Source: Planctomycetia bacterium
GTDB taxonomy: Bacteria > Planctomycetota > Planctomycetia > Gemmatales > HRBIN36
Direction: 5' to 3'
DNA length: 64,000 nt
NCBI GenBank assembly: GCA_016795155.1
Contig: JAEUIE010000015.1
Span: forward strand, 62,001 to 126,000
The notes below the pieces were generated by a model, which was not told the DNA's origin, made no database searches, and saw only the letters and a list, made by a program, of their open reading frames with translations. Shown piece after piece: positions 1 through 64,000 of the stretch (positions are counted from its first letter, which is position 1; each line of letters begins with the position of its first letter). The position numbers were made by a program, and so were the translations under genes.

Positions 1-580
1 CGCGATTGGCGCTTCGCCCGCCAAGGGTTTCGGAAGTCAAACACTGCCCACTGTAGGCGACACAGAGGGCGCCATGCACAAATACTTCGATTGGTATATC
101 TGATGCATGATGCACTTTGCTGATTTCAGCAATTGAGAGTTCCCTGGCTAATATCACTCGCTGAATATCCAGAGACTTCACCAGGCTAATACCCAATGAA
201 TCAGTCAGCGACATTTGCGTTGATGCGTGTACATGAAGTGCAGGCATCAATTGCTTCAAAGCCCATGCCAGGCCAACGTCCTGCACGATGACTGCATCGG
301 TTTCTGCAAGTTGGATGCGTTCCAGCAACTCGAGAACTGCTTCGAATTCATCAGAAAAGATAAGAATGTTGAAGGTGACATACCCTTTAACTCCCCGTTC
401 ATGGAGATAGTTCATCAGCTTGGGTAATTCATCAGGTTCGAAATTATGGGCACGATGACGGGCGTTAAAGGTTGTCAAACCGAAATAGACAGCATCCGCA
501 CCATTTGCCACCGCTGCCTTGATGCAATCCCAATCGCCTGCAGGGGCAAGCAGTTCAGGCTTATGTGCAGATGCGGGCAT
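1..580 (-). CDS. Peptidase U32 family protein, 3' part cut by window edge
   Basis: Reading the minus strand from an ATG at 580 gives an open frame of 193 codons that runs off the left edge. It opens with PELLAPAGDWDCIKAAVANG followed by ADAVYFGL, the hallmark N-terminus of the U32 family, and later has HGALCVAYSGQC followed by a GGRSANR stretch, the conserved cysteine-containing block. U32 proteins such as RlhA, YegQ and UbiU/V are now mostly linked to hydroxylation of RNA bases or quinone precursors and to Fe-S clusters rather than to collagen digestion; which subfamily this is cannot be decided without the missing C-terminal part. It starts 15 bases after the elbB stop on the same strand, so the two are probably co-transcribed. 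No good Shine-Dalgarno is visible. Confidence 0.88.
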   Translation of the reverse strand, partial: MPASAHKPELLAPAGDWDCIKAAVANGADAVYFGLTTFNARHRAHNFEPDELPKLMNYLHERGVKGYVTFNILIFSDEFEAVLELLERIQLAETDAVIVQDVGLAWALKQLMPALHVHASTQMSLTDSLGISLVKSLDIQRVILARELSIAEISKVHHASDIPIEVFVHGALCVAYSGQCLTSETLGGRSANR

Positions 581-595
581 GTGATAAACGTGGTT

Positions 596-1276
596 TTATG
601 ATGATCTGCGCGGGGTATTGGCCTGCGCCAATTTGAGTACTTCGTAAACCAGCTTGTTAATGCCCAGGGCTGCTTCACCAATGCGGTGTGCCAACATATA
701 AGCTGGTGTTGTTACTATCTTCTGATCAGCATCAATCACAACATCATCCACAGGGCAACTGATGTGCTCGGCTCCCATGGCTTCAAGGTGATTAGCGGTT
801 TCTGGATCAGTTCCGATGGTGAGTCGTGGTGAGCCGTTCATACCGAGTACTTTGGCAAGTATCACCGGAGCGATGCAGATTGCACCAATGGGCTTGCCGG
901 CCCGGTTGATAGCGATGAGGAATTTACGAAGAGCCGGATCTACTTCACAATTGGCATTCCTGGTTGCGTAATCACAAAGATTCTTGGCCGCGCCGTAGCC
1001 TCCAGGGAGAATGACGGCATCGAATTCGTGTGGATCTGCCTTTGCCAAGTCACTGATATTGCCACGCACGATTCGGGCCGCTTCAATCATGACATTGCGT
1101 TCTGCATGCTCAGGTGTTTTGCTTACGTGGTTTATTGGCTTAAAATTTTTGTCAGGAGCAAGGCATTGTACCTGGACTCCAACCTTATCGAGGGCAATCA
1201 AAGTCAGAACTGTTTCGTAAATTTCGCTACCATCGTATACCCCTGCTCCACTGAGAATGACTGCCACGCGCAACAT
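596..1276 (-). CDS. elbB: ElbB/ES1-type DJ-1/PfpI family protein (glyoxalase-like)
   Basis: A 226-residue class I glutamine-amidotransferase-like protein of the DJ-1/PfpI superfamily. The N-terminus RVAVILSGAGVYDGSEIYE, the PGGYGAAKNL turn and the nucleophile-elbow GAICIAP (Cys134) match the ElbB/ES1 subgroup closely, and the length is typical. E. coli ElbB was first tied to isoprenoid synthesis and has weak glyoxalase III activity; the physiological role remains vague. The start is supported by GGAG about nine bases before the ATG. It is followed at 15 bases by the U32 family gene on the same strand. The divergent response-regulator gene begins 188 bases away, so the gap between them should hold both promoters. 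Confidence 0.9.
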   Translation of the reverse strand: MLRVAVILSGAGVYDGSEIYETVLTLIALDKVGVQVQCLAPDKNFKPINHVSKTPEHAERNVMIEAARIVRGNISDLAKADPHEFDAVILPGGYGAAKNLCDYATRNANCEVDPALRKFLIAINRAGKPIGAICIAPVILAKVLGMNGSPRLTIGTDPETANHLEAMGAEHISCPVDDVVIDADQKIVTTPAYMLAHRIGEAALGINKLVYEVLKLAQANTPRRSS

Positions 1277-1464
1277 GATCTCGCTCCTGCCAGATATCCT
1301 ATTACGATATCAACAAGCAATAGATCGCAACAGTCTTTTTCTCTATCAATTGAAATGCATCCGATTCTTGGTAGTACTATTACAACCCGCCGCTACCCAT
1401 TGTCAGCCTGTGTCTGTACAGGTAGCAAGAACAGTACATACGCAATCAGTTCAGAAGGAATGAC

Positions 1465-1902
1465 ATGCCTGTGAATGCCTACCCACCCGGAACCAAGACT
1501 GTTTTGGTAGTCGATGACGACCACGATATTCTTTTTGCAATACGTGCTGCCGTGGAAAGTCGTGGCTACCGTGTAATTACCGCAAGTGATGGTAATGCTG
1601 GCCTGAATGTCGCGGAACGTGAACGCCCGGATATGGTCATTGTCGACATGATGATGCCCAAAAAGAGCGGCTTCCTTGTGCTGGAAAGACTCAAGGCAAA
1701 AGGCCGGGACTGGACTCCCAAGATGATCATGATCACCGCCAACGAAGGTGGCAGGCATCGTGCTTATGCAGAGATGCTGGGAGTAGACGAATACCTGAGA
1801 AAGCCATTTTCGATGGATAAACTTCTGGACAGCGTGAAAAAACACTGTCCACTGGAAACTGTAGACACGACTCCCGCACCTACAGAAAGTGAATCACCCT
1901 GA
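1465..1902 (+). CDS. Stand-alone CheY-like response regulator
   Basis: The 145-residue product is a single receiver domain with no output domain. The acidic pocket VVDDDHD (residues 15-21), the phospho-acceptor Asp61 in MVIVDMMMP, the switch Thr91 in MITAN and Lys113 in LRKPFS are all in place, so phosphorylation should be possible. The last 20 residues are a short Thr/Pro/Ser/Glu-rich tail. A good AGAAGGAA Shine-Dalgarno precedes the ATG by about eight bases. No histidine kinase lies in the window, so the partner must be encoded elsewhere. It probably acts by protein-protein contact, as CheY or SpoT/diguanylate-cyclase adaptors do, but nothing here says which. Confidence 0.9.
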   Translation: MPVNAYPPGTKTVLVVDDDHDILFAIRAAVESRGYRVITASDGNAGLNVAERERPDMVIVDMMMPKKSGFLVLERLKAKGRDWTPKMIMITANEGGRHRAYAEMLGVDEYLRKPFSMDKLLDSVKKHCPLETVDTTPAPTESESP

Positions 1903-1938
1903 TGATGGTAAGTATTACATCCGGAAACAATTACGAGG

Positions 1939-2973
1939 CTACAGAAGTTTGAGTTTTGTTATCCTGCCTGTCTGCACCCACTCTACCACGTAGATGTTCC
2001 CATGTACATCAAAGCATGCATCATGTGGATGCACAAATTTTCCAGAAACCCATTGCTTGGGGTCGTTACGTATTTTGTGTTTTTTGACTTCTGCAATCCA
2101 GGCTGCATCATCACCAAAGCGTGCAAGGATTTCGTTGTTTTTGCCCAGCAAAGTCACGCGGCCATTTAATTCTGGAATAACCGCCAGTTCCTGATGGAAG
2201 TCAATGTTACAAGGCGCTTCAATACCAGGGACTACGCCGATGGTATCGCCGTTTAAGCTGGTGTAGACAATGCGATTGTTGCCCCGGTCGGCGATGGCCA
2301 GCAATCCTTTTCGGCCTGGTCGATTGTCAATCCACAAGCCATGCGGGGTCATTAAGCCGTTGAGGTCTTTGCCGCTCCCGCCAAAGGTCCTCAGCCATTT
2401 CGCATCTTTGGAATAATGGTGTATGTAGCTGGAGCCGTATCCATCACCAATAAAAAAGCCACCGTCATCAGTAAATGCAACATTGGTAGGCTTGTACTTC
2501 TTTTTCCCATCATAGACATTGGGTTCCGTAGGTGCATTCAACTTCCAGACCTGTTCGCCTTTCAAATTGGTTTTGATGACCTGATTGTGATGAACGTCAC
2601 AGAGATAGAGAAACTCCTCACTTCCCTCCTTGCGGGCATCAATGCCATGTCCACCTGGATGGTACTCTTTGCCAAAGGATCGAACGTACTTGCCTTGTGG
2701 ATCAAAAACATGAACAGTGTCTTGGGCAGGAGTGCCGCCATGCCCCTGCATGATTACGTAAGCAAAGCCAGAACTATCGAAGCAGAGTCCATGGCTGGTT
2801 TGCCATTGATGAGTGGAAGGTAAGGTATAACAATCGTGAATGCACTCATACCGTCGATCGCCAGCCGTAAAGATCGGGTTCCGAGTGCCTGACTTGTTGG
2901 TACCTTCTGGAAATGCTGATGTACCGGCAGTTAGCGTAGCAACTGTAGCTGAAAGGAAAGTTCGACGGTGCAT
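1939..2973 (-). CDS. Tat-exported NHL-repeat beta-propeller protein
   Basis: I place the start at the ATG at 2973, giving 344 residues, because it has GGGAGA just upstream and begins with a twin-arginine signal (MHRRTFLSATVATLTAG); a longer frame back to 3045 would bury this signal. The mature part repeats NHL-type blades: HGLCFDSSGFAYV, HGIDARKEGS, NVAFTDDGGFFIGDGYG, HGLWIDNRPGRKGLLAIADRG and HPHDACFDVHGNIYVVEW. Such six-bladed propellers are common in planctomycete exported proteins and bind ligands or act as lyase-like enzymes; no catalytic assignment is possible. The gene converges on the response regulator and is divergent from queF, from which it is separated by about 125 bases. Confidence 0.85.
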   Translation of the reverse strand: MHRRTFLSATVATLTAGTSAFPEGTNKSGTRNPIFTAGDRRYECIHDCYTLPSTHQWQTSHGLCFDSSGFAYVIMQGHGGTPAQDTVHVFDPQGKYVRSFGKEYHPGGHGIDARKEGSEEFLYLCDVHHNQVIKTNLKGEQVWKLNAPTEPNVYDGKKKYKPTNVAFTDDGGFFIGDGYGSSYIHHYSKDAKWLRTFGGSGKDLNGLMTPHGLWIDNRPGRKGLLAIADRGNNRIVYTSLNGDTIGVVPGIEAPCNIDFHQELAVIPELNGRVTLLGKNNEILARFGDDAAWIAEVKKHKIRNDPKQWVSGKFVHPHDACFDVHGNIYVVEWVQTGRITKLKLL

Positions 2974-3098
2974 GCTGTTCTCCCAATCTGCTTGGAACTC
3001 ATTGATTAGCTGATGCACAACAGAATAACCTGAAAGTTGTTGCATGACAACAGTTTGCAGATCGGTATGATGTAAGTATCTAGACAGGCAAATTCACC

Positions 3099-3470
3099 AT
3101 GACACCAACGACTGAACCGCCATCCAGATCTATTCTTGATCCAATTCCCAACCAGTATCCTCAGCGTGATTATCTGATAAACATCCGGTGCCCTGAGTTT
3201 ACTTCGGTTTGTCCCAAAACAGGTCAGCCTGACTTTGGCACGTTGAATTTCAGCTATATTCCGGATCAGGTCATTGTCGAACTGAAATCGCTGAAGCTTT
3301 ATCTGCAGGCCTACAGAAACGTAGGAATATTTTACGAAGTGGTTGTTAATCGCATCCTGGATGATTTTGTTCAAGTCATTCAGCCACGTAAACTGACTCT
3401 CACGGGTGAATTTACACCACGAGGCGGCATCAGCTCTGTTATCACCGTTGAGTATGCCAAGGAAAAATAA
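3099..3470 (+). CDS. queF: NADPH-dependent 7-cyano-7-deazaguanine reductase
   Basis: A 123-residue short-form (type I) QueF, a tunnelling-fold enzyme that reduces preQ0 to preQ1 in queuosine tRNA modification. The signature [16 protein letters not shown] spans residues 31-46: Cys38 is the expected nucleophile that forms the thioimide with the nitrile and Asp45 the general acid. The QueF motif ELKSLKLYL (61-69) and the substrate-binding Glu80 in RNVGIFYE are present. The first residue of the QueF motif pair is a Leu (ELKS), where many members have Glu-Ser-Lys-Ser, a mild variation. The ankyrin gene begins two bases after its stop. No other queuosine genes are in the window. Confidence 0.96.
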
Positions 3471-3472
3471 AT

Positions 3473-4072
3473 ATGCTACCAGCAACAAGAAGATCGTTCA
3501 CCATGTACTGCCTGGGTGGTTCGTTGTTGCCTTGCGCAATCCATGGCGATGAACCAAAGCAAAAGCAGAATAGTGGCCCGGTTGAAGCGCCATTCACACG
3601 AGATTACCCGGCTCCATCATTCAAGCCATCCTGGAAAAAGCAGCAGTTGAACCGTCAACTGGTTCAGGACTTTGTCATCTATGCACACTCCGATTTGGCT
3701 ATGGTCAGGAAACTTCTCGAAACGGAATCTGCACTTCTGAATGCTGCCATGGACTGGGGTGCTGGTGACTGGGAGACTGGGTTGGGTGGTGCATCACATA
3801 TGGGTAGACGGGATATTGTTGAATTTCTACTGGAGAAGGGGGCGAGACCAGATCTCTTCTGTTCAGCCATGCTGGGGCAACTCGAAGTTGTCAAAGCGTT
3901 GTTGACCATGCAACCCCGCTTGATTGATGCCAAAGGCCCGCATGGCTTTTCGTTGCATTTTCACGCTCAGGCAGGAGGCAAGCAGGCTGAACCTGTCCTC
4001 GAGTATCTGCAAACCATCAAGAAAATTGAATTGAAGCCCATACCGTTCAAAACTGCGCCAGCCAAGAAATAG
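3473..4072 (+). CDS. Exported ankyrin-repeat protein
   Basis: A 199-residue protein beginning with an RRSFT-containing, Tat-like or Sec signal (residues 1-24), then a Pro/Lys-rich linker and about three ankyrin-like repeats: DLAMVRKLLETESALLNAA (74-92), ASHMGRRDIVEFLLEKGARPD and AMLGQLEVVKALLTMQPRLID. These helix-turn-helix repeats mediate protein contacts, here probably in the periplasm. The C-terminus is a Lys/Pro tail. It begins two bases after queF stops and so is likely co-transcribed, although no functional link with queuosine synthesis is evident. I do not recognise a named family. Confidence 0.75.
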   Translation: MLPATRRSFTMYCLGGSLLPCAIHGDEPKQKQNSGPVEAPFTRDYPAPSFKPSWKKQQLNRQLVQDFVIYAHSDLAMVRKLLETESALLNAAMDWGAGDWETGLGGASHMGRRDIVEFLLEKGARPDLFCSAMLGQLEVVKALLTMQPRLIDAKGPHGFSLHFHAQAGGKQAEPVLEYLQTIKKIELKPIPFKTAPAKK

Positions 4073-4192
4073 AAGCTGTTGAATTAAATCAACTCTGATT
4101 GCCCGCAGCAACTTGTTGGGCACAGGTATTGCTATTGCATCAAATCACGATTTTGATTCAAAATAGACCCGTTGATCCAGAAGAGATTGGTC

Positions 4193-5239
4193 ATGAGCCA
4201 GAATAGTGGAAAGCAATCACAAGCACCCAAACTCTGGATTAAGCTAGTCATCAGTGCAATTATCCTGTTTCATTTATCAGCAATCATTTCGCACGTATTA
4301 TCTGGCGGTGGTCCGTTTGTCATGAGGCAGGCGTCCGCCTTCTATCGGCCATATTTGAAGACCATGTGGCTGGACAATGCCTATCGCTTTTATGCTCCTG
4401 ATCCAGGGCCTACAGAAGTACTCTGGTATCACTTGCGATATGACGATGGTTCAACACGCTGGACACAGGTTCCTGATCGCGACCAGTTTTATTTACGAAT
4501 GCCCTTTCAACGTCATATGTCCATTGCTCTGCTGGCTTCCATGATGACAGAGCAGGAAGTAGTGAACCCCAAAGATGATCCAGCTTCAGCCGCTAGTATT
4601 CTGGTCAATAATCGCCCGACGATGCGAACGGTACTGACTCCTAGTGGAGAGATTTATTATCGATCCTATGCCAGACATATTGGCAGAGTGCATGGAAAAC
4701 ACCCACAAACCGGAGCATCCCTCGTCTCGATGGACTGCTACATGGTTCAATACATTCCACGAACGCCGTATCACATGCGGATGGCCATTGATATGTATGA
4801 TCCGCGAATGATCAGGATTCAATCCGTTGCAACATTCAGTCCATCGGGAACTATGTCCAATCATTCTCTGGGCTTCAAAGATAGAATCCCGGACGATTTC
4901 TTTATTGAACTCATGCAGAATGAAATTGTTCCCTTACTCGAAGCAAATGCGAATTTACCGCAGGGCGAACAACGTTCCATTATGCAGGTTATGAAAGATT
5001 ATGGCATTCCCTACCCATTGATTCAGCCAATTGCCAAGCTCGTACCTGAGGAGCAAACGCAATTTTTCAAAAAGCCTTTAGACCGTGACAGCCTGCGTGA
5101 ACGATATGCCAAAATCATTAAACGGGATGATAAAGATATCAATAAGCCCGTGATAGCAGACTGGCCAGAAAATAAACCTTCAGCACCAGAAAAGAAAACA
5201 TCGGATACGGCCATTGATAAAGCAGGCTCATTGAAATAG
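4193..5239 (+). CDS. Unknown single-pass membrane protein next to HTTM gene
   Basis: I take the ATG at 4193 (348 residues) rather than the TTG 21 bases upstream, because GAAGAGA lies at the correct distance before it. After about 12 polar residues comes one clear membrane helix (LWIKLVISAIILFHLSAI), followed by a soluble region of about 230 residues with no motif I can name but many aromatic residues (for example YRFYAPDPGPTEVLWYHLRY). The C-terminal 70 residues are charged and Lys/Asp/Pro-rich. It sits 36 bases upstream of an HTTM-family membrane protein on the same strand, suggesting an operon and perhaps a shared membrane complex. The function is unknown. Confidence 0.75.
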   Translation: MSQNSGKQSQAPKLWIKLVISAIILFHLSAIISHVLSGGGPFVMRQASAFYRPYLKTMWLDNAYRFYAPDPGPTEVLWYHLRYDDGSTRWTQVPDRDQFYLRMPFQRHMSIALLASMMTEQEVVNPKDDPASAASILVNNRPTMRTVLTPSGEIYYRSYARHIGRVHGKHPQTGASLVSMDCYMVQYIPRTPYHMRMAIDMYDPRMIRIQSVATFSPSGTMSNHSLGFKDRIPDDFFIELMQNEIVPLLEANANLPQGEQRSIMQVMKDYGIPYPLIQPIAKLVPEEQTQFFKKPLDRDSLRERYAKIIKRDDKDINKPVIADWPENKPSAPEKKTSDTAIDKAGSLK

Positions 5240-5275
5240 TCAGAAAGTCTGTTCGTGTTACCATGGATGTAAAAC

Positions 5276-6358
5276 ATGATTGCAGTTCTAACATCTCTGT
5301 TTCATTATCTTTCTCGCCTGCCTGGCGCAATGGTTCGTGCTTGGGATCGGTTTTTCTTTACCCCCACAGATCCCATCATGCTTGGATTCATCCGGATTCT
5401 GGTAGGCTCCATCCTGTTCTACATTCATATTTCCTGTGTTCCTGTAGTGCTTGATTTCATCGGGCCGCAAGCCTGGGTTGATGAAGATGTCTATGCCGAG
5501 ATACGTGCATTGCCTGAGCATGATAAGTACAAACTGAATGCTAAAGAGCCATCACAGAGTGATCTGGATCAGCAGGCAGTCCGGCGTGTGGGTATGTTGC
5601 CTTTTGGATTTTCACTCTGGTATGTGGTGACCGATCCATTCTGGATAAAAGTTACCTATTTTGCAGGTATAGGTTGTGTCGCATTATTTACTGTTGGATG
5701 GATGACACGCTTCACGGGAATCCTTTCGTGGGCCTTCCATGTCAGTTACATGCATCGTGCTATGATGATCTGGTTCGGCATGGATGCCATGATCAGTTTC
5801 ATGATGCTCTATCTGTGCATCAGCCCGTGTGGCAAAGTACTTTCACTCGATACGTTGCTTGCTTATCGCCGTAGTCGTGCACAATGGAATTCGCAACAGC
5901 CTTTGTGGTCAGCTACGGTAGCGTTGAGACTGATGCAAATCCATATGTGCATCGTCTATTTCATTGCAGGTATTGCCAAGCTGCAAGGCAGCACCTGGTG
6001 GAATGGCATAGCAACTTGGATCACTATGAACTCGCCACTTTTCAATGAAGGGCTGGATATCAGTTGGCTGACTGATACCAGATTGGGCGAGTGGTTCTGG
6101 CATTATTTCAGCTTCATAACGACCTATGTAACATTGGCATTTGAAATCTGTTTTCCTTTTCTCATCTGGAATCGTTATCTCAGGCCTTGGGTGTTATTTG
6201 GGGCAGTTGTTTTGCATGTCGGAATAGGTTTGTTCATGGGACTGGGTGGATTTGGCGCCATCATGCTTGCAGGTTGTATGTCTTTTGTTCCAGCATCTGG
6301 CGTGAGATGGTTTCTCCAATCGATATTTGGACAAAATTCAAATGAAAAGCTGCCTTGA
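5276..6358 (+). CDS. HTTM-family polytopic membrane protein
   Basis: A 360-residue multi-spanning protein resembling the HTTM (horizontally transferred transmembrane) family, which includes the vitamin K-dependent gamma-carboxylase membrane region and SdpB-like proteins. Family-like features are the opening FFFTPTDPIMLGFIRILVG, the LRLMQIHMCIVYFIAGIAKL segment preceding STWWNGIATW, and a final pair of helices around FEICFPFLIWNRYLRPWVL and HVGIGLFMGLGG. The conserved IxYFxAGxxKL-x(3-5)-W-x-xG pattern is good support. It lacks the C-terminal soluble domain of true gamma-glutamyl carboxylases. The upstream gene ends 36 bases earlier and probably belongs with it. Substrate and activity are unknown. 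Confidence 0.85.
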   Translation: MIAVLTSLFHYLSRLPGAMVRAWDRFFFTPTDPIMLGFIRILVGSILFYIHISCVPVVLDFIGPQAWVDEDVYAEIRALPEHDKYKLNAKEPSQSDLDQQAVRRVGMLPFGFSLWYVVTDPFWIKVTYFAGIGCVALFTVGWMTRFTGILSWAFHVSYMHRAMMIWFGMDAMISFMMLYLCISPCGKVLSLDTLLAYRRSRAQWNSQQPLWSATVALRLMQIHMCIVYFIAGIAKLQGSTWWNGIATWITMNSPLFNEGLDISWLTDTRLGEWFWHYFSFITTYVTLAFEICFPFLIWNRYLRPWVLFGAVVLHVGIGLFMGLGGFGAIMLAGCMSFVPASGVRWFLQSIFGQNSNEKLP

Positions 6359-6439
6359 TTACCATTGTCAAATTGTCGGAATTATTGCATAGGTATTAGT
6401 GTTCTAACAGTTTTCTACATTCCACAAGTGTAATCAGCA

Positions 6440-7987
6440 ATGACGTTAAGCATTTACAACACCCTTTCCAGGAGGAAAGAAACATTTCACAAATCGCCTG
6501 GCGAAACCGTTACCATGTACGTCTGTGGCCCAACGGTCTATAAGCAGAGCCATATTGGCCACATGGTAGGGCCAGTCATCTTCGATGCTGTCAAACGCTT
6601 TCTGCAATTCCGAGGCTACCACGTCAAATGGGTAGTGAATATTACCGATGTCGATGACAAGCTGATCATCAGAGCCAAGGAAAAGAATACCACGGTGAGA
6701 GCCCTGGCTGAAGAAATGACCGAAGATTACAAGAAATGCCTTGAACAACTGAATGTTACCAGCATTGATGCATTTCCACGAGCCACGGAACATATCGATG
6801 GCATGATTGCCATGATGACGAGGCTGATTGACAAAGGTTATGCCTATGCCGCCGAGGGGGATGTCTACTTTGACATATCCAAAGACGAAGATTACGGAAA
6901 ACTGTGCAACCGGAATCCGGAGCAACTGGAAGCTGGCGCACGAATCGAAGTGACAGGCAAGAAGAGGAATCCGGGAGACTTCGCGCTCTGGAAGGCTGCA
7001 AAACCAGGTGAACCAGCCTGGGATAGCCCCTGGGGTTCTGGCAGACCAGGCTGGCATATTGAATGCTCGGTCATGAGCCAGGCACTTCTTGGCGAGACCC
7101 TGGATATTCATGGCGGCGGTCTCGATCTGCAGTTTCCCCATCACGAAAATGAACTGGCACAATCTGAATCGGACACAGGAAAAACTTTTTCACGAATCTG
7201 GATGCACAATGGCTTGCTGAAACTGAGCAGCGGTAAGATGGCGGGCTCGATTGGGAATGTCCTCAACGTTGCTGATGCATTGAAGCATGTCAGTGGCGAA
7301 GTGTTGCGGTTCTTTATCCTGAATACCCATTATCGTTCGCCGATTGATCTGGGCGAATGGGATCCGAAGAACCCATCTCAACCGATACCCACGGCACTGG
7401 AAAGCGCCAGAAAAGCATACATGGGCTTTATCCGTTTTGCAGAACGGTTTGAGCGTATAACAGGTGAGAACCTGTACCAACAGAAAACAGCTTCTGACAC
7501 GTTAGCCAATGTTGCGTATATTCCTGAGCTGCAATCACTGGTCAATCGTTTTCATGAGCACATGGACGACGACTTTAATACTGGTGGCGCAACTGCCGTA
7601 CTATTTGAAGTATTGACCTTTCTGAATAAGTTTGCAGACCAGGCAAAACTGGAAAGTACGACCTCGCCAAGTGCAGAAAACCTGTACATATTCAAGCTGG
7701 GATCAAACGTCCTGCTCGATCTGGGCAGGTTACTAGGATTGTTTTACCAGACACCTGGAAGCAATGACAGAAAACAGGATAATCAGCTTGTTGATGGATT
7801 AATGCAGTTAATGATCGATCTAAGAAACAACCTCAGGGGCGAAGCTAAGAAAATTGCTGACAAGGCTAATCCCACCAAGCAGGCCCTGTTTCAACAGACA
7901 GATATCATTCGAACTAGATTAAATGAATTGGGCATTGTGCTGGAAGATCGTCCAACTGGAACCAGTTGGCGTATCGAAAGTAAATGA
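6440..7987 (+). CDS. cysS: Cysteinyl-tRNA synthetase with altered KMSKS loop
   Basis: The 515-residue class I synthetase charges tRNA-Cys. Zinc ligands are visible at Cys29 (YVCGPTVY), in WHIECSVM and in the FPHHENE block; the HIGH motif is SHIGH at residues 37-41. The second class I signature is unusual: KMAGSIGN at residues 266-273 in place of KMSKSLGN, with the first Lys kept but the second changed to Gly. An anticodon-binding helical region follows, with an insertion-like stretch around 345-370, and the length is slightly above the usual 460-480. It is the first gene of a plus-strand run followed 35 bases later by mutS2. Confidence 0.95.
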   Translation: MTLSIYNTLSRRKETFHKSPGETVTMYVCGPTVYKQSHIGHMVGPVIFDAVKRFLQFRGYHVKWVVNITDVDDKLIIRAKEKNTTVRALAEEMTEDYKKCLEQLNVTSIDAFPRATEHIDGMIAMMTRLIDKGYAYAAEGDVYFDISKDEDYGKLCNRNPEQLEAGARIEVTGKKRNPGDFALWKAAKPGEPAWDSPWGSGRPGWHIECSVMSQALLGETLDIHGGGLDLQFPHHENELAQSESDTGKTFSRIWMHNGLLKLSSGKMAGSIGNVLNVADALKHVSGEVLRFFILNTHYRSPIDLGEWDPKNPSQPIPTALESARKAYMGFIRFAERFERITGENLYQQKTASDTLANVAYIPELQSLVNRFHEHMDDDFNTGGATAVLFEVLTFLNKFADQAKLESTTSPSAENLYIFKLGSNVLLDLGRLLGLFYQTPGSNDRKQDNQLVDGLMQLMIDLRNNLRGEAKKIADKANPTKQALFQQTDIIRTRLNELGIVLEDRPTGTSWRIESK

Positions 7988-8022
7988 CAATAAGATTCAT
8001 CAAAATTCTGTAAGGGCTGGCT

Positions 8023-9930
8023 GTGGATGCACGTACCCTGGAACTGCTGGAATTTGATAAGGTACGCCAGGCTGTTGCTGCACGTACCATTACTTCGCTT
8101 GGTCAGGAGCTTGCAGGACAAATCGCACCATTATCTGAAATCAGCGTCATTGATCGCCAATTGACACTGGTAACCGAGATGACGGAGGCGTTGAATGCCA
8201 AACTGTCACCGCCCTTGAGTGGCGTTTCAGATATTCGCATGTTGCTTCGCCGTGCTTCGATTGGCAGCATGTTGAGTGCGAGTGAAATCAACAAGGTGAA
8301 GGAAGTACTGGAAGCCACCGGCGCTGTGTTTCGGTACAGAATGAAACTGGAACCACGCTGGCATTATCTGATTAATCTGCTGGCTAAAATCGAAGATATG
8401 GGCAATCTGGCCAGAACGATTGAAGGCTCAATCGATGCTCGGAGTCAAGTTCTCGACATGGCCAGCCCGGCTTTGTCCAGCATCCGATTCAGGTTGCATG
8501 AACTCGAAGAACGCATTCAGTTGGAATTAAAACGCATCTTGCGAGACCCGGTTGTTCGTTCGGCATTGCGGTTTCCAAATACCACTCTGTCAGGCGATCA
8601 TCATGTATTACCCGTAGCCATCAATCACAGGCAAAAAGTGCCCGGTGTTGTGCATCGCACCAGCAGCAGTGGCGATACCGTTTACATCGAACCAGCATCG
8701 TTGGCGAACTACAACGCTGAACGGTCTTTGATCAAGGTGGAGGAAGAAAAAGAGATTTCCAGAATCCTCCGGCATCTAACAGCTCAGATCGCCCAGGTGG
8801 CCAAACTGCTACAGGTAGCCCTGGAACATTTAGCACAGTTGGACCTGATTCAGGCAAAATCGAAATACAGCATCGATTATGACATGCATCGCCCCAACAT
8901 CACGACGGAGAATACGCTATGGCTACATAATGCTCGTCATCCCGTCTTGTTGCAACTGTTTCGGACTGCATCTACAGAATTGCCTGGGAAGCAGGTTGTG
9001 CCTATTGATGTCAGACTAGGCTCAGAGTACGACATTCTCGTAATCACTGGGCCAAACACCGGTGGTAAGACTGTTACGCTTAAAACCGTTGGCCTGCTTT
9101 GCATCATGGCTCAGTCGGGTATGCATATACCAGCCCTGCCCGGCAGCACGACTCCATTGCTGCAGCATGTACTTGCCGATATTGGCGATGAGCAAAGCCT
9201 GGAGCAATCACTGAGTACCTTCAGCTCCCATATATCCCGAATCCGGGATATCTTCAAAGTCTGCAATGAACATACGCTGATTCTGCTGGATGAACTGGGT
9301 GCAGGTACCGACCCCTCTGAAGGTGCAGCCATTGGCAGGGCCATACTGGATCAATTAATTGGCAGAAAATGTCTCGCTTTGGTAACGACACACCTTGGCG
9401 ACTTGAAAACCTATGCATTTCACAATGCCCGAGCTGAAAATGCCGCAGTGGAATTTGATGTTGCCAGCCTGCAGCCGACCTACAGGTTGCTCGTTGGTCA
9501 ATTTGGGCGCAGTTGTGCACTACAAATAGCCAAGCGATTGGAATTGCCAGCGGAGTTGATGAAGCGTGCCAGGCATTATCTTCGAAAACGCAAGCAACGC
9601 AACCACAGTGAGATGGAGAAATTACAGGCGGCCCGAGAGCAAGCTGAACTGGCACGGCATCAAGCACACCTGGCAGAAGTAAATGCATTGCAACTGAAAA
9701 AGGAGTATGAACTGCAACAGCAGGAGCTGCAAAAGCAGAAAAAGTACGAAGAAATGTTGAATCAGTTCCGAATTTCATTGCGACCAGGACAGACTGTGTC
9801 AGTTGATCGATTTGATCAGCCTGGAACTGTCGTTCGTGTGGATCGCTCACGAGGGATTGTGGTTATCAAGGCTGGTCTGGGACAATGGGAGGTTGGCCTT
9901 AATGAAATCAAGCCATCGCAGGGTTTGTGA
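8023..9930 (+). CDS. mutS2: MutS2 ATPase lacking the C-terminal Smr domain
   Basis: The 635-residue protein starts at a GTG; no in-frame ATG lies nearby. It has the MutS-type helical core with the clamp region, Walker A TGPNTGGKTVTLK near residues 342-354, Walker B LILLDELGAGTDPSEGAA, and a coiled coil of Gln/Glu/Lys-rich helices (about 520-590). It then has a KOW-like barrel (PGQTVSVDRFDQPGTVVRV) and stops. Typical MutS2 is about 780 residues and ends with a Smr endonuclease domain, which is absent here; the following 84 bases hold no such coding sequence. The ATPase is intact, so branched-DNA or collided-ribosome binding could persist without Smr cleavage. Confidence 0.94.
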   Translation: MDARTLELLEFDKVRQAVAARTITSLGQELAGQIAPLSEISVIDRQLTLVTEMTEALNAKLSPPLSGVSDIRMLLRRASIGSMLSASEINKVKEVLEATGAVFRYRMKLEPRWHYLINLLAKIEDMGNLARTIEGSIDARSQVLDMASPALSSIRFRLHELEERIQLELKRILRDPVVRSALRFPNTTLSGDHHVLPVAINHRQKVPGVVHRTSSSGDTVYIEPASLANYNAERSLIKVEEEKEISRILRHLTAQIAQVAKLLQVALEHLAQLDLIQAKSKYSIDYDMHRPNITTENTLWLHNARHPVLLQLFRTASTELPGKQVVPIDVRLGSEYDILVITGPNTGGKTVTLKTVGLLCIMAQSGMHIPALPGSTTPLLQHVLADIGDEQSLEQSLSTFSSHISRIRDIFKVCNEHTLILLDELGAGTDPSEGAAIGRAILDQLIGRKCLALVTTHLGDLKTYAFHNARAENAAVEFDVASLQPTYRLLVGQFGRSCALQIAKRLELPAELMKRARHYLRKRKQRNHSEMEKLQAAREQAELARHQAHLAEVNALQLKKEYELQQQELQKQKKYEEMLNQFRISLRPGQTVSVDRFDQPGTVVRVDRSRGIVVIKAGLGQWEVGLNEIKPSQGL

Positions 9931-10014
9931 AAGTACTGTTACGCTGTCTTGTCTAATGCGAATTCGAAAGCATACTGATTGTAACGCTGCAACCCGTCAT
10001 TGAGTGCTAAGACA

Positions 10015-11700
10015 ATGCGTAAATTGCCACTCTGTATTCCTGGTTTGGTCATTCTGACATGTGTTCTAGCGTTCCATCCTTCTTATTCCCGAGAAACCAT
10101 TGTCAAATCCCGAGCAACGCCCAAGTTGTTGCTGCTGGTAGTATTTGATCAACTGCGAGGAGATTACCTGCAGCGGTGGAGTGAGCTTTACGGAGAGAAT
10201 GGATTCAAAAAGCTGATGCAGGAAGGAAGATGGTATTCCAATTGCCATTACCCATATTCGATGACGGTGACAGGAGCCGGGCATGCCACGCTTGGGACAG
10301 GTTGTACACCGGCGCAACATGGCATCGTTGAAAATGACTGGTATGACAGATCAACTCGTACTGAAGCATATTGTGCATCCATGTATGATCGTTACAAAAT
10401 GATTCCTGAAGGTGCTCGCAGTAAAGCAGGAAAGGACTCAGGTGGTGCGCCTGATCGGTTAATGGTGCCTGCACTAGGCGATGTGGTTAAAGCAGCTACC
10501 AGCAACAAAGGCAAAGTAATCGGTATTTCCATGAAGGATCGAGGTGGTGTTCTACCTACGGGTAAGAAAGCCGATATTTGTTATTGGTACGATAACAACG
10601 AGGGAGCATTTGTTACATCTAGCTTTTACACAGATAGACTGCCAAGTTACATGCAGCAGTTCAATCAGCAGAAGTATGCAGATAAATGGTTCGGTCGTAA
10701 CTGGGAGCGTTTACGAACCGACATTGATTACGAAAAGTATTCCGGACCGGATGATCAGACAGGTGAAGGTACTGGAACAAGCCAGGGTAGAGTATTTCCG
10801 CATTCCATGACCGGCGGATTGAGTAAACCCGGTTCCAAATTTTATGATGCAGTCTACAATTCACCTTTTGGCAACGATTTAACCTGGGCTGCAGCTAAAG
10901 TAGTTATTGAGAACGAGCAACTGGGAATGGATGATGAAACCGATTATCTGGCCATCAGCTTTTCTTCCAACGATGCTGTAGGACATATCTGGGGGCCTGA
11001 TTCGCAAGAGATTCTGGATATTACTCTCCGAAGCGATCGCCTGATAGCGGAAATGATCGGCTATCTCGATGAGCGGGTTGGCAAAGACAACTATGTGCTG
11101 GCATTGTCTTCTGATCATGGCGTCTGCCCCATTCCTGAAATACAGCAGAAACTGGGACTCAAGCCTGGCCGGGTTGAAGTCAAATTGACATTGAAAGAAT
11201 TGGAAACCTATCTGGCACGCAAGTACCCCGTCAATGGTAAGTGGATTGATGCGGCAACTGGTGCTGGACTGTACATCAATCACCAATCGTTGAAGCACGC
11301 AGGTATCGAGAAGAAACAGATGGAAACAGAGATAGCTGCCTGGTTCAAATCAAAGGACTATGTCAAGGAAGTGTTTACACGCACAGAAATCATGTCAACT
11401 GCACCGCTGGAAGGCTTTGGCGAGCCTATTCGACTTTGTTTCCATGCTGAGCGGTCAGGCGATGTATTTCCGGTACTGCAGCCCTACTGGTTTCTGAGCA
11501 CCTATAAAACAGGCACCACGCATGGTTCGCCGCATGAGTACGACACGCATGTGCCGTTGCTCTTTTACGGCAGTAAGGTGAATGCTGGCGTATCACGCGA
11601 ACGCGTGTCGCCTCAACTGGCTGCGGTTGGACTAGCTGCAACGATTGGTGGAAAACTGGAACACTCAACCGTTCAGATTCCCGGCGACTTGTTTAAGTAG
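10015..11700 (+). CDS. PafA-like alkaline phosphatase, exported
   Basis: From the ATG at 10015 (561 residues) a Sec signal peptide is followed by an alkaline-phosphatase-superfamily domain. A TTG 15 bases upstream is possible but would add charged residues ahead of the signal. The nucleophile block MTVTGAGHATLGTG (Thr before GAGH), the KDRGGVLPTGKKAD block resembling the Lys/Arg phosphate clamp of Elizabethkingia PafA, SSDHG and HGSPHEYDTHVP metal-ligand motifs are all visible. PafA enzymes release phosphate from monoesters in the periplasm independently of phosphate level. The 3' end overlaps the stop of the convergent methyltransferase gene by eight bases. Nucleotide pyrophosphatase or phosphodiesterase activity cannot be excluded. 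Confidence 0.92.
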   Translation: MRKLPLCIPGLVILTCVLAFHPSYSRETIVKSRATPKLLLLVVFDQLRGDYLQRWSELYGENGFKKLMQEGRWYSNCHYPYSMTVTGAGHATLGTGCTPAQHGIVENDWYDRSTRTEAYCASMYDRYKMIPEGARSKAGKDSGGAPDRLMVPALGDVVKAATSNKGKVIGISMKDRGGVLPTGKKADICYWYDNNEGAFVTSSFYTDRLPSYMQQFNQQKYADKWFGRNWERLRTDIDYEKYSGPDDQTGEGTGTSQGRVFPHSMTGGLSKPGSKFYDAVYNSPFGNDLTWAAAKVVIENEQLGMDDETDYLAISFSSNDAVGHIWGPDSQEILDITLRSDRLIAEMIGYLDERVGKDNYVLALSSDHGVCPIPEIQQKLGLKPGRVEVKLTLKELETYLARKYPVNGKWIDAATGAGLYINHQSLKHAGIEKKQMETEIAAWFKSKDYVKEVFTRTEIMSTAPLEGFGEPIRLCFHAERSGDVFPVLQPYWFLSTYKTGTTHGSPHEYDTHVPLLFYGSKVNAGVSRERVSPQLAAVGLAATIGGKLEHSTVQIPGDLFK

Positions 11701-12421
11701 TCAGTGGTTTGCGACACAGAACCTGATATTGGGTGCCTAGCGGCCAGGATGAAATGACTGTTTCAAGTGGCCTGCACCATTTCAGGAATTTCGGGAAAAT
11801 AAACAGATAATCTGTTCTGAGAACTTCGAAGCCAGCTTGCTTCAGAAGATTTCTGGATTCTCTGGGTGTCAGAGTGATGGCATCTCTATCAAATGGAATG
11901 CGACTCATGACATAGCGCGTTGCTGGGTTCCAGGGATTGTTTTCCCAGAATGCGAAAATCCCACCAGGCTTGAGTGAGCGGAAAACAGTTGCAACAGCTT
12001 CGGGGCGCACAGCAACGGGAATGTGGTGGAATACACCATTGCAGAATGCCAGGTCAAAATCACCTTCTGGCTTGAATTCAGTCAGAGGAACAAACTGTCG
12101 ATCAGGATGAGCATGAAGTTGCTGAGCCTGCGTTATGGACTCAATTGATAGATCAGTTCCGGTGACTTTCTTGACACCCGGTAGTTGATGCAGGAGTGGA
12201 ACGCTGGTCCCAGTTCCGCATCCAAAATCGAATGCAAGACTCGGTGTAAATGCGAGCTTTTCCAGACAATTCTTCAGAAACTGGATTCGACCTGTAGCAA
12301 AATACTCTTTTGATTCACCAGAGACGGCTAGCCCCTGTTGCAATGCTTCATCGTAGTTTGTTGCAAAGCGATCAAATTCTGCATCTGATTTCTGAGCAGG
12401 TGGTTCTGCAGTCGCATTCAT
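11693..12421 (-). CDS. Class I SAM-dependent methyltransferase
   Basis: A 242-residue methyltransferase starting at the ATG at 12421, whose last bases overlap the TGA of the upstream glycosyltransferase (ATGA, four bases), so the pair is translationally coupled. The SAM-binding motif I is FDFGCGTGTSVPLL, motif II is VTGTDLS, and motif post-I and IV are seen as FDLAFCNGVFHHIP and LKPGGIFAFWENN. The fold is of the UbiE/Methyltransf_25 type. Coupling with a polyprenyl-phosphate-type glycosyltransferase hints at a role in glycan or lipid-carrier modification, but the substrate is unknown. The gene ends inside the convergent phosphatase stop region. Confidence 0.9.
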   Translation of the reverse strand: MNATAEPPAQKSDAEFDRFATNYDEALQQGLAVSGESKEYFATGRIQFLKNCLEKLAFTPSLAFDFGCGTGTSVPLLHQLPGVKKVTGTDLSIESITQAQQLHAHPDRQFVPLTEFKPEGDFDLAFCNGVFHHIPVAVRPEAVATVFRSLKPGGIFAFWENNPWNPATRYVMSRIPFDRDAITLTPRESRNLLKQAGFEVLRTDYLFIFPKFLKWCRPLETVISSWPLGTQYQVLCRKPLTT

Positions 12422-13671
12422 GATCGTCGCATCCCAAGAACGCTGATGAAGAAGCTGCCAAAGAGAGTTTGAAAGCCCAGCATGCAAAGCGTTGCACCGG
12501 GGATGACCCAACGCATGGTAACTGCATAGTCTAACACGCCAAACCCGGCTTCCCACCATTGATTAATGGCACCGATCAATAATACCAGACCCGTCAGCCC
12601 TGCAAGTATCCCAACAATCAGCCCTCTTTCCAGTGTTGCCCACTGGAAAAAACGTGTCAGCCTGGGGTCAGGCGGTATCATTCCTTCACTGATCGCAAAC
12701 CGCTTGGTAAACAAGGCAAAAAGAACTGCCTGATAACCAACCATCAGGAAAAGACTGGAGAACAACAGGCTGTGGGCATCAAACGTAATTCCGCCTAACT
12801 TCACTGCAGGCAGTGCCAATGCATATCCCAGTATACCCAGGAAGATCAAGAACAGGCCAGGAATCAGAAAGAGCCAGCGCGGACTGTAGAGCAGGAAGAA
12901 TCGAAGAGTACGCCAGCCATCGCGCCAGGTTTTCAGATGCGGTGGATGAGCTTTTCTACCATCAGGGTGAAGTGTGATTGGCACTTCAGCAATTTTTGCA
13001 TTGAACAGGCTGGCCTTGATCACCATTTCAGTGGCGAATTCCATTCCGTAGCTGCGTAAATCCAGTCGCTTGTATAAGTCTTTGGTGAAGCCTCGTAGGC
13101 CACAATAAATATCGTTGATTGGAGCCTTGAACCAGAGCCGGCTCAGAAATGAAAAGAGAGGGTTGCCAAGCCAATAATGTAGAAATGGCATGGCTCCTTT
13201 TTTGATGGTTCCGCCGCCTCGGGGAAACCTGCAACCCTGAACCAGTTCATAACCGGCACGCAGTTGCTTCACAAACTTGTCTGACTCTCCGAAATCATAA
13301 CTGTCATCAGCATCGCCCATGATGATATATTTGCCATGAGCAGCATTAATGCCTCCCATGAGTGCATTACCGTAACCTTTGGCACTCACAGCAACAATAC
13401 GGGCGCCGTGCTCTTGTGCAATGGCTTGTGAACCATCGGTGCTGCCATTATCCGCAATGATAATCTCGCCTCGGATTCCCATCTTTTCGATGGCTGCATG
13501 GGCTTTTCGTACACAGGTGCCTACCGTATCTGCTTCATTCAGGCAGGGCATGACAATACTGAGTTCGTAGTCTGTCCTCTTTACAGGACTGTCTTGAATA
13601 TGAGTGATGAGTTCCTGTTCGGCGACTGGATGCATTTCGAATCCCTGAAAAGTGAAACACGGCAGTTTCAT
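12418..13671 (-). CDS. Family 2 glycosyltransferase with membrane C-terminus
   Basis: The 417-residue protein is a GT2 enzyme of the dolichol/polyprenyl-phosphate sugar transferase type. The GT-A domain shows LSIVMPCLNEADTVGTC, IIADNGSTDGS, the metal-binding GDADDSYDF and NDIYCGLRGF. From about residue 255 there are four membrane helices. An internal Met13 (13635) could be the true start; the family usually begins a few residues before the first strand. It is translationally coupled to the downstream methyltransferase by an ATGA overlap. Likely roles are transfer of a sugar to a lipid carrier for envelope glycans. The M16 protease gene ends 18 bases upstream, so all three may be one minus-strand operon. 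Confidence 0.9.
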   Translation of the reverse strand: MKLPCFTFQGFEMHPVAEQELITHIQDSPVKRTDYELSIVMPCLNEADTVGTCVRKAHAAIEKMGIRGEIIIADNGSTDGSQAIAQEHGARIVAVSAKGYGNALMGGINAAHGKYIIMGDADDSYDFGESDKFVKQLRAGYELVQGCRFPRGGGTIKKGAMPFLHYWLGNPLFSFLSRLWFKAPINDIYCGLRGFTKDLYKRLDLRSYGMEFATEMVIKASLFNAKIAEVPITLHPDGRKAHPPHLKTWRDGWRTLRFFLLYSPRWLFLIPGLFLIFLGILGYALALPAVKLGGITFDAHSLLFSSLFLMVGYQAVLFALFTKRFAISEGMIPPDPRLTRFFQWATLERGLIVGILAGLTGLVLLIGAINQWWEAGFGVLDYAVTMRWVIPGATLCMLGFQTLFGSFFISVLGMRRS

Positions 13672-13689
13672 TCCACAAGGAACTATAGT

Positions 13690-16416
13690 TCATTTTTCCG
13701 CTTTTGGAGGCAGGACTTTGCCCTGCTGGTCAATTGCACCTGCTGCAATCGTTGTAAATTTCCCAGTGTGAATGTACTTTTTAGCCATTTCCCGAATTTG
13801 CTCAGGAGTTACAGATTCAACACTGTTTTTATACCGGTCATAATAATCCAACCCGAAACCGAATCGATTCAGATAGAGCAACCGTTGGGCGATGCTTTCA
13901 TTCGTTGTCATTAAAAAGGCAAGTTTACCTATCAGATACTGCTTGGTACTGGTAACTTCATATTCACTGGGAACTTCCTTTTGAAGCCTTTCGATCTCCT
14001 CCAGGAAAAGCTGTTTAACCCGTTGATAATTTCTGGCATCAGTACCGATGTAACACATGAATGTTCCAGGCTGGAGATCAGCGGAGTCCGTAATCGTTGC
14101 TGTAACGGTATATGCCAGCCCTTCCCTGTCGCGAAGCCGTGAAGAAAGTCGATCAGTGAAGCCGGAACCTGTTCCAAGCACATTGTCCATAACGAGCAGC
14201 TTGAAATAGTCGGGGTTATCTCGTGTGATTCCCAGATGCCCCATCAAAAACTGCAACTGTGCAGCCTGTGGCATCGTGATAATCCGTGTGCTGCCTTCCT
14301 TGGTGAAGGCAATTTCTGGTTGAGCATTCAGTAGTTGCAGTTTGCTGTCCCACTTTGCTGTCAGACTTTTGATGTGGTTGGTAACTTCTTCATAATCAAA
14401 ATCACCGACCACTGCGATTGTCAGGTTTTCAGGTGTCATGATTTTCCGATGAAACTGCAGACAATCTTCTCGGGTTAGCTGTTCAACCGATTGCAATGTA
14501 CCTCTCGATACCCTGCCCTTGAAGTGGGTACCATACACACTTTCCTGGAAAGCCATGAATGCTCGTGAAAGAGGCTCTTCATTCGCCTGGGCAATTTCAG
14601 ATTTCTGCTCTTCCTTCTTACGGGCAAAAGCTTCGCCAGGGAAATTGGAATGTAGCAGGCAATCAAAAAGCAAATCGAGTCCAAGCTTTGAATTATCTTT
14701 CAGTACCTTTACAACGCCACCTCCTGATGAAAGGCTCAGTGAACCTCCAACGTTTTCTATTGTTTCTGCAATCTGATTCTGTGTACGCTGCTCAGTTCCT
14801 TCTTCGAGCAGGCTTCCAGTCAGTAAAGCCAGACCTGATTGTGCCGCATCTTCATACTCCCTGACATACTTCAGTGATGTAGCTGCGACAACTATTGGCA
14901 TTCTTGAGTTCTGCAACATCAGAAGAGTCAGGCCGTTTGGAAGCACTACTTTTTTAGTTTGTTGCAGATTGACTGGTGAGCGGCCGCCTTCTGATTGCGT
15001 ATGTGAACGACGTTCTGGCTTGACCGCTGAGCCTACCGAACCGAGTGATGGTTCGGCTTTGGGGACAGACCAAACAATAACAGATTTATCCTGGAGCAGA
15101 TACTGTTGGGCTACTCTTTGAATATCTTGAGGTTTTACAATGGCCCACAGGCTGAACTGATTTTTCAGTTTGGAAACGGGAATCATGTGAATGGAGCTGG
15201 CAATGCTATCCGCCAGGCTATGTATGCTTTCACGACTGAATATGGTTTGTGTGATCAGAAGTCTTTGATATCGAGTCATTTCCTCAGCAGAAACTGTTTC
15301 AGTTGCAAGTCTGTTGAGTTCATGAACAATGAGCTTTTCGGCTTGAGCACGTTCTTTGCCTGGAATCAATTCAACTTGAATGTTCAGCCAGCCAGGATTT
15401 CTACCAGGTAAATGAGAGGCTGATACATCGAGTGCGATGCGTTCTTCAAGTACCAGTTTCTTGTAAAGTCGACTGGTTTTACCTGATGCCAGTACCATGC
15501 TGGCCATGTCGAGCGCTGTTTCATCTTCGTGGCCTTGAGGTATGGTGACAAAGGCCATCACCATGCGTGGCACGGGGAATTTGGAGGTGAATTCATGTCG
15601 CAACTGTTTGGTGGGCGTGATTGCAGTCCACTTGTGGCGTTCAGGCAACTTGGCAGAGGGGATGCTCTCCAGTTTAGATTTGATCTTGGCCAGTGCGATA
15701 TCAGGATCGAAACCACCAACCAGCACCACCGCTGCGTTATTGGGATGATACCAGTTGTTGTAATAGGTGGTTATCAAAGGTGCCGTTGCAGACCGCACAT
15801 GTTCTCGCTCGCCAATCACCGGATGGCCATAAGGTGATTCTTTGCCAAAAAGAAGCTGCAGCATGGCCTTCTCTTCAAGATCCCACGGAGTGTCTTCGTT
15901 GCGTGCCAATTCTTCGATGACAGCTCCTTTTTCCTGTTCAAATTCATGTTGTTTATCAATCAGCGTGCCTCGCATGCGTTCAGCTTCAATTTCAAGTCCC
16001 GTTTCCCAGCGATCCGCTGCGAAATCAAAATGATAATTGGTGATATCGTGATTGGTGTAGGCATTATTTGACCCGCCACTCCGTTGAGTCATTCGATCGA
16101 TATCGCCTGGCTTGAAACGGGCCGTGCCTTTGAACAGGAGATGTTCCAGATAATGCGATAACCCGGTGGCATTCTTGTCTTCGTCACAGGCTCCTACCTT
16201 GAAGCAAGTCATCATGGTCACGATGGGTGAGCCGGGGACAGGCAGAAGGTATACTTTCAATCCATTCGATAAGGTATGCTCACGCAGTGAGTCATATAAG
16301 TGAAGTGCTGCGGATGGAATGACAAATGATCTTGTTTCCTGAGTTCGAACTTTATCCTGCAGAACCAGGCACATAACCAGGGGCAGGAAGCACATTCCAG
16401 GAAACCGGCAAAACAT
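13690..16416 (-). CDS. M16 family zinc protease, fused active and inactive halves
   Basis: The 908-residue protein has an N-terminal hydrophobic signal or anchor (residues 1-20) followed by two M16 modules. The first carries the inverted zinc motif HYLEH (His88, Glu91, His92) and the third ligand Glu168 in GAVIEEL, plus the conserved Arg/Tyr block near the middle. The second, from about residue 480 (VVLPNGLTLLMLQNS), lacks HxxEH and should serve as the closing half of the clamshell. This two-in-one design resembles pitrilysin-like and many bacterial PqqL/YhjJ-type enzymes. AGGA seven bases upstream supports the ATG. It lies 18 bases from the glycosyltransferase gene on the same strand, and 73 bases from the divergent recG start. 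Confidence 0.92.
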   Translation of the reverse strand: MFCRFPGMCFLPLVMCLVLQDKVRTQETRSFVIPSAALHLYDSLREHTLSNGLKVYLLPVPGSPIVTMMTCFKVGACDEDKNATGLSHYLEHLLFKGTARFKPGDIDRMTQRSGGSNNAYTNHDITNYHFDFAADRWETGLEIEAERMRGTLIDKQHEFEQEKGAVIEELARNEDTPWDLEEKAMLQLLFGKESPYGHPVIGEREHVRSATAPLITTYYNNWYHPNNAAVVLVGGFDPDIALAKIKSKLESIPSAKLPERHKWTAITPTKQLRHEFTSKFPVPRMVMAFVTIPQGHEDETALDMASMVLASGKTSRLYKKLVLEERIALDVSASHLPGRNPGWLNIQVELIPGKERAQAEKLIVHELNRLATETVSAEEMTRYQRLLITQTIFSRESIHSLADSIASSIHMIPVSKLKNQFSLWAIVKPQDIQRVAQQYLLQDKSVIVWSVPKAEPSLGSVGSAVKPERRSHTQSEGGRSPVNLQQTKKVVLPNGLTLLMLQNSRMPIVVAATSLKYVREYEDAAQSGLALLTGSLLEEGTEQRTQNQIAETIENVGGSLSLSSGGGVVKVLKDNSKLGLDLLFDCLLHSNFPGEAFARKKEEQKSEIAQANEEPLSRAFMAFQESVYGTHFKGRVSRGTLQSVEQLTREDCLQFHRKIMTPENLTIAVVGDFDYEEVTNHIKSLTAKWDSKLQLLNAQPEIAFTKEGSTRIITMPQAAQLQFLMGHLGITRDNPDYFKLLVMDNVLGTGSGFTDRLSSRLRDREGLAYTVTATITDSADLQPGTFMCYIGTDARNYQRVKQLFLEEIERLQKEVPSEYEVTSTKQYLIGKLAFLMTTNESIAQRLLYLNRFGFGLDYYDRYKNSVESVTPEQIREMAKKYIHTGKFTTIAAGAIDQQGKVLPPKAEK

Positions 16417-16489
16417 ATTTGATCCTCGCTTGTGTCCAGTATGGCACTAATATGATGTTAGCCACACTGTCAATTTAGTTTATGACAAC

Positions 16490-18589
16490 ATGAGTGAATC
16501 ACTATCTCCCAGTACAGAGAACCCGCTGGCTTCATCTGCGCAATTCGTCAAAGGTGTGGGGCCACAACGATATGAAAAACTCCTGAAACTGGGACTGGTA
16601 ACCGTGGGCGACTTGCTCTTCTACCTGCCTCGTGCCTATGAATCGCTGACCAACCGTGCGAAGATTGCCGATCTCAAAGCTAATGATGAACCTCAAACCA
16701 TTGTTGGCGAAGTAGTTGAAATCGAGGGGAGAACCACGCACAGCGGAAAAGATCTGGTGAGCATTGTCATCAGTGATGGTGATCCCATGGTGCTGGAAGC
16801 AACATTCTTTAATCAGCCCTTTGTCGCAAACCGTTTGAGTTATGGAATGACGGTCGCCTGTACTGGCAAGCCTCGGCGATATCGTGGCCATTGGCAGATG
16901 AACAATCCGAAGTTAAGGCCGGTAGACCAGTCAGTCATAGATGGCGAATCAACAGTCATGCCTCTTTATGGATTGACCGAGGGATTGCATGCAGATGCCA
17001 TGCGAAGAATTCAGAAGGAAATTGTTGAACGATATGCTGTTGCATTAAGGGAAATCACGCCACCTGAACTGGTCATTCGTCGTGGATTACCTCGATTGAC
17101 TGAGGCTTTTCGTGCAGTGCATCTGCCTCAGACGCTTGCTGAAGCACAGCTTGGCAGAAGCAGGCTGGCATACGATGAATTGCTAGTGCTGCAGGTCGCA
17201 CTCGGATTGCAACGACGCGATCAGCAGGTACAAGGGAAAGCCAGTCCGCTGCCACGCTCACGAATGGTTGATGAACGCATTCGGCGACTTTTTCCCTTTG
17301 ATCTGACAGACGGGCAGGTAAAGGCTATTCATCAGATCTGCGAGGATATGGTACAGGAACGACCCATGCGTCGACTCCTGCAGGCAGATGTAGGCGCGGG
17401 GAAAACAGCAGTTGCCATCTATGCCATGCTGGTTGCTGTTGCCAACAAACATCAGACGGCACTCATGGCGCCAACGGAGGTTCTTGCCAGGCAGCATTGG
17501 AGGACCTTCCAGAAGTATCTGATGCACAGCAAAGTCCGCATGGAATTCCTGGTGGGGGGGATGTCTGAAGCAGATCGGCGGATTGCCTTATCCGAAATCA
17601 AGAATGGAACAATTGATCTGGTGGTGGGTACACAGGCCTTGATTCAGAACGATATTGAATTTGCCAATCTGGGGCTGGTAGTGATTGATGAACAGCACCG
17701 ATTTGGAGTACAGCAGCGCGCTACCATCAGACACAAAGGGCTTGATCCGCATTATCTGGTAATGACTGCTACCCCTATACCTCGTTCGGTGGCATTAACG
17801 GTCTTTGGAGATCTTGATGTATCTGTCATTCGTGAGTTGCCTCAAGGTAGAAAGCCAGTTCAGACAGCATGGGTAGCTGAGGAAGACCGGCATAATCTAA
17901 TGGCACGCTTAGTGAACGAAATGAAGAGTGGCAGACAACTCTACGTGGTTTGTCCGATGGTGGAAGAATCTGCAGATAATGATGTGAAAGGTGCGATAGA
18001 TACCGCGAAGCTGTTGCAGGATGGTTACTTTGCAGATTGCAAAGTTGGTTTATTACATGGCCGCATGTCGGATGATCAGAAAGACGAGATCATGAATCAA
18101 TTCAAAACGAAGCAGTTGGATTGCCTGGTAGCGACCACCGTGATTGAAGTAGGAGTGGACATCCCCAATGCTACGCTGATGGTCATTGAACACGCGGAAA
18201 GATTTGGCATGTCGCAACTGCATCAGTTGCGTGGAAGAATTTGCCGAGGCACGCAAGCAGGACAGTGTTACCTGTTTGCCAACACAGCGTCGCCTGAGTC
18301 GCAGGATCGACTCAAGTTTTTCTGTTCCACGACGGATGGTTTTCTGTTAGCGGAGAAAGACTTTGAACTTCGCGGCATGGGTGAATTTTTTGGAACCAGG
18401 CAACATGGTGCCAGTGAACTGAAGATCGCGCATCCGATCAGGGATATCGAAATGCTGGAGTTTGCACGCCACGACGCACTTGAGTTAATCAAAGCTGATC
18501 CAGGGTTACAGAAGCCTGAACACAGTGGAATTCGTGCTGCGGTACTTTCGCGATATGGCAGGAAACTGGGCTTGGCTGGAATTGGTTAA
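16490..18589 (+). CDS. recG: ATP-dependent DNA helicase RecG
   Basis: A 699-residue RecG, which reverses stalled forks and processes branched intermediates. The N-terminal wedge begins with FVKGVGPQRYEKLLKLG, and the OB fold covers about 60-150. Helicase motifs are clear: Walker A ADVGAGKTAVA, motif II DEQHRFGVQQR (the RecG form of DExH), motif III MTATPIPRS, and motif VI QLRGRICRG. The length is the usual one. The stop codon shares the palindrome TTAA with the stop of the convergent kinase gene (18586-18589). The divergent M16 gene begins 73 bases away. Confidence 0.97.
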   Translation: MSESLSPSTENPLASSAQFVKGVGPQRYEKLLKLGLVTVGDLLFYLPRAYESLTNRAKIADLKANDEPQTIVGEVVEIEGRTTHSGKDLVSIVISDGDPMVLEATFFNQPFVANRLSYGMTVACTGKPRRYRGHWQMNNPKLRPVDQSVIDGESTVMPLYGLTEGLHADAMRRIQKEIVERYAVALREITPPELVIRRGLPRLTEAFRAVHLPQTLAEAQLGRSRLAYDELLVLQVALGLQRRDQQVQGKASPLPRSRMVDERIRRLFPFDLTDGQVKAIHQICEDMVQERPMRRLLQADVGAGKTAVAIYAMLVAVANKHQTALMAPTEVLARQHWRTFQKYLMHSKVRMEFLVGGMSEADRRIALSEIKNGTIDLVVGTQALIQNDIEFANLGLVVIDEQHRFGVQQRATIRHKGLDPHYLVMTATPIPRSVALTVFGDLDVSVIRELPQGRKPVQTAWVAEEDRHNLMARLVNEMKSGRQLYVVCPMVEESADNDVKGAIDTAKLLQDGYFADCKVGLLHGRMSDDQKDEIMNQFKTKQLDCLVATTVIEVGVDIPNATLMVIEHAERFGMSQLHQLRGRICRGTQAGQCYLFANTASPESQDRLKFFCSTTDGFLLAEKDFELRGMGEFFGTRQHGASELKIAHPIRDIEMLEFARHDALELIKADPGLQKPEHSGIRAAVLSRYGRKLGLAGIG

Positions 18590-21459
18590 CGATAGTAATT
18601 GGCAGGCTTAACAGCCTGGTTATCGAAGACAAAGCGAGCACCAATTTCAAACCAGCCGCCTTGAGTATGCTGGTCGCAGCGAATCAACTGTGCAAGCACC
18701 GAAACAGGCTCTGGCTGGCGTGGATGAACGAGTTCCACTTTGAGTTGTGTACCTGTTATGGCCGTCGGCGTATAAACCGAAATGCCGCTTAATGAAATAT
18801 CCTTACCTTGGCATTGCACCGCGGGACCGCGTTCTCCGCGAGCTGACAGTGCGTAGGCTTTCAAAGGCACATTGTATTCAAAGCGTTCCTGGGCTCTTCG
18901 GTCGGGAGTTGCTTGCAGGAATGTACGCAGCGTTTCAACAATTCGCGGGCCGGCTTCCTTGAGCATTTCCTCAGCTTCATCAACCTCCGAAATCCCATAA
19001 GGACGAACCTGTACAGTTACATCTGTCAGCATAGCCTGGCGACTGTGCGGTCGTGCCAGATGGAGAGTGATTTCCAGCCCTTGTTGCTGGGAGCGGAGGC
19101 TCTTCCAGAAAGACTTTACTGGCCTTGGGATACGATAAACATAGACATTATCTTCATTTCGTACCAGTTCTGCACCGATGGATAGTCTGAATCCATCCAG
19201 CTTGGCTTGTGCAATACCTGCCATCAGCATTGCACCGCAGCGATGATGAATCATTTCACCGCGACGATGAATGTAACGGATGGAATTGACGGTTTCTGTA
19301 GGCCACGCTGCGACAATGGTGCCGACAATATCAGAAACGGCTTGCGTTGGCGGCATTCCACCCTGGGATTGAGGGTTGATTTCCAGCCAGCCGGTTTGTG
19401 GTGCGCCTGATGCTGAAGGCACAACGTGTTGTGGTTTGTGCGAGCGGTAGGAAGAAATGCCGGTGATGCAGTGTTCCAGTGCGTCAATAAGTTCCATGCA
19501 CGATTGAAAACGTTGATCGGGGTCTGGGTCGAAAGCGCGTGCCATCACAGGACGTTCAGAAGGATGCAGTAATTCCAGATCAGGGGCGAGTACACGTGCA
19601 GTGGTGTTCGCGCGGGGCCCGGCGGTTCGCACGGAGTTTCTGATCGTCTGGGCACGCAGTGGATGTACACCGATTGCCAATTCCTGATACACCAGTGCGA
19701 GGCTGAAGATATCACAGGTGCGATGGATAATGCCATCTGCCAGTTCGGGGGCGCCATAGCGGGAATTTAACTGAGCCAGAGGCTGTCCGCTTGGGGCCCA
19801 TAACAAATGAACCAGCCCGAAATCCGCAATCAACAATTCCAATTCCGGTGGCGACAGCAGATTCCGGGGGTTTAAGCTGAGGTGAAGTATTTCGAATCGT
19901 TGGTACAGATCATCCAGTGTGGTCGCTGCCTGTCTTAGCAGGGGTAATAAGTCAGCACGTGGAATACCCTGCATGCGCTTGGAACGATGTTCCTGGAATT
20001 TCTCCCACAAAGTTTCTTCTACGGAACTGGATAACAGACAGATTCGTCCAGGGCCGGTTTGAATGATTTCGCAAGGCAATAGCCCAGGATGCTTGACTGA
20101 GCGAAGGAAATTGATCGCCTTCTCTTCATCATCCGGGTCCTGGCCACCAAAGCCACTGATCACCTTGACCATGGCTGGGTCGCCATCGGGCGTTTCTACT
20201 CGCCACAATTCACCCAGAGGGCTGCGGCCTATGCATTCCCTGAATACAAATCCCGGCAATGCATCGGTATCCGCTCCTGGTGCCATCGCAGGCAACATGA
20301 TATTCGAACGGGATATCGTGGGAGACCTGGAAATGGCGTTTCGGGGAATCGTTGGAGGCGGTACAGAAGATGGCGGAATGAGGCTGGAAGGTCGATTCGG
20401 TACAGGTTGATAAGTAGGAACCGGTCGTGGTTGCCTGGTAACTGCTTTCATCTGTTCCTGATGGGACAACTCTGTAGATGAAAGATTGATTTCCTTGGCG
20501 GTATCCAGTCCCTGCAGTTTGCGAATCAATCGCGATGATCGCATTTCGCCTTTATCTGCACTGTTGATATCTCCCGAAATCAGGGCATGGAGAAACGACA
20601 TACAGTTTTCGAATCGCTTCTCAGGGTCTTTGCTCAATGCCTTGGCTATGATGGGAATGTCGTTCGGAGGTAAAGGCTGAAGATTGGGCTCAGCCATCAT
20701 ATGCTGCATGGCTAGTTGCCGCGGGTTCCTTCCACTGTATGGCAGAACACCTGTCAACAGTTCCTGATAGACAATAGCGAGAGAGTACTGATCACTACTA
20801 GGATGTATTTTTCCCTGTAATGTTTCCGGAGCTACATACAGAGGTGTAATTCCTGACAGTTGCTCGCTGGCTTGAGTAGCTGTCTGGGTACCGTCGTTGA
20901 AGTGTCCCAGGTCAGTCACCAGTCCGAAATCTGCAACTTTAACGTGACCTGATACTAGAAACAGATTGCCTGGTTTTATATCGAGATGCATCAGTCCGTG
21001 CACATGATTCATGTGATCAAGTGCTTCTGCAGTCTCAGCCATATAGCTGAGAAGTTCATCACGAGGAATACCAGAGTACCCTGATTGCTTGTAGCTTTCC
21101 AGTAATTCGTGCAGCGTGCGATCGGCGAGTTCCATCACGATCAGCAATTCACCGTTGACTTCCTCGATTCGATCCATCTGAAGGATAAACGGATGTCGGA
21201 TTCCGACGACCCGTTTAAGGGCACGATACTCCTGCGCTGCCTGATGTTGATTGCCAACCGGGGTGGTGCAGTTGCCACGAATGAACTTGATAGCTTTTTG
21301 AATGCCGCCTGGCGCTTCGCATTTCCAGACTTCACCGAAGCCGCCTCGTCCCAGGATTTGAATAAGCTGATAGCCAATAATGGGCTGTGAACCAGGCTGA
21401 CGAATCTTGCATGGTTCCTTCTCAACCGTCGCAGGTGATGTCCCGGCAGCAAATGGCAT
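18586..21459 (-). CDS. Tandem Ser/Thr kinase-pseudokinase-PilZ protein
   Basis: The 957-residue protein has two Hanks-type kinase modules and a PilZ domain. Module 1 (about 29-290) has GRGGFGEVW, Lys58 in KAIKF, HLDIKPGN with catalytic Asp160, ADFG Asp177 and APE (210-211), so it should be active although HRD is HLD. A Pro/Ser-rich linker follows. Module 2 (about 404-665) keeps Lys432 and DFG Asp546 but has HLSLNPRN, with Ser528 in place of the catalytic Asp, and a weak Gly loop (GRSPLG): a likely pseudokinase. Residues 854-957 form a PilZ domain with RxxxR (855-859) and DxSxxG (887-892), the c-di-GMP-binding signature. No membrane helix is evident, so it is probably cytoplasmic. Confidence 0.92.
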   Translation of the reverse strand: MPFAAGTSPATVEKEPCKIRQPGSQPIIGYQLIQILGRGGFGEVWKCEAPGGIQKAIKFIRGNCTTPVGNQHQAAQEYRALKRVVGIRHPFILQMDRIEEVNGELLIVMELADRTLHELLESYKQSGYSGIPRDELLSYMAETAEALDHMNHVHGLMHLDIKPGNLFLVSGHVKVADFGLVTDLGHFNDGTQTATQASEQLSGITPLYVAPETLQGKIHPSSDQYSLAIVYQELLTGVLPYSGRNPRQLAMQHMMAEPNLQPLPPNDIPIIAKALSKDPEKRFENCMSFLHALISGDINSADKGEMRSSRLIRKLQGLDTAKEINLSSTELSHQEQMKAVTRQPRPVPTYQPVPNRPSSLIPPSSVPPPTIPRNAISRSPTISRSNIMLPAMAPGADTDALPGFVFRECIGRSPLGELWRVETPDGDPAMVKVISGFGGQDPDDEEKAINFLRSVKHPGLLPCEIIQTGPGRICLLSSSVEETLWEKFQEHRSKRMQGIPRADLLPLLRQAATTLDDLYQRFEILHLSLNPRNLLSPPELELLIADFGLVHLLWAPSGQPLAQLNSRYGAPELADGIIHRTCDIFSLALVYQELAIGVHPLRAQTIRNSVRTAGPRANTTARVLAPDLELLHPSERPVMARAFDPDPDQRFQSCMELIDALEHCITGISSYRSHKPQHVVPSASGAPQTGWLEINPQSQGGMPPTQAVSDIVGTIVAAWPTETVNSIRYIHRRGEMIHHRCGAMLMAGIAQAKLDGFRLSIGAELVRNEDNVYVYRIPRPVKSFWKSLRSQQQGLEITLHLARPHSRQAMLTDVTVQVRPYGISEVDEAEEMLKEAGPRIVETLRTFLQATPDRRAQERFEYNVPLKAYALSARGERGPAVQCQGKDISLSGISVYTPTAITGTQLKVELVHPRQPEPVSVLAQLIRCDQHTQGGWFEIGARFVFDNQAVKPANYYR

Positions 21460-21663
21460 GTGTTATATGCGACGTTTCTTCCAGTTCAGAATACACCCAA
21501 ACTTAGCGGTTATTTTAACTTATGTCCAATAAAAAGCATCAGGCAACTCACTATTGGAGTGTGATGTTAAGATTTTCTCATTAACGAATGGTTCAATTTT
21601 TCTTTAGTTCAATGTAGAGCTATAAAATGATGGGAACGAGCAACGCCCACGGAGTAAAGGGAA

Positions 21664-22314
21664 ATGACACATCGAGTTTCAATCATTGCTTGCGTCACGA
21701 TTCTGGCGGTTATTCAATTGATTCATGGAGCTGACATGTTGACCGAACAAAACAAACAAGATGAGAAAACCAAAACGGAACACAAGACCGCAACCTTTGG
21801 AAACGGCTGTTTCTGGTGTACGGAAGCTGTATTTCAACGCCTGAATGGTGTAAAAAGTGTTGTCTCTGGGTACATGGGAGGCCAGACCAAAAATCCAACT
21901 TACAAGGATATCTGTACTGGTAACACGGGACATGCAGAGGTCATACAGATTACGTATGATCCCAAAACTATCAGTTACCCTGAGTTGCTGGAGGTCTTCT
22001 GGAAGACACATGATCCAACCACTTTAAATCGACAAGGCAATGATGTAGGTACACAATATCGGTCAGTGATTTTTTATCATGATTCGGAACAGCAGAAGGC
22101 GGCTCAGGAGTACAAATCCAAACTCGATAAGGCAGGCATCTACTCCAAGCCTATTGTCACCGAAATCACCTCAGCTTCATCCTTCTACCCTGCGGAAGAT
22201 TACCATCAGAACTATTTTAATCTGAATGGCAAACAGCCCTATTGTTCCTACGTCATTCAACCCAAGCTGGACAAGTTCAAGGAAGTATTCAAGGATAAGT
22301 TGAAAAAGGAATAA
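21664..22314 (+). CDS. msrA: Exported peptide methionine sulfoxide reductase A
   Basis: The 216-residue MsrA repairs S-methionine sulfoxide in proteins. A Sec signal peptide (residues 1-22, cleavage near IHG-AD) precedes the enzyme, so it should act outside the cytoplasm. The catalytic motif GNGCFWC gives Cys49 as nucleophile with Cys52 nearby; GYMGG, HAEVIQI and DPTTLNRQGNDVGTQYRS are the conserved substrate-binding blocks, and the YHQNY motif near the end is typical. AAAGGGAA precedes the ATG. A 203-base gap separates it from the divergent kinase. The metallophosphoesterase gene starts four bases after its stop. Confidence 0.96.
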   Translation: MTHRVSIIACVTILAVIQLIHGADMLTEQNKQDEKTKTEHKTATFGNGCFWCTEAVFQRLNGVKSVVSGYMGGQTKNPTYKDICTGNTGHAEVIQITYDPKTISYPELLEVFWKTHDPTTLNRQGNDVGTQYRSVIFYHDSEQQKAAQEYKSKLDKAGIYSKPIVTEITSASSFYPAEDYHQNYFNLNGKQPYCSYVIQPKLDKFKEVFKDKLKKE

Positions 22315-22318
22315 CTCC

Positions 22319-22960
22319 TTGTCGAAGCCGTTGTCTGTCATTTTAACCAGTGATCTTCATGGCTACCTGCCCGAAGTACAGGAATGCGATTTGCTTCTGA
22401 TTGCTGGTGACATATGCCCAGATGGCAGTCCGCAAATGCAGGCAGACTGGCTGGACCATAAGTTTCGTCCATGGTTGAGAAGTTCAAAGGCGAAAGAAGT
22501 GGTTGCAGTTGCAGGCAACCATGATTGGGTATTTCAGACCCATCCGTATCTGGTACCGAAACTGCCCTGGCATTACCTGCAAGACCAAGAAATGGAAGTA
22601 CTCGGTGTCAAAATTTATGGAACACCCTGGCAACCTGTCTTTTTCGATTGGGCGTTCAATCTGGATGAGCAAGACCTGGCGGATAAATGGAAGCTGATCC
22701 CATCGGATACGTGTATTCTTCTTCTGCACGGTCCTCCACATGGTTACGGTGACAGAAACATCTCAGGGGAGCATACAGGGAGCGCGAGCCTGACCAGACG
22801 CATCAGGCAGATTCGGCCGCAACTGGTAGTCTGTGGCCACATTCACGAAGCGCGAGGCGAGTATAATCTGAACGGCATTCGAATCATCAACGTTAGTCAG
22901 TTAAATTTGCGATATGAACCCATCGAAGAGCTGATTCAGATAGATTTCAAAAGGAAATGA
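22319..22960 (+). CDS. Calcineurin-like metallophosphoesterase (MPPED-like)
   Basis: A 213-residue calcineurin-like phosphoesterase that starts with TTG, four bases after the msrA stop and with AAGGA about ten bases upstream (inside the msrA end). Dinuclear metal motifs are in order: SDLHGYL, GDICPDG, GNHDWVF, LLHGPPHGYGD and GHIHEARGEY. The last two blocks and the length resemble the MPPED/239AB group of phosphodiesterases, whose substrates are poorly defined. The overlap of translation signals with msrA suggests one transcript, but no clear functional connection. Confidence 0.9.
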   Translation: MSKPLSVILTSDLHGYLPEVQECDLLLIAGDICPDGSPQMQADWLDHKFRPWLRSSKAKEVVAVAGNHDWVFQTHPYLVPKLPWHYLQDQEMEVLGVKIYGTPWQPVFFDWAFNLDEQDLADKWKLIPSDTCILLLHGPPHGYGDRNISGEHTGSASLTRRIRQIRPQLVVCGHIHEARGEYNLNGIRIINVSQLNLRYEPIEELIQIDFKRK

Positions 22961-23031
22961 AGTTTATCCAGATAACACTTCACAATGCAAACAGCAATCG
23001 TTAGGATTACATCATAGTTTAGTAATCATGG

Positions 23032-26000
23032 ATGACCTCGACGGAGATGGATCTCATGCGTCGCACCACTCGTTGGGTTTCAATTACATTCTGCAGTTTG
23101 ATCGTGGGTTGCCTGCTAGGAATGACCGTTGCAGGAGTTCTCTATTTCAGACAGAGCCCTGCTGAACTGCTGAATCGCGGTGAAGCTGCTTTTCAGGCTG
23201 GCACCAGATCCTGTGAAAGACAGGAGTGGAGCAACGCACAGACACATTTTCAGGAATCGCTTCTTTCAGCTGAAAAGTTAATACAGCTAACGGAAACAAA
23301 TGCACAGAATCCAGCGCAGAATTCCACTTCTCCAAATCAACATCTGATTATGGGTAAGGGGTTGTGGCTCAAATATCGAGCCATGAAATCGTCTGCACTG
23401 GTTAAGCAGATGACTGCATATCCAGCAGACAGTGATAAGTCGAAACCGCCAGCCGACATCCAGAAACTATCCCCATTGCGGATTGCGGATGATACCATCC
23501 GTCGGGATGCCATTCTGACCTTGCGAGATGCTGCGTACCGTCTCAGGATGGAGTCAGAAGTATTGGATGAAGCGATCTCAGTGGAGATACAACTGGAACC
23601 ACTGCATTGGGATCATCTGCATGCCTTTACTACCACCCAGCACGAACTCAAACCGGATGATGCACGAACGTTATACCTAATGGCAAAGATGGCCTACGAG
23701 CAACTTGTGACGGTGAATGCCGATGGCGCTCTGAAAACAGTTCCAGCTCCACTGGTTAAGCGGAGCAGAGAAAAGATGAAAGCTGCGCTCAAGTATCTGG
23801 ACCAGTTAAATACAGTGGAAAAACCTGCGCGATGGAGAACGACCTATCTGCAGGCACAAATTCTAGCTTGGCTGAGCCAGCGTCAGGAAAGGAATACTGC
23901 TGAAGACACATATATTTCCCGCCTGTCTGCAATTCTATTCCATGATGCAGAAGGGATTGATGCCAGGCTGCAAGTAGAAAAGGAAATAAAGGATTTGAGT
24001 CACTTTGATATAACTGGCTTGTTTGGATTACATCAGATGAAACTGGAGGCCATCATTTCACGTAACCAGTTGTGGGAGATGTCTGGTAAGCAGTCGAGCA
24101 CTCCGAGGATTGCTGAAATACAGGATGCCATGCAGAAACTTACCGCCATCTCAGAGAAAGTCAACATTGCCGGTCGCAGGTCGCTGGTGGCTTCTAATTA
24201 CGTAAACGCCTGCCTCAAGGTTATGCCAGCGCTGATTACCGACCAATACGACAAATGGTGCAAATGTCGTGATCACGCGGTCGCATTCTGCAGGCAAGCT
24301 ATGCTGGAAAATGCCTGGCAGCCAATGCACAGTCTGCAAATTGCTGATGTTCTCGTGCGCGACGCACAATGGCTGGAGGCACACAGAAAAACTGTAGAAT
24401 GTAATAAACTGTATCATGATGCCGAATTCTGGATTGATACCGGCATCAAAGCATGTAAGCCCGGTACGGTAATGCCGGGGCAACTGGCTTTACATGATGC
24501 AAAGCTGAAACTGCTGATTAAATCGAACGCTTCTACGCAGCCGATTCAGCAGCAGATCGCACTGATCAATCAAGTCAGTCATCCCACCGCCCAGGCAATT
24601 GGGCAATTCTACTCGGGACTGCTCGCACACCGTGAAGGGCGGTTGCAGCAGGCCCAGTTCTTATTGGAAAAAGCGGCCGCTTCTAAACAACTGGATTTGT
24701 ATCGGAGAGCAACAACACAGTTGATTCCGGTCTACCTTGCATTGGAAAAAGCTGAACACGCCCTGCATGCAATTGATGTTGTCTCAAAGCAATTTAGCAG
24801 ACTGGAGAACCAGCGGAAGGAAGATCTCGCCTGGTACGATGTTTTCCTGCGCTCGGGAAAAGAATGGTTGTCCGAAAAAATTCAAGCCCACATACTGGCT
24901 GCCCACGATGCTCGAAAGCAACTAAGAATAGCACCAACCGAGGCGACTGCGATTGCCAGACTGCAACTGCATGAAGAAGCTATGCAAATCGCGATTCAAA
25001 GCCTGAAAGATGACAGACTGCGCTACTATGCATCCATGGTTCAATATGCCCGCTACTTGTTGCAGTGGGACTGTCTGAAAGAAGTTGAACCGATTTTGAA
25101 GACGCTGAAAGAGTCATACACTGGCCAGGCTGCAGTCCTCCAGTTGGAGATGGGATATTTCCTCGCCAAACAATCGGCCGCTACAGCGCAGGCCGAATTG
25201 CCACGTGAAAATATTGCTCAGATGGATCAATTGATTCAACTGCACATGACACATGCCAAAGCACAGCAGGCGTGCAAGCTCATCTGGATCAAGTGGCTCA
25301 CCTATACCAATCGAAGCGACAAAGCCGAGCAATTGCTTCAAGATTCCGCTTTCTTTGGTCCATCTGAAGAAGCGCAAAAACTCAAACTGGTGGCACTTCT
25401 GTTCATGAATAAACGCGAGAAGGTACATGAAGTTGTGAAGCTGCTGCCACGCGACCCGCAAATGGACGTGGTGTTGTTGCTCGCTGCTGGTTCATTCAAG
25501 GAACAGCAGGACTTGGTCAACTCAATTTCCCAGACCAATCAGAATGCAGGTTTGATGAAGGCCTGGTCGGCAGCATTGAAACTGGCTCAAGGCGATCATG
25601 CCGAGGCATGTAAGGCTTTTATTCAGTGCTTGGAATATACTTCTGTTCGGCCACTGGTACGTCAGGGAATCATGGATGCATTTTCTGCCTGGTCGCAACT
25701 GCAACCGGTGGAAGCCAGGAAACGTGCAATTGAGAGCCTTCAACTCTATCCTGCTGAACCCTGTCTTTTGCTTGGGTTTGCCGTCTGCTGCCAACAGCTC
25801 GGTTCGTGGGGCGACCCGCAGGATACCAGTAATCAAGTCAAGGATATGGCGACCGCGCTTAAGGCACTCGAACAGGCTTATCTGCTCGAGAATAGAAGTC
25901 CCTGGGAAGCTGTATGGATTGCAGCCAACATGTGGATGCAAGTCGATATGCACGAGTATGCTGCTCGGTTACTTAAACAAGTGATTGAGCTGAATCCTCA

Positions 26001-27162
26001 GCACGAAGCTGCTTATCCTCTGGCGATAGAACTCGAACTGGAACAGAATTCTCCCCAAAGTACTCGAAGTGCCGAATTGACTGCAAAAGCGTATCGCAAA
26101 GAATTTCCGCAAGCTGCTGAATCGCTGTACTGGCTTGGGCGTTGTGCTGCGCGGGTAGGAAATATCAATGAAGCTCTTGAACGATATAGACAACTCATGG
26201 AATTGCAGCCACGGCATGCTCGTGTGTATCAGGCGTGTTGCCAATTGCTGCTGGAATCGGCCAACCGAGAGGCCTACTCAGCTTGTCAGCAGGTATTGCA
26301 GCGTTGGAAAAAAGCACTTCCCGAAGACTTGATGGCTTACCAGTATGAAATTCAACTGGCTGCCCGGCAAGGCAGGAAATCCGAATATCAGGTACTGGCT
26401 GACAGGCTTTTGACTCAACTCGAACCTGGCAATACCAGTACCATTCAAACCGTGGGGTTCAACAAAACAGCGAAGACTGTCGGTCGCCAGAAAGCGGACG
26501 CATTGTGCCTGCTGACTCAGGGGCTGATTCGCGCAGGAGAACTTCAGGAAGCCCGTGACATGAATTCCAGGGCACTGACTCTCTGTGAGGATCATGATGT
26601 CGCTAACCTGCTGCGAGGAGATATCTGTGTGCTCCAGTTAAAACAGGAATCGCTTCATACTTCTGCAAGGAAGACGCTTGCTCAACAGGCAGTTTCAGCT
26701 TATGCACAACATTACAGACAGCATAAGGGACATCCCTTGTCGGGAAATAATCTGGCATGGGTGATGGCTCAGGAATTGAATGAACCGCAGGAAGCGTATC
26801 GCATCATGCAGGAAGTGCGTAAGGGAAATCGATATCTGGAACCTATTTCCGGCGCCTGCATGTCACTGGAACTGCTGGATACCATGGGAATCATCTATCA
26901 GAAGCTGAGCAAGCCTGATTTGATCAGAGAGCGGATCGAGTTGTTCGAATCTGCCATGTCTCGGTATCAAAGTGAACCACGTGTGGCAGTACATATGGCA
27001 AATGCTTACCTGGCAGCGCAAAAGCATCAATTGGCTCTGCAGGCATTTCAGCAGGCACGAAAAATTCTGCCTCACTCTGTTCTGTCAGCAGAGAAGCAGC
27101 GAGAATTGAACAAGAGTATTCAGGATGGTCTCAATGCAGTTCAGGCACAGGCCGCTCCTTAG
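23032..27162 (+). CDS. Large TPR-rich membrane-anchored protein
   Basis: The 1376-residue protein opens with a short basic N-terminus and one membrane helix (about residues 14-38, WVSITFCSLIVGCLLGMTVAG), with the remainder predicted outside. It is nearly all alpha-helical and carries degenerate tetratricopeptide-like repeats: the recognisable ones are at about 40-85 (LLNRGEAAFQAG), 540-600, 930-1100 (ALEQAYLLENRSPWEAVWIA, ALERYRQLMELQPRHARVY) and at the C-terminus. No catalytic domain is seen. Such giant TPR proteins are frequent in planctomycetes and probably act as scaffolds. It is the first of three plus-strand genes and has DUF5009 50 bases behind it. Confidence 0.82.
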   Translation: MTSTEMDLMRRTTRWVSITFCSLIVGCLLGMTVAGVLYFRQSPAELLNRGEAAFQAGTRSCERQEWSNAQTHFQESLLSAEKLIQLTETNAQNPAQNSTSPNQHLIMGKGLWLKYRAMKSSALVKQMTAYPADSDKSKPPADIQKLSPLRIADDTIRRDAILTLRDAAYRLRMESEVLDEAISVEIQLEPLHWDHLHAFTTTQHELKPDDARTLYLMAKMAYEQLVTVNADGALKTVPAPLVKRSREKMKAALKYLDQLNTVEKPARWRTTYLQAQILAWLSQRQERNTAEDTYISRLSAILFHDAEGIDARLQVEKEIKDLSHFDITGLFGLHQMKLEAIISRNQLWEMSGKQSSTPRIAEIQDAMQKLTAISEKVNIAGRRSLVASNYVNACLKVMPALITDQYDKWCKCRDHAVAFCRQAMLENAWQPMHSLQIADVLVRDAQWLEAHRKTVECNKLYHDAEFWIDTGIKACKPGTVMPGQLALHDAKLKLLIKSNASTQPIQQQIALINQVSHPTAQAIGQFYSGLLAHREGRLQQAQFLLEKAAASKQLDLYRRATTQLIPVYLALEKAEHALHAIDVVSKQFSRLENQRKEDLAWYDVFLRSGKEWLSEKIQAHILAAHDARKQLRIAPTEATAIARLQLHEEAMQIAIQSLKDDRLRYYASMVQYARYLLQWDCLKEVEPILKTLKESYTGQAAVLQLEMGYFLAKQSAATAQAELPRENIAQMDQLIQLHMTHAKAQQACKLIWIKWLTYTNRSDKAEQLLQDSAFFGPSEEAQKLKLVALLFMNKREKVHEVVKLLPRDPQMDVVLLLAAGSFKEQQDLVNSISQTNQNAGLMKAWSAALKLAQGDHAEACKAFIQCLEYTSVRPLVRQGIMDAFSAWSQLQPVEARKRAIESLQLYPAEPCLLLGFAVCCQQLGSWGDPQDTSNQVKDMATALKALEQAYLLENRSPWEAVWIAANMWMQVDMHEYAARLLKQVIELNPQHEAAYPLAIELELEQNSPQSTRSAELTAKAYRKEFPQAAESLYWLGRCAARVGNINEALERYRQLMELQPRHARVYQACCQLLLESANREAYSACQQVLQRWKKALPEDLMAYQYEIQLAARQGRKSEYQVLADRLLTQLEPGNTSTIQTVGFNKTAKTVGRQKADALCLLTQGLIRAGELQEARDMNSRALTLCEDHDVANLLRGDICVLQLKQESLHTSARKTLAQQAVSAYAQHYRQHKGHPLSGNNLAWVMAQELNEPQEAYRIMQEVRKGNRYLEPISGACMSLELLDTMGIIYQKLSKPDLIRERIELFESAMSRYQSEPRVAVHMANAYLAAQKHQLALQAFQQARKILPHSVLSAEKQRELNKSIQDGLNAVQAQAAP

Positions 27163-27212
27163 AAAACATGAAATGAAACTGCACAGGAATAGAATGCTCA
27201 GAGAATATTTTC

Positions 27213-28475
27213 ATGTCAACAGCCTCGAAAGTAACTGAATTGAACTCTATGCCCGCGCAGAGATTCATGTCGTTCGATGCGCTGCGTGGCTTTGATATGT
27301 TCTGGATCATTGGCGGGGATGTAGCTATCCAATCCTGGCTGAAATACTCCCATCTTAGCTCCGCCCATGCAGCGGCAGATACCAGCACCTGGCAAATGGC
27401 ACTGTATCGACAACTCGAGCACTGTCCGTGGGAAGGCTTTCGTTTTTATGACCTCATCTTTCCCCTGTTCCTGTTCGTCATCGGTCTGGTAATTCCATTT
27501 TCGATCTTCCGAATGCAGAACGCAGGTATTCGCCACAGTGCCATTGTCTTTCGCATATTGCGGCGCACGTTGCTGCTCTTTATTTTGGGATTGCTCTACA
27601 ACGATTTGCTGCAATTCAATTTTCAGGATTTTCGATACGCAGGCGTGTTACAAAGGTTGGCGATAGGTTATGGCTTTGCAGCTCTCGTCGCGCTCTATCT
27701 CAAGCCTCGCGCCATTGCAGGATTATCAGGTATTCTCCTGGTGGGCTACTACCTGATACTTCTCATCATACCAGTGCCAGCTGGGCAAGCAGGTGACATC
27801 ACCCGTGAAGGCAACCTGGCAGGGTATGTCGATCGATTGGTATTGCAGGATTGGTTTGGAGGCAAAATCTATGAAGAGTATTACGGCTTCGGCGATAACG
27901 AAGGTTTACTCTCTACCATTCCATCCCTGGTGACAGCATTGTTGGGTGTGCTGGCGGGGTGCTGGTTGAAAACGGGACATGCCCAGGGCAGGAAATTCTC
28001 AGGCCTGGTTGTCGCTGGCTTGTTCATGCTCGCTGCAGGCTATGTCTGGTCAGGCGGGTTCAGTGATATCAGGAACCTGCATGATCGTTATGGAGTGTTC
28101 CCTGTCATTAAGAATCTTTGGACCAGTTCATTTGTGCTCTGGGCAGGTGGCTGGAGTCTCTTACTGCTCGCCTTGTTCTATGGTCTCATAGACGGCTTGG
28201 GCTTCAAAGCATGGGCCTGGGTGTTTGTTCCCATCGGAGCCAATGCCATCACCATTTATCTGATCAGTCACTTCATCGATCTGCAGCCATTGAGCAAGCA
28301 ATTATTTGGTGGAATGGCAAGAATCATCGCTGATGGAGTGCATTCAGTGTCAGATGTTGCTGTAGTTGCAATGAATAAAGAATTGAATCTTGCCATCATA
28401 CTTACCGGCATCGTCATTCTCGAGTGGTTGATATTATGGTTTTTGTATTCCCGCAAAATCTTTCTGCGAGTTTGA
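27213..28475 (+). CDS. DUF5009 / HGSNAT-like membrane acyltransferase
   Basis: A 420-residue multi-pass membrane protein of the family containing human heparan-alpha-glucosaminide N-acetyltransferase (HGSNAT) and bacterial DUF5009. Conserved blocks: FMSFDALRGFDMFWIIGGD at the N-terminus, FYDLIFPLFLFVIG, GVLQRLAIGYG, EGLLSTIPSLVTALLG, and KNLWTSSFVLWAGGWS. Around ten membrane helices can be counted. Family members move acetyl groups across membranes onto glycans. It begins 50 bases after the TPR gene and is followed 38 bases later by the nuclease gene; the three may form a transcription unit. Confidence 0.92.
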   Translation: MSTASKVTELNSMPAQRFMSFDALRGFDMFWIIGGDVAIQSWLKYSHLSSAHAAADTSTWQMALYRQLEHCPWEGFRFYDLIFPLFLFVIGLVIPFSIFRMQNAGIRHSAIVFRILRRTLLLFILGLLYNDLLQFNFQDFRYAGVLQRLAIGYGFAALVALYLKPRAIAGLSGILLVGYYLILLIIPVPAGQAGDITREGNLAGYVDRLVLQDWFGGKIYEEYYGFGDNEGLLSTIPSLVTALLGVLAGCWLKTGHAQGRKFSGLVVAGLFMLAAGYVWSGGFSDIRNLHDRYGVFPVIKNLWTSSFVLWAGGWSLLLLALFYGLIDGLGFKAWAWVFVPIGANAITIYLISHFIDLQPLSKQLFGGMARIIADGVHSVSDVAVVAMNKELNLAIILTGIVILEWLILWFLYSRKIFLRV

Positions 28476-28513
28476 GAGCTACAATGAGGTGATACGCACT
28501 ATAGAGCTTCAGT

Positions 28514-29440
28514 ATGAAAATAATATGGTTGTTGTTGATGATCTGTTTTCCCTGGAGTGTTTGCCACGGGTGGAATGATAAGGGGCATCTGGTCATCGCC
28601 CGTCTTGCCTGGAAAGAACTGACACCGAATGAGCGTGAACGCATAGTCAAGATCCTTCAGCGTCATCCGCATTACGAAGAATTTCTCCGTGCCAGGAAAC
28701 CGGATGGCTATTCAGAAGATGAATGGGTATTTCTGCGCGCAGCTACCTGGTCAGACTGGGTGCGAGGCGGGCCTCTTTCCCGGCGAAAATTCCATATGTC
28801 GAATGCCCACTTCATCAACCTGCCGTTAACAGAGCCAGGTTTTACGGGCGTTGTTCCTGCACCTGCTGCACACAATATCATCAGCCAGCTTCATGTTTCC
28901 AAATTAATCGCCAGGAATGGCAATCAGGAAGATCGTGCCATTCAACTCTGTTGGGTATTTCACCTCGTGGGAGACATTCATCAGCCTCTGCATTGCACCA
29001 ATTACTTCAGCTCCCGTTTCCCCAAAGGTGACAAAGGAGGTAATCTCGCCAAGGCAAGGATTCCAGGTCGCAGTGCCATCATTCTGCATGAGTTTTGGGA
29101 CGATCTTCTGGGATCATCAGACAGTTTGTCTTCGGTTGGAAGCATGGTACTCGAAATTGAGCAGTATTATCTCGAGAAGAAAGCCAATATTGATCCGGAA
29201 CTTTCCAAAAACCGCAAGTTTGAAGATTGGGCACGCGAAAGCGTGGAGATGTCACGATGGTATGTCTACTTGAACGGTGCCTTTAAGCCTGTGAATATCG
29301 AGGATAAGCCTTCTGAGAAGGATTTGCCAGTACTGCCTGATCATTATGCACAGAATGCAGGCAAGGCGGCGCGGTATATGGCTGCCAAAGCCGGCAAGCG
29401 ACTTGCTTCAGAGTTGCGGGAAATATTGGCGAGTCATTGA
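28514..29440 (+). CDS. Secreted S1/P1-type zinc nuclease
   Basis: The 308-residue protein has a clean Sec signal (MKIIWLLLMICFPWSVCHG) and then WNDKGH, so Trp20 would be the mature N-terminus, which is exactly the residue whose amino group ligates zinc in P1 nuclease. The other zinc ligands are visible as GHLVIARLAW, the Asp in ATWSDWVR, HFINLP, FHLVGDIHQPLHC and the GNLA/HEFWDDLLG region. It should degrade single-stranded RNA/DNA and 3'-nucleotides outside the cell or in the periplasm. Its stop overlaps the convergent thiE-fusion stop by seven bases. Confidence 0.94.
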   Translation: MKIIWLLLMICFPWSVCHGWNDKGHLVIARLAWKELTPNERERIVKILQRHPHYEEFLRARKPDGYSEDEWVFLRAATWSDWVRGGPLSRRKFHMSNAHFINLPLTEPGFTGVVPAPAAHNIISQLHVSKLIARNGNQEDRAIQLCWVFHLVGDIHQPLHCTNYFSSRFPKGDKGGNLAKARIPGRSAIILHEFWDDLLGSSDSLSSVGSMVLEIEQYYLEKKANIDPELSKNRKFEDWARESVEMSRWYVYLNGAFKPVNIEDKPSEKDLPVLPDHYAQNAGKAARYMAAKAGKRLASELREILASH

Positions 29441-30945
29441 TTCAGTTTTTCGATCATCTGCATGGCAACGCTGCGAGGGTCGTCTGCCATGGTTATTGCG
29501 CGACCAACGACAACCTGCTTGATACCTGCCTGTACTATTTTTGAGACATTGGATGCGTCAATGCCACCAATGGCAAATCTGGGCATTGAAGTCAAGTTTG
29601 AGGCTTGTCTGACAAAGGCCAATCCAGCCAGTTTGGAAAACGATTTGGTTGAACTAGGAAAAACCGGCCCGATTCCTACGTAATCAGCGCCATCCTGCAG
29701 CGCACGTTCCAACTGGTTCTGATGATGGGTGCTGATGCCTACAATCGTTTTGGAACCCATGATTTTTCTAACATCATTGGCTGGCAGATCGTCCTGCCCG
29801 ACATGTACACCATCTGCCATGACAATACGAGCAATATCAGGCCGATCGTTCATGATGAAAAGAATGCCAAGCTTGCTGGTAATTGAACGAACCTCTCTTG
29901 CAATTGCCAGCAATTCTTTATCTTCCTTTCCTTTTTCACGCAGTTGTACAACTGAGACACCACCGGCAACGGCTTCTTGAATAGTCCACTCTATCGATGC
30001 TGCGCAGGATGATTTTGACACCAGCAGGTACAATTGAGCTTTTGCTATTAGTGACTGATTGGTGTCTGCGAAAAGACATGCCTTTTCCAAAACGTACGCT
30101 CGATATCGCAGACGTTCGATCATCGACCCAAACCGGCTTGAAACGACTTTGCCATATTCTTCGAGTACTCGCAGTGCCTGCTGTAACCGGGCCATGTTGG
30201 CACGAAAAACATCATACAAAGAAGCTCTCAGTGACTCTGCTTCAGTTATGATGGATGTTCCAATATCACCCGAAGTGTCCCGGCACCTGAGACCTGCTAT
30301 ATACGTAACATTCTCTGCATAGGCAGTAGTAACCTCGTGCCGTAATAGTTTGAATTGTCTGCTGAGGTATGCATCATTCAGATGAAATCTTGCATACTCT
30401 TCGAGTATCCGGAGTGCTTCTCCGGCACGATTATAATTGGCATCCAGAATTCTATGCAGTGAATGCACTTGAACGCTCTCAACTGGTTCAACCATCTGTT
30501 CCATGGGCAAGGAAGATGTGACATCGGGAAGCCGCTCAGTAAGAAGTCGTTTTACGTGTTCTAACGAAGGCAAGGAATTGATAAGCCCGGCATCGGTTCG
30601 CAGCAATGCATGCAGCAGGTGTTCACCGTGAACAACAGCATTTCCAGTACTTTGCAATGCCAGATCACGTGCTTGATAAATCAGTGTTGCGATGAGTGAA
30701 GGCAATGCAGCAGGTAGTGTCTCAGACAAAACTACCGTTGCAGTTGGCACGTTCAATTGATTGAGTACAGCATTCAGGGTAATGTCCTGCTTTTTCAATT
30801 CGATGGCAGGTATTCCATCTTCTTCATGCAGCAGCCCCAGCAGCAGGTGAGCAGATTGCAGTTCGTTAGCATGCAAAGCTTGTTGCCAGGCAAGGCTGGC
30901 AAGAATAGCTCTTTCAACTGCAGGGGTAATTTCAGGAAACAGCAT
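29434..30945 (-). CDS. thiE: Clp-N / ThiD2 / ThiE fusion, thiamin-phosphate synthase
   Basis: The 503-residue protein fuses three modules. Residues about 4-140 match the double Clp N-terminal helical repeat (SAHLLLGLLHEEDG, HGEHLLHALLRTDAG) found in ClpA/ClpC. Residues about 160-290 match ThiD2 (HRILDANYNRAGEALRILEE, RCRDTSGDIGT, LQQALRVLEEYGK), a monofunctional HMP-P kinase. Residues 303-503 are a complete ThiE TIM barrel: GGVSVVQLREK, MNDRPDIA, HVGQDDLP, GIGPVFPSSTK and GGI/VVGRAI. ThiD2-ThiE fusions are known; the Clp-N head is unexpected. The start lies two bases after the gpsA stop. It would therefore phosphorylate HMP-P and join it with the thiazole phosphate. Confidence 0.9.
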   Translation of the reverse strand: MLFPEITPAVERAILASLAWQQALHANELQSAHLLLGLLHEEDGIPAIELKKQDITLNAVLNQLNVPTATVVLSETLPAALPSLIATLIYQARDLALQSTGNAVVHGEHLLHALLRTDAGLINSLPSLEHVKRLLTERLPDVTSSLPMEQMVEPVESVQVHSLHRILDANYNRAGEALRILEEYARFHLNDAYLSRQFKLLRHEVTTAYAENVTYIAGLRCRDTSGDIGTSIITEAESLRASLYDVFRANMARLQQALRVLEEYGKVVSSRFGSMIERLRYRAYVLEKACLFADTNQSLIAKAQLYLLVSKSSCAASIEWTIQEAVAGGVSVVQLREKGKEDKELLAIAREVRSITSKLGILFIMNDRPDIARIVMADGVHVGQDDLPANDVRKIMGSKTIVGISTHHQNQLERALQDGADYVGIGPVFPSSTKSFSKLAGLAFVRQASNLTSMPRFAIGGIDASNVSKIVQAGIKQVVVGRAITMADDPRSVAMQMIEKLNQ

Positions 30946-30947
30946 AA

Positions 30948-31988
30948 TTAAGGCCTTTTGAAGATAAAATCGAAGAGCATTTCACTTTTGGGTTCACGTG
31001 ACAAAAGTTCTTTTACTGCCAGCCTGGGTACTAGATGTTCGTAAAGCACTTGATAAACAGAGCGAGCAATTGGCATATCCAGTGATAATTCCTGACAGCG
31101 TTCATACAGGCTTTTTGCAGTTGTAACTCCTTCAGCAATTTTTGGCGTGCTCGCAAGAATGTGATCAAGTGTTTCGCCTTTGCCAAGTCTCTCTCCCAAC
31201 GAGCGATTTCTTCCATGAGGACTTATGCACGTGGTAATCAGATCACCAAGGCCAGCCAGGCCGACGAATGTTTGCGCGTCAGCTCCATGGGCCATTCCGA
31301 ATTCCATCATTTCAACCAGGGCACGTGTCAATAATGCTGATTTGGCATTGTCTCCCAGATTCAAACCATCACTGATTCCTGCAGCAATAGCGATGACATT
31401 TTTTACAGCAGCTGCCAACTCGACTCCAATAATGTCGTTGCTGGTGTAAATGCGAATACTGTCACCATGGAAGCTCTCTTGAACCAGTTTGGCTAGCTGA
31501 CCATCAATACTTGCTACAACCAGGCCTGTCGGCTTCCCACGGGTGATTTCTTCTGCATGGCATGGCCCGCTCAGCACTGCGATCGGCCTTTTTCCCCAGA
31601 CAGTTTCGATGATTTCCGATGGTCGCAGTAGGGTACCAGTCTCCAGACCTTTGACGACGCTTAATACCGGAATGGTATTTGCAGATACTTGTTGAACAAA
31701 GCGGCTAATAGTGGTTCGTAAATAGACTGTAGGCACAGCAACGAGAATCAGGTCTGCATCCTGGATGGCGTTTTCTACATCTAGAGTCAGAGTAATTTGA
31801 TCAGGGATGATAATTCCTGGTAAAAGGACTTTGTTTTCGCGATGCTTGCATAGTTCTACGCCACTTTCTGCGCGCGCGCTCCATAGCGTAATTTCCTGGA
31901 TTCCTCGTGCATGAGCCATGATGGCGCAGGCAGTGCCCATAGCACCATCACCGATGACAGCAAGTTTTCCTATTTTGCGCAACTTCAT
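30948..31988 (-). CDS. gpsA: NAD(P)-dependent glycerol-3-phosphate dehydrogenase
   Basis: GpsA reduces dihydroxyacetone phosphate to sn-glycerol-3-phosphate for phospholipid synthesis. The Rossmann motif VIGDGAMGTACA, the catalytic-domain blocks SVVKGLETGTLLRPSE, VLSGPCHAEEI, AAAVKNVIAIAAGISDGL and the GLGDLITTC block are all present. I start at the ATG at 31988 (346 residues), because family members begin a few residues before the first strand; in-frame starts at 32033 and 32090 would add 15 or 34 residues of no evident fold. It ends two bases before the ClpN-ThiD2-ThiE gene, so the two are almost certainly co-transcribed. Confidence 0.95.
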   Translation of the reverse strand: MKLRKIGKLAVIGDGAMGTACAIMAHARGIQEITLWSARAESGVELCKHRENKVLLPGIIIPDQITLTLDVENAIQDADLILVAVPTVYLRTTISRFVQQVSANTIPVLSVVKGLETGTLLRPSEIIETVWGKRPIAVLSGPCHAEEITRGKPTGLVVASIDGQLAKLVQESFHGDSIRIYTSNDIIGVELAAAVKNVIAIAAGISDGLNLGDNAKSALLTRALVEMMEFGMAHGADAQTFVGLAGLGDLITTCISPHGRNRSLGERLGKGETLDHILASTPKIAEGVTTAKSLYERCQELSLDMPIARSVYQVLYEHLVPRLAVKELLSREPKSEMLFDFIFKRP

Positions 31989-32175
31989 GTTATATAAATC
32001 ATGGTCTGCTGAATTCTGATAAGTAGTCTGCATTATCCTGATTTTATCACTCGTACAGGCAGTCTGCGAGGCGAGAAACCTCGGATTCATGCAAGCTATC
32101 CGCTACAACTGGTCGATATAAGTGTGTGGAAAATTCCGCGCGATGAGCTGAATCTGACTAACAACGGAGTTGTAC

Positions 32176-32391
32176 ATGCCTGCCCATCTTCGCGTTTACC
32201 CTCAGGAATTGCCATCAAGGGTTAAAGGTCCTTCGGTTCACATCAGTCTTTGCGAATTGTTCCCCCTGCTTTCACAGGCTCATCGTGGCAACTATGTGTG
32301 GCTGAACGACTTTGAAGAAGATGAAGTGGTGATTAGCGAAGATTTATACGAAGTTCTCAAATCATTCAAAACGTATCGGCCAACTGCTTAA
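32176..32391 (+). CDS. Small conserved-looking protein of unknown function
   Basis: A 71-residue protein starting at an ATG with GGAG six bases upstream (a stronger site than most in this window); the TTG at 32170 is less likely. The composition is that of a folded soluble protein: VHISLCELFPLLSQAHRGN, NDFEEDEVVISEDLYEVLKSF. I have a vague recollection of similar small proteins in other Gemmata-like genomes, but no family name. It converges on the unknown gene on the minus strand, whose stop shares the TTAA at 32388-32391. No function can be given. Confidence 0.65.
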   Translation: MPAHLRVYPQELPSRVKGPSVHISLCELFPLLSQAHRGNYVWLNDFEEDEVVISEDLYEVLKSFKTYRPTA

Positions 32392-33251
32392 TCATCCAGT
32401 TCAACTGGTCGTATATCATTGTTTTCGGCTAATGGCACGCTGGTACTACGTCTTTCTCGCAAGTCATTTTCGATGAGTTTGACACGTTGTTCCATTTCAC
32501 GTAGCTTGGCCACGAGCGTAGGTAGCTGTTCAAGCGGATTAGTTTTTGCACGAATATAGGGAACCGGTGGATAGCCGAGATGTCGCTGAAGCGCAGCGAA
32601 CAGGTAAAGCGGATCGCGGCCCCGGTTGGCGCGAGCAATTTTCCCTTCTTTTTCACCGAACAATACCCGTGGCAACGGTTTCTCGGGATATTTCTGCCGA
32701 TGTTTCGCTGCGTAAGCTTCTGAACGAACAAAAACAAGATCGGCAAATTCAATTTCGCCGATATTCCTGCGTACCGTTTCGAGATACTCACGCCATTCCT
32801 GGTCGTAAAAGCTGTCCAGCATCATCGCATTCATGCCGTGATCATACCCCAGACGATTTCTGCACAACACTTCAAACTGGAAGACGAACAAGGCTTCAGG
32901 AATTGGCTGGTAGCTGCGATATCGGGCTTCATCTTCAAGGATTTTCAACGCGATATCCATGCTGAAACGTTTTCCCTCTTCTTCTGCCTTGGCAATGATG
33001 AAGGCCTGAAAGGGATTGAAATAATGTGACAAATGTGTCATGGCAGTGCCGAGTAGCCCGGAATGTTTCAATTCGACAGCCATAAACTGAACAGCCAGGG
33101 GAAGCCGTGTGGTTGAGAGCAATTCTTCGTGAATTCTGTCAAGAATTTCCTGAGAAGGCCTGCCATCCTGATGTCGTTCTCTAAATGTGCGAAAAAAATA
33201 CTCTTGCTCAATGTATTCTTCCGGGTTCAGAACTGGTGATAAACGGTTCAT
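32388..33251 (-). CDS. Unknown 287-residue soluble protein
   Basis: A well-formed gene whose product I do not recognise. It is rich in charged and aromatic residues, with a helical N-terminal half (LPLAVQFMAVELKHSGLLG, YFNPFQAFIIAKAEEEG, FVFQFEVLCRNRLGYDHG) and a C-terminal coiled-coil-like helix (LVAKLREMEQRVKLIENDL), with no signal peptide or membrane helix. The ATG at 33251 has no evident Shine-Dalgarno. The stop shares the TTAA palindrome with the convergent 71-residue gene. The 217-base gap upstream, between this gene and rpmB, should hold divergent promoters. Confidence 0.75.
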   Translation of the reverse strand: MNRLSPVLNPEEYIEQEYFFRTFRERHQDGRPSQEILDRIHEELLSTTRLPLAVQFMAVELKHSGLLGTAMTHLSHYFNPFQAFIIAKAEEEGKRFSMDIALKILEDEARYRSYQPIPEALFVFQFEVLCRNRLGYDHGMNAMMLDSFYDQEWREYLETVRRNIGEIEFADLVFVRSEAYAAKHRQKYPEKPLPRVLFGEKEGKIARANRGRDPLYLFAALQRHLGYPPVPYIRAKTNPLEQLPTLVAKLREMEQRVKLIENDLRERRSTSVPLAENNDIRPVELDD

Positions 33252-33351
33252 GAAGAGATGGAGTCGTGAATCGAAGCTGAGGAAAAGTCAGAATGTCCTT
33301 CAATATGATCTGTTTTTCAGAGAAAAACTGCAATCTGCTTTCCTAAGAAAC

Positions 33352-33379
33352 TTGTACAATATGAAAAAATATCTATATT
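33352..33379 (+). promoter_or_regulatory. Possible sigma-70-like promoter of the rpmB-gatCAB operon
   Basis: TTGTAC (33352-33357) and TATATT (33374-33379) are separated by 16 bases in an AT-rich stretch about 90 bases before the rpmB start. The -10 matches the consensus in five of six positions, the -35 only in three. This is a visual match in a group whose promoters are not well defined, so it is a weak call. Confidence 0.3.
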
Positions 33380-33387
33380 GTCTTTTT

Positions 33388-33403
33388 CCGCCCAATGGGG
33401 CGG
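33388..33403 (+). promoter_or_regulatory. GC-rich hairpin in the leader upstream of rpmB
   Basis: CCGCCC (33388-33393) and GGGCGG (33398-33403) form a six-pair stem with loop AATG, immediately followed by TTTAAAG. It lies at the very start of the predicted rpmB transcript if the TATATT box is used. It could be a 5' stabilising hairpin, an attenuator, or a weak terminator; the T run after it is too short for a convincing terminator, and the T run on the other side (TCTTTTT) precedes it. Confidence 0.4.
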
Positions 33404-33468
33404 TTTAAAGCAATTTTGTCTAACTCTGATTGAATCTTTCGGATTCAATGACAGGAGCAGGTGCTGAT

Positions 33469-33726
33469 ATGGGTATGCAATGTGCGATTACAGGCAAGAA
33501 GCCGTCGCTGGGTCATCAGATTACAAGACGTGGTAAAGCGAAGTACCTGGGTGGTATCGGTAAGAAGGTTACCAGTGTCAGCAGGAGAAAGTTCAAGCCA
33601 AACCTGCAGAAAATTCGTGTTGAAATTGACGGTGAAGTAAAACGCGTGCGTGTCAGCGTGAAGGCCATTCGTGCAGGATTAGTAAAGCGTCCAACGGTTC
33701 GTAAAGCATTCACTGTAACCAAGTAA
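33469..33726 (+). CDS. rpmB: 50S ribosomal protein L28
   Basis: An 85-residue L28 from the ATG at 33469, which has GGAG 11 bases upstream; a TTG 39 bases earlier would add a non-homologous extension. It opens with MGMQCAITGKKPSLGHQITR, then the basic KYLGGIGKKVTSVSRRKFKPN core and the VSVKAIRAGLVKR helix that contacts 23S rRNA. It lacks the four-cysteine zinc site: only one Cys remains, the one in MQCAITG. It is the first gene of rpmB-gatC-gatA-gatB, with only seven bases before gatC. Confidence 0.95.
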   Translation: MGMQCAITGKKPSLGHQITRRGKAKYLGGIGKKVTSVSRRKFKPNLQKIRVEIDGEVKRVRVSVKAIRAGLVKRPTVRKAFTVTK

Positions 33727-33733
33727 CCGCACT

Positions 33734-34021
33734 ATGGCTGTCAGTGCCAACGATATACGCTGGGTAGCACATCTGGCTCGGCTTGAATTTGCCGAGTCTG
33801 ATCTTGAGCATTTCACCGAGCAGTTTAATAACATTTTGAAATATGTCGATCAGCTAAAATCTGTTGATACCACGGGCATAGAGCCATTGGCTCATGCCCT
33901 GCCCTTCACCAATGTGTTCCGTGAAGATAGGGTTGATCCATCGCTAACTCAGGATCAGGCACTTAGTAATGCACCGTCACGTCATGGTGAGTACTTCAGC
34001 GTTCCTGCAGTTCTCGAGTAA
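33734..34021 (+). CDS. gatC: Asp/Glu-tRNA amidotransferase subunit GatC
   Basis: The 95-residue GatC is the linker and chaperone subunit of the GatCAB complex. Characteristic pieces are VAHLARLEFAESDLEHF at the N-terminus, FNNILKYVDQLKSVDT and the closing block EDRVDPSLTQDQALSNAPSR with GEYFSVPAVLE, where the helix reaches between GatA and GatB. It starts seven bases after rpmB and ends 11 bases before gatA, consistent with a polycistronic mRNA. The presence of GatCAB implies an indirect route to Gln-tRNA and/or Asn-tRNA; which one depends on synthetases not seen in the window. Confidence 0.96.
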   Translation: MAVSANDIRWVAHLARLEFAESDLEHFTEQFNNILKYVDQLKSVDTTGIEPLAHALPFTNVFREDRVDPSLTQDQALSNAPSRHGEYFSVPAVLE

Positions 34022-34032
34022 TTAGAAATACC

Positions 34033-35499
34033 ATGCCTATTCACGAACTATCCGCATGCCATATCCAGAGTGAGTTTCAGGTTGGCAACCTCAAAGCAGT
34101 TGAGATTGCAAAACACTTTCTTGAACGAGTTCGACAATACGATAGTGTGATAAAGTCTTTTCTATCATTGAACGAAGATGATGTTTTACAGCAGGCAGAA
34201 GTTCTTGATCGCAAGCGACAAAAGGGCGAGGACTTGGGCAGATTGGCCGGTGTTCCTGTTGCGTTGAAAGACAATCTCTGCGTGAATGGCCAGGTCACAA
34301 CCTGTGCCAGCAAAATGCTTCAGCAGTTCCGCCCCCCCTATTCAGCTCATGTCGTGGAGCGCCTGCAACGCGAAAACGCGATCCTTTTCGGCAAATGTAA
34401 TCTCGATGAATTTGCCATGGGTTCATCGACAGAAAATAGTGCATACCAGAAAGCCTGTAATCCATGGAATGTGCAGCATACCCCCGGTGGATCAAGCGGT
34501 GGTTCTGCAGCAGTGGTTGCTGCCTCATTTGCTCCTCTTGCTCTTGGCAGCGATACCGGTGGATCAATCAGGCAACCCGCTAGCTTTTGCGGCATTGCCG
34601 GGATGAAGCCATCTTATGGCAGAGTTTCCCGCTACGGACTGGTTGCCTTTGCCAGTTCACTCGATCAAATCGGGCCGCTGGCTTCTAATTTATCAGACTT
34701 ATCATTGCTGCTTGAAGTCATTGCTGGGTATGATCATCGCGATTCGACTTCAGTGAATACCGACGTCCCATCATATGCAGCCACGCTCAATCAACCGATC
34801 GAAAACCTGGTGATCGGTGTTCCGGATGAGTTTTTCAAGGAAGGTCTTGAGGCAGAAGTAGAACACGCGGTGCGTGAGGCACTCAAAGTTTATCAGGAAC
34901 ATGGAGCCCAAATTGTTCCTGTTTCCCTGCCCCATACCAAATACGCCGTTTCAGTCTATTACCTGGTGGCGACGGCTGAGGCATCCAGTAATCTTGCTCG
35001 TTACGATGGCGTGCATTACGGCTATCGAAGCAGACAGTACGATAGTATGATTCACATGTATTCAAAAAGCCGGGGTGAAGGTTTCGGCAAGGAAGTTCAA
35101 CGGCGAATCATGCTTGGGACCTATGCCCTCTCCAGTGGTTATTACGATGCTTACTACAAAAAGGCATTGCAGGTGAGAAGGTTAATCAAGCAAGATTATG
35201 ATGCAGCCTTCAAGAAGTGTGATGTCATTATGGGGCCTGTTACTCCAACACCCGCTTTCAAGCTGGGCGAAAAAAGCGATGATCCATTGTCCATGTATCT
35301 TTCCGATATTTATACCATCAGTTGTAACCTGGCTGGCATCGTCGGTTTAAGCATAAATTGTGGGCAGAACACAGGCGGGCTACCCATTGGTTTGCAGATT
35401 CTGGGAAAAGAATTCGAAGAAGAAAAAGTCCTCAGAGCAGGCAGGATGTTTGAACGGGTTACCGATTGGCATCATCGACGACCAGTCATGAAATCCTGA
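34033..35499 (+). CDS. gatA: Asp/Glu-tRNA amidotransferase subunit GatA
   Basis: A 488-residue amidase-signature enzyme releasing ammonia from glutamine for the GatB kinase/transamidase. The Ser-cisSer-Lys triad falls at Lys79 (VALKDN), Ser154 (PGGSSGGS) and Ser178 (DTGGSIRQP), matching the numbering of Staphylococcus aureus GatA exactly. Asn/Gln-binding blocks KCNLDEFAMGSSTENSAY and GKPSYGRVSRYG-like GMKPSYGRVSRYGLVAFA are complete. It lies between gatC and gatB in the same operon. Its length is normal. Confidence 0.98.
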   Translation: MPIHELSACHIQSEFQVGNLKAVEIAKHFLERVRQYDSVIKSFLSLNEDDVLQQAEVLDRKRQKGEDLGRLAGVPVALKDNLCVNGQVTTCASKMLQQFRPPYSAHVVERLQRENAILFGKCNLDEFAMGSSTENSAYQKACNPWNVQHTPGGSSGGSAAVVAASFAPLALGSDTGGSIRQPASFCGIAGMKPSYGRVSRYGLVAFASSLDQIGPLASNLSDLSLLLEVIAGYDHRDSTSVNTDVPSYAATLNQPIENLVIGVPDEFFKEGLEAEVEHAVREALKVYQEHGAQIVPVSLPHTKYAVSVYYLVATAEASSNLARYDGVHYGYRSRQYDSMIHMYSKSRGEGFGKEVQRRIMLGTYALSSGYYDAYYKKALQVRRLIKQDYDAAFKKCDVIMGPVTPTPAFKLGEKSDDPLSMYLSDIYTISCNLAGIVGLSINCGQNTGGLPIGLQILGKEFEEEKVLRAGRMFERVTDWHHRRPVMKS

Positions 35500-35508
35500 G
35501 GGTGAAAT

Positions 35509-36984
35509 ATGGACGCGGTCACTGCTCCTTATCAGATAGTTGTCGGCCTGGAAGTGCACGTTCAGTTGATGACAGCATCCAAGTTGTTCTGCAGTTGTTC
35601 AACCCAATTCGGATTGCCGCCTAATTCTGCAACATGCCCGATCTGCCTGGGCATGCCCGGCGTATTGCCTGTCATGAACCGTCGTGCATTCGAACTCGCC
35701 ATGACCGCGGCTCTGGCATTAAACTGCGCAGTCACCAGGCATACGAAATGGGACCGCAAGAATTACTACTACCCCGATTTACCCAAGAATTATCAAATCA
35801 GCCAGTTTGATCAGCCCATGAGCCAGGAAGGCTACCTGGAGATTTCAACTGCAGAAGGTAACAAGAAAATAGGCATCATCAGAGCGCATCTGGAAGAAGA
35901 CGCCGGGAAAATGTTGCATGATGAAACCGGGCATGGTAGAGCAAGCCATGTTGACTTGAATCGGGCAGGTACGCCGCTCCTGGAAATTGTATCGCATCCG
36001 CACATTAATTCGGGAGCAGAAGTCAAAGCTTATCTCGATGAAATCCGTCTTCTGTTGAGGGAAATGAAGGTTTCCGATTGCGAAATGCAGGAAGGCAGCT
36101 TGCGTGTCGATGCGAATGTGAACGTGAACTTTGAGTACCTGGGACGCAAAGTGGCAACGCCCATTGTTGAGGTCAAGAACGTCAACAGCATCAGGGCTGT
36201 CGAACGAGCTGTTCAATACGAAGCACAACGGCAATACGAACAGTTTGAGCGGGATCATATTGAGATGAGCCCTGCCAACAAGGTTACTGCCAAGTGGATT
36301 GATGAAGAAGGAAGAACAGAGGTTATTCGACGCAAAGAGGAAGCTGCTGATTATCGTTACTTTCCGGAGCCAGATCTGGTTACGGTTGAAGTGGACGATG
36401 CTTGGATCGAAAAAATACGACAAAGTATGCCAGAGCTTCCCTCACAAAGACGTGAACGATACCAGGTAGTTCTTGGCTTGCCCAATTACGACGCCCGGTT
36501 ACTGACCAGTTTAGGCGCCGATTTTTGCAGTTATTTTGAATCGGTTTATGCAGCGACACAGGACGCCAAGCTGTCAAGCAACTGGTGCACCAACCAGATC
36601 ATGCAGATAATGAATGATCAGAACATTTCAATTTCCCAGTTCCCAGTATCTCCCGAACGACTGGGTTCGCTGCTGCTGCAGGTCAAAAAATTCAATATCA
36701 ACATGCAGCGGTCTCGCGATGCATTCAATCTTCTCCTGAGTACGGAAGCATCAGCAGAAGATATTGTCAATAAGCTCGGTTTAAACGTTACCTTTGATGA
36801 AGCCGATCTGCGACGTATGGTCTTGAATTCGCTGGCAGGCAATGCCAAGGCAATTCAGGATGTCAAAGCTGGTAAAAGTAAAGCTATGGATGCTTTGCTG
36901 GGGCCGGTCATGAGGGAAACGAAAGGTAAAGCTCCAATGGATTTGGTGCGACAGATACTCCAGGAAGAACTGGCAAAACGTTAA
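35509..36984 (+). CDS. gatB: Asp/Glu-tRNA amidotransferase subunit GatB
   Basis: The 491-residue GatB activates the mischarged tRNA side chain and transfers ammonia. The N-terminal cradle starts with QIVVGLEVHVQL and contains the zinc site CSCSTQFG...CPICLG; the kinase-like core has NYYYPDLPKNYQISQ, HLEEDAGKMLHD, DLNRAGTPLLEIV and the EVKNVNSIRAVERAV block. The helical and tail (YqeY-like) domains follow. GAGGGTG before the ATG is a good Shine-Dalgarno. Its TAA stop (36982-36984) shares TTAA with the stop of the convergent kinase. Confidence 0.98.
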   Translation: MDAVTAPYQIVVGLEVHVQLMTASKLFCSCSTQFGLPPNSATCPICLGMPGVLPVMNRRAFELAMTAALALNCAVTRHTKWDRKNYYYPDLPKNYQISQFDQPMSQEGYLEISTAEGNKKIGIIRAHLEEDAGKMLHDETGHGRASHVDLNRAGTPLLEIVSHPHINSGAEVKAYLDEIRLLLREMKVSDCEMQEGSLRVDANVNVNFEYLGRKVATPIVEVKNVNSIRAVERAVQYEAQRQYEQFERDHIEMSPANKVTAKWIDEEGRTEVIRRKEEAADYRYFPEPDLVTVEVDDAWIEKIRQSMPELPSQRRERYQVVLGLPNYDARLLTSLGADFCSYFESVYAATQDAKLSSNWCTNQIMQIMNDQNISISQFPVSPERLGSLLLQVKKFNINMQRSRDAFNLLLSTEASAEDIVNKLGLNVTFDEADLRRMVLNSLAGNAKAIQDVKAGKSKAMDALLGPVMRETKGKAPMDLVRQILQEELAKR

Positions 36985-39900
36985 GGCATGGGCATTGTTT
37001 CGCGAGGCATGGTTTCTGCAGGAAATCCAATCTCACGAAGTCCGACGCTGAGGCTTCCATCCAGCTTCAGCAGAAAATCGGATGATTCCCAATCGCTGAA
37101 TGCAACTTGACGAATGACGCCCTGTAATGGAATAGATTTGATGTGTTGTGCCTGTTCATCAACTTGCGCCCAGGTTTCGCTCCACAAGGTGGAGTCGAAT
37201 AGCGTCGCCATGGAATCGCGATCAAGCCGAAGATGGGAAAGCACAATTCCGTTGCCAGTCAGATAGTAATTACGTTTGCCTGCCCAATGGAAAAGACGTT
37301 TCAGATCAGTTTCATTCTGCTTTGTTTCAAGCCGGATCAGTGGGTGAGCATCGCTGTTGGCCAGAACTGAATTGCTGAACTGGCACCGCATGGACAATCC
37401 TGCAGTAAAACTGTTGAAATCACGAATCCAAATAAGCCCTTTTGTGGTGTAAGAGGTACACCTCTCGAACTGGATGGCGGAAATGTCCTGAGAGATTGCA
37501 GGTTCGACCTGTTTTATTGATTGAATGACAAAAGAGCCATCAACTGCAATACCTGATTGCAGAAAGTGGGCTGTGAACGATCTGCTGCCTGCAGAATAAA
37601 TAACATTTCCCCTGCCTCGTACTATGGAATCGAAACATTCAATGCGGCTGCCATTATTCTGTTCAGCGTTAGTCAGGGTGCGTGCAGGCGAATCGCCCTC
37701 TATCAATACACCAGAAACCTGTGTGTTCGCTGTTCCGCGTAAGCTGATTACCGTGTTACGAAAGATGCAACGCCCATCACCCGACAACGAAGCGACCGCC
37801 AGGAGTTTCTGATTCTCGCGAGATGGCTCCAGACGGATGCGGACAAATTCAAAAGTCAATTCGCCATGACGCACTCGAAACATCGAGGTTTCATCCGAGT
37901 CTGTGCTGGCGATACTACGCTGTAAGGATAATTCCGGGCGGAATCCTTCATCTCCTTTGATTACGACTTTGCGATCCCCAATGTCAATGGGGTTTAACGG
38001 GGTGTTTCCGTTGACTTTGAGCAGAATGATCAGATCTTTTTCGTCTGCGTTTGCATTCAATGCCTGAACTATACTCATGTAGTGAGATGGCTCCATCCCT
38101 TTTTCGTCAACTGTCACCATTTTCGACATGCGGTTCTTTGTTTTGGAATTACTGAAGACATTCCCATTTGGTGTTTCCCTTACTTGGCTGCTTTCCTGCC
38201 GCTGCCCAATCAACTGAAATTCAGCATGAACTAGAAAGGCATTGGCAGAGCCTGTCTCAGAAAACTTTTGCCAGGGGTAAGTTTCCACCCAGGGAGATCG
38301 CTTGGCAATCAGTGATCCTTCATCGCGATACTGTTGCATGCAGCTCTCCAGTTGCTCCAGACTGCGTGCAGTAAACGAAGATTGATCCCCATTACTGGTT
38401 AATGTGCAATAGGTGTTGATGCCGTAATAAACGGTATTTTTGCTTTCGAAGGAAACGCCGTTTGTCTTGCTCAATTGAAGCAGGGTTGAGTTAGACGTTA
38501 TTTCTGTTTCAGGCGTCTCTTGAATTCCCACTTGGCACTGGTCGAGCTGTAGTGTGGCTTGTGACGAATCATATATAGCAAACGTTGAGGAGCGAGCAGT
38601 CGCCAGCGATGTGTTTTTCATTTGGATTAATCGCTTTGTTGAATGCATTCCGGACAACGTTATTAATCTATTGTGTGTTCCGATAGAACTGTCTTCGATA
38701 AGGATTTGTCCTGATGTATTAAATGCAATTCCATTGCAATTGCAGGGATACCAGAATGATTTTCTTATAAGCAACGACGAAATTCCCGTGGAATTGGCTC
38801 TGACAGGTTCAAAGTGGAAAAAGGGAACTTGCTCCGGTCGGGATGTATCAGGTTCTCTACGAATCAATTCGCACTGTAATAATGATACCGAGCTTTCATC
38901 CCTTGCGTGAATAGCCGAGCCAGCTATTCCAACCAGTTCAATTCTGATGTTTTCGAGATTTAGTGTGCCCTGCTCAATCGTGAACAAGGGGTGTATTGCG
39001 TTTGCAGGCAGTCGAAGAATACTTGTAGTTGAACTTTGCGGCTTGATGGTCCATTTCTTGTTGATTTGCCATGATTTATTTCCACGATTTTCAATTACAT
39101 TGGTTTTCAGCAGAATAACGCCACCGGATTCCCGCTGAAGTATCTGGTCCAGTTCAGCATCCGTCGATACTTCGAAATTAGTTGAAGTCCTCACAGTTCT
39201 TTCTGAATTGGATTGGACATTAGCATCAGCAGGTGATGATTCAATGAGAGACGAGGTGATCCCGCTTGCCTGTATGCTTGAATTATCAGCACCTTGCCCA
39301 GCATCGCTTCCTAGCCATCTGTCGTAGACAATGATCGCAACCAGCATCAGCAGTATGACTGCGATGACCTGAACAGGGCTGACAGTGCCCTGGGATGTTG
39401 TCCTGATTGATTCGATAGAACGTCTTTCTTTAGATTGCAATTGTGCTAAATCGGTAAGGAGTTCACTGGCAGTCTGATATCGGTCATCAGGATTTTTTGC
39501 CAGCATTCTGCTGCAGATGTCCACCAATTCCTGGCTGACTTCCTGATTCAATTCACGTGGGTCACGTGGCAATTCCAGTTGATGTGAATGCAGTTTGCGG
39601 GCAGCAGTACCTTCCGGAACCGGTGGCATGCCGGTGAGCATGTGATAGAACGTACAACCCAGCGAATAGATATCGCTGCGAACGTCTGCCTGGCGTGGAT
39701 CAATAGCTTGTTCAGGTGAGAGATAATCAAACGTGCCTAGTGTCGAGCCTGGGTGAGTCAGGGTGTTTGCTTCCAGAATATCCAGATGTCGAGCCAGTCC
39801 CAGGTCGAGCAGTTTTAACCTGCCTTGGGAAGTAACGATCATGTTGGAGGGTTTGATGTCGCGATGCGTAATTCCTAGTAATGCTGCATCATGAATTCCC

Positions 39901-40487
39901 TGAGCAGCTTGGGTAATCAAGTCGATGGCAGTCTGTATGGGTAAATTACCATCAGACTGATCCAACAGGTCTTTCAGGTTCGTCCCTTCAATGAATTCAT
40001 ATGCAATGTAATGCAGCCCTTGATCTTGCCCGTAAGAATGTACGCGTGCAATGTGGTCACTATCCAGTTGTGCAGCCAGTTTCGCTTCTCTCTCAAACCG
40101 TTGTACATGTTCCTGATTTGCTGCAAGCTTGGGTAGCAGCACTTTGAGTGCAACTCGTCGTTCAAGGTGAAGATCCTTGGCACGAAAAACAGCAGCCATT
40201 CCTCCCATGCCAAGTGAATCTTCGATCAGGTACGATCCTAACTGTTTGCCGATAAGAAGTGTGGAAAGTTCAGCTGCAGAGCTATCCCATGCACTGGTAG
40301 GAACTCCACCGGTGATAATGGTAGCCATATTTTGTGAATGATTGGACGGGCTTGCTTTTACCTGATGAGTTGTGCTGTATTGGCTGCCTGTTTCGCTATT
40401 GGCTTTGGAAGTGTTGTTGATAACCAATACATTCTGCGCTGGCAACGAAGCTGACGCTTGCTCCTGTTTAGGTACTTGCTGTCCCAT
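36981..40487 (-). CDS. Ser/Thr kinase with external beta-helix-like domain
   Basis: I use the ATG at 40487 (1168 residues) because GGGAGAAG precedes it; a start at 40544 adds 19 residues. A low-complexity head (1-80) is followed by a Hanks kinase (about 85-350): GMGGMAAVF, Lys115 in VALKVL, HRDIKPSN (Asp210), DLG (Asp228) and SPEQ. One membrane helix is at about 372-388. The outer 770 residues are rich in short beta-turn units typical of right-handed parallel beta-helices: LFTIEQGTLNLENIRIELV, ILIEDSSIG, LIQMKNTSLATA, LQLDQCQVG, and a second series after about residue 850. The topology suggests an external sensor or wall-binding domain on a cytoplasmic kinase. No ligand can be assigned. Confidence 0.9.
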   Translation of the reverse strand: MGQQVPKQEQASASLPAQNVLVINNTSKANSETGSQYSTTHQVKASPSNHSQNMATIITGGVPTSAWDSSAAELSTLLIGKQLGSYLIEDSLGMGGMAAVFRAKDLHLERRVALKVLLPKLAANQEHVQRFEREAKLAAQLDSDHIARVHSYGQDQGLHYIAYEFIEGTNLKDLLDQSDGNLPIQTAIDLITQAAQGIHDAALLGITHRDIKPSNMIVTSQGRLKLLDLGLARHLDILEANTLTHPGSTLGTFDYLSPEQAIDPRQADVRSDIYSLGCTFYHMLTGMPPVPEGTAARKLHSHQLELPRDPRELNQEVSQELVDICSRMLAKNPDDRYQTASELLTDLAQLQSKERRSIESIRTTSQGTVSPVQVIAVILLMLVAIIVYDRWLGSDAGQGADNSSIQASGITSSLIESSPADANVQSNSERTVRTSTNFEVSTDAELDQILQRESGGVILLKTNVIENRGNKSWQINKKWTIKPQSSTTSILRLPANAIHPLFTIEQGTLNLENIRIELVGIAGSAIHARDESSVSLLQCELIRREPDTSRPEQVPFFHFEPVRANSTGISSLLIRKSFWYPCNCNGIAFNTSGQILIEDSSIGTHNRLITLSGMHSTKRLIQMKNTSLATARSSTFAIYDSSQATLQLDQCQVGIQETPETEITSNSTLLQLSKTNGVSFESKNTVYYGINTYCTLTSNGDQSSFTARSLEQLESCMQQYRDEGSLIAKRSPWVETYPWQKFSETGSANAFLVHAEFQLIGQRQESSQVRETPNGNVFSNSKTKNRMSKMVTVDEKGMEPSHYMSIVQALNANADEKDLIILLKVNGNTPLNPIDIGDRKVVIKGDEGFRPELSLQRSIASTDSDETSMFRVRHGELTFEFVRIRLEPSRENQKLLAVASLSGDGRCIFRNTVISLRGTANTQVSGVLIEGDSPARTLTNAEQNNGSRIECFDSIVRGRGNVIYSAGSRSFTAHFLQSGIAVDGSFVIQSIKQVEPAISQDISAIQFERCTSYTTKGLIWIRDFNSFTAGLSMRCQFSNSVLANSDAHPLIRLETKQNETDLKRLFHWAGKRNYYLTGNGIVLSHLRLDRDSMATLFDSTLWSETWAQVDEQAQHIKSIPLQGVIRQVAFSDWESSDFLLKLDGSLSVGLREIGFPAETMPRETMPMP

Positions 40488-40671
40488 TTCCCACTTCTCC
40501 CGTGGTTTGCTTAAGCGATCCGTCTTGAGCATTAACAGCGTCATTCAAGCTGTATGACTTGATTTGTTTAATCTACCTTATCGAGAAGCGTTTGCCTAGC
40601 AGTTCTGTTAAAACTTCTGACAATAATACATACGTTATGGGATGAATATTTAGCTTCTCGGTGTGGTCTTT

Positions 40672-42276
40672 ATGTCGTTGCGTGTCTCGAATCTAAGACT
40701 TGGAATATCAGCAGATGAATCAGAACTCATCGAAGTTCTGGCGAATTCGCTCGGTACCAGAATCGATGACTTGAAGCCATGGAGAATCATACGCAAGAGT
40801 CTGGATGCCAGAAATCCGGACGACCTTTCATTTGTCTATGCGGTAGAAGTGAACGTACACGATGAAGCAGCCCTGCTGAAAAACAGTTATGGTAAATCAG
40901 GCATTCAGGTGTCCCGATCTGTTGAGCAGTCTTTCGAGTTTCCGCATCCTGGTAATCAGCCTTTGCCACACCGGCCAGTGATTATCGGTTCTGGTCCGGC
41001 AGGATTGGCAGCAGCCTATTTCCTGGCCGAGAAGGGTTATCGGCCGTTAGTTCTGGAACGTGGCGCACCTGTCAGCGAACGCATTCGTGATGTTCGGGCA
41101 TTTGATGAAGGTGGTGAACATAATCCAGAGAGCAATTATCTGTTTGGCGAAGGCGGTGCTGGAACTTTCTCCGATGGCAAGCTGACCTGCAGAATGACAG
41201 GTCCAGATGTTTTCAGAATTCTTCAGCTCTATGCAGCATGTAAAGGCAAGCCGTCTATTCTCTACGACCATCGGCCTCATCTTGGAAGTAATCGGCTGCC
41301 TGCTGTAGTCAAGGCGATGAGGCAGCAGATCGAAGCCATGGGAGGCAGCATTCAATTTCACTGCAAAGTAGAAGATATCCTCATCGAACGGGGAACCATC
41401 AAAGGAGTAGTATCCAATAGTGGTTTTATTCCAGCTTCTATTGTAGTGCTGGCGATCGGCCATTCTGCTCGTGATACTTATGAAATGCTTTACCAGCGGG
41501 GAATTCCACTGATTCAGAAGCCATTTCAATTTGGTGTGCGGATCGAACACCCGCAGGAAAATACGAACAGGCATTGTTACGGCAAAAGAAAACTAGAAGA
41601 ACGAATCGGTTCTGCCAGTTTTTCAGTAGTTCAGAAGTCGAGATCGGGACTGGATTTGTTCAGTTTCTGCATGTGTGCGGGAGGGTATGTCATGCCCAGT
41701 GTGTCTGAACCGGGAGCATTCTGCACCAACGGCATGAGCATGTCTAAGCGAGATTCTCCATTCGCCAACAGTGGTTTGGTAGTTACACTCGATTCATCCT
41801 TCTTTGGCTCAGAGCATCCGCTGGCCGGTATGTACCTGCAGCGACAATATGAATCGCTGGCATATGAATTAAGCCGGGAAAGGTATGCTTGTCCCATCCA
41901 ATGGGGAAAAGATTTTCTTGAAGACAGAACGAGTAACGGCAAACTGCCAAGCAGTTATCCACGTGAGACCATCAATGCTCAGTTAAAAACGCTTCTGCCT
42001 TCTTCGATATCTCAGGTTTTGAGCCAGGCGTTGCCAATCATTGATCGACGTTGGAACGGTCAATTCCTCAAAGAAGCTACCTTGGTGGGGCCGGAAGCCA
42101 GAGGTAGTGCACCGGTCCGTATTCCGCGTGATGAACTGACGAGACAGGTAACCGGTATCGAAGGGCTGTATCCAGTAGGAGAAGGCGCTGGCTATGCAGG
42201 CGGAATCATTTCTGCAGCAGTTGATGGTTTACGTACTTCCAAAGCAATCGTCGCACGGTATGCTGTTACCAGTTAG
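40672..42276 (+). CDS. COG2509-type FAD-dependent oxidoreductase
   Basis: A 534-residue flavoprotein from the ATG at 40672 (GTG nine bases earlier is possible). An RNA-binding-like N-terminal extension (about 1-85; LSFVYAVEV) precedes the FAD motif VIIGSGPAGLAAAYFLAEKG. Further family blocks are NYLFGEGGAGTFSDGKLTC, VLAIGHSARDTYEML, FCMCAGGYVMPSVSE and the C-terminal GLYPVGEGAGYAGGIISAAVDG. These mark the uncharacterised dehydrogenases of COG2509/YhiN-like proteins. It is probably cytoplasmic. The next gene starts 29 bases later but encodes a secreted protein, so co-function is unclear. Confidence 0.93.
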   Translation: MSLRVSNLRLGISADESELIEVLANSLGTRIDDLKPWRIIRKSLDARNPDDLSFVYAVEVNVHDEAALLKNSYGKSGIQVSRSVEQSFEFPHPGNQPLPHRPVIIGSGPAGLAAAYFLAEKGYRPLVLERGAPVSERIRDVRAFDEGGEHNPESNYLFGEGGAGTFSDGKLTCRMTGPDVFRILQLYAACKGKPSILYDHRPHLGSNRLPAVVKAMRQQIEAMGGSIQFHCKVEDILIERGTIKGVVSNSGFIPASIVVLAIGHSARDTYEMLYQRGIPLIQKPFQFGVRIEHPQENTNRHCYGKRKLEERIGSASFSVVQKSRSGLDLFSFCMCAGGYVMPSVSEPGAFCTNGMSMSKRDSPFANSGLVVTLDSSFFGSEHPLAGMYLQRQYESLAYELSRERYACPIQWGKDFLEDRTSNGKLPSSYPRETINAQLKTLLPSSISQVLSQALPIIDRRWNGQFLKEATLVGPEARGSAPVRIPRDELTRQVTGIEGLYPVGEGAGYAGGIISAAVDGLRTSKAIVARYAVTS

Positions 42277-42305
42277 TCTTCTGCAACAAATAGCGAGATT
42301 CAGTC

Positions 42306-43313
42306 ATGATCAAGGTAATGATGCTCATGATGGCAGTATGTGCTTTGACGAGCAGCAGTATCGGTTATGCCCAAAATGTGAGTGAAATCAAAGTGGGAAT
42401 TATCGGTTGTGATACCTCCCATGTCATCGCATTCACCAAAATCCTGAACAGCAAACAGCCCCTTCAGGAAGCTGACGGTATCAGGGTTGTTGTCGCATTT
42501 CCTGGCGGCAGTCCGGATCTGCCCGATAGTCAAGATCGTGTTGCCGGATATGTGGCGCAATTGAAAAATGAATTCCATGTTGAAATTGTCGACTCTATTC
42601 CTGCTTTGCTGGGCAAGTGCGATGCCGTGCTCCTGGAGAGTGTTGATGGCAGACCGCACTGGGAACAGGTACAACCCATCCTGGCTGCTGGCAAACCAGT
42701 GTTTGTTGATAAACCATTTGCAGGTTCGCTGGTAGATGCTATTCGTATTGCACAGTTGGCTGAGAAAACCAAAACCCCGGTCTTCAGCAGTTCTGCACTG
42801 AGATTTACGCCAGGTATCGCGAAGGCAAGGAATGACGAAAAAACAGGTAATGTAATCGGTTGCCTGGCGTACAGTCCATGTGCCGTGAATCAATATCATC
42901 CCGATCTTTATTGGTACGGCATTCACGGCGCTGAAACACTTTTTACCATCATGGGAAAAGGATGTGTCTCGGTTCAGCGTACCTATACCGAAGGAACTGA
43001 TATTGTCACCGGTGTCTGGAACGATGGACGCGTAGGAACTTTCCGTGGTATTCGCCATGGCCACAAGGAGTTTGGCGCATTGGTATTTGGAACCAAAGGC
43101 GTCCATACAACTGGTGGATTTACAGGGTACGACCCGTTAGTTGTCGAGATTGCCAGATTCTTCAAAACTGGCAAATCACCAGTGCCACTTTCTGAAACCA
43201 TTGAGATACTGGCATTCATGAATGCTGCAGATATCAGCAAAAAGAACAACGGAGCCGTCGTCCTGTTATCTGATGTTCTGGAAAGAGCTAAGCAGCAGGC
43301 AGCAGGCAAATAG
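42306..43313 (+). CDS. Secreted Gfo/Idh/MocA family oxidoreductase
   Basis: The 335-residue protein has a Sec signal (about 1-22, MMLMMAVCALTSSSIGYA) ahead of a Rossmann domain, KVGIIGCDTSHVIAFTKIL. It also has the typical VLLESVDGRPHWEQVQPIL block and KPVFVDKPFAGSLVDA, where the Lys of the DKP motif is catalytic in the family. The C-terminal alpha/beta domain shows the GIHGAETLFTIMG block. Secreted members with NAD(P) binding are common in planctomycetes and often act on carbohydrates; the donor and substrate are unknown. The HxGxE-type His is present in IHGAE. Confidence 0.9.
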   Translation: MIKVMMLMMAVCALTSSSIGYAQNVSEIKVGIIGCDTSHVIAFTKILNSKQPLQEADGIRVVVAFPGGSPDLPDSQDRVAGYVAQLKNEFHVEIVDSIPALLGKCDAVLLESVDGRPHWEQVQPILAAGKPVFVDKPFAGSLVDAIRIAQLAEKTKTPVFSSSALRFTPGIAKARNDEKTGNVIGCLAYSPCAVNQYHPDLYWYGIHGAETLFTIMGKGCVSVQRTYTEGTDIVTGVWNDGRVGTFRGIRHGHKEFGALVFGTKGVHTTGGFTGYDPLVVEIARFFKTGKSPVPLSETIEILAFMNAADISKKNNGAVVLLSDVLERAKQQAAGK

Positions 43314-43375
43314 TTGGTAATAATCAGAGTGTTGAGTAAAATAAAATTACCGAGAAATTGCAGGTTCACGTAAAC

Positions 43376-43807
43376 ATGTCAAAAAAACACGCAAAAACCT
43401 CTGTCGTCGCCTTCAAAGTCGAAACCGAGCTGGCTGATATTTTGAATCAATTACCAAATAAAAGTGCTTTCATTCGAAAAGCCATCGTTAATCAGTTGGA
43501 TATGGCATGTCCACTTTGTTCGGGTGCCGGAATGCTTCCCAAAGGCCTCCATGATCACTTTGCACCGCTGGTCAGTAAGCTTAACAACAAAGCATGTGAA
43601 GAATGTGGCGATAAAGCAGCAGTACTCGCGAATTCCATCGAGGAATTGAACGCTGAAGATCGATTACGTCTTGAACAGTTTTTTCATGGCGGGCCATTTT
43701 ATTGCAATCCTTGTTATACCAAAGCAGCATCGTGTCATGATTGTGGCTGGCATATCGCACCTGACCAAATCAAGAATCACCAGCGTCAATCACATCATGC
43801 CAGATAG
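43376..43807 (+). CDS. Ribbon-helix-helix protein with zinc-binding cysteines
   Basis: From the ATG at 43376 (143 residues) the N-terminal 50 residues form a CopG/Arc-type ribbon-helix-helix: VVAFKVETELADILNQL then KSAFIRKAIVNQL. The remainder holds four CxxC pairs, CPLC, CEEC, CNPC and CHDC followed by GWH, plus a final HQRQSHH; these are enough for two zinc sites. The arrangement resembles metal-responsive regulators in outline, but the ligands differ from NikR. A DNA-binding regulator is inferred; the target is unknown. A TTG 18 bases upstream could extend it by six residues. Confidence 0.78.
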   Translation: MSKKHAKTSVVAFKVETELADILNQLPNKSAFIRKAIVNQLDMACPLCSGAGMLPKGLHDHFAPLVSKLNNKACEECGDKAAVLANSIEELNAEDRLRLEQFFHGGPFYCNPCYTKAASCHDCGWHIAPDQIKNHQRQSHHAR

Positions 43808-43907
43808 TTCTGCATCATTTTTTGTGATTATGCAGATTATGTGTTATGTTTCGGTTATACGGGAGAAGTAAGCGAAGCTGCAGCCCACAGCAGTTTGGGA
43901 CAGTTAA

Positions 43908-44057
43908 ATGGATATCAATCTTTTAGGCGTTTTAGCCATCTGCGCCATTTACGGCATTTGGCGAGTATTAGACTATCGTAGACAGCAACTCCAGCAGGCT
44001 GCCATACGATCGAGAATAACCTGGATGCTCTGGCTGGCAGCTAACGAAACGCAATAA
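43908..44057 (+). CDS. Predicted 49-residue membrane peptide
   Basis: A short frame not long enough for most gene callers. It starts with MDINLLGVLAICAIYGIWRV, a plausible single membrane helix, followed by a basic stretch (DYRRQQLQQAAIRSR) and a second hydrophobic patch (MLWLAANE). GGGA sits nine bases before the ATG. It lies between the RHH gene and the convergent 91-residue gene. Possible functions include membrane-associated small protein or part of the RHH operon; I cannot name it, and it could be fortuitous. Confidence 0.45.
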   Translation: MDINLLGVLAICAIYGIWRVLDYRRQQLQQAAIRSRITWMLWLAANETQ

Positions 44058-44061
44058 CAGT

Positions 44062-44337
44062 TTACTTTTGACGAACTGGTATTGAAATCCCAGCAGTAGC
44101 AGACTGCTGTGCGGGCTGGTCCATGACATTACAGATGATTAAAGCTTCTGGTTCAATGTCATACCAGCCACCATCGTGAAAATCAACCAGGCATTTTCCA
44201 TTTTGATTCACTGTAATTACGATTCCCATTTTCTCTGCGAACCTGATCATCTCTGGCAGATTTGGATTAACTTTTACATTTCTTCCCGTCCAATTTGCCT
44301 TGAGTGTATTCCATCGATCTGTTGAATGATTGGTCAT
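44062..44337 (-). CDS. Small unknown protein downstream of pdxA
   Basis: A 91-residue product beginning at the ATG one base after the pdxA stop (an ATG nine bases further upstream also works). It appears soluble: TDRWNTLKANWTGRNVKV, MIRFAEKMGIVITVNQNGKCLVDFHDGGWYDI and a Gln/Ala tail. The region FHDGGWYDIEP looks like a beta-rich core, but no family is recognised. Close coupling to pdxA indicates one mRNA; no functional link is claimed. Confidence 0.65.
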   Translation of the reverse strand: MTNHSTDRWNTLKANWTGRNVKVNPNLPEMIRFAEKMGIVITVNQNGKCLVDFHDGGWYDIEPEALIICNVMDQPAQQSATAGISIPVRQK

Positions 44338-44338
44338 T

Positions 44339-45376
44339 TTATACATCCCTGTTTTGATGCAGAAGACATGCCACTTCAATAGCTGCCTGCAAGCTGTATG
44401 GATCAGCAATCCAGTCGTTGACTATATCGTAAGCAGTGCCGTGTGCCACGCTGGTTCGAATGATCGGCAATCCGAGAGTAATGTTGACGAGATGAAACCC
44501 GGAGATCAGCTTGAGAGCAATATGCCCCTGATCATGGTACATGGCTACGATGCCATCGAATTCACCCCGTTGGGCACGCTTAAACAATGTATCACTGGGC
44601 CATGGGCCGGAGACAGTTATGCCCTGTCTCTGAGCCTTTAGCACTGCAGGAGCGATGTTCTTTTCTTCCTCGTTGCCAAATATCCCACCATCGCTGGCAT
44701 GGGGATTCAATGCACAGACTCCAATTCTTGGTTGAGAGCCAATCAGCTTTTTCATGATATTCGCTGTAAGTACAATCTTTTCGAGTACATTGGCAGGCGT
44801 GATATAGTCAAAAATAGATCGCAGACTTTGATGCAGGGTAACATGTGCGACTCCAAGTCCGAGGTGTGTATTCTCCAAGTCATGCTTACTCGCAGGGGCA
44901 TAAAGCATCATGGCATATTCTTTGACATGACAGGCGTCAGCGAGAATTTCTGTATGTCCAGGGTAATCTAATCCTGCAAGATACAACCCCTCCTTATGCA
45001 GAGGGAGCGTGACAATCGCGTCCGCAATCTTTTGTTGAGTCTGTTGAATTGCAAGTTGAAGAAAGTCGAAAGCAGCTTGTCCCGCTCCAGCTTGTGCTTT
45101 ACCAGGGGTTACCTCGCATAAGTTGACCTGTGTGCCTTGTAGACACGGCATGATGTTTCGATTTGATGCTGGCCACGATGTCAAATCGGTAATGGGATTA
45201 ATCCTGATTCCTATGCTGTATTTTTCATTTAATCGTTCAAGCCACTCAACATCGCCCACAACTACCGGTTGAGAATAGGCAAACAGTTCAGACTTTGTCC
45301 AGCTTTTCAATAATACTTCAGGCCCAATCCCGGCAACATCCCCCAAGGTAATCAATAGTCGCGGTAATGCATGCAT
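44339..45376 (-). CDS. pdxA: 4-hydroxythreonine-4-phosphate dehydrogenase
   Basis: The 345-residue PdxA oxidises 4-phosphohydroxy-L-threonine in the DXP-dependent pyridoxal-phosphate pathway. The start ITLGDVAGIGPEV, the metal/substrate block LPLHKEGLYLAGLDYPGHTE, LNPHASDGGIFGNEE, MYHDQGHIALK (metal His) and TSVAHGTAYDI near the end are all in place. LPLHKE replaces the more usual PINKE. A PdxA2-like role in threonate metabolism is possible because the catalytic fold is shared, but no threonate genes are nearby. Length is normal. The next gene starts one base after its stop. Confidence 0.94.
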   Translation of the reverse strand: MHALPRLLITLGDVAGIGPEVLLKSWTKSELFAYSQPVVVGDVEWLERLNEKYSIGIRINPITDLTSWPASNRNIMPCLQGTQVNLCEVTPGKAQAGAGQAAFDFLQLAIQQTQQKIADAIVTLPLHKEGLYLAGLDYPGHTEILADACHVKEYAMMLYAPASKHDLENTHLGLGVAHVTLHQSLRSIFDYITPANVLEKIVLTANIMKKLIGSQPRIGVCALNPHASDGGIFGNEEEKNIAPAVLKAQRQGITVSGPWPSDTLFKRAQRGEFDGIVAMYHDQGHIALKLISGFHLVNITLGLPIIRTSVAHGTAYDIVNDWIADPYSLQAAIEVACLLHQNRDV

Positions 45377-45481
45377 CAGAAGTGCATTCCTTGAGGAAAT
45401 CTCTGTAACATTTTATTGTATTGCCATGCTGGCCAGACTATCATCGATAAATCGAGTTCTTTCATCATCTGAGTCAAATCC

Positions 45482-46792
45482 ATGTTTCGATTGGCAGCTT
45501 TATCCACTCTTCTGATTTGCATTTGCTGGATTTCTCCAGTTCAGTCAGATCCAGTGCGACCCATGACCGGCTCTAAAGATGGCCCAACAACGACACTGAC
45601 CCCGGCACAGATTGAACTGCTGGTCACACAATTAGGGGATAAACAATACAAAATCCGGCAAAATGCCAGGAGTACGTTGGAGCAACTCGGACCCATTGCA
45701 CTTCCCTATCTACAATCTGCACTGGCAAAAGAAAAGAATCCTGAAGTCATCAGGCAATTGAATTCTCTGATTCCTGGCCTGGAGCAGATGGCGGCACTGT
45801 CACCAACCACGCTGACACTGACCTGTAAAGACATGCCACTGGCTGATGTGATCAAGGAGATCGAAAAACAGTCAAAGTACAAAATTGAAATGATGGGCGG
45901 CAAGCAGGATAAAGTAACTGTGAGCCTGCAATGGGATAAAGTCCATTTCTGGCAGGCTCTCCATTCGCTCTGTGATCAGCACGGACTCATGTTCCAGGAA
46001 GGCTGGTATGGAAATGATAATGTGACCATACGGCTCATGCCAGGCGAATCAAACAACAGCTATCGATATCTTGAAGGACCATTTCGAGTGACGGTAACAG
46101 GATTTCATTACAATCGGAGCCTGCAATTCACCGCCCAGGGCGGTTCGTCCTCATCCAATGAATCCCTGCAGGCCAATCTAACTGTGACTGTCGAACCCAG
46201 GCTGCCTTTACTGAGTGTTAAACAGCCGATCTTCACCGATGCGATTACTGAAACAAACGAGAACTTGCTGTTGCCTGTTAATCCGCAGCGAACACCCTAC
46301 TATCAGCATGGTTATCGATCTTTCATGCATCAGGTCAATGCTCAACTCAAACCGTCTAATTCTGCACGCAGAATCAAATCCCTGAAAGGAACGATTCCTG
46401 TAACTGTCGTTGCACAAACCAAGCCTGTCATCACGGTAGAAAAATTATCTGAAGCAAAAGGCAAGACTTTCAAGCAGGGTACGAGTACCCTGCGCATCGA
46501 TGACATTACTTCTGAACGTGGACAGAACGGTATTAAAATGTCGCTGACGGAAGGTGCTGCCAATAACCCCAGTGACTATTCCTGGATGAATTCCATTCAA
46601 CAGAGAATAGAAGTATTTGACGAGAAGGGAAACAAACTTCAGAACTATGGTGGCAGTTGGGGAATGAACGGCAATAACAACATCAATGGAACATTCCAGT
46701 TCAGCGGCGTGCCTGCCAAATTGATCTACTATGATTGGATTACCATGAATTATCAGATTCCATTCAGCTTCGAAGATTTGCCACTGCCATAA
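45482..46792 (+). CDS. Secreted protein with HEAT-like and STN-like segments
   Basis: A 436-residue exported protein with a Sec signal (about 1-22, MFRLAALSTLLICICWIS). Residues about 40-100 look like a HEAT-type helical repeat (LLVTQLGDKQYKIRQNAR, LEQLGPIALPYLQSAL) and about 110-190 like a secretin/TonB short N-terminal (STN) domain: LTLTCKDMPLADVIKEIEKQ, VTVSLQWDKVHFWQALHSL. The rest is beta-rich with a conserved-looking PRLPLLSVKQP and an end that returns to ITMNYQIPF. Function unknown; the pattern recurs in planctomycete outer-envelope proteins. It is divergent from pdxA with a 105-base gap. Confidence 0.78.
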   Translation: MFRLAALSTLLICICWISPVQSDPVRPMTGSKDGPTTTLTPAQIELLVTQLGDKQYKIRQNARSTLEQLGPIALPYLQSALAKEKNPEVIRQLNSLIPGLEQMAALSPTTLTLTCKDMPLADVIKEIEKQSKYKIEMMGGKQDKVTVSLQWDKVHFWQALHSLCDQHGLMFQEGWYGNDNVTIRLMPGESNNSYRYLEGPFRVTVTGFHYNRSLQFTAQGGSSSSNESLQANLTVTVEPRLPLLSVKQPIFTDAITETNENLLLPVNPQRTPYYQHGYRSFMHQVNAQLKPSNSARRIKSLKGTIPVTVVAQTKPVITVEKLSEAKGKTFKQGTSTLRIDDITSERGQNGIKMSLTEGAANNPSDYSWMNSIQQRIEVFDEKGNKLQNYGGSWGMNGNNNINGTFQFSGVPAKLIYYDWITMNYQIPFSFEDLPLP

Positions 46793-46804
46793 TGTTCTGG
46801 TGGT

Positions 46805-47287
46805 CTATACGATCAAATTGAATACCAGCGCCTGTTCGTTGCATACCGGGAACGATGGACATCGTACACATTCACCCCAGATAAACCGGGGTAAACTTTC
46901 TTTCTCAACAACCTGATATCCAAGTTTGGTGAAAAAGTCTGTCGCACCGGTCAAGGCGAAGGCTTTTTTGATACCGAGTCTCTTCAGGTCCTTATGGCAG
47001 GCATCAACAACCGATCGCCCTATTCCTCTTCTCTGCTGATGTTCTTTGACCGCAACGCATTTCAATTCCGCCAGATCACTCCAGAAAATATGCACTGATG
47101 CACAGCCCAGAATATCACCTTCTGCTTCAGCGACCATAAACGATCTCAGATCTGCGTAGATCTCATCGTAACCGCGCAGAATCATTCGTCCCAATTGGGC
47201 GTGATATTTGATCAGGTCGTAAACCGCTGGAACATCGCTGGCTACCGCAGGACGAACCGTGAATGTCGCTGTGTTGAGTTTTCCCAT
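46805..47287 (-). CDS. GNAT acetyltransferase resembling short-form ArgA
   Basis: The 160-residue GNAT has the acetyl-CoA loop VAVKEHQQRRGIGRSVVDAC (motif A Q/RxxGxG). The C-terminal CVRCPSFPVCNEQALVF, preceded by LPRFIWGE, resembles the C-terminal block of short N-acetylglutamate synthases of actinobacteria and Thermus-like bacteria. The likely reaction is acetylation of glutamate for arginine biosynthesis, but other amino acids are possible, so no symbol is given. It ends close to the convergent HEAT/STN gene. The 229-base gap upstream contains only a doubtful frame. Confidence 0.8.
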   Translation of the reverse strand: MGKLNTATFTVRPAVASDVPAVYDLIKYHAQLGRMILRGYDEIYADLRSFMVAEAEGDILGCASVHIFWSDLAELKCVAVKEHQQRRGIGRSVVDACHKDLKRLGIKKAFALTGATDFFTKLGYQVVEKESLPRFIWGECVRCPSFPVCNEQALVFNLIV

Positions 47288-47516
47288 TCAACTATCGTAG
47301 TTCTTCTGCAGGTTTTTGACAGCATTCATATTTGTGAGCAAATTGAAAAATTAGTAAAGAATTTGCGAAATAATTGCTATCTTCTCCAATCAGTATGGAA
47401 GGAAATTCAGCAAACTGATTACTCAAATCTCTCGGTGTAAGTTTGCAGTAGAAGCAGAACTTAGCCGAATGAAAAGTTAACCTCTTTAAAACGGCTTCAA
47501 CAATCGAGCGATTCAA

Positions 47517-48164
47517 GTGAACGGTATTCTCGCCAGGTTCCCGATCTTCATATTGCTTTTGACTTGCCTAGGTTCCTTGAATGGGTGTCAATCAGTTGAG
47601 AAAAGGGTAGTGACTGCTGCCATTCACGAAACCTTTTACACACCTGCCCACAATCATTTGAAAGATAAGACCTATTTGTACTTTATTCATGGTTTGGATC
47701 CTTTTGACATTGCAGATATGGCCGGACTTGAACGCCATTTCAGACAGTTGGGATATTCGCACACCAAACTGGTACAGTTCTACCATGGTGAAGATGTCGT
47801 TGACGATATCCTTCTTGCCAAGGCAACCTGCCCTGAAGCACGCATCATGATACTGGGATTCAGTGCAGGCACTTTGACAACCAGCGGAGTCGTCAACACC
47901 CTCCACGATAAGCATCAAATTAATGTTGATTTAGTTGTCTATACAGCAGGTATCGCATTGATGGATAATGAATCAACTCGTCCTTCTTATGTCGGAAAGA
48001 TTATTCATATTCTCGATGGTGGCTTAGTTCTTCCTGGCGTGGAATTAACTGGAGCAGACAATTATCGGTTTGAAGATGTCTGGCATTTCGGTACGCCGAA
48101 TCATGAAAACACCCTGGCTTTAGTTGAGGCAGAATTGAATAAGGAAATTCCTGCAAGGCCATAA
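47517..48164 (+). CDS. Predicted lipoprotein alpha/beta hydrolase
   Basis: A 215-residue protein starting at GTG. A lipobox (LNGC, Cys24) follows a hydrophobic signal, so it should be lipid-anchored. YLYFIHGLDPF, a nucleophile elbow GFSAG (Ser116) and a late His in FGTPNH are consistent with an alpha/beta hydrolase fold, with YTAGIALMD as a strand after the elbow. The substrate is unknown. No Shine-Dalgarno is obvious, which makes the exact start uncertain. It is divergent from the GNAT gene. Confidence 0.75.
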   Translation: MNGILARFPIFILLLTCLGSLNGCQSVEKRVVTAAIHETFYTPAHNHLKDKTYLYFIHGLDPFDIADMAGLERHFRQLGYSHTKLVQFYHGEDVVDDILLAKATCPEARIMILGFSAGTLTTSGVVNTLHDKHQINVDLVVYTAGIALMDNESTRPSYVGKIIHILDGGLVLPGVELTGADNYRFEDVWHFGTPNHENTLALVEAELNKEIPARP

Positions 48165-48253
48165 GTTAACCAATTCTGTATGTTGCGAGCTTACCGAATG
48201 TAAGAAGTTTGCTGATTCATTTGACAGATCAAAACGACGAACTAGATTTCGAA

Positions 48254-48323
48254 TGGATCGAGAGAGGCTGGACTACTGAAGCTGACTGGGCGACGGCTTT
48301 GGCTGGCTACCTCTCTCGATCCA
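48254..48323. terminator. Long inverted repeat, possible terminator or structured RNA
   Basis: TGGATCGAGAGAGG (48254-48267) pairs perfectly with CCTCTCTCGATCCA (48310-48323), a 14-base-pair stem enclosing 42 bases, and is followed by ATTATTTTTG. The loop can fold again (CTGAAGC against GCTTTGG, with wobbles). It lies between the lipoprotein gene and the amine oxidase, 58 bases before the latter's start. It could terminate the lipoprotein transcript, or act as a leader element for the amine oxidase-secernin pair. A 54-codon frame with a TTG start overlaps it, see findings. Confidence 0.55.
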
Positions 48324-48381
48324 ATTATTTTTGCATCATGTCTTTCTTGCATTTTCATGCACCGATGAGCAAACTGGTGAC

Positions 48382-49737
48382 ATGAATCATCAGCTCGACG
48401 TTTTGATTATTGGCGCCGGCCTGGCTGGTTTGCAGACTGCCTTTCTGCTGGAACGTGAAGGTTTGGCAGTTCAAGTTCTCGAAGCCCGTGAACGAGTGGG
48501 TGGAAGGTTATTCACGGAAGCTGTATCTGGTTGTAATGTGGATCTGGGTGGACAATGGGCTGGTCCACAACAGCATCGCCTGCTCAACCTGGCACAAACT
48601 CTGGGTGTTGCCACATTTCCACAATTCCACCACGGAACCAAAATATTATCCTGGAAAAACAAGCTGTACTGGTTTCGAGGGGAAATACCATGGTTGTCTC
48701 CATTCGCCATGTTTGAAATCTGGAAGATGCAACGATCCTTGGGGAAATTATCCCGGGAAGTTTCACCGGAAACACCTTGGTCTTGTCCCCTGGCCCAGCA
48801 ATGGGATAACATTTCGCTGGAAGACTGGAAGCATCAAAACTTCAATACTGCCGGTGCCCGGATGTTTCTCGATCTGGTGGCACGTGCAGTTTGTACCTCT
48901 GAGCCTGATCAGATTTCATTTTTGTATTTTCTTATGTACCTGCGATCAGGAGTTGACCTCAATACACTCATCAGTATTCCAGGAGGTGCCCAGCAACTGC
49001 GTTTTCAAGAAGGCACTCAACAGTTATGTTCTCGCATACAGTCAAAGCTGGTGCGTCAGGTCGTTCTGAATTCTCCTGTAAAGGCTATTACTCAGAATAG
49101 CACTGAAATAACTGTTAAAACTTCAAATAGTGCATGGAACGCGCAAAGAGTGGTGGTCACTGTGCCCCCTGGCCTGATTCATGAAATCCATTTCTCACCG
49201 TCACTTCCAGAAGATCGTAAACAGTTAATTTCCCATTTCTGCATGGGTTCAGTCATCAAATACGTTGCCCGGTATGAAAAGGCATTCTGGAGGGATGCTG
49301 GCTATTCGGGAGAAGTATTCATGGATGAAGGGCCATGCACCACTACCTTTGATGCAACAAGCTCGGATGGCCAGCCAGCACTCGTTACTTTCAGCGATGG
49401 CAATGTTGCATGTGAGCTCACAGAGAAGAGTTCTGAGCATCGTCAGCAGGCTGTGTTAAAGGAACTATCCAGATGCCTTGGTGCGCAAGCTGGGCACCCC
49501 ATTGCATTTGCACAAAAAAACTGGATTGAAGATGAATGGAGTGGCGGTTGCTATGCTGGAGTATTGAAAAAGGATGTATTGAGCAGATATGGCCATGCTC
49601 TGCGAAAGCCTTGCGGTAGAATTCACTGGGCTGGCACCGAGACTGCGACGGAATGGTTCGGCTATATGGAAGGGGCACTGCAATCTGCTGAACGAGTGAG
49701 CCAGGAAATGCTCTCACTTGTAGAGCCACGGAACTAA
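48382..49737 (+). CDS. Flavin-containing amine oxidase family protein
   Basis: A 451-residue FAD enzyme starting at the ATG at 48382; an upstream TTG-type start would add 17 residues without a recognisable domain. LIIGAGLAGLQTAFLLE is the ADP-binding loop, EARERVGGRL the second FAD contact, DLGGQWAGPQQH follows and the C-terminal end HWAGTETATEWFGYMEGAL is the conserved amine-oxidase FAD-binding end. It resembles MAO and polyamine oxidases; the substrate is not clear. The secernin gene starts four bases after it, so they are probably cotranscribed. Confidence 0.93.
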   Translation: MNHQLDVLIIGAGLAGLQTAFLLEREGLAVQVLEARERVGGRLFTEAVSGCNVDLGGQWAGPQQHRLLNLAQTLGVATFPQFHHGTKILSWKNKLYWFRGEIPWLSPFAMFEIWKMQRSLGKLSREVSPETPWSCPLAQQWDNISLEDWKHQNFNTAGARMFLDLVARAVCTSEPDQISFLYFLMYLRSGVDLNTLISIPGGAQQLRFQEGTQQLCSRIQSKLVRQVVLNSPVKAITQNSTEITVKTSNSAWNAQRVVVTVPPGLIHEIHFSPSLPEDRKQLISHFCMGSVIKYVARYEKAFWRDAGYSGEVFMDEGPCTTTFDATSSDGQPALVTFSDGNVACELTEKSSEHRQQAVLKELSRCLGAQAGHPIAFAQKNWIEDEWSGGCYAGVLKKDVLSRYGHALRKPCGRIHWAGTETATEWFGYMEGALQSAERVSQEMLSLVEPRN

Positions 49738-49741
49738 TGCG

Positions 49742-50905
49742 ATGTGCGATACGCTGGTGATTGTCCGCAAGGACAAAGTGTGGTTCGCCAAGAATTCTGA
49801 CCGCGATCCTAATGAAGCGCAGGCCCTGGATTGGCAGCCAGCTCAAAATCATGCCCCTGGCAGTACACTGCAGTGCACACATATTTCCATTCCGCAAGTC
49901 ATCCACACACATGCGGTTTTGTTAAGCAGGCCATTTTGGATGTGGGGGGCGGAGATGGGGGCCAATGAACACGGCGTGTGCATTGGTAATGAAGCGGTCT
50001 TTACTAACCAGCCCTATCGAGCAACAGGTCTGACGGGTATGGATCTGGTCAGGCTGGGATTGGAACGATCCCGAACCGCTCAGGAAGCGCTCGATGTCAT
50101 CATCCAGTTATTGCAACTACATGGACAGGGAGGGGGCTGTGGATACGACCACCCTGCCTTCACCTATCACAACAGTTTTCTGATTGCAGATACGGAAACA
50201 GCTTTTGTGTTGGAAACTGCAGGTGATAAGTGGGTATCAGAGAAGATTCAAGGCGTCAGGTCCATCTCAAACGGTTTGAGTATTCCGTCCTTTGCACAGA
50301 AATATCAGGATAAAATCCGTACCAGAGTTGCCCGGGCAGCCATCAGGCAGAGTCGAACCTGTCACTTGGGGCAGCAGGTAAGCAAAACAGATGATCTCTT
50401 TGCAATACTGAGAGATCATGGCCATGATGGCTTAAAATATTCGTGGATCAGTGGCGCCCTGTCAGGTCCTTGTGCACATGCAGGCGGAATGCTGGCAGCA
50501 ACACAAACAACAGCTTCCTGGGTATCTGAACTGTCATCCAAGGGTTGCAGGCACTGGGCGACTGCAACTTCCAACCCATGCCTTTCCATCTTCAAGCCTG
50601 TTTCAGTGGCAATGCCTTTAGAAATAGGCTCCTGGCCACAACATCTTCCCGCATCGGATTGTTATTGGTGGCGACATGAGCGACTTTTTCGAGTTGGGAT
50701 GCCTGTAAACTCAGCGTATCAAATCGAGCGGGATCAGATTGAACTTAGATTGATGCTGGAAAGTCAGCCTTCGGTGGAAGCTTTCAATCAGGCGGAAGAA
50801 TGGATTCTTCAACAGCCATTCCAGAAGCAGGTGAATTTGCCCTGGTATGTGAAATGGTACTGGCAGAAACAAAACAAAAAAGCTGGATGCTTGCATCCAG
50901 CTTAA
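49742..50905 (+). CDS. Peptidase C69/secernin family protein
   Basis: The 387-residue protein begins MCDTLV, so removal of Met1 would expose Cys2, the Ntn nucleophile of the C69 dipeptidase and secernin families. FAKNSDRDPNEAQ, MWGAEMGANEHGVCIGNEAV, GLTGMDLVRLGLERS and DTETAFVLETAGDKW are the hallmark blocks. Human secernins appear unable to cleave standard peptides, so the activity is uncertain. The last codons contain a perfect palindrome that may serve as a terminator. It lies four bases after the amine oxidase gene and converges with the acylase gene. Confidence 0.92.
   Translation: MCDTLVIVRKDKVWFAKNSDRDPNEAQALDWQPAQNHAPGSTLQCTHISIPQVIHTHAVLLSRPFWMWGAEMGANEHGVCIGNEAVFTNQPYRATGLTGMDLVRLGLERSRTAQEALDVIIQLLQLHGQGGGCGYDHPAFTYHNSFLIADTETAFVLETAGDKWVSEKIQGVRSISNGLSIPSFAQKYQDKIRTRVARAAIRQSRTCHLGQQVSKTDDLFAILRDHGHDGLKYSWISGALSGPCAHAGGMLAATQTTASWVSELSSKGCRHWATATSNPCLSIFKPVSVAMPLEIGSWPQHLPASDCYWWRHERLFRVGMPVNSAYQIERDQIELRLMLESQPSVEAFNQAEEWILQQPFQKQVNLPWYVKWYWQKQNKKAGCLHPA
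50880..50903. terminator. Perfect palindrome at convergent gene ends
   Basis: AAGCTGGATGC (50880-50890) and GCATCCAGCTT (50893-50903) form an 11-pair stem with only TT between, preceded by a run of A and followed by AATT. The structure covers the last codons of the secernin gene and lies 24 bases from the stop of the convergent acylase gene, an apt place for a bidirectional terminator. For the minus strand, the upstream A-rich run (AAAACAAAAA) would read as a U-rich tail, which suits termination of the acylase transcript better than that of secernin. Confidence 0.6.
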
Positions 50906-50926
50906 TTCAAGTGCTTCGAATGCAAT

Positions 50927-53242
50927 CTACTTACCCTGGCCATTCTGCTCGGAAACGCCACCAGGATGATAAGGCCTTTTGCAATGATGGGCTATGTCCT
51001 GATGAGAATAGCAGGAATGCTTGAATTCGCCCCTGGCGTAAAGTGGAGCTTGATCAAACCAGTGAGGCGATTCAGGATCTCCAGATTGACCAAATTGCAA
51101 AACCGTTCGGGCTTTGGGCGCTTCACTCAATTCAACCACGCTGACATAGGAATGTCCCGCTACGCCATAATTCCGTTTTTGTCCTTCTTGCGGTAAGGCA
51201 TAGAAGTTAAAGACGATGCCGAAGGTGCCCGGAGATCCAGCAACTGGCAAGCTGGGTTTATCGTCACGAAAAGCTCCTTTACCCTGCCCATCGATTTCTG
51301 AGCCATGAATACGTTGCAGGCGATTGATTTCCCCCCAGGCAACTTTCCAGGTGCCGAAATTCCTGGTCAGTTCACTGATCGTTGATTCCAAAGCACGGAT
51401 ACGGGGAGAGTTCAGCATGTCTCCCTTTTGTACCATCTGCATGGCACGTTGATAAGTCAAAGCAAAGAGCGTCATGGGCACGGAATCAATTGTGCTGGTG
51501 AAATTCCATTGTTTGAGCTGATCAATGGCGTCTTTCAGCTTGTTAGCGCGTTCAGGCTCATTTTTCAACAGAGTTTCCCATTCCTTGATGACCTCAGGCA
51601 CTCGTGTTTCTGCTTCAATGACTTTCGTATTGAAACCAGCTTTAGCCCATGACTCAAAATCAAATTTATTCGTGCTCTTGAGAATGCGTCGGGAAATACG
51701 TGCCCGACCATTGTCGCGATCACGTTCGCGAATCATGTATGGCGGGAACTGATTGCTCTTGGGGTTTTCATCAACTTCTCCCGCTGCTAATTCACTGGCA
51801 ATGGGAGTCGTTGTCAAAGGCTGTTGATTACAGTTCTGCAGGAAGCCACATTTGGGATTTTCCAGTTGAGGCAACTCTTCAAAGGCATGATAGCCTTGCC
51901 ATTCCGTTTCCGGGTTAGATCCATCAACGGGTTTGCTCCAATCAAACTTCAAAGAGCGTTTGGGGATAGCTCCGTTGTAAACATAAAAGATATTTCCGGC
52001 ATTATCGGCCACCATGGCATTGAACATGGGGATTTCGCAAGGCTTCATGGCCTCCTTGAATTCGGCAACACTTTTGGCTTTGCCCATGTTATACCATTCT
52101 TCCAGCCCGCCACTGCTTTCGAATTTCGCCAATCGCACCGCCAGCAGTTTGTTGTTCTTGCTGGCAACAATCGGACCGTGATGTGTCTTGGCAAAGCGGA
52201 ACTTCTGTTGTGTCACGCCCGTTCCTGTCTTGACCGATACAGTGTCTTCCCAGAACTGGATGGGTTTGCTTCCATCACCATACTGGTAATGATCAGGCTG
52301 ATCGGGCTTCAAAGTTATTTGATACAGATCAACAATATCTGGATCGTTGACCGTGTGACTCCAGGCAATATGGCCGTTGTACCCAATAGTGGGGCAAGGG
52401 GAACCAAAGAAGCATGCGCCAAGAAGATTCCAGCCTTCATCGCTCATCAAATGCCCTTCGTACCATTGTCCGGCGCCAAAAAAGGGTTGATGCGGGTTGA
52501 TGAACAGCATCGGTTTTCCCGTTTCGGACTTTTCCGGCCTGATGGCCCACATATTCGAACCAACATGCGTTGCATGCAAGGCAGCCTCGCTTTGCTCCGC
52601 TTCAATGGCAGCCATCACTTCCGGTTTCAATTCCAGGTTGGATGCTTTCGCCGGTTGGAACGACTTGAGTGCCTGGAGCACGTCAACTGACCGCAAACCG
52701 GATTTGTTGTAAATGAACAGTTGGTAGAGTGCGAATCGTCGGAAGGCAAGAGCATGCCAGGGTTCGAATTGTGTAATCACCCGGGGTTTGACATTCGGAT
52801 GCGTTGCCAGGAAATAATTCAGACCGTCTGCCGATGCCTGAATCATTTCTTTCGTTTTGGGAGAAGAAAGTTCATATTCCTTTTTGGAAATGGTAGTCAG
52901 TTCCAGTGCACGATTGAGTAAGTCATCAGGCAATGATTTTTCGCCATAGACTTCCGATGCTCTTCCCAGGGCACGGAGATAATTATCTTCAATTTGCCAG
53001 AAGTAATCTTCAGCCTGGGCATAGACGAAACCAAAGACCGTAGCAGCATCTGTCTTGCCGTTAACATGCGGTACACCATATGCGTCACGGGCTATGGTAA
53101 CCTGTGATGCGAGCTTGGCCCATCGGCTCTCAGCGCTTTTGTCGGCTGACTTGTCTGCATAGGCCTTACTTGTCTCCTGCAAAGACAGGCCTAGCACTGC
53201 GATGGTCATTCCAAGCAGAGTAAGGGAAAACGTTCGTTTCAT
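50927..53242 (-). CDS. Penicillin-acylase family Ntn hydrolase, exported
   Basis: A 771-residue precursor with a Sec signal (about 1-28). The alpha-chain region has RDAYGVPHV and GFVYAQAEDYFWQ, typical of penicillin G acylase-like enzymes. The processing site is HVGSNMWA: Ser229 would become the N-terminal nucleophile of the beta chain. Further family blocks are NPHQPFFGAGQW, GSPCPTIGYNGHIAWSHTVN, and near the end GSPGTFGIVFNF with a YVSVVELS-like strand. Natural roles may include cleavage of acyl-homoserine lactones or other amides; the substrate is not predictable. GGAG before the ATG supports the start. Acylases of this type are frequent in planctomycetes. Confidence 0.94.
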   Translation of the reverse strand: MKRTFSLTLLGMTIAVLGLSLQETSKAYADKSADKSAESRWAKLASQVTIARDAYGVPHVNGKTDAATVFGFVYAQAEDYFWQIEDNYLRALGRASEVYGEKSLPDDLLNRALELTTISKKEYELSSPKTKEMIQASADGLNYFLATHPNVKPRVITQFEPWHALAFRRFALYQLFIYNKSGLRSVDVLQALKSFQPAKASNLELKPEVMAAIEAEQSEAALHATHVGSNMWAIRPEKSETGKPMLFINPHQPFFGAGQWYEGHLMSDEGWNLLGACFFGSPCPTIGYNGHIAWSHTVNDPDIVDLYQITLKPDQPDHYQYGDGSKPIQFWEDTVSVKTGTGVTQQKFRFAKTHHGPIVASKNNKLLAVRLAKFESSGGLEEWYNMGKAKSVAEFKEAMKPCEIPMFNAMVADNAGNIFYVYNGAIPKRSLKFDWSKPVDGSNPETEWQGYHAFEELPQLENPKCGFLQNCNQQPLTTTPIASELAAGEVDENPKSNQFPPYMIRERDRDNGRARISRRILKSTNKFDFESWAKAGFNTKVIEAETRVPEVIKEWETLLKNEPERANKLKDAIDQLKQWNFTSTIDSVPMTLFALTYQRAMQMVQKGDMLNSPRIRALESTISELTRNFGTWKVAWGEINRLQRIHGSEIDGQGKGAFRDDKPSLPVAGSPGTFGIVFNFYALPQEGQKRNYGVAGHSYVSVVELSEAPKARTVLQFGQSGDPESPHWFDQAPLYARGEFKHSCYSHQDIAHHCKRPYHPGGVSEQNGQGK

Positions 53243-53380
53243 AAACGAGCTCCAGATACTTCATCGATATTAATGAGACACAGCGAATATAACTTTATTC
53301 CACTTCAAGTTCCAGTCTTTACTCGATACTAATGATGAAAATACTACGCAATCTAAAGTTTGTAGGTCGGTAGAATGTAT

Positions 53381-56300
53381 TCAATTTTTGCTTGTTGTTT
53401 TCGTTGCTGACCGCCATCGCAGATAACACCAGCGAATCAGGGGTGTAGTGTCAACAGTTAATGGACTGGCCGAAGGAGACAGCAGGTGGCTGATTAGGTA
53501 GTGATGCAAAGTCAAACCGATATCGTGTCGTTCATGCCAATAAGCATCCCCCAAATGATGATGGATTCTGGCAAGATATATTCGGTTGGCTTTGTCAGGC
53601 TTTTGGGCAAAGATTGACTGATAATGATTTAATGCATTAGCAAACAGTTCCCGTGACAGTTTACTCTCAACCTCGAGCAGGCACTTTCCGCATTCAGAAA
53701 GCAGATGTGCATAGTGTAACTTTGTTGCAGTATCCGTCATGGCCTCCTGCTGAACCTTTTGCAACATGGAAGCTGCACGAATGAGCTGTTGCCTGCCATC
53801 ATCCAGTTGATGAGTTTGCCTGAGTAAGTTGCCAAGAAGTAATTGATCCTGGATAAGAAATAATCTGTCTCTTGTGGTGCATTCTTGATGGTTTAAAATT
53901 TCATTTCTGATTGAAATTGCAGAATGGGTGGAATGAATGGAGGCAGACCAGAGCGATTTCTGCTGCTGCATCACTGCCAGCTTGTTGAAACTCGCAGCTA
54001 GATCCCGTTGATACGAAATCACTCCGGGGAAATCTCGTACCAGTTGTTCACGAGCCTTGAGCAAGCGTTGATGAGCATCGAATGCCTTTTCGAGCAATTT
54101 ATCCTGCTCATATTGCCGGGCTAATTGATACAGCTGTGAAGAATACAATTCCTGATTTTTTGCTTTTGCTGGCTGTTGTGCAATCAGCTTTTCGTTCAGC
54201 AACAAACCTTCTTCATATTGTTTGTCTGCTTCAGCGTACCGCTTGCATTTACGGAGTAGTCCGGCAAGTTTGAAATGGAGGAGTGCATAATCATAATAAT
54301 TCACTTCATGATTGGGAAATTCAGAGGCACAGTGTTTCCGAATTTGCAGTGCTTCCCGGTAGAGGAGTTCCGCCGGTTCAAAATATTGATGTGCTTCCAG
54401 TAGAGAGCCGAGAACATAGCGGTCAGCCGCAGCATTGTGCGTATAACCAGCAATCCCCGGATTGTCCTGGCGCAGCTTGTCATTCATTTCAATAGAAATG
54501 CGATAGTATTTTTCAGCTTCAACAATATCATTGGTTCTTGCAGAGAGCACACCCATTCGCCAGTAACTGCGGGCCAGTGCTTCGGGCAACTTGAGTAGCT
54601 TGTCGGGACGCTGATAAAGCTGTTTTCGCAATTCCAGTGCTTGCGTAATGAATTGGCGTGCCTCCTCGATACGGTTGGATTTCATCAGGAAATCGCCGTA
54701 ATCATCCAGAATCAGTGCCTGCTCCATGAGCAGCAGACTGTTTTCCGGTTGTATCCGCAAAGCTTTCTCAATAATATTAATGGCAAACTGATAGTCACGC
54801 TCAGCCTCATCCTTGCGCTGCTGGGCGCGGAGATTAAGTCCATTGTAAGTTAGTGCATTGCAGATAAATGCCATGGCTTCGATATGATCTGGCTGTGTTG
54901 TCAGTACCTGGTTGGCAACCCGTATCGCCTGCCGATAGATCAATTCTGATAGATCCCATTTTTCCATGTTTCGATAGACTTGAGCCAGTTTGCCATATAC
55001 TGCAGCGTATTCGAGAGTGATGTGCACAGGCGTATTCTGTCTGGTCTGGTTGCTCTCGTATAACGAAATAGATTGCTGAAACCTGGAAATAGCCTGCTTG
55101 TACTGGCCCAGACTGAAATGGATATGGCCGGCCTGGCATGCCAATCGTGCAGCTTCCAGTTGCAATGCTGGTGCGATCTGCGGATCGCGCAGCAATGCAT
55201 CATAATAATTCAAGGCATGTATCAGTTTCTCTCTGCCTTGTTTCTCAGTTCGGACATCATTTATCATCTCCTGTGCCAGTTGAACGTCATTCCGCAACAG
55301 TTCGTGATATTTGTTCAGCCAGGAAAGAGTTGCATCAGCCTGCACCGCACGATGATGGTTTTGATAGAGAATACCACTCAGACCCAATGTAATAGCAATC
55401 AGCAGTGCTGCCGCCAGCCCCGATACGACCGGATGACGTTTAATAGAACGCCAACTTCGCTCAATCCATGATACTGGGCGGGCATGAATGGGTTCATGCT
55501 TGAGAAAGCGTCTGAGATCTTCAGCTAGTTCCCTGGTTCCCGCATATCGCAAGGCTGGATCTTTCTGAAGGCATTTCATGCAGATGGTTTCGAGGTCCAG
55601 AGGCAGCTTGGGACGAATCTTTCGCAGTGGTAACGGTTCCTGGTGAGCTACCAGTTGCAAAGTATCGATATCTGTTTCACCACGATAGGGTGGATGCCCT
55701 GCCAGTAGTTCATAAAGAATGACGCCAAGGGCATGGATGTCTACAGATGGGCCTACGGTGTTCTTGCCTGATGTCTGTTCAGGTGCCATGTAGGCCGGGG
55801 TGCCAAGAATCGCCCCGGTTGCAGTATTGGTTTTCTCTCGTGCAAGTTTAGCGAGGCCAAAGTCAGTGATTTTAGGAGTGATCGTTTGAGTACACGTTGC
55901 GAAAACCGCAATGCTTCCGTTCTGCTGACTGTTATCATGCAACAGTATATTGGAAGGCTTGAGATCGCGATGCAATACTCCTTGCTGATGTGCGTAAGCG
56001 ACTGCCTCCGCCAGGCAGGCAACCCATTCCACAATCGTGGAAATAGGTGCCTGGTCTTTCTGTGTCCGTAACCACTCATTGAGCGTAATACCAGGACAAT
56101 AAGCGTAAACAATGTAGTTTACTGGTCCAACTTCTCCTGCCTCATGCACAGTTACAATATGTGGATATTGTAAGCCTGCAGCCACGCGGGCTTCGCGAAG
56201 AAATCTCTCTCGTAGTTCATCGTTTGTCAGTACATGGGAATGTGGCATTTTCAACGCGACAAGATTATCGAGTACTCGATCACGTGCCAGAAATACCACT

Positions 56301-56572
56301 CCGAAGCCACCACGTCCCAATTCGCGGATCAAGTCGAATTTGCCGAAGCGACAAGGCAACTGGTATTTGACTGTATTGGTAGGGAGGGGGGCTATTCTGG
56401 TCAGTTTGGAAGCAGGAGTATCATGGTTGCGTTTGCGCAGCCCATCCAGCATTTTCAAGCAGGCCAGTTGCTTGACTAGCCTGGGCTGGAGTTCTGATGA
56501 TTGAGGAACACCTTCACCCCGCGCAAGCTGTTCTTCCCATTGAGCTAACTGTTCGAGTTGTTGTTCATCCAT
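53381..56572 (-). CDS. Ser/Thr kinase with membrane helix and TPR domain
   Basis: A 1063-residue kinase of the planctomycete STK-TPR type. The kinase domain (about 80-360) has GRGGFGVVF, Lys108 in VALKMP, HRDLKPSN (Asp203), DFG (Asp237) and APEQ. A membrane helix (about 382-403) is followed by about 650 residues of tetratricopeptide-like repeats, such as LEAARLACQAGHIHFSLGQY, YGKLAQVYRNMEKW and YALLHFKLAGLLRKCKRY, placed outside the inner membrane. It starts 18 bases after the sigma factor stop on the same strand, which is the classic ECF-sigma/kinase pairing in this phylum; the kinase may regulate the sigma factor. No anti-sigma factor is present. Confidence 0.95.
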   Translation of the reverse strand: MDEQQLEQLAQWEEQLARGEGVPQSSELQPRLVKQLACLKMLDGLRKRNHDTPASKLTRIAPLPTNTVKYQLPCRFGKFDLIRELGRGGFGVVFLARDRVLDNLVALKMPHSHVLTNDELRERFLREARVAAGLQYPHIVTVHEAGEVGPVNYIVYAYCPGITLNEWLRTQKDQAPISTIVEWVACLAEAVAYAHQQGVLHRDLKPSNILLHDNSQQNGSIAVFATCTQTITPKITDFGLAKLAREKTNTATGAILGTPAYMAPEQTSGKNTVGPSVDIHALGVILYELLAGHPPYRGETDIDTLQLVAHQEPLPLRKIRPKLPLDLETICMKCLQKDPALRYAGTRELAEDLRRFLKHEPIHARPVSWIERSWRSIKRHPVVSGLAAALLIAITLGLSGILYQNHHRAVQADATLSWLNKYHELLRNDVQLAQEMINDVRTEKQGREKLIHALNYYDALLRDPQIAPALQLEAARLACQAGHIHFSLGQYKQAISRFQQSISLYESNQTRQNTPVHITLEYAAVYGKLAQVYRNMEKWDLSELIYRQAIRVANQVLTTQPDHIEAMAFICNALTYNGLNLRAQQRKDEAERDYQFAINIIEKALRIQPENSLLLMEQALILDDYGDFLMKSNRIEEARQFITQALELRKQLYQRPDKLLKLPEALARSYWRMGVLSARTNDIVEAEKYYRISIEMNDKLRQDNPGIAGYTHNAAADRYVLGSLLEAHQYFEPAELLYREALQIRKHCASEFPNHEVNYYDYALLHFKLAGLLRKCKRYAEADKQYEEGLLLNEKLIAQQPAKAKNQELYSSQLYQLARQYEQDKLLEKAFDAHQRLLKAREQLVRDFPGVISYQRDLAASFNKLAVMQQQKSLWSASIHSTHSAISIRNEILNHQECTTRDRLFLIQDQLLLGNLLRQTHQLDDGRQQLIRAASMLQKVQQEAMTDTATKLHYAHLLSECGKCLLEVESKLSRELFANALNHYQSIFAQKPDKANRIYLARIHHHLGDAYWHERHDIGLTLHHYLISHLLSPSASPLTVDTTPLIRWCYLRWRSATKTTSKN

Positions 56573-56590
56573 CGGGGCATTCCCGGAGTT

Positions 56591-57199
56591 TTACGGTGGT
56601 AGCTCCATTTCTTCCTGCAGTTTCTCAATCGCTCTGGCCCACAGTTTGCGCACGGCATTGGCGGTGCGATTCATTTTCAGGCCAACATCGTCGAACGATA
56701 ATCCTTCAATGTACCGCAGACGCAGGACCTGGGCATAGTCTTCAGGCAATCGTTCCATGGCAGCATAGAGCGCTTCCTCCTGTTCCCCTGCCATCATCTG
56801 CTTGCTGGGGCTGCTGCTCCCATCATCCAGCCAGGATCGTTCCTGCGCAAAAGAATCGGCAGGATGAATGGAGACTTCCCGCTGTGTGGATCGTTTGGCT
56901 GTGTGTACCCATTGCCTCCTGAAGTTGGCTACGTTATTGAGTAACATTCTCCGAAGCCATGCAAGTAACTCAGCCTCGGTTGTTCCGGAAAACCTGGAAA
57001 AATCCTGTTGGGCTTCCAGAAAAGTCTGCTGCACCAGGTCAGATGCACCGCCTTTGGCTCGGAGGCCTGCATCCAACTCGCGTTCTGCAACGTGCAGCAG
57101 ATAAGCTCGACAGGCTTCGAGTGCCTCACCCAGTGCAGCTTCTTCCCCTGCCCTGGCATGGTTCAACCAGTTGGTGAGCTTTTCACTGGAATCACTCAT
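56591..57199 (-). CDS. ECF sigma factor paired with a Ser/Thr kinase
   Basis: The 202-residue sigma factor has sigma2 (about 25-95: GASDLVQQTFLEAQ, LLAWLRRMLLNNVANFRRQW) and sigma4 (about 145-198: RLPEDYAQVLRLRYIEGLS, FDDVGLKMNRTANAVRKLW) with an Ala/Ser-rich linker. The sequence and its coupling with the downstream kinase resemble the STK-associated ECF groups of planctomycetes, where phosphorylation replaces anti-sigma release. Target promoters are unknown. The gap upstream, 164 bases to tdk, has no evident structure. Confidence 0.95.
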   Translation of the reverse strand: MSDSSEKLTNWLNHARAGEEAALGEALEACRAYLLHVAERELDAGLRAKGGASDLVQQTFLEAQQDFSRFSGTTEAELLAWLRRMLLNNVANFRRQWVHTAKRSTQREVSIHPADSFAQERSWLDDGSSSPSKQMMAGEQEEALYAAMERLPEDYAQVLRLRYIEGLSFDDVGLKMNRTANAVRKLWARAIEKLQEEMELPP

Positions 57200-57363
57200 A
57201 CTCTAAGCACCGTTTTTACCAATATAGGCCACGAAAATTCAATTATTAACACATTTTGTCCCCGGACGCTATTAGCTTGGTTGAATTCGTTGGGACAGCT
57301 TTTTCATCGCACTTTCTTCTCTTGACACCTCTGGGCATCTACATTTTATCACTGCCAGGGAAT

Positions 57364-57966
57364 TCAGCCTGCAACTGGTGTGCTGTTCACCCCGATACAA
57401 ATGCCAGTTTTCATGGATTCTGAAAAGTGTTTTCTACACAGTGAGATGTATCGCTCATTTCCGCCAATTTCTATCTGAGCACCATCCCTTTCTACATTTC
57501 CATCTGCCCGTACTCTGACCACCATGGTCGCCTTTTTACCACAACAACAGATGGTTTTTAACTCCACCAAAGTGTCGGACCAGGCAAGAAGTGCAGCACT
57601 GCCGGGAAACAACTCGCCCTGAAAATCGGTTCGTAGACCATAACACATGACAGGCAGGTTGAATTCATCTACCAATTGTGCGAGCTGCTTTACCTGGTAC
57701 TGTGTGAGAAACTGGGCTTCATCGACCAGAACACAGTCCACCTTCTTCCCGTTGCATAGATCGAGAAAGCTCGTTTCAGCATCAAAATGCAATGCATCCG
57801 CTCCAAAGCCAATACGTGAAGCAATTCGACCACCAGCTCGGTTATCTATTTTGGCAGTAAACAGCAAAGTTTTCATTCCCCGCTCACGATAATTGTGGCT
57901 GGCTTGAAGCAACGAAGTGGATTTACCTGCATTCATAGTTGAATAGTAAAAATAAAGCTTTGCCAT
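57364..57966 (-). CDS. tdk: Thymidine kinase (type II)
   Basis: The 200-residue TK converts thymidine to dTMP in salvage. The P-loop [10 protein letters not shown], the DEAQF catalytic block ([12 protein letters not shown]), [12 protein letters not shown], and the zinc lasso [12 protein letters not shown] with ISLCRKHF are all present. Length and layout match bacterial TK1-like enzymes. It is divergent from the PHP gene with a gap of about 105 bases, and has its own promoter region. Confidence 0.97.
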
Positions 57967-58072
57967 TTCTGCTGGGTACTCCGGTGAAGGAATTGTATCT
58001 TAATCTTGCGGTGAGAATTCTATTCGGGAATTAATGTTCTGCATCCCTGCCCTTGATGGACCGTTTCGTGCA

Positions 58073-59419
58073 ATGAGAATCATGCTCATCCTTTCAATCT
58101 GTTGTATTCTTATTGGCAGCACGAATGCAGAACCCCCTTCTCGCAAGTACTCCAATGTTGAACGATTGAAGTTGGAACGACTTACAGCAGTACATGAAAG
58201 TGTGACTGCCTTCAAGCAGAAACGCAGAGTGATTCCTCCGATCAAAGGTTTCAACGACTATAAGTGCATATTCCACGCACATGCAGAAGATTCAACCCAC
58301 ACTGGCGGCACTCTGCCTGAAATGTTGCAGGAAGCCAAAAAAGCTGGCATCCATGCCATCTTCCTGTCTGATCATTTTCGACCACCCAGAGATTTTATCG
58401 ATGGCAGATGGCGGGGTATGAAGGATGGAGTGTTGTTTGTTCCGGGTTCGGAAGCGCGAGGCTTTCTCCTTTATCCATCGAAATCGATCTTGCCCCGTAT
58501 GGACTTAAAAGCTGCTGAACTGGTTGAAACCGTTATCAACACGGAAGATGGACTGATCTTCCTGTCGCATATCGAAGAACGGCCTGAACATTCGATGGCT
58601 GGTTTAACTGGTCTGGAGATTTACAATCGCCACTGGGATGCCAAGCGGGATATGGCATCACTCCTGAGTGTTGCATTGAAACTGACCGATCCTCAATCAC
58701 TGCAGGAACTGGAAAAGGCTCTGGAACTTTATCCCGATGAGTTGTTTGCATTTCAATGCGATTATCCAGATGTGTATCTCAAAAAATGGGATGCGGAAAC
58801 ATTGTCGAAGCGATTGACTGGTGTTGCTGCCAATGATTGTCATCATAATCAGATTATGCTCGTCAAAATACTGGATGAGAAGACGGTACTCCTGGGCACC
58901 AATGTCGATCTGGACAAGGATATGCGAAAGATCAGTGTCGAACTGCGGCCCGGACTGAAAAGCATGATGGCAGGAAAGAAACCTGGCGACATTGTAGCAA
59001 AGATCGATCTCGATCCCTATCACCGTTCATTCAAAAATAGTGCAACGCACATACTTGCCCCCTCTCTCGATGAAACAACATTAAGAAAGGCATTGAAAGC
59101 TGGGCATGTCTATGTCTCACACGATTGGATGTGCGATACAACTGGTTTTCAATTCACCCTGCAAAACGGTAAAGGGGAAATGCAAGCCATCATGGGTGAT
59201 GAAACTAAATATACGCCTGGCAAACGGCTGGTGGCTGAATTGCCTGCACAAGCATTAGTTAGAATCATTCGCAATGGAAAAGAACTGCAGAAAGTGGAAG
59301 GCAAGGTTCAAATCAGCATCCCGATCGACCAGCCGGGTGTTTACCGTCTGGAAGCCTGGCTGAAGCTCGATGACGAATACAGGCCGTGGATATATTCGAA
59401 CCCCATCTATGTGAAATAA
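58073..59419 (+). CDS. Exported PHP-domain metallohydrolase
   Basis: A 448-residue protein starting at the ATG at 58073, so that it begins with a Sec signal (MRIMLILSICCILIGSTNA); a frame from 58034 would put 13 residues before it. The PHP domain shows the metal motifs FHAHAEDSTHTGG, LSDHFRPP, GSEARGF, FLSHIEERP and NDCHHNQ. The C-terminal 110 residues form a beta-sandwich-like tail (LRKALKAGHVYVSHDWMCD, IDQPGVYRLEAWLKL). Likely a phosphoesterase; the substrate is unknown. It is divergent from tdk. Confidence 0.88.
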   Translation: MRIMLILSICCILIGSTNAEPPSRKYSNVERLKLERLTAVHESVTAFKQKRRVIPPIKGFNDYKCIFHAHAEDSTHTGGTLPEMLQEAKKAGIHAIFLSDHFRPPRDFIDGRWRGMKDGVLFVPGSEARGFLLYPSKSILPRMDLKAAELVETVINTEDGLIFLSHIEERPEHSMAGLTGLEIYNRHWDAKRDMASLLSVALKLTDPQSLQELEKALELYPDELFAFQCDYPDVYLKKWDAETLSKRLTGVAANDCHHNQIMLVKILDEKTVLLGTNVDLDKDMRKISVELRPGLKSMMAGKKPGDIVAKIDLDPYHRSFKNSATHILAPSLDETTLRKALKAGHVYVSHDWMCDTTGFQFTLQNGKGEMQAIMGDETKYTPGKRLVAELPAQALVRIIRNGKELQKVEGKVQISIPIDQPGVYRLEAWLKLDDEYRPWIYSNPIYVK

Positions 59420-59516
59420 TCCACAGTCTGCATTGCAAGCCTTCAAAACTGCTTGACCTGAAAGCAGGCATCCATCACAATGGCAGTCTGCCTGTTCCCC
59501 GCCTTTTGAAGAAGTT

Positions 59517-62261
59517 ATGCGAACAGTAGCCTTGTGCCTGCATTTGCTGTTTCTGAGCCAGTCGTTTGCTCAAAGCGTTTCTTTTGAGAGCGAAGTCGCT
59601 CCGATATTGAAGGCCAGGTGCATTCGCTGCCATAGCGGAGAGCATCCCAAAGGTGATCTCGATCTCAGCACCGAAAAAGGGTTACAACAGGGTGGCAGCA
59701 GCGGCAAAGTTGTTTCTGAATCTCGCGAACAGCCCGGCTTGCTATGGGAAATGGTCGAGCAAAAGCGAATGCCGCCCAAAGAACAGTTATCCGACAATGA
59801 ACTACGCATTCTGAAAAACTGGCTGGAAAAAGGTTCACCATGGCGCGGACCTGCACTGCAAGTTGCTAGTAAGCCGACCGTTTCGCTTCGTGCTGGCAAA
59901 GATTGGTGGTCGCTCCAACCCATCAACAAAGTATCTCTTCCCACAGTTAAACAGCAGGCATGGATCAGAAACGAAATAGATCATTTCATTTTGCATCAAT
60001 TGGAAAGTCGGGGGTTATCACCCTCAGCAGAAGCTGATCGCAGGACATACATTCGCAGAGTAACATTTGATATAACCGGATTACCACCCACGCCTTCGGA
60101 AATCGATGCCTTCGTTCGCGATACATCTGACCAAGCCTATGAAACACTGGTGGATCGCTTACTCGCTTCACCCAGATACGGCGAACGTTGGGGAAGGCAC
60201 TGGCTGGATGTCGTTCGCTTTGCTGAAAGCCACGGCTACGAAACTAATGAGTTGAGGCGAAATGCCTGGCCATATCGCGATTGGGTCATTCGAGCGTTGA
60301 ACGAAGACAAACCTTTTGACCGTTTTGTTCAGGAGCAACTCGCTGGAGATGTGGTCGCAGCGGGCGATCTTGCCAACGAGGTCGCCACCGGCTTTCTGGT
60401 GGGTGGTACACATGATGTAGTCGGCAATCAAACTCCAGAAGGCATGGCGCAACAAAGGCAGGATGATCTCTACGATATGGTTTCAACAACTGGCTCAGCC
60501 TTTTTGGGCCTTACGCTCAATTGTGCCCGCTGCCATGATCATAAGTTTGATCCCATTTCGCAGAAAGAATATTACAGCATGCAGTCATTTTTTGCTGGCG
60601 TTCAACATGGCGCACGCGATGTGGCCAACCCCGCCGTCAAACTGCAACTCGATAAACTGATGACTGAGCGAAAGTCGCTGAATCAGCATCTGATGGAATA
60701 CAAAAAGCTGGTCAGCAACTCAGGCCCACCCAACAGTGTGCTGAATACCGAAGTGTTCGATGCTGTTCAAGCCCGCTTTGTACGGATGACTATCAACAAG
60801 ACAAAAATCAATGATGAACCCTGCATTGATGAATTCGAAATTTATGCTGGTGATATCAATGTGGCTCATGTCTCCATGCGAGCCAAGCCCACCGCTTCAT
60901 CCGAATATCCCAACTCCGACATCCATCGCATTGTCCATCTGAACGATGGCCTTCCCGGCAATAGCAAAAGCTGGATTTCCAATGAACCGGGCAAAGGCTG
61001 GCTGCAGATTGAATGGCCAACTCCCGTGGTGATTGACCGTATTGTTTGGGGCCGCGACCGGAACAATCAGTTCCAGGACAGGCTGGCAGTCAAATACCAA
61101 TTGGAATCTTCCCTGGATGGTAGCAACTGGAAACTACTCTGTACTGAGGCTGATCGCATGAAACGGCCTGTTGCCAAAGATCAGCAGCAGCAGTCATATG
61201 AAATGAAATCTCACGAAGCAAAGTTAGCCAGTCTCAACACGAAAATACGCGACATGGAAAGCCAGTTACAGGTCTATTGCGGCGTATTTAAAAAGGCTGA
61301 GCCTGTTCACCTGCTGAAACGGGGCGATCCCATGATGAAACAGGAGGAAGTGCCTCCCTCCAGCATCGAAGCTTTGGGTATTCCTATCTCGATACAGAAG
61401 AATGCCACCGATCAGCAACGCAGACTGGCACTGGCGAACTGGATTGCAGACCGAAGAAACCCATTGCCTGCCCGCGTGATGGTCAATCGAGTCTGGCACT
61501 ATCATTTCGGCACTGGCATCGTCAACACCCCCAGCGACTTTGGATTCAATGGCGGTAAGCCATCGCATCCGGAACTTCTCGATTGGCTGGCCTATCAATT
61601 TCATGAAAATCAAGGCAGGCTCAAGCCGCTGCATCGAATGATTGTGCTCTCCGCAACCTATCGCCAGTCTAGCCAACCCGATCAAGCTGCTGTAGCCCGG
61701 AACAGTTCCATTGATGCAGATAATCGCCTGCTCTGGAAAGCACCCCGGCGGCGATTGGAAGCGGAAGCCATCCGGGATACCATCCTCTCAGTCAGTGGGA
61801 ACCTCGATCTAACCATGGGTGGGCCAGGCTACGATTTGTGGAAATACTCCAACTATGTTGTCGTCTTTGAACAGCAGAAGATGCTGCCAGCCAACGCATA
61901 CCGCCGCATGGTTTATCAATTCAAACCGCGCACTCAGCAGGATTCAACTTTCGGTTCGTTCGATTGCCCCGATGGCACTTTGACCATGCCGAAACGCAAC
62001 AGTTCTACAACTGCACTGCAGGCCTTGAATCTGCTGAACAGTCCATTCATGATCCAGCAAAGCAGTATCTTGGCGGGGCGGTTGAAAAAGAAGGCAGGAA
62101 TGCAATCCGAAGCCCAGATGAAACTCGCATTCCGCCTAGCTTTGGGCAGACTGCCTACGCCGAAAGAAGAAGCAATCTGTCTGGCGATCATTCATGAGCA
62201 TGGCCTGGAAGCATTTTGCCGGGCGCTTTTAAACAGCAACGAATTTATCTACATCGATTGA
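59517..62261 (+). CDS. Planctomycete cytochrome (PSD1/DUF1549/DUF1553) protein
   Basis: The 914-residue exported protein has a signal peptide, a planctomycete-cytochrome heme motif CIRCH (35-39) in ILKARCIRCHSGEHP, then DUF1549 (about 150-360) with the second LNCARCHDHKFDPIS motif. About 415-545 is an F5/8-type-C-like discoidin insert (CIDEFEIYAGDINVA, GWLQIEWPTPVVIDRIVWG), and the C-terminal DUF1553 spans about 640-910 (MVNRVWHYHFGTGIVNTPSDFG, LLNSPFMIQQSSIL). Such proteins are encoded beside DUF1501 genes, as here, and are thought to take part in extracytoplasmic polymer or sulfated-glycan breakdown. No enzymatic role is proven. Confidence 0.95.
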   Translation: MRTVALCLHLLFLSQSFAQSVSFESEVAPILKARCIRCHSGEHPKGDLDLSTEKGLQQGGSSGKVVSESREQPGLLWEMVEQKRMPPKEQLSDNELRILKNWLEKGSPWRGPALQVASKPTVSLRAGKDWWSLQPINKVSLPTVKQQAWIRNEIDHFILHQLESRGLSPSAEADRRTYIRRVTFDITGLPPTPSEIDAFVRDTSDQAYETLVDRLLASPRYGERWGRHWLDVVRFAESHGYETNELRRNAWPYRDWVIRALNEDKPFDRFVQEQLAGDVVAAGDLANEVATGFLVGGTHDVVGNQTPEGMAQQRQDDLYDMVSTTGSAFLGLTLNCARCHDHKFDPISQKEYYSMQSFFAGVQHGARDVANPAVKLQLDKLMTERKSLNQHLMEYKKLVSNSGPPNSVLNTEVFDAVQARFVRMTINKTKINDEPCIDEFEIYAGDINVAHVSMRAKPTASSEYPNSDIHRIVHLNDGLPGNSKSWISNEPGKGWLQIEWPTPVVIDRIVWGRDRNNQFQDRLAVKYQLESSLDGSNWKLLCTEADRMKRPVAKDQQQQSYEMKSHEAKLASLNTKIRDMESQLQVYCGVFKKAEPVHLLKRGDPMMKQEEVPPSSIEALGIPISIQKNATDQQRRLALANWIADRRNPLPARVMVNRVWHYHFGTGIVNTPSDFGFNGGKPSHPELLDWLAYQFHENQGRLKPLHRMIVLSATYRQSSQPDQAAVARNSSIDADNRLLWKAPRRRLEAEAIRDTILSVSGNLDLTMGGPGYDLWKYSNYVVVFEQQKMLPANAYRRMVYQFKPRTQQDSTFGSFDCPDGTLTMPKRNSSTTALQALNLLNSPFMIQQSSILAGRLKKKAGMQSEAQMKLAFRLALGRLPTPKEEAICLAIIHEHGLEAFCRALLNSNEFIYID

Positions 62262-62273
62262 TTGGGCGAATGT

Positions 62274-63740
62274 ATGATCTTTCCGGATACTCGACAATTC
62301 ATCCATCGCCGCCTTTTTCTGGGCAGCTTCAGTCACGGCCTGGCTGGTGTTGCATTGTTCGATCTACTCAAGCGTGCCCATGCGGATGATCAGAAAAGTC
62401 CCATCCGCCCTGTGATTGATTCCCAGCACCCACAATCAGCCCGGCAGCCACATTTCGCGCCCCGTGCCAAACGCATCCTGCATATCTTCTGTTCCGGCGC
62501 CTGCAGCCATCTCGATTCCTGGGATTACAAGCCTGCACTCGTGAAATACGATGGCAAGCCCATGCCCGGCACAGACAAGCTCGTCACCTTTCAGGGGGAG
62601 AATGGAGCAGTCAGCAAAAGTCCCTACACGTTTCGGCAACGAGGGCAGTCAGGCAAATACACTTCCGATCTGTTTCCACAGTTGGGTGAACTGGTCGATG
62701 AGATGTGCTTCATTCACTCGATGACGAGCAAGAGCAACACCCATGGGCCTGGAGAGAGTTTCGCGAACACGGGTTTCACTCTGGAAGGATTCCCTAGTGC
62801 AGGCTCCTGGGTTACCTATGCTCTGGGAACCGAAAATCAGAACCTGCCTGCCTTTGTCGCCATCCCTGATCCGCGCGGCATTCCACAAGTTGGCCCAGCA
62901 AACTGGAGCCAGGGGTTCCTGCCAGCCGTCTTTCAAGGCACAGCTTTCAATACCAGCCAGGCGATTCCCCATCTGTTCCCGCCCGAGAGCATCAGCAAAC
63001 AAAACGATTTGGCCACCCGTGGGCTGATTCAGCAGTTGAACCAGCTTCACGCGGAAGATCGTCCGGGCGATTCAGCGCTGCATGCCCGCATCGCTTCGTA
63101 TGAGCTGGCAGCCAGGCTGCAACTGAGTGCTCCCGAAGTGGCTGATCTGGGTACTGAACCAGCCTCGATCCAGAAGGCATATGGAGTGGATTCAGGCAAT
63201 CCGTTGCTGGCAGGCTTTGCCCGTAACTGCATCCTGGCCCGGCGACTTCTCGAACGTGGCGTGCGCTATGTTCAGCTCTTTAACGGCGCCTATGCCATGG
63301 GCGAAGGGGTAGGTAACTGGGATGGCCACAAGCAGCTGAAAAAAGACTACGACCGCCATGGCCCGATTCTCGATCAGCCCGCTGCTGCACTTCTCAAAGA
63401 TTTGAAAACCCGTGGTTTATTGAAAGATTCGCTGGTGATCTGGTCCACGGAATTTGGCCGCATGCCCACGTTTCAAAAAGGCGCTCAAGGCCGTGATCAC
63501 AACCCCCACGGGTTCACCGTCTGGCTCGCCGGCGCCGGTGTCAAGAAGGCAATGAGTTACGGCGCTACCGATGAGTTCGGCCACAAGGCGGTTGAGAAAG
63601 TGACAACGGTCTACGACTTCTACGCAACCATCCTGCATATCCTGGGCCTGGATCACGAACGACTGACCTACTACCACAACGGCATCGAACGCCGACTAAC
63701 CGACGTCCACGGCCATGTAATAAAAGATATTCTAGCGTAG
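62274..63740 (+). CDS. DUF1501 Tat-exported protein
   Basis: A 488-residue DUF1501 protein from the ATG at 62274, 12 bases after the stop of the DUF1549 gene. The twin-arginine signal is [12 protein letters not shown] with a hydrophobic stretch up to residue 35. Conserved blocks are [69 protein letters not shown] and [12 protein letters not shown], with the [19 protein letters not shown] block near the end. DUF1501 belongs to the alkaline-phosphatase/sulfatase fold family by reported resemblance. The pair is presumably one operon. A GC-rich hairpin follows the stop. Confidence 0.95.
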
Positions 63741-63745
63741 TTTCT

Positions 63746-63771
63746 CCCCTCTCCCCTTTGTGGGAGAGGGG
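63746..63771. terminator. GC-rich hairpin after the DUF1501 gene
   Basis: CCCCTCTCCC (63746-63755) and GGGAGAGGGG (63762-63771) form a ten-pair perfect stem with a six-base loop, five bases after the DUF1501 stop. The following sequence is G-rich rather than T-rich, so a classical intrinsic terminator is doubtful. The CTCTCCC-type repeat unit followed by GGGGTTGGGGG resembles dispersed intergenic repeats seen in many bacterial genomes. Either reading fits the gap between convergent genes. Confidence 0.5.
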
Positions 63772-63815
63772 TTGGGGGTGGAGGGGAATGCGACCATGAG
63801 AAGCTTAAGGCCTCG

Positions 63816-64000
63816 CTACTTCCTCTCTTTCGCAAACTTCAAGAGCGCCTTCACTTCTTCACGATCAGCCAAGCCGCCGGTTGCATATAAATCACCAAAG
63901 ACTTTCAAATGCCCAGGCGTATAGCTGGCATCCGGCGCAGTTGCAGTTTCACTCGGCTTGTGAATGGTACACTTCAGGAACGACCCCGCCTCCAGACAAG
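63816..64000 (-). CDS. C-terminal part of an unrecognised gene
   Basis: The minus strand has a TAG stop at 63816-63818 and an open frame to the window edge (61 codons). The visible product contains LEAGSFLKCTIHKPSE, APDASYTPGHLKVFGDLYAT and ends GGLADREEVKALLKFAKERK. It looks like a real coding sequence by its codon pattern and charged helical end, but no family is recognised. It converges on the DUF1501 gene. The start lies outside the window. Confidence 0.6.
   Translation of the reverse strand, partial: CLEAGSFLKCTIHKPSETATAPDASYTPGHLKVFGDLYATGGLADREEVKALLKFAKERK

Follow-up and report, generated by a model that had tools for sequence, protein, structure and literature searches.

A planctomycete protein family combines a predicted active Ser/Thr kinase, a pseudokinase and a putative c-di-GMP-binding PilZ domain

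Within a 64,000-nucleotide stretch of planctomycete DNA (hereafter, the window), we find a gene for a 957-amino acid protein (positions 18586..21459, minus strand; frame from ATG to TAA) that carries a kinase, a second kinase devoid of the catalytic Asp, a domain referred to here as X and a PilZ domain, and that has relatives of equal architecture. Judged from its sequence, the protein is best read as a Ser/Thr kinase that is gated by c-di-GMP and carries a regulatory pseudokinase, and we consider it probable that it functions in this way. Signalling by c-di-GMP and protein phosphorylation on Ser/Thr tend to be investigated as distinct networks; a c-di-GMP receptor fused to an active and to a dead kinase would provide a direct, testable link between both. 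Two new findings stand out as the strongest: throughout the family, the kinase next to an intact partner has lost its catalytic Asp, and the residues of the c-di-GMP site rank highest in conservation.

The reading frame is uninterrupted over the 957 residues from its ATG, which, together with the existence of full-length relatives, excludes a frame or sequencing artefact as its source. A Pfam search detects two Pkinase stretches (total E 5.8e-49), the first of which covers residues 30-284, in agreement with the original prediction of two Hanks kinase modules in tandem. While all domains named in that prediction stood, it had missed domain X at about residues 729-850 as well as a proline-rich linker (residues 302-400; 20260..20556, minus strand), which is predicted to be disordered (pLDDT <50 over the entire region). 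Hydropathy analysis of the 957-residue chain revealed no transmembrane helix (Kyte-Doolittle mean ≤1.24 over 19 residues), and the protein is predicted to be soluble. A full-length model reached a pTM of 0.37, too weak for domain packing to be deduced from it.

To place the protein in a family, 102 genomes of the order (Gemmatales-like planctomycetes) were surveyed, with relatives collected via the C-terminal module. The C-terminal 288 residues were matched in 47 of these genomes. Among the relatives collected, the tandem kinase-kinase-PilZ architecture was seen in 23 proteins from 17 of the 102 genomes. These represent 15 genera and the two families of the order; a contig end cuts one of the 23, leaving 22 scorable first kinases. 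The same C-terminal module follows a single active kinase in 19 proteins and a single divergent kinase in a further 12 cases, of which one domain is too incomplete for its catalytic residue to be read (11 scored). As an active first kinase, an Asp-less second kinase and intact PilZ motifs recur in two families of the order, the layout is not due to chance. A profile search with a five-row alignment identified four named loci of relatives, from uncultured Gemmataceae and other Planctomycetota. Outside the order, matches in 398 genomes of the class spanned little beyond the PilZ part, and among 294 genomes of the phylum, with three candidates per genome scored, no full-length match was found beyond the window's own genome. 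Kinase-pseudokinase-X-PilZ proteins appear, by sequence, to be a conserved and apparently undescribed family within the order.

The window's genome also encodes a stand-alone pseudokinase-X-PilZ protein of 558 residues (G000:C32:149487-151160; L059:988-2661, L154:4488-6161), in which the one divergent kinase bears HLCLSP in place of HLDIKP and is followed by X-PilZ. Such pseudokinase-only forms are not split genes beside an active kinase, given that no other kinase gene was present in the flanks examined. No conserved operon or pathway context was identified; recG, msrA and a TPR gene adjoin the gene in the window, but not the genes of its relatives. The kinase-PilZ gene and recG (plus strand, 16490-18589) lie tail to tail, with their stop-codon ends overlapping by four bases (18586-18589). 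The TPR protein (1376 residues, 23032-27162) has a hydrophobic stretch at its N-terminus, and a 420-residue open reading frame beside its gene (27213-28475) is without any Pfam match. A 908-residue protein (13690-16416) contains two M16 peptidase modules in one chain.

Kinase 1 (residues 28-296; 20572..21378, minus strand) exhibits all Hanks-type catalytic motifs, i.e. the G-loop (G37xGGFGxV), K58, E77, HLDIKPGN at positions 158-165 (including D160 and N165) and DFG at positions 177-179 (including D177), along with APE at positions 210-212. In a motif alignment, the equivalent of Asp160 was retained in all 22 scorable first kinases of tandem proteins, and the catalytic Asp was present in 19 of 19 single active-type kinases of the family. 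The strict HxDxKPxN motif was found in each of the 41 first or single active-type kinases, as well as in all 16 rows of a background set, a few of which are proteins of the family set that were fetched again. Kinase 1 is therefore very likely to be catalytically active. It is a non-RD kinase (Leu159), as are the other first and single active-type kinases of the family, the signature HLD[IV]KP being shared by all 41. In kinases of this type, phosphorylation of the activation loop would not be expected to act through an RD pocket, which makes control of kinase 1 from elsewhere in the chain plausible.

Kinase 2 (residues 404-663; 19471..20250, minus strand) corresponds to the second Pfam Pkinase stretch and was also matched in a separate genome scan (window positions 19507-20118, E 1.8e-11). 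Its motif residues are K432, E445, H526, S528, N530, N533, DFG 546-548, APE 570-572, D583 and R650. In the catalytic loop, Asp is replaced by Ser528 (codon AGC, 19876..19878, minus strand) and Lys by Asn530, and the ATP-site residues Lys432, Glu445, Asn533 and DFG Asp546 are still in place. The original assignment of Ser528 to the position of the catalytic Asp (HLSLN), with Lys432 and DFG kept, was hence correct in every residue.

The substitution extends across the family. The catalytic Asp is missing from all 23 second kinases and from all 11 scored divergent single kinases (0/34 together), its place in relatives being taken by Gly, Ala, Glu, Met, Cys or Asn, and the strict HxDxKPxN motif occurs in 0/32 second or divergent kinases. 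A chance loss in one protein is ruled out by this survey. Across 32 second or divergent kinases, little or no variation is seen at the His, the APE Glu, the alpha-F Asp and the alpha-I Arg, so that the fold has been kept in the kinase 2 family. The ATP Lys and the DFG Asp are both kept in only eight of the 23 second kinases, and the complete set of Lys, Glu, Asn and DFG Asp only in the window's kinase 2 and one relative (n=23); few second kinases are as little degraded as that of the window, which may still bind ATP. In a quick maximum-likelihood tree, a branch with an SH-aLRT of 100 separates the second and divergent kinases from all first and background kinases, with long branches rendering the branching order within the group unsure. 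Moreover, dN/dS values for the pseudokinase domains ranged from 0.06 to 0.24 in close pairs, much as those of the active domains do; the pseudokinase domains are under purifying selection. The second kinases can thus be classed, by sequence, as a pseudokinase family of their own.

The PilZ domain (residues 853-944; 18628..18903, minus strand) matches Pfam PF07238 with an E value of 4e-7 (30.7 bits versus a cut-off of 22.5) and was recovered at 18628-18903 in a separate genome scan (E 4.9e-8). A PilZ profile match above the Pfam cut-off is thus present in the last 104 residues, where the domain had been predicted, and the motifs described as intact are R855-x3-R859 (RxxxR; 18883..18897, minus strand) and D887-x-S889-x2-G892 (DxSxxG; 18784..18801, minus strand). 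Structural comparison returned matches to c-di-GMP-bound PilZ proteins, with Z scores of 8-9 for the PilZ folds of BcsA, PA0012 and VCA0042. When the 268 columns of an alignment of 54 C-terminal modules were ranked by conservation, the five canonical c-di-GMP residues took the top five places (R855 and R859 ranking third and first; D887, S889 and G892 ranking fifth, fourth and second), with the motif being partly lost in a few relatives. We therefore infer that the PilZ domain of the 957-residue protein very probably binds c-di-GMP. GGDEF domains occur in 101 of the 102 genomes of the order. The window's genome has two GGDEF matches, one of them with the intact GGEEF site of a diguanylate cyclase, and three HD_5 matches above cut-off, which are HD-GYP candidates; no EAL phosphodiesterase was found in this genome. 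Whole-genome matches amount to 115 Pkinase, 2 GGDEF, 3 HD_5 and 4 PilZ, and kinase fusions make up half of the PilZ proteins of the window's genome.

Domain X (residues 729-850; 18910..19275, minus strand) was delineated in an AlphaFold model based on five sequences (mean pLDDT 74 over residues 690-957), in which a strand and a helix are followed by four strands and a long helix (beta-alpha-beta4-alpha). In structural comparison, KA1 domains came out on top, those from SAD kinases scoring highest (Z 10.1 and 10.0), ahead of Chk1 (Z 8.7) and AMPK (Z 8.5). As unrelated helix-grip folds reach Z scores of 8 to 8.4, the lead of KA1 is real but small. No sequence match of domain X to any known Pfam family was found, nor a sequence link to Pfam KA1 or to PDB sequences at E 10, a threshold that distant relatives could escape. 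In eukaryotes, KA1 domains lie C-terminal to kinases, bind acidic phospholipids and can inhibit the kinase. A KA1-like fold C-terminal to a kinase is what the model displays for domain X; with a model of moderate quality, we treat the likeness as a lead rather than as family membership.

Based on these results, we suggest that kinase 1 would be the catalytic part and the C-terminal X-PilZ module the sensor. Kinase 2, kept for its fold and in this protein perhaps still holding ATP-Mg, would dock on kinase 1 and regulate it in the manner of JAK kinases. R855/R859 and D887-x-S889-x2-G892 would form a clamp for c-di-GMP at the X-PilZ hinge, as in YcgR-type proteins, and ligand binding would turn PilZ against X. 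Without ligand, the X-PilZ module and the pseudokinase would hold kinase 1 at low activity, and with ligand kinase 1 would be freed. Allosteric coupling of the c-di-GMP site to the kinase appears reasonably likely; that the pseudokinase relays the signal is a more tentative proposal, and as to the sign, we can but guess that release of autoinhibition is the likelier one.

The relatives bear on the route of the signal. Because relatives with a single active kinase exist, X-PilZ can work with an active kinase without kinase 2, and a signal via the pseudokinase, though possible, therefore has no more evidence in its favour than a direct effect. The original prediction held that c-di-GMP and Ser/Thr phosphorylation are joined in one polypeptide, for which the domains and intact motifs speak, but its proposed route through the pseudokinase fared less well in view of these single-kinase relatives. 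Pseudokinase-only relatives, in turn, show that kinase 2-PilZ can exist alone, and these proteins suggest that the dead kinase might also be a partner in trans. It is conceivable, if rather unlikely, that the family represents a bacterial counterpart of tandem kinase-pseudokinase receptors, in which c-di-GMP-PilZ and a KA1-like domain act on the kinase-pseudokinase pair, and separate pseudokinase-PilZ proteins act in trans on other kinases. If true, this would be the first described direct c-di-GMP control of a Ser/Thr kinase within one polypeptide, along with a new pseudokinase family.

Alternatively, c-di-GMP might set the location or the partners of the kinase rather than its activity, with X and PilZ bringing the kinase to a partner or a membrane, and substrates docking on the pseudokinase as on a platform. 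The resemblance of domain X to KA1, which in eukaryotic kinases binds acidic phospholipids, would fit such a role, but it is a fold match of a moderate model without sequence support, and the net positive charge of domain X is small in this protein (18 K+R versus 14 D+E). Pseudokinase-X-PilZ proteins without an active kinase, one of them in the window's genome, would fit as well, as would the observations that most known PilZ effects are protein contacts, e.g. in YcgR and MapZ (PMC10333796), and that the bacterial pseudokinases EssB and MviN have scaffold roles (PMC12599244). We regard control of location as a doubtful, albeit serious, alternative.

Far less probable is that kinase 2 retains an enzymatic activity, be it an unusual Ser/Thr transfer or another reaction such as AMPylation. 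ATP-Mg could bind via the remaining K432, E445, N533 and D546, and SelO and SidJ are examples of kinase folds that lack the usual motif and carry out new reactions (PMC12599244), but Ser528 and Asn530 stand in for the catalytic-loop Asp and Lys, the replacements of the Asp vary among relatives, and the ATP Lys and DFG Asp coincide in so few second kinases (8/23) that the conserved active-site set expected of a conserved new activity is not seen. PilZ domains without c-di-GMP binding are also known (PMC10333796), and a degenerate PilZ domain with another ligand, or binding only proteins, has to be considered; with all five ligand residues intact and forming the most conserved positions of the C-terminal module, we deem this very improbable. 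Kinase 2 does outpace kinase 1 in evolution, as seen in the branch lengths of the tree, as it would if it were a functionless, decaying duplicate with PilZ being incidental. However, the low dN/dS of second kinases in close pairs (0.1-0.24) led us to reject a decaying duplicate, and the invariant structural residues in 32 sequences and the recurrence in two families of the order likewise argue against it, making this the least probable of all explanations. A c-di-GMP-gated kinase with a regulatory pseudokinase thus remains our preferred reading, and the family suggests that the messenger directly controls protein phosphorylation.

In line with the original statement that no described protein with this domain order was known, we found no kinase-PilZ protein in the literature, considering open-licence papers. 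A 2025 review of bacterial pseudokinases covers the families ActPs1-3, GLW, CP1, DYD and DLHK, without PilZ or planctomycetes (PMC12599244), and the kinase 2 family is apparently a bacterial pseudokinase family unlisted so far. Having an intact partner in the same chain as the Asp-less kinase, it offers a clean system for studying bacterial pseudokinase function. Planctomycetes have about 100 kinases per genome, and the main text of a 2024 survey names WD40, TPR, sulfatase-modifying, DUF1080 and tubulin-like partners, with PilZ not named there (PMC11032199).

Known systems share individual features with the protein. Planctomycete Ser/Thr kinases with WD40, TPR and other domains belong to the same clade as kinase 1. 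Like kinase 2, MviN (ActPs3), EssB/YukC and CP1 have a kinase fold without the catalytic Asp, and their scaffolding roles are known (PMC12599244), but they belong to other families and other phyla. JAK family members (e.g. TYK2, with its JH2 pseudokinase beside the JH1 kinase) also combine a pseudokinase and a kinase in one chain, and 4oli from this family ranked third among the fold matches of the full-length model; here, in contrast, the order is reversed with the active kinase first, the kinase is of the bacterial Ser/Thr type, and a PilZ sensor takes the place of FERM/SH2, with evidence for homology stopping at the kinase fold. In AMPK, SAD, MARK and Chk1, a kinase is likewise followed by a C-terminal beta-alpha-beta4-alpha domain (X versus KA1, Z 8.5-10.1), whereas our protein lacks sequence similarity to KA1 and adds a pseudokinase and PilZ; no UBA or AIS element as in these kinases was identified in its 957 residues. 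YcgR, MrkH, PlzA and BcsA, the best structural matches of the PilZ half, similarly have a domain preceding PilZ, RxxxR at the junction and DxSxxG, but in the present protein the model of X shows no PilZ-like barrel, and the effector part is a kinase.
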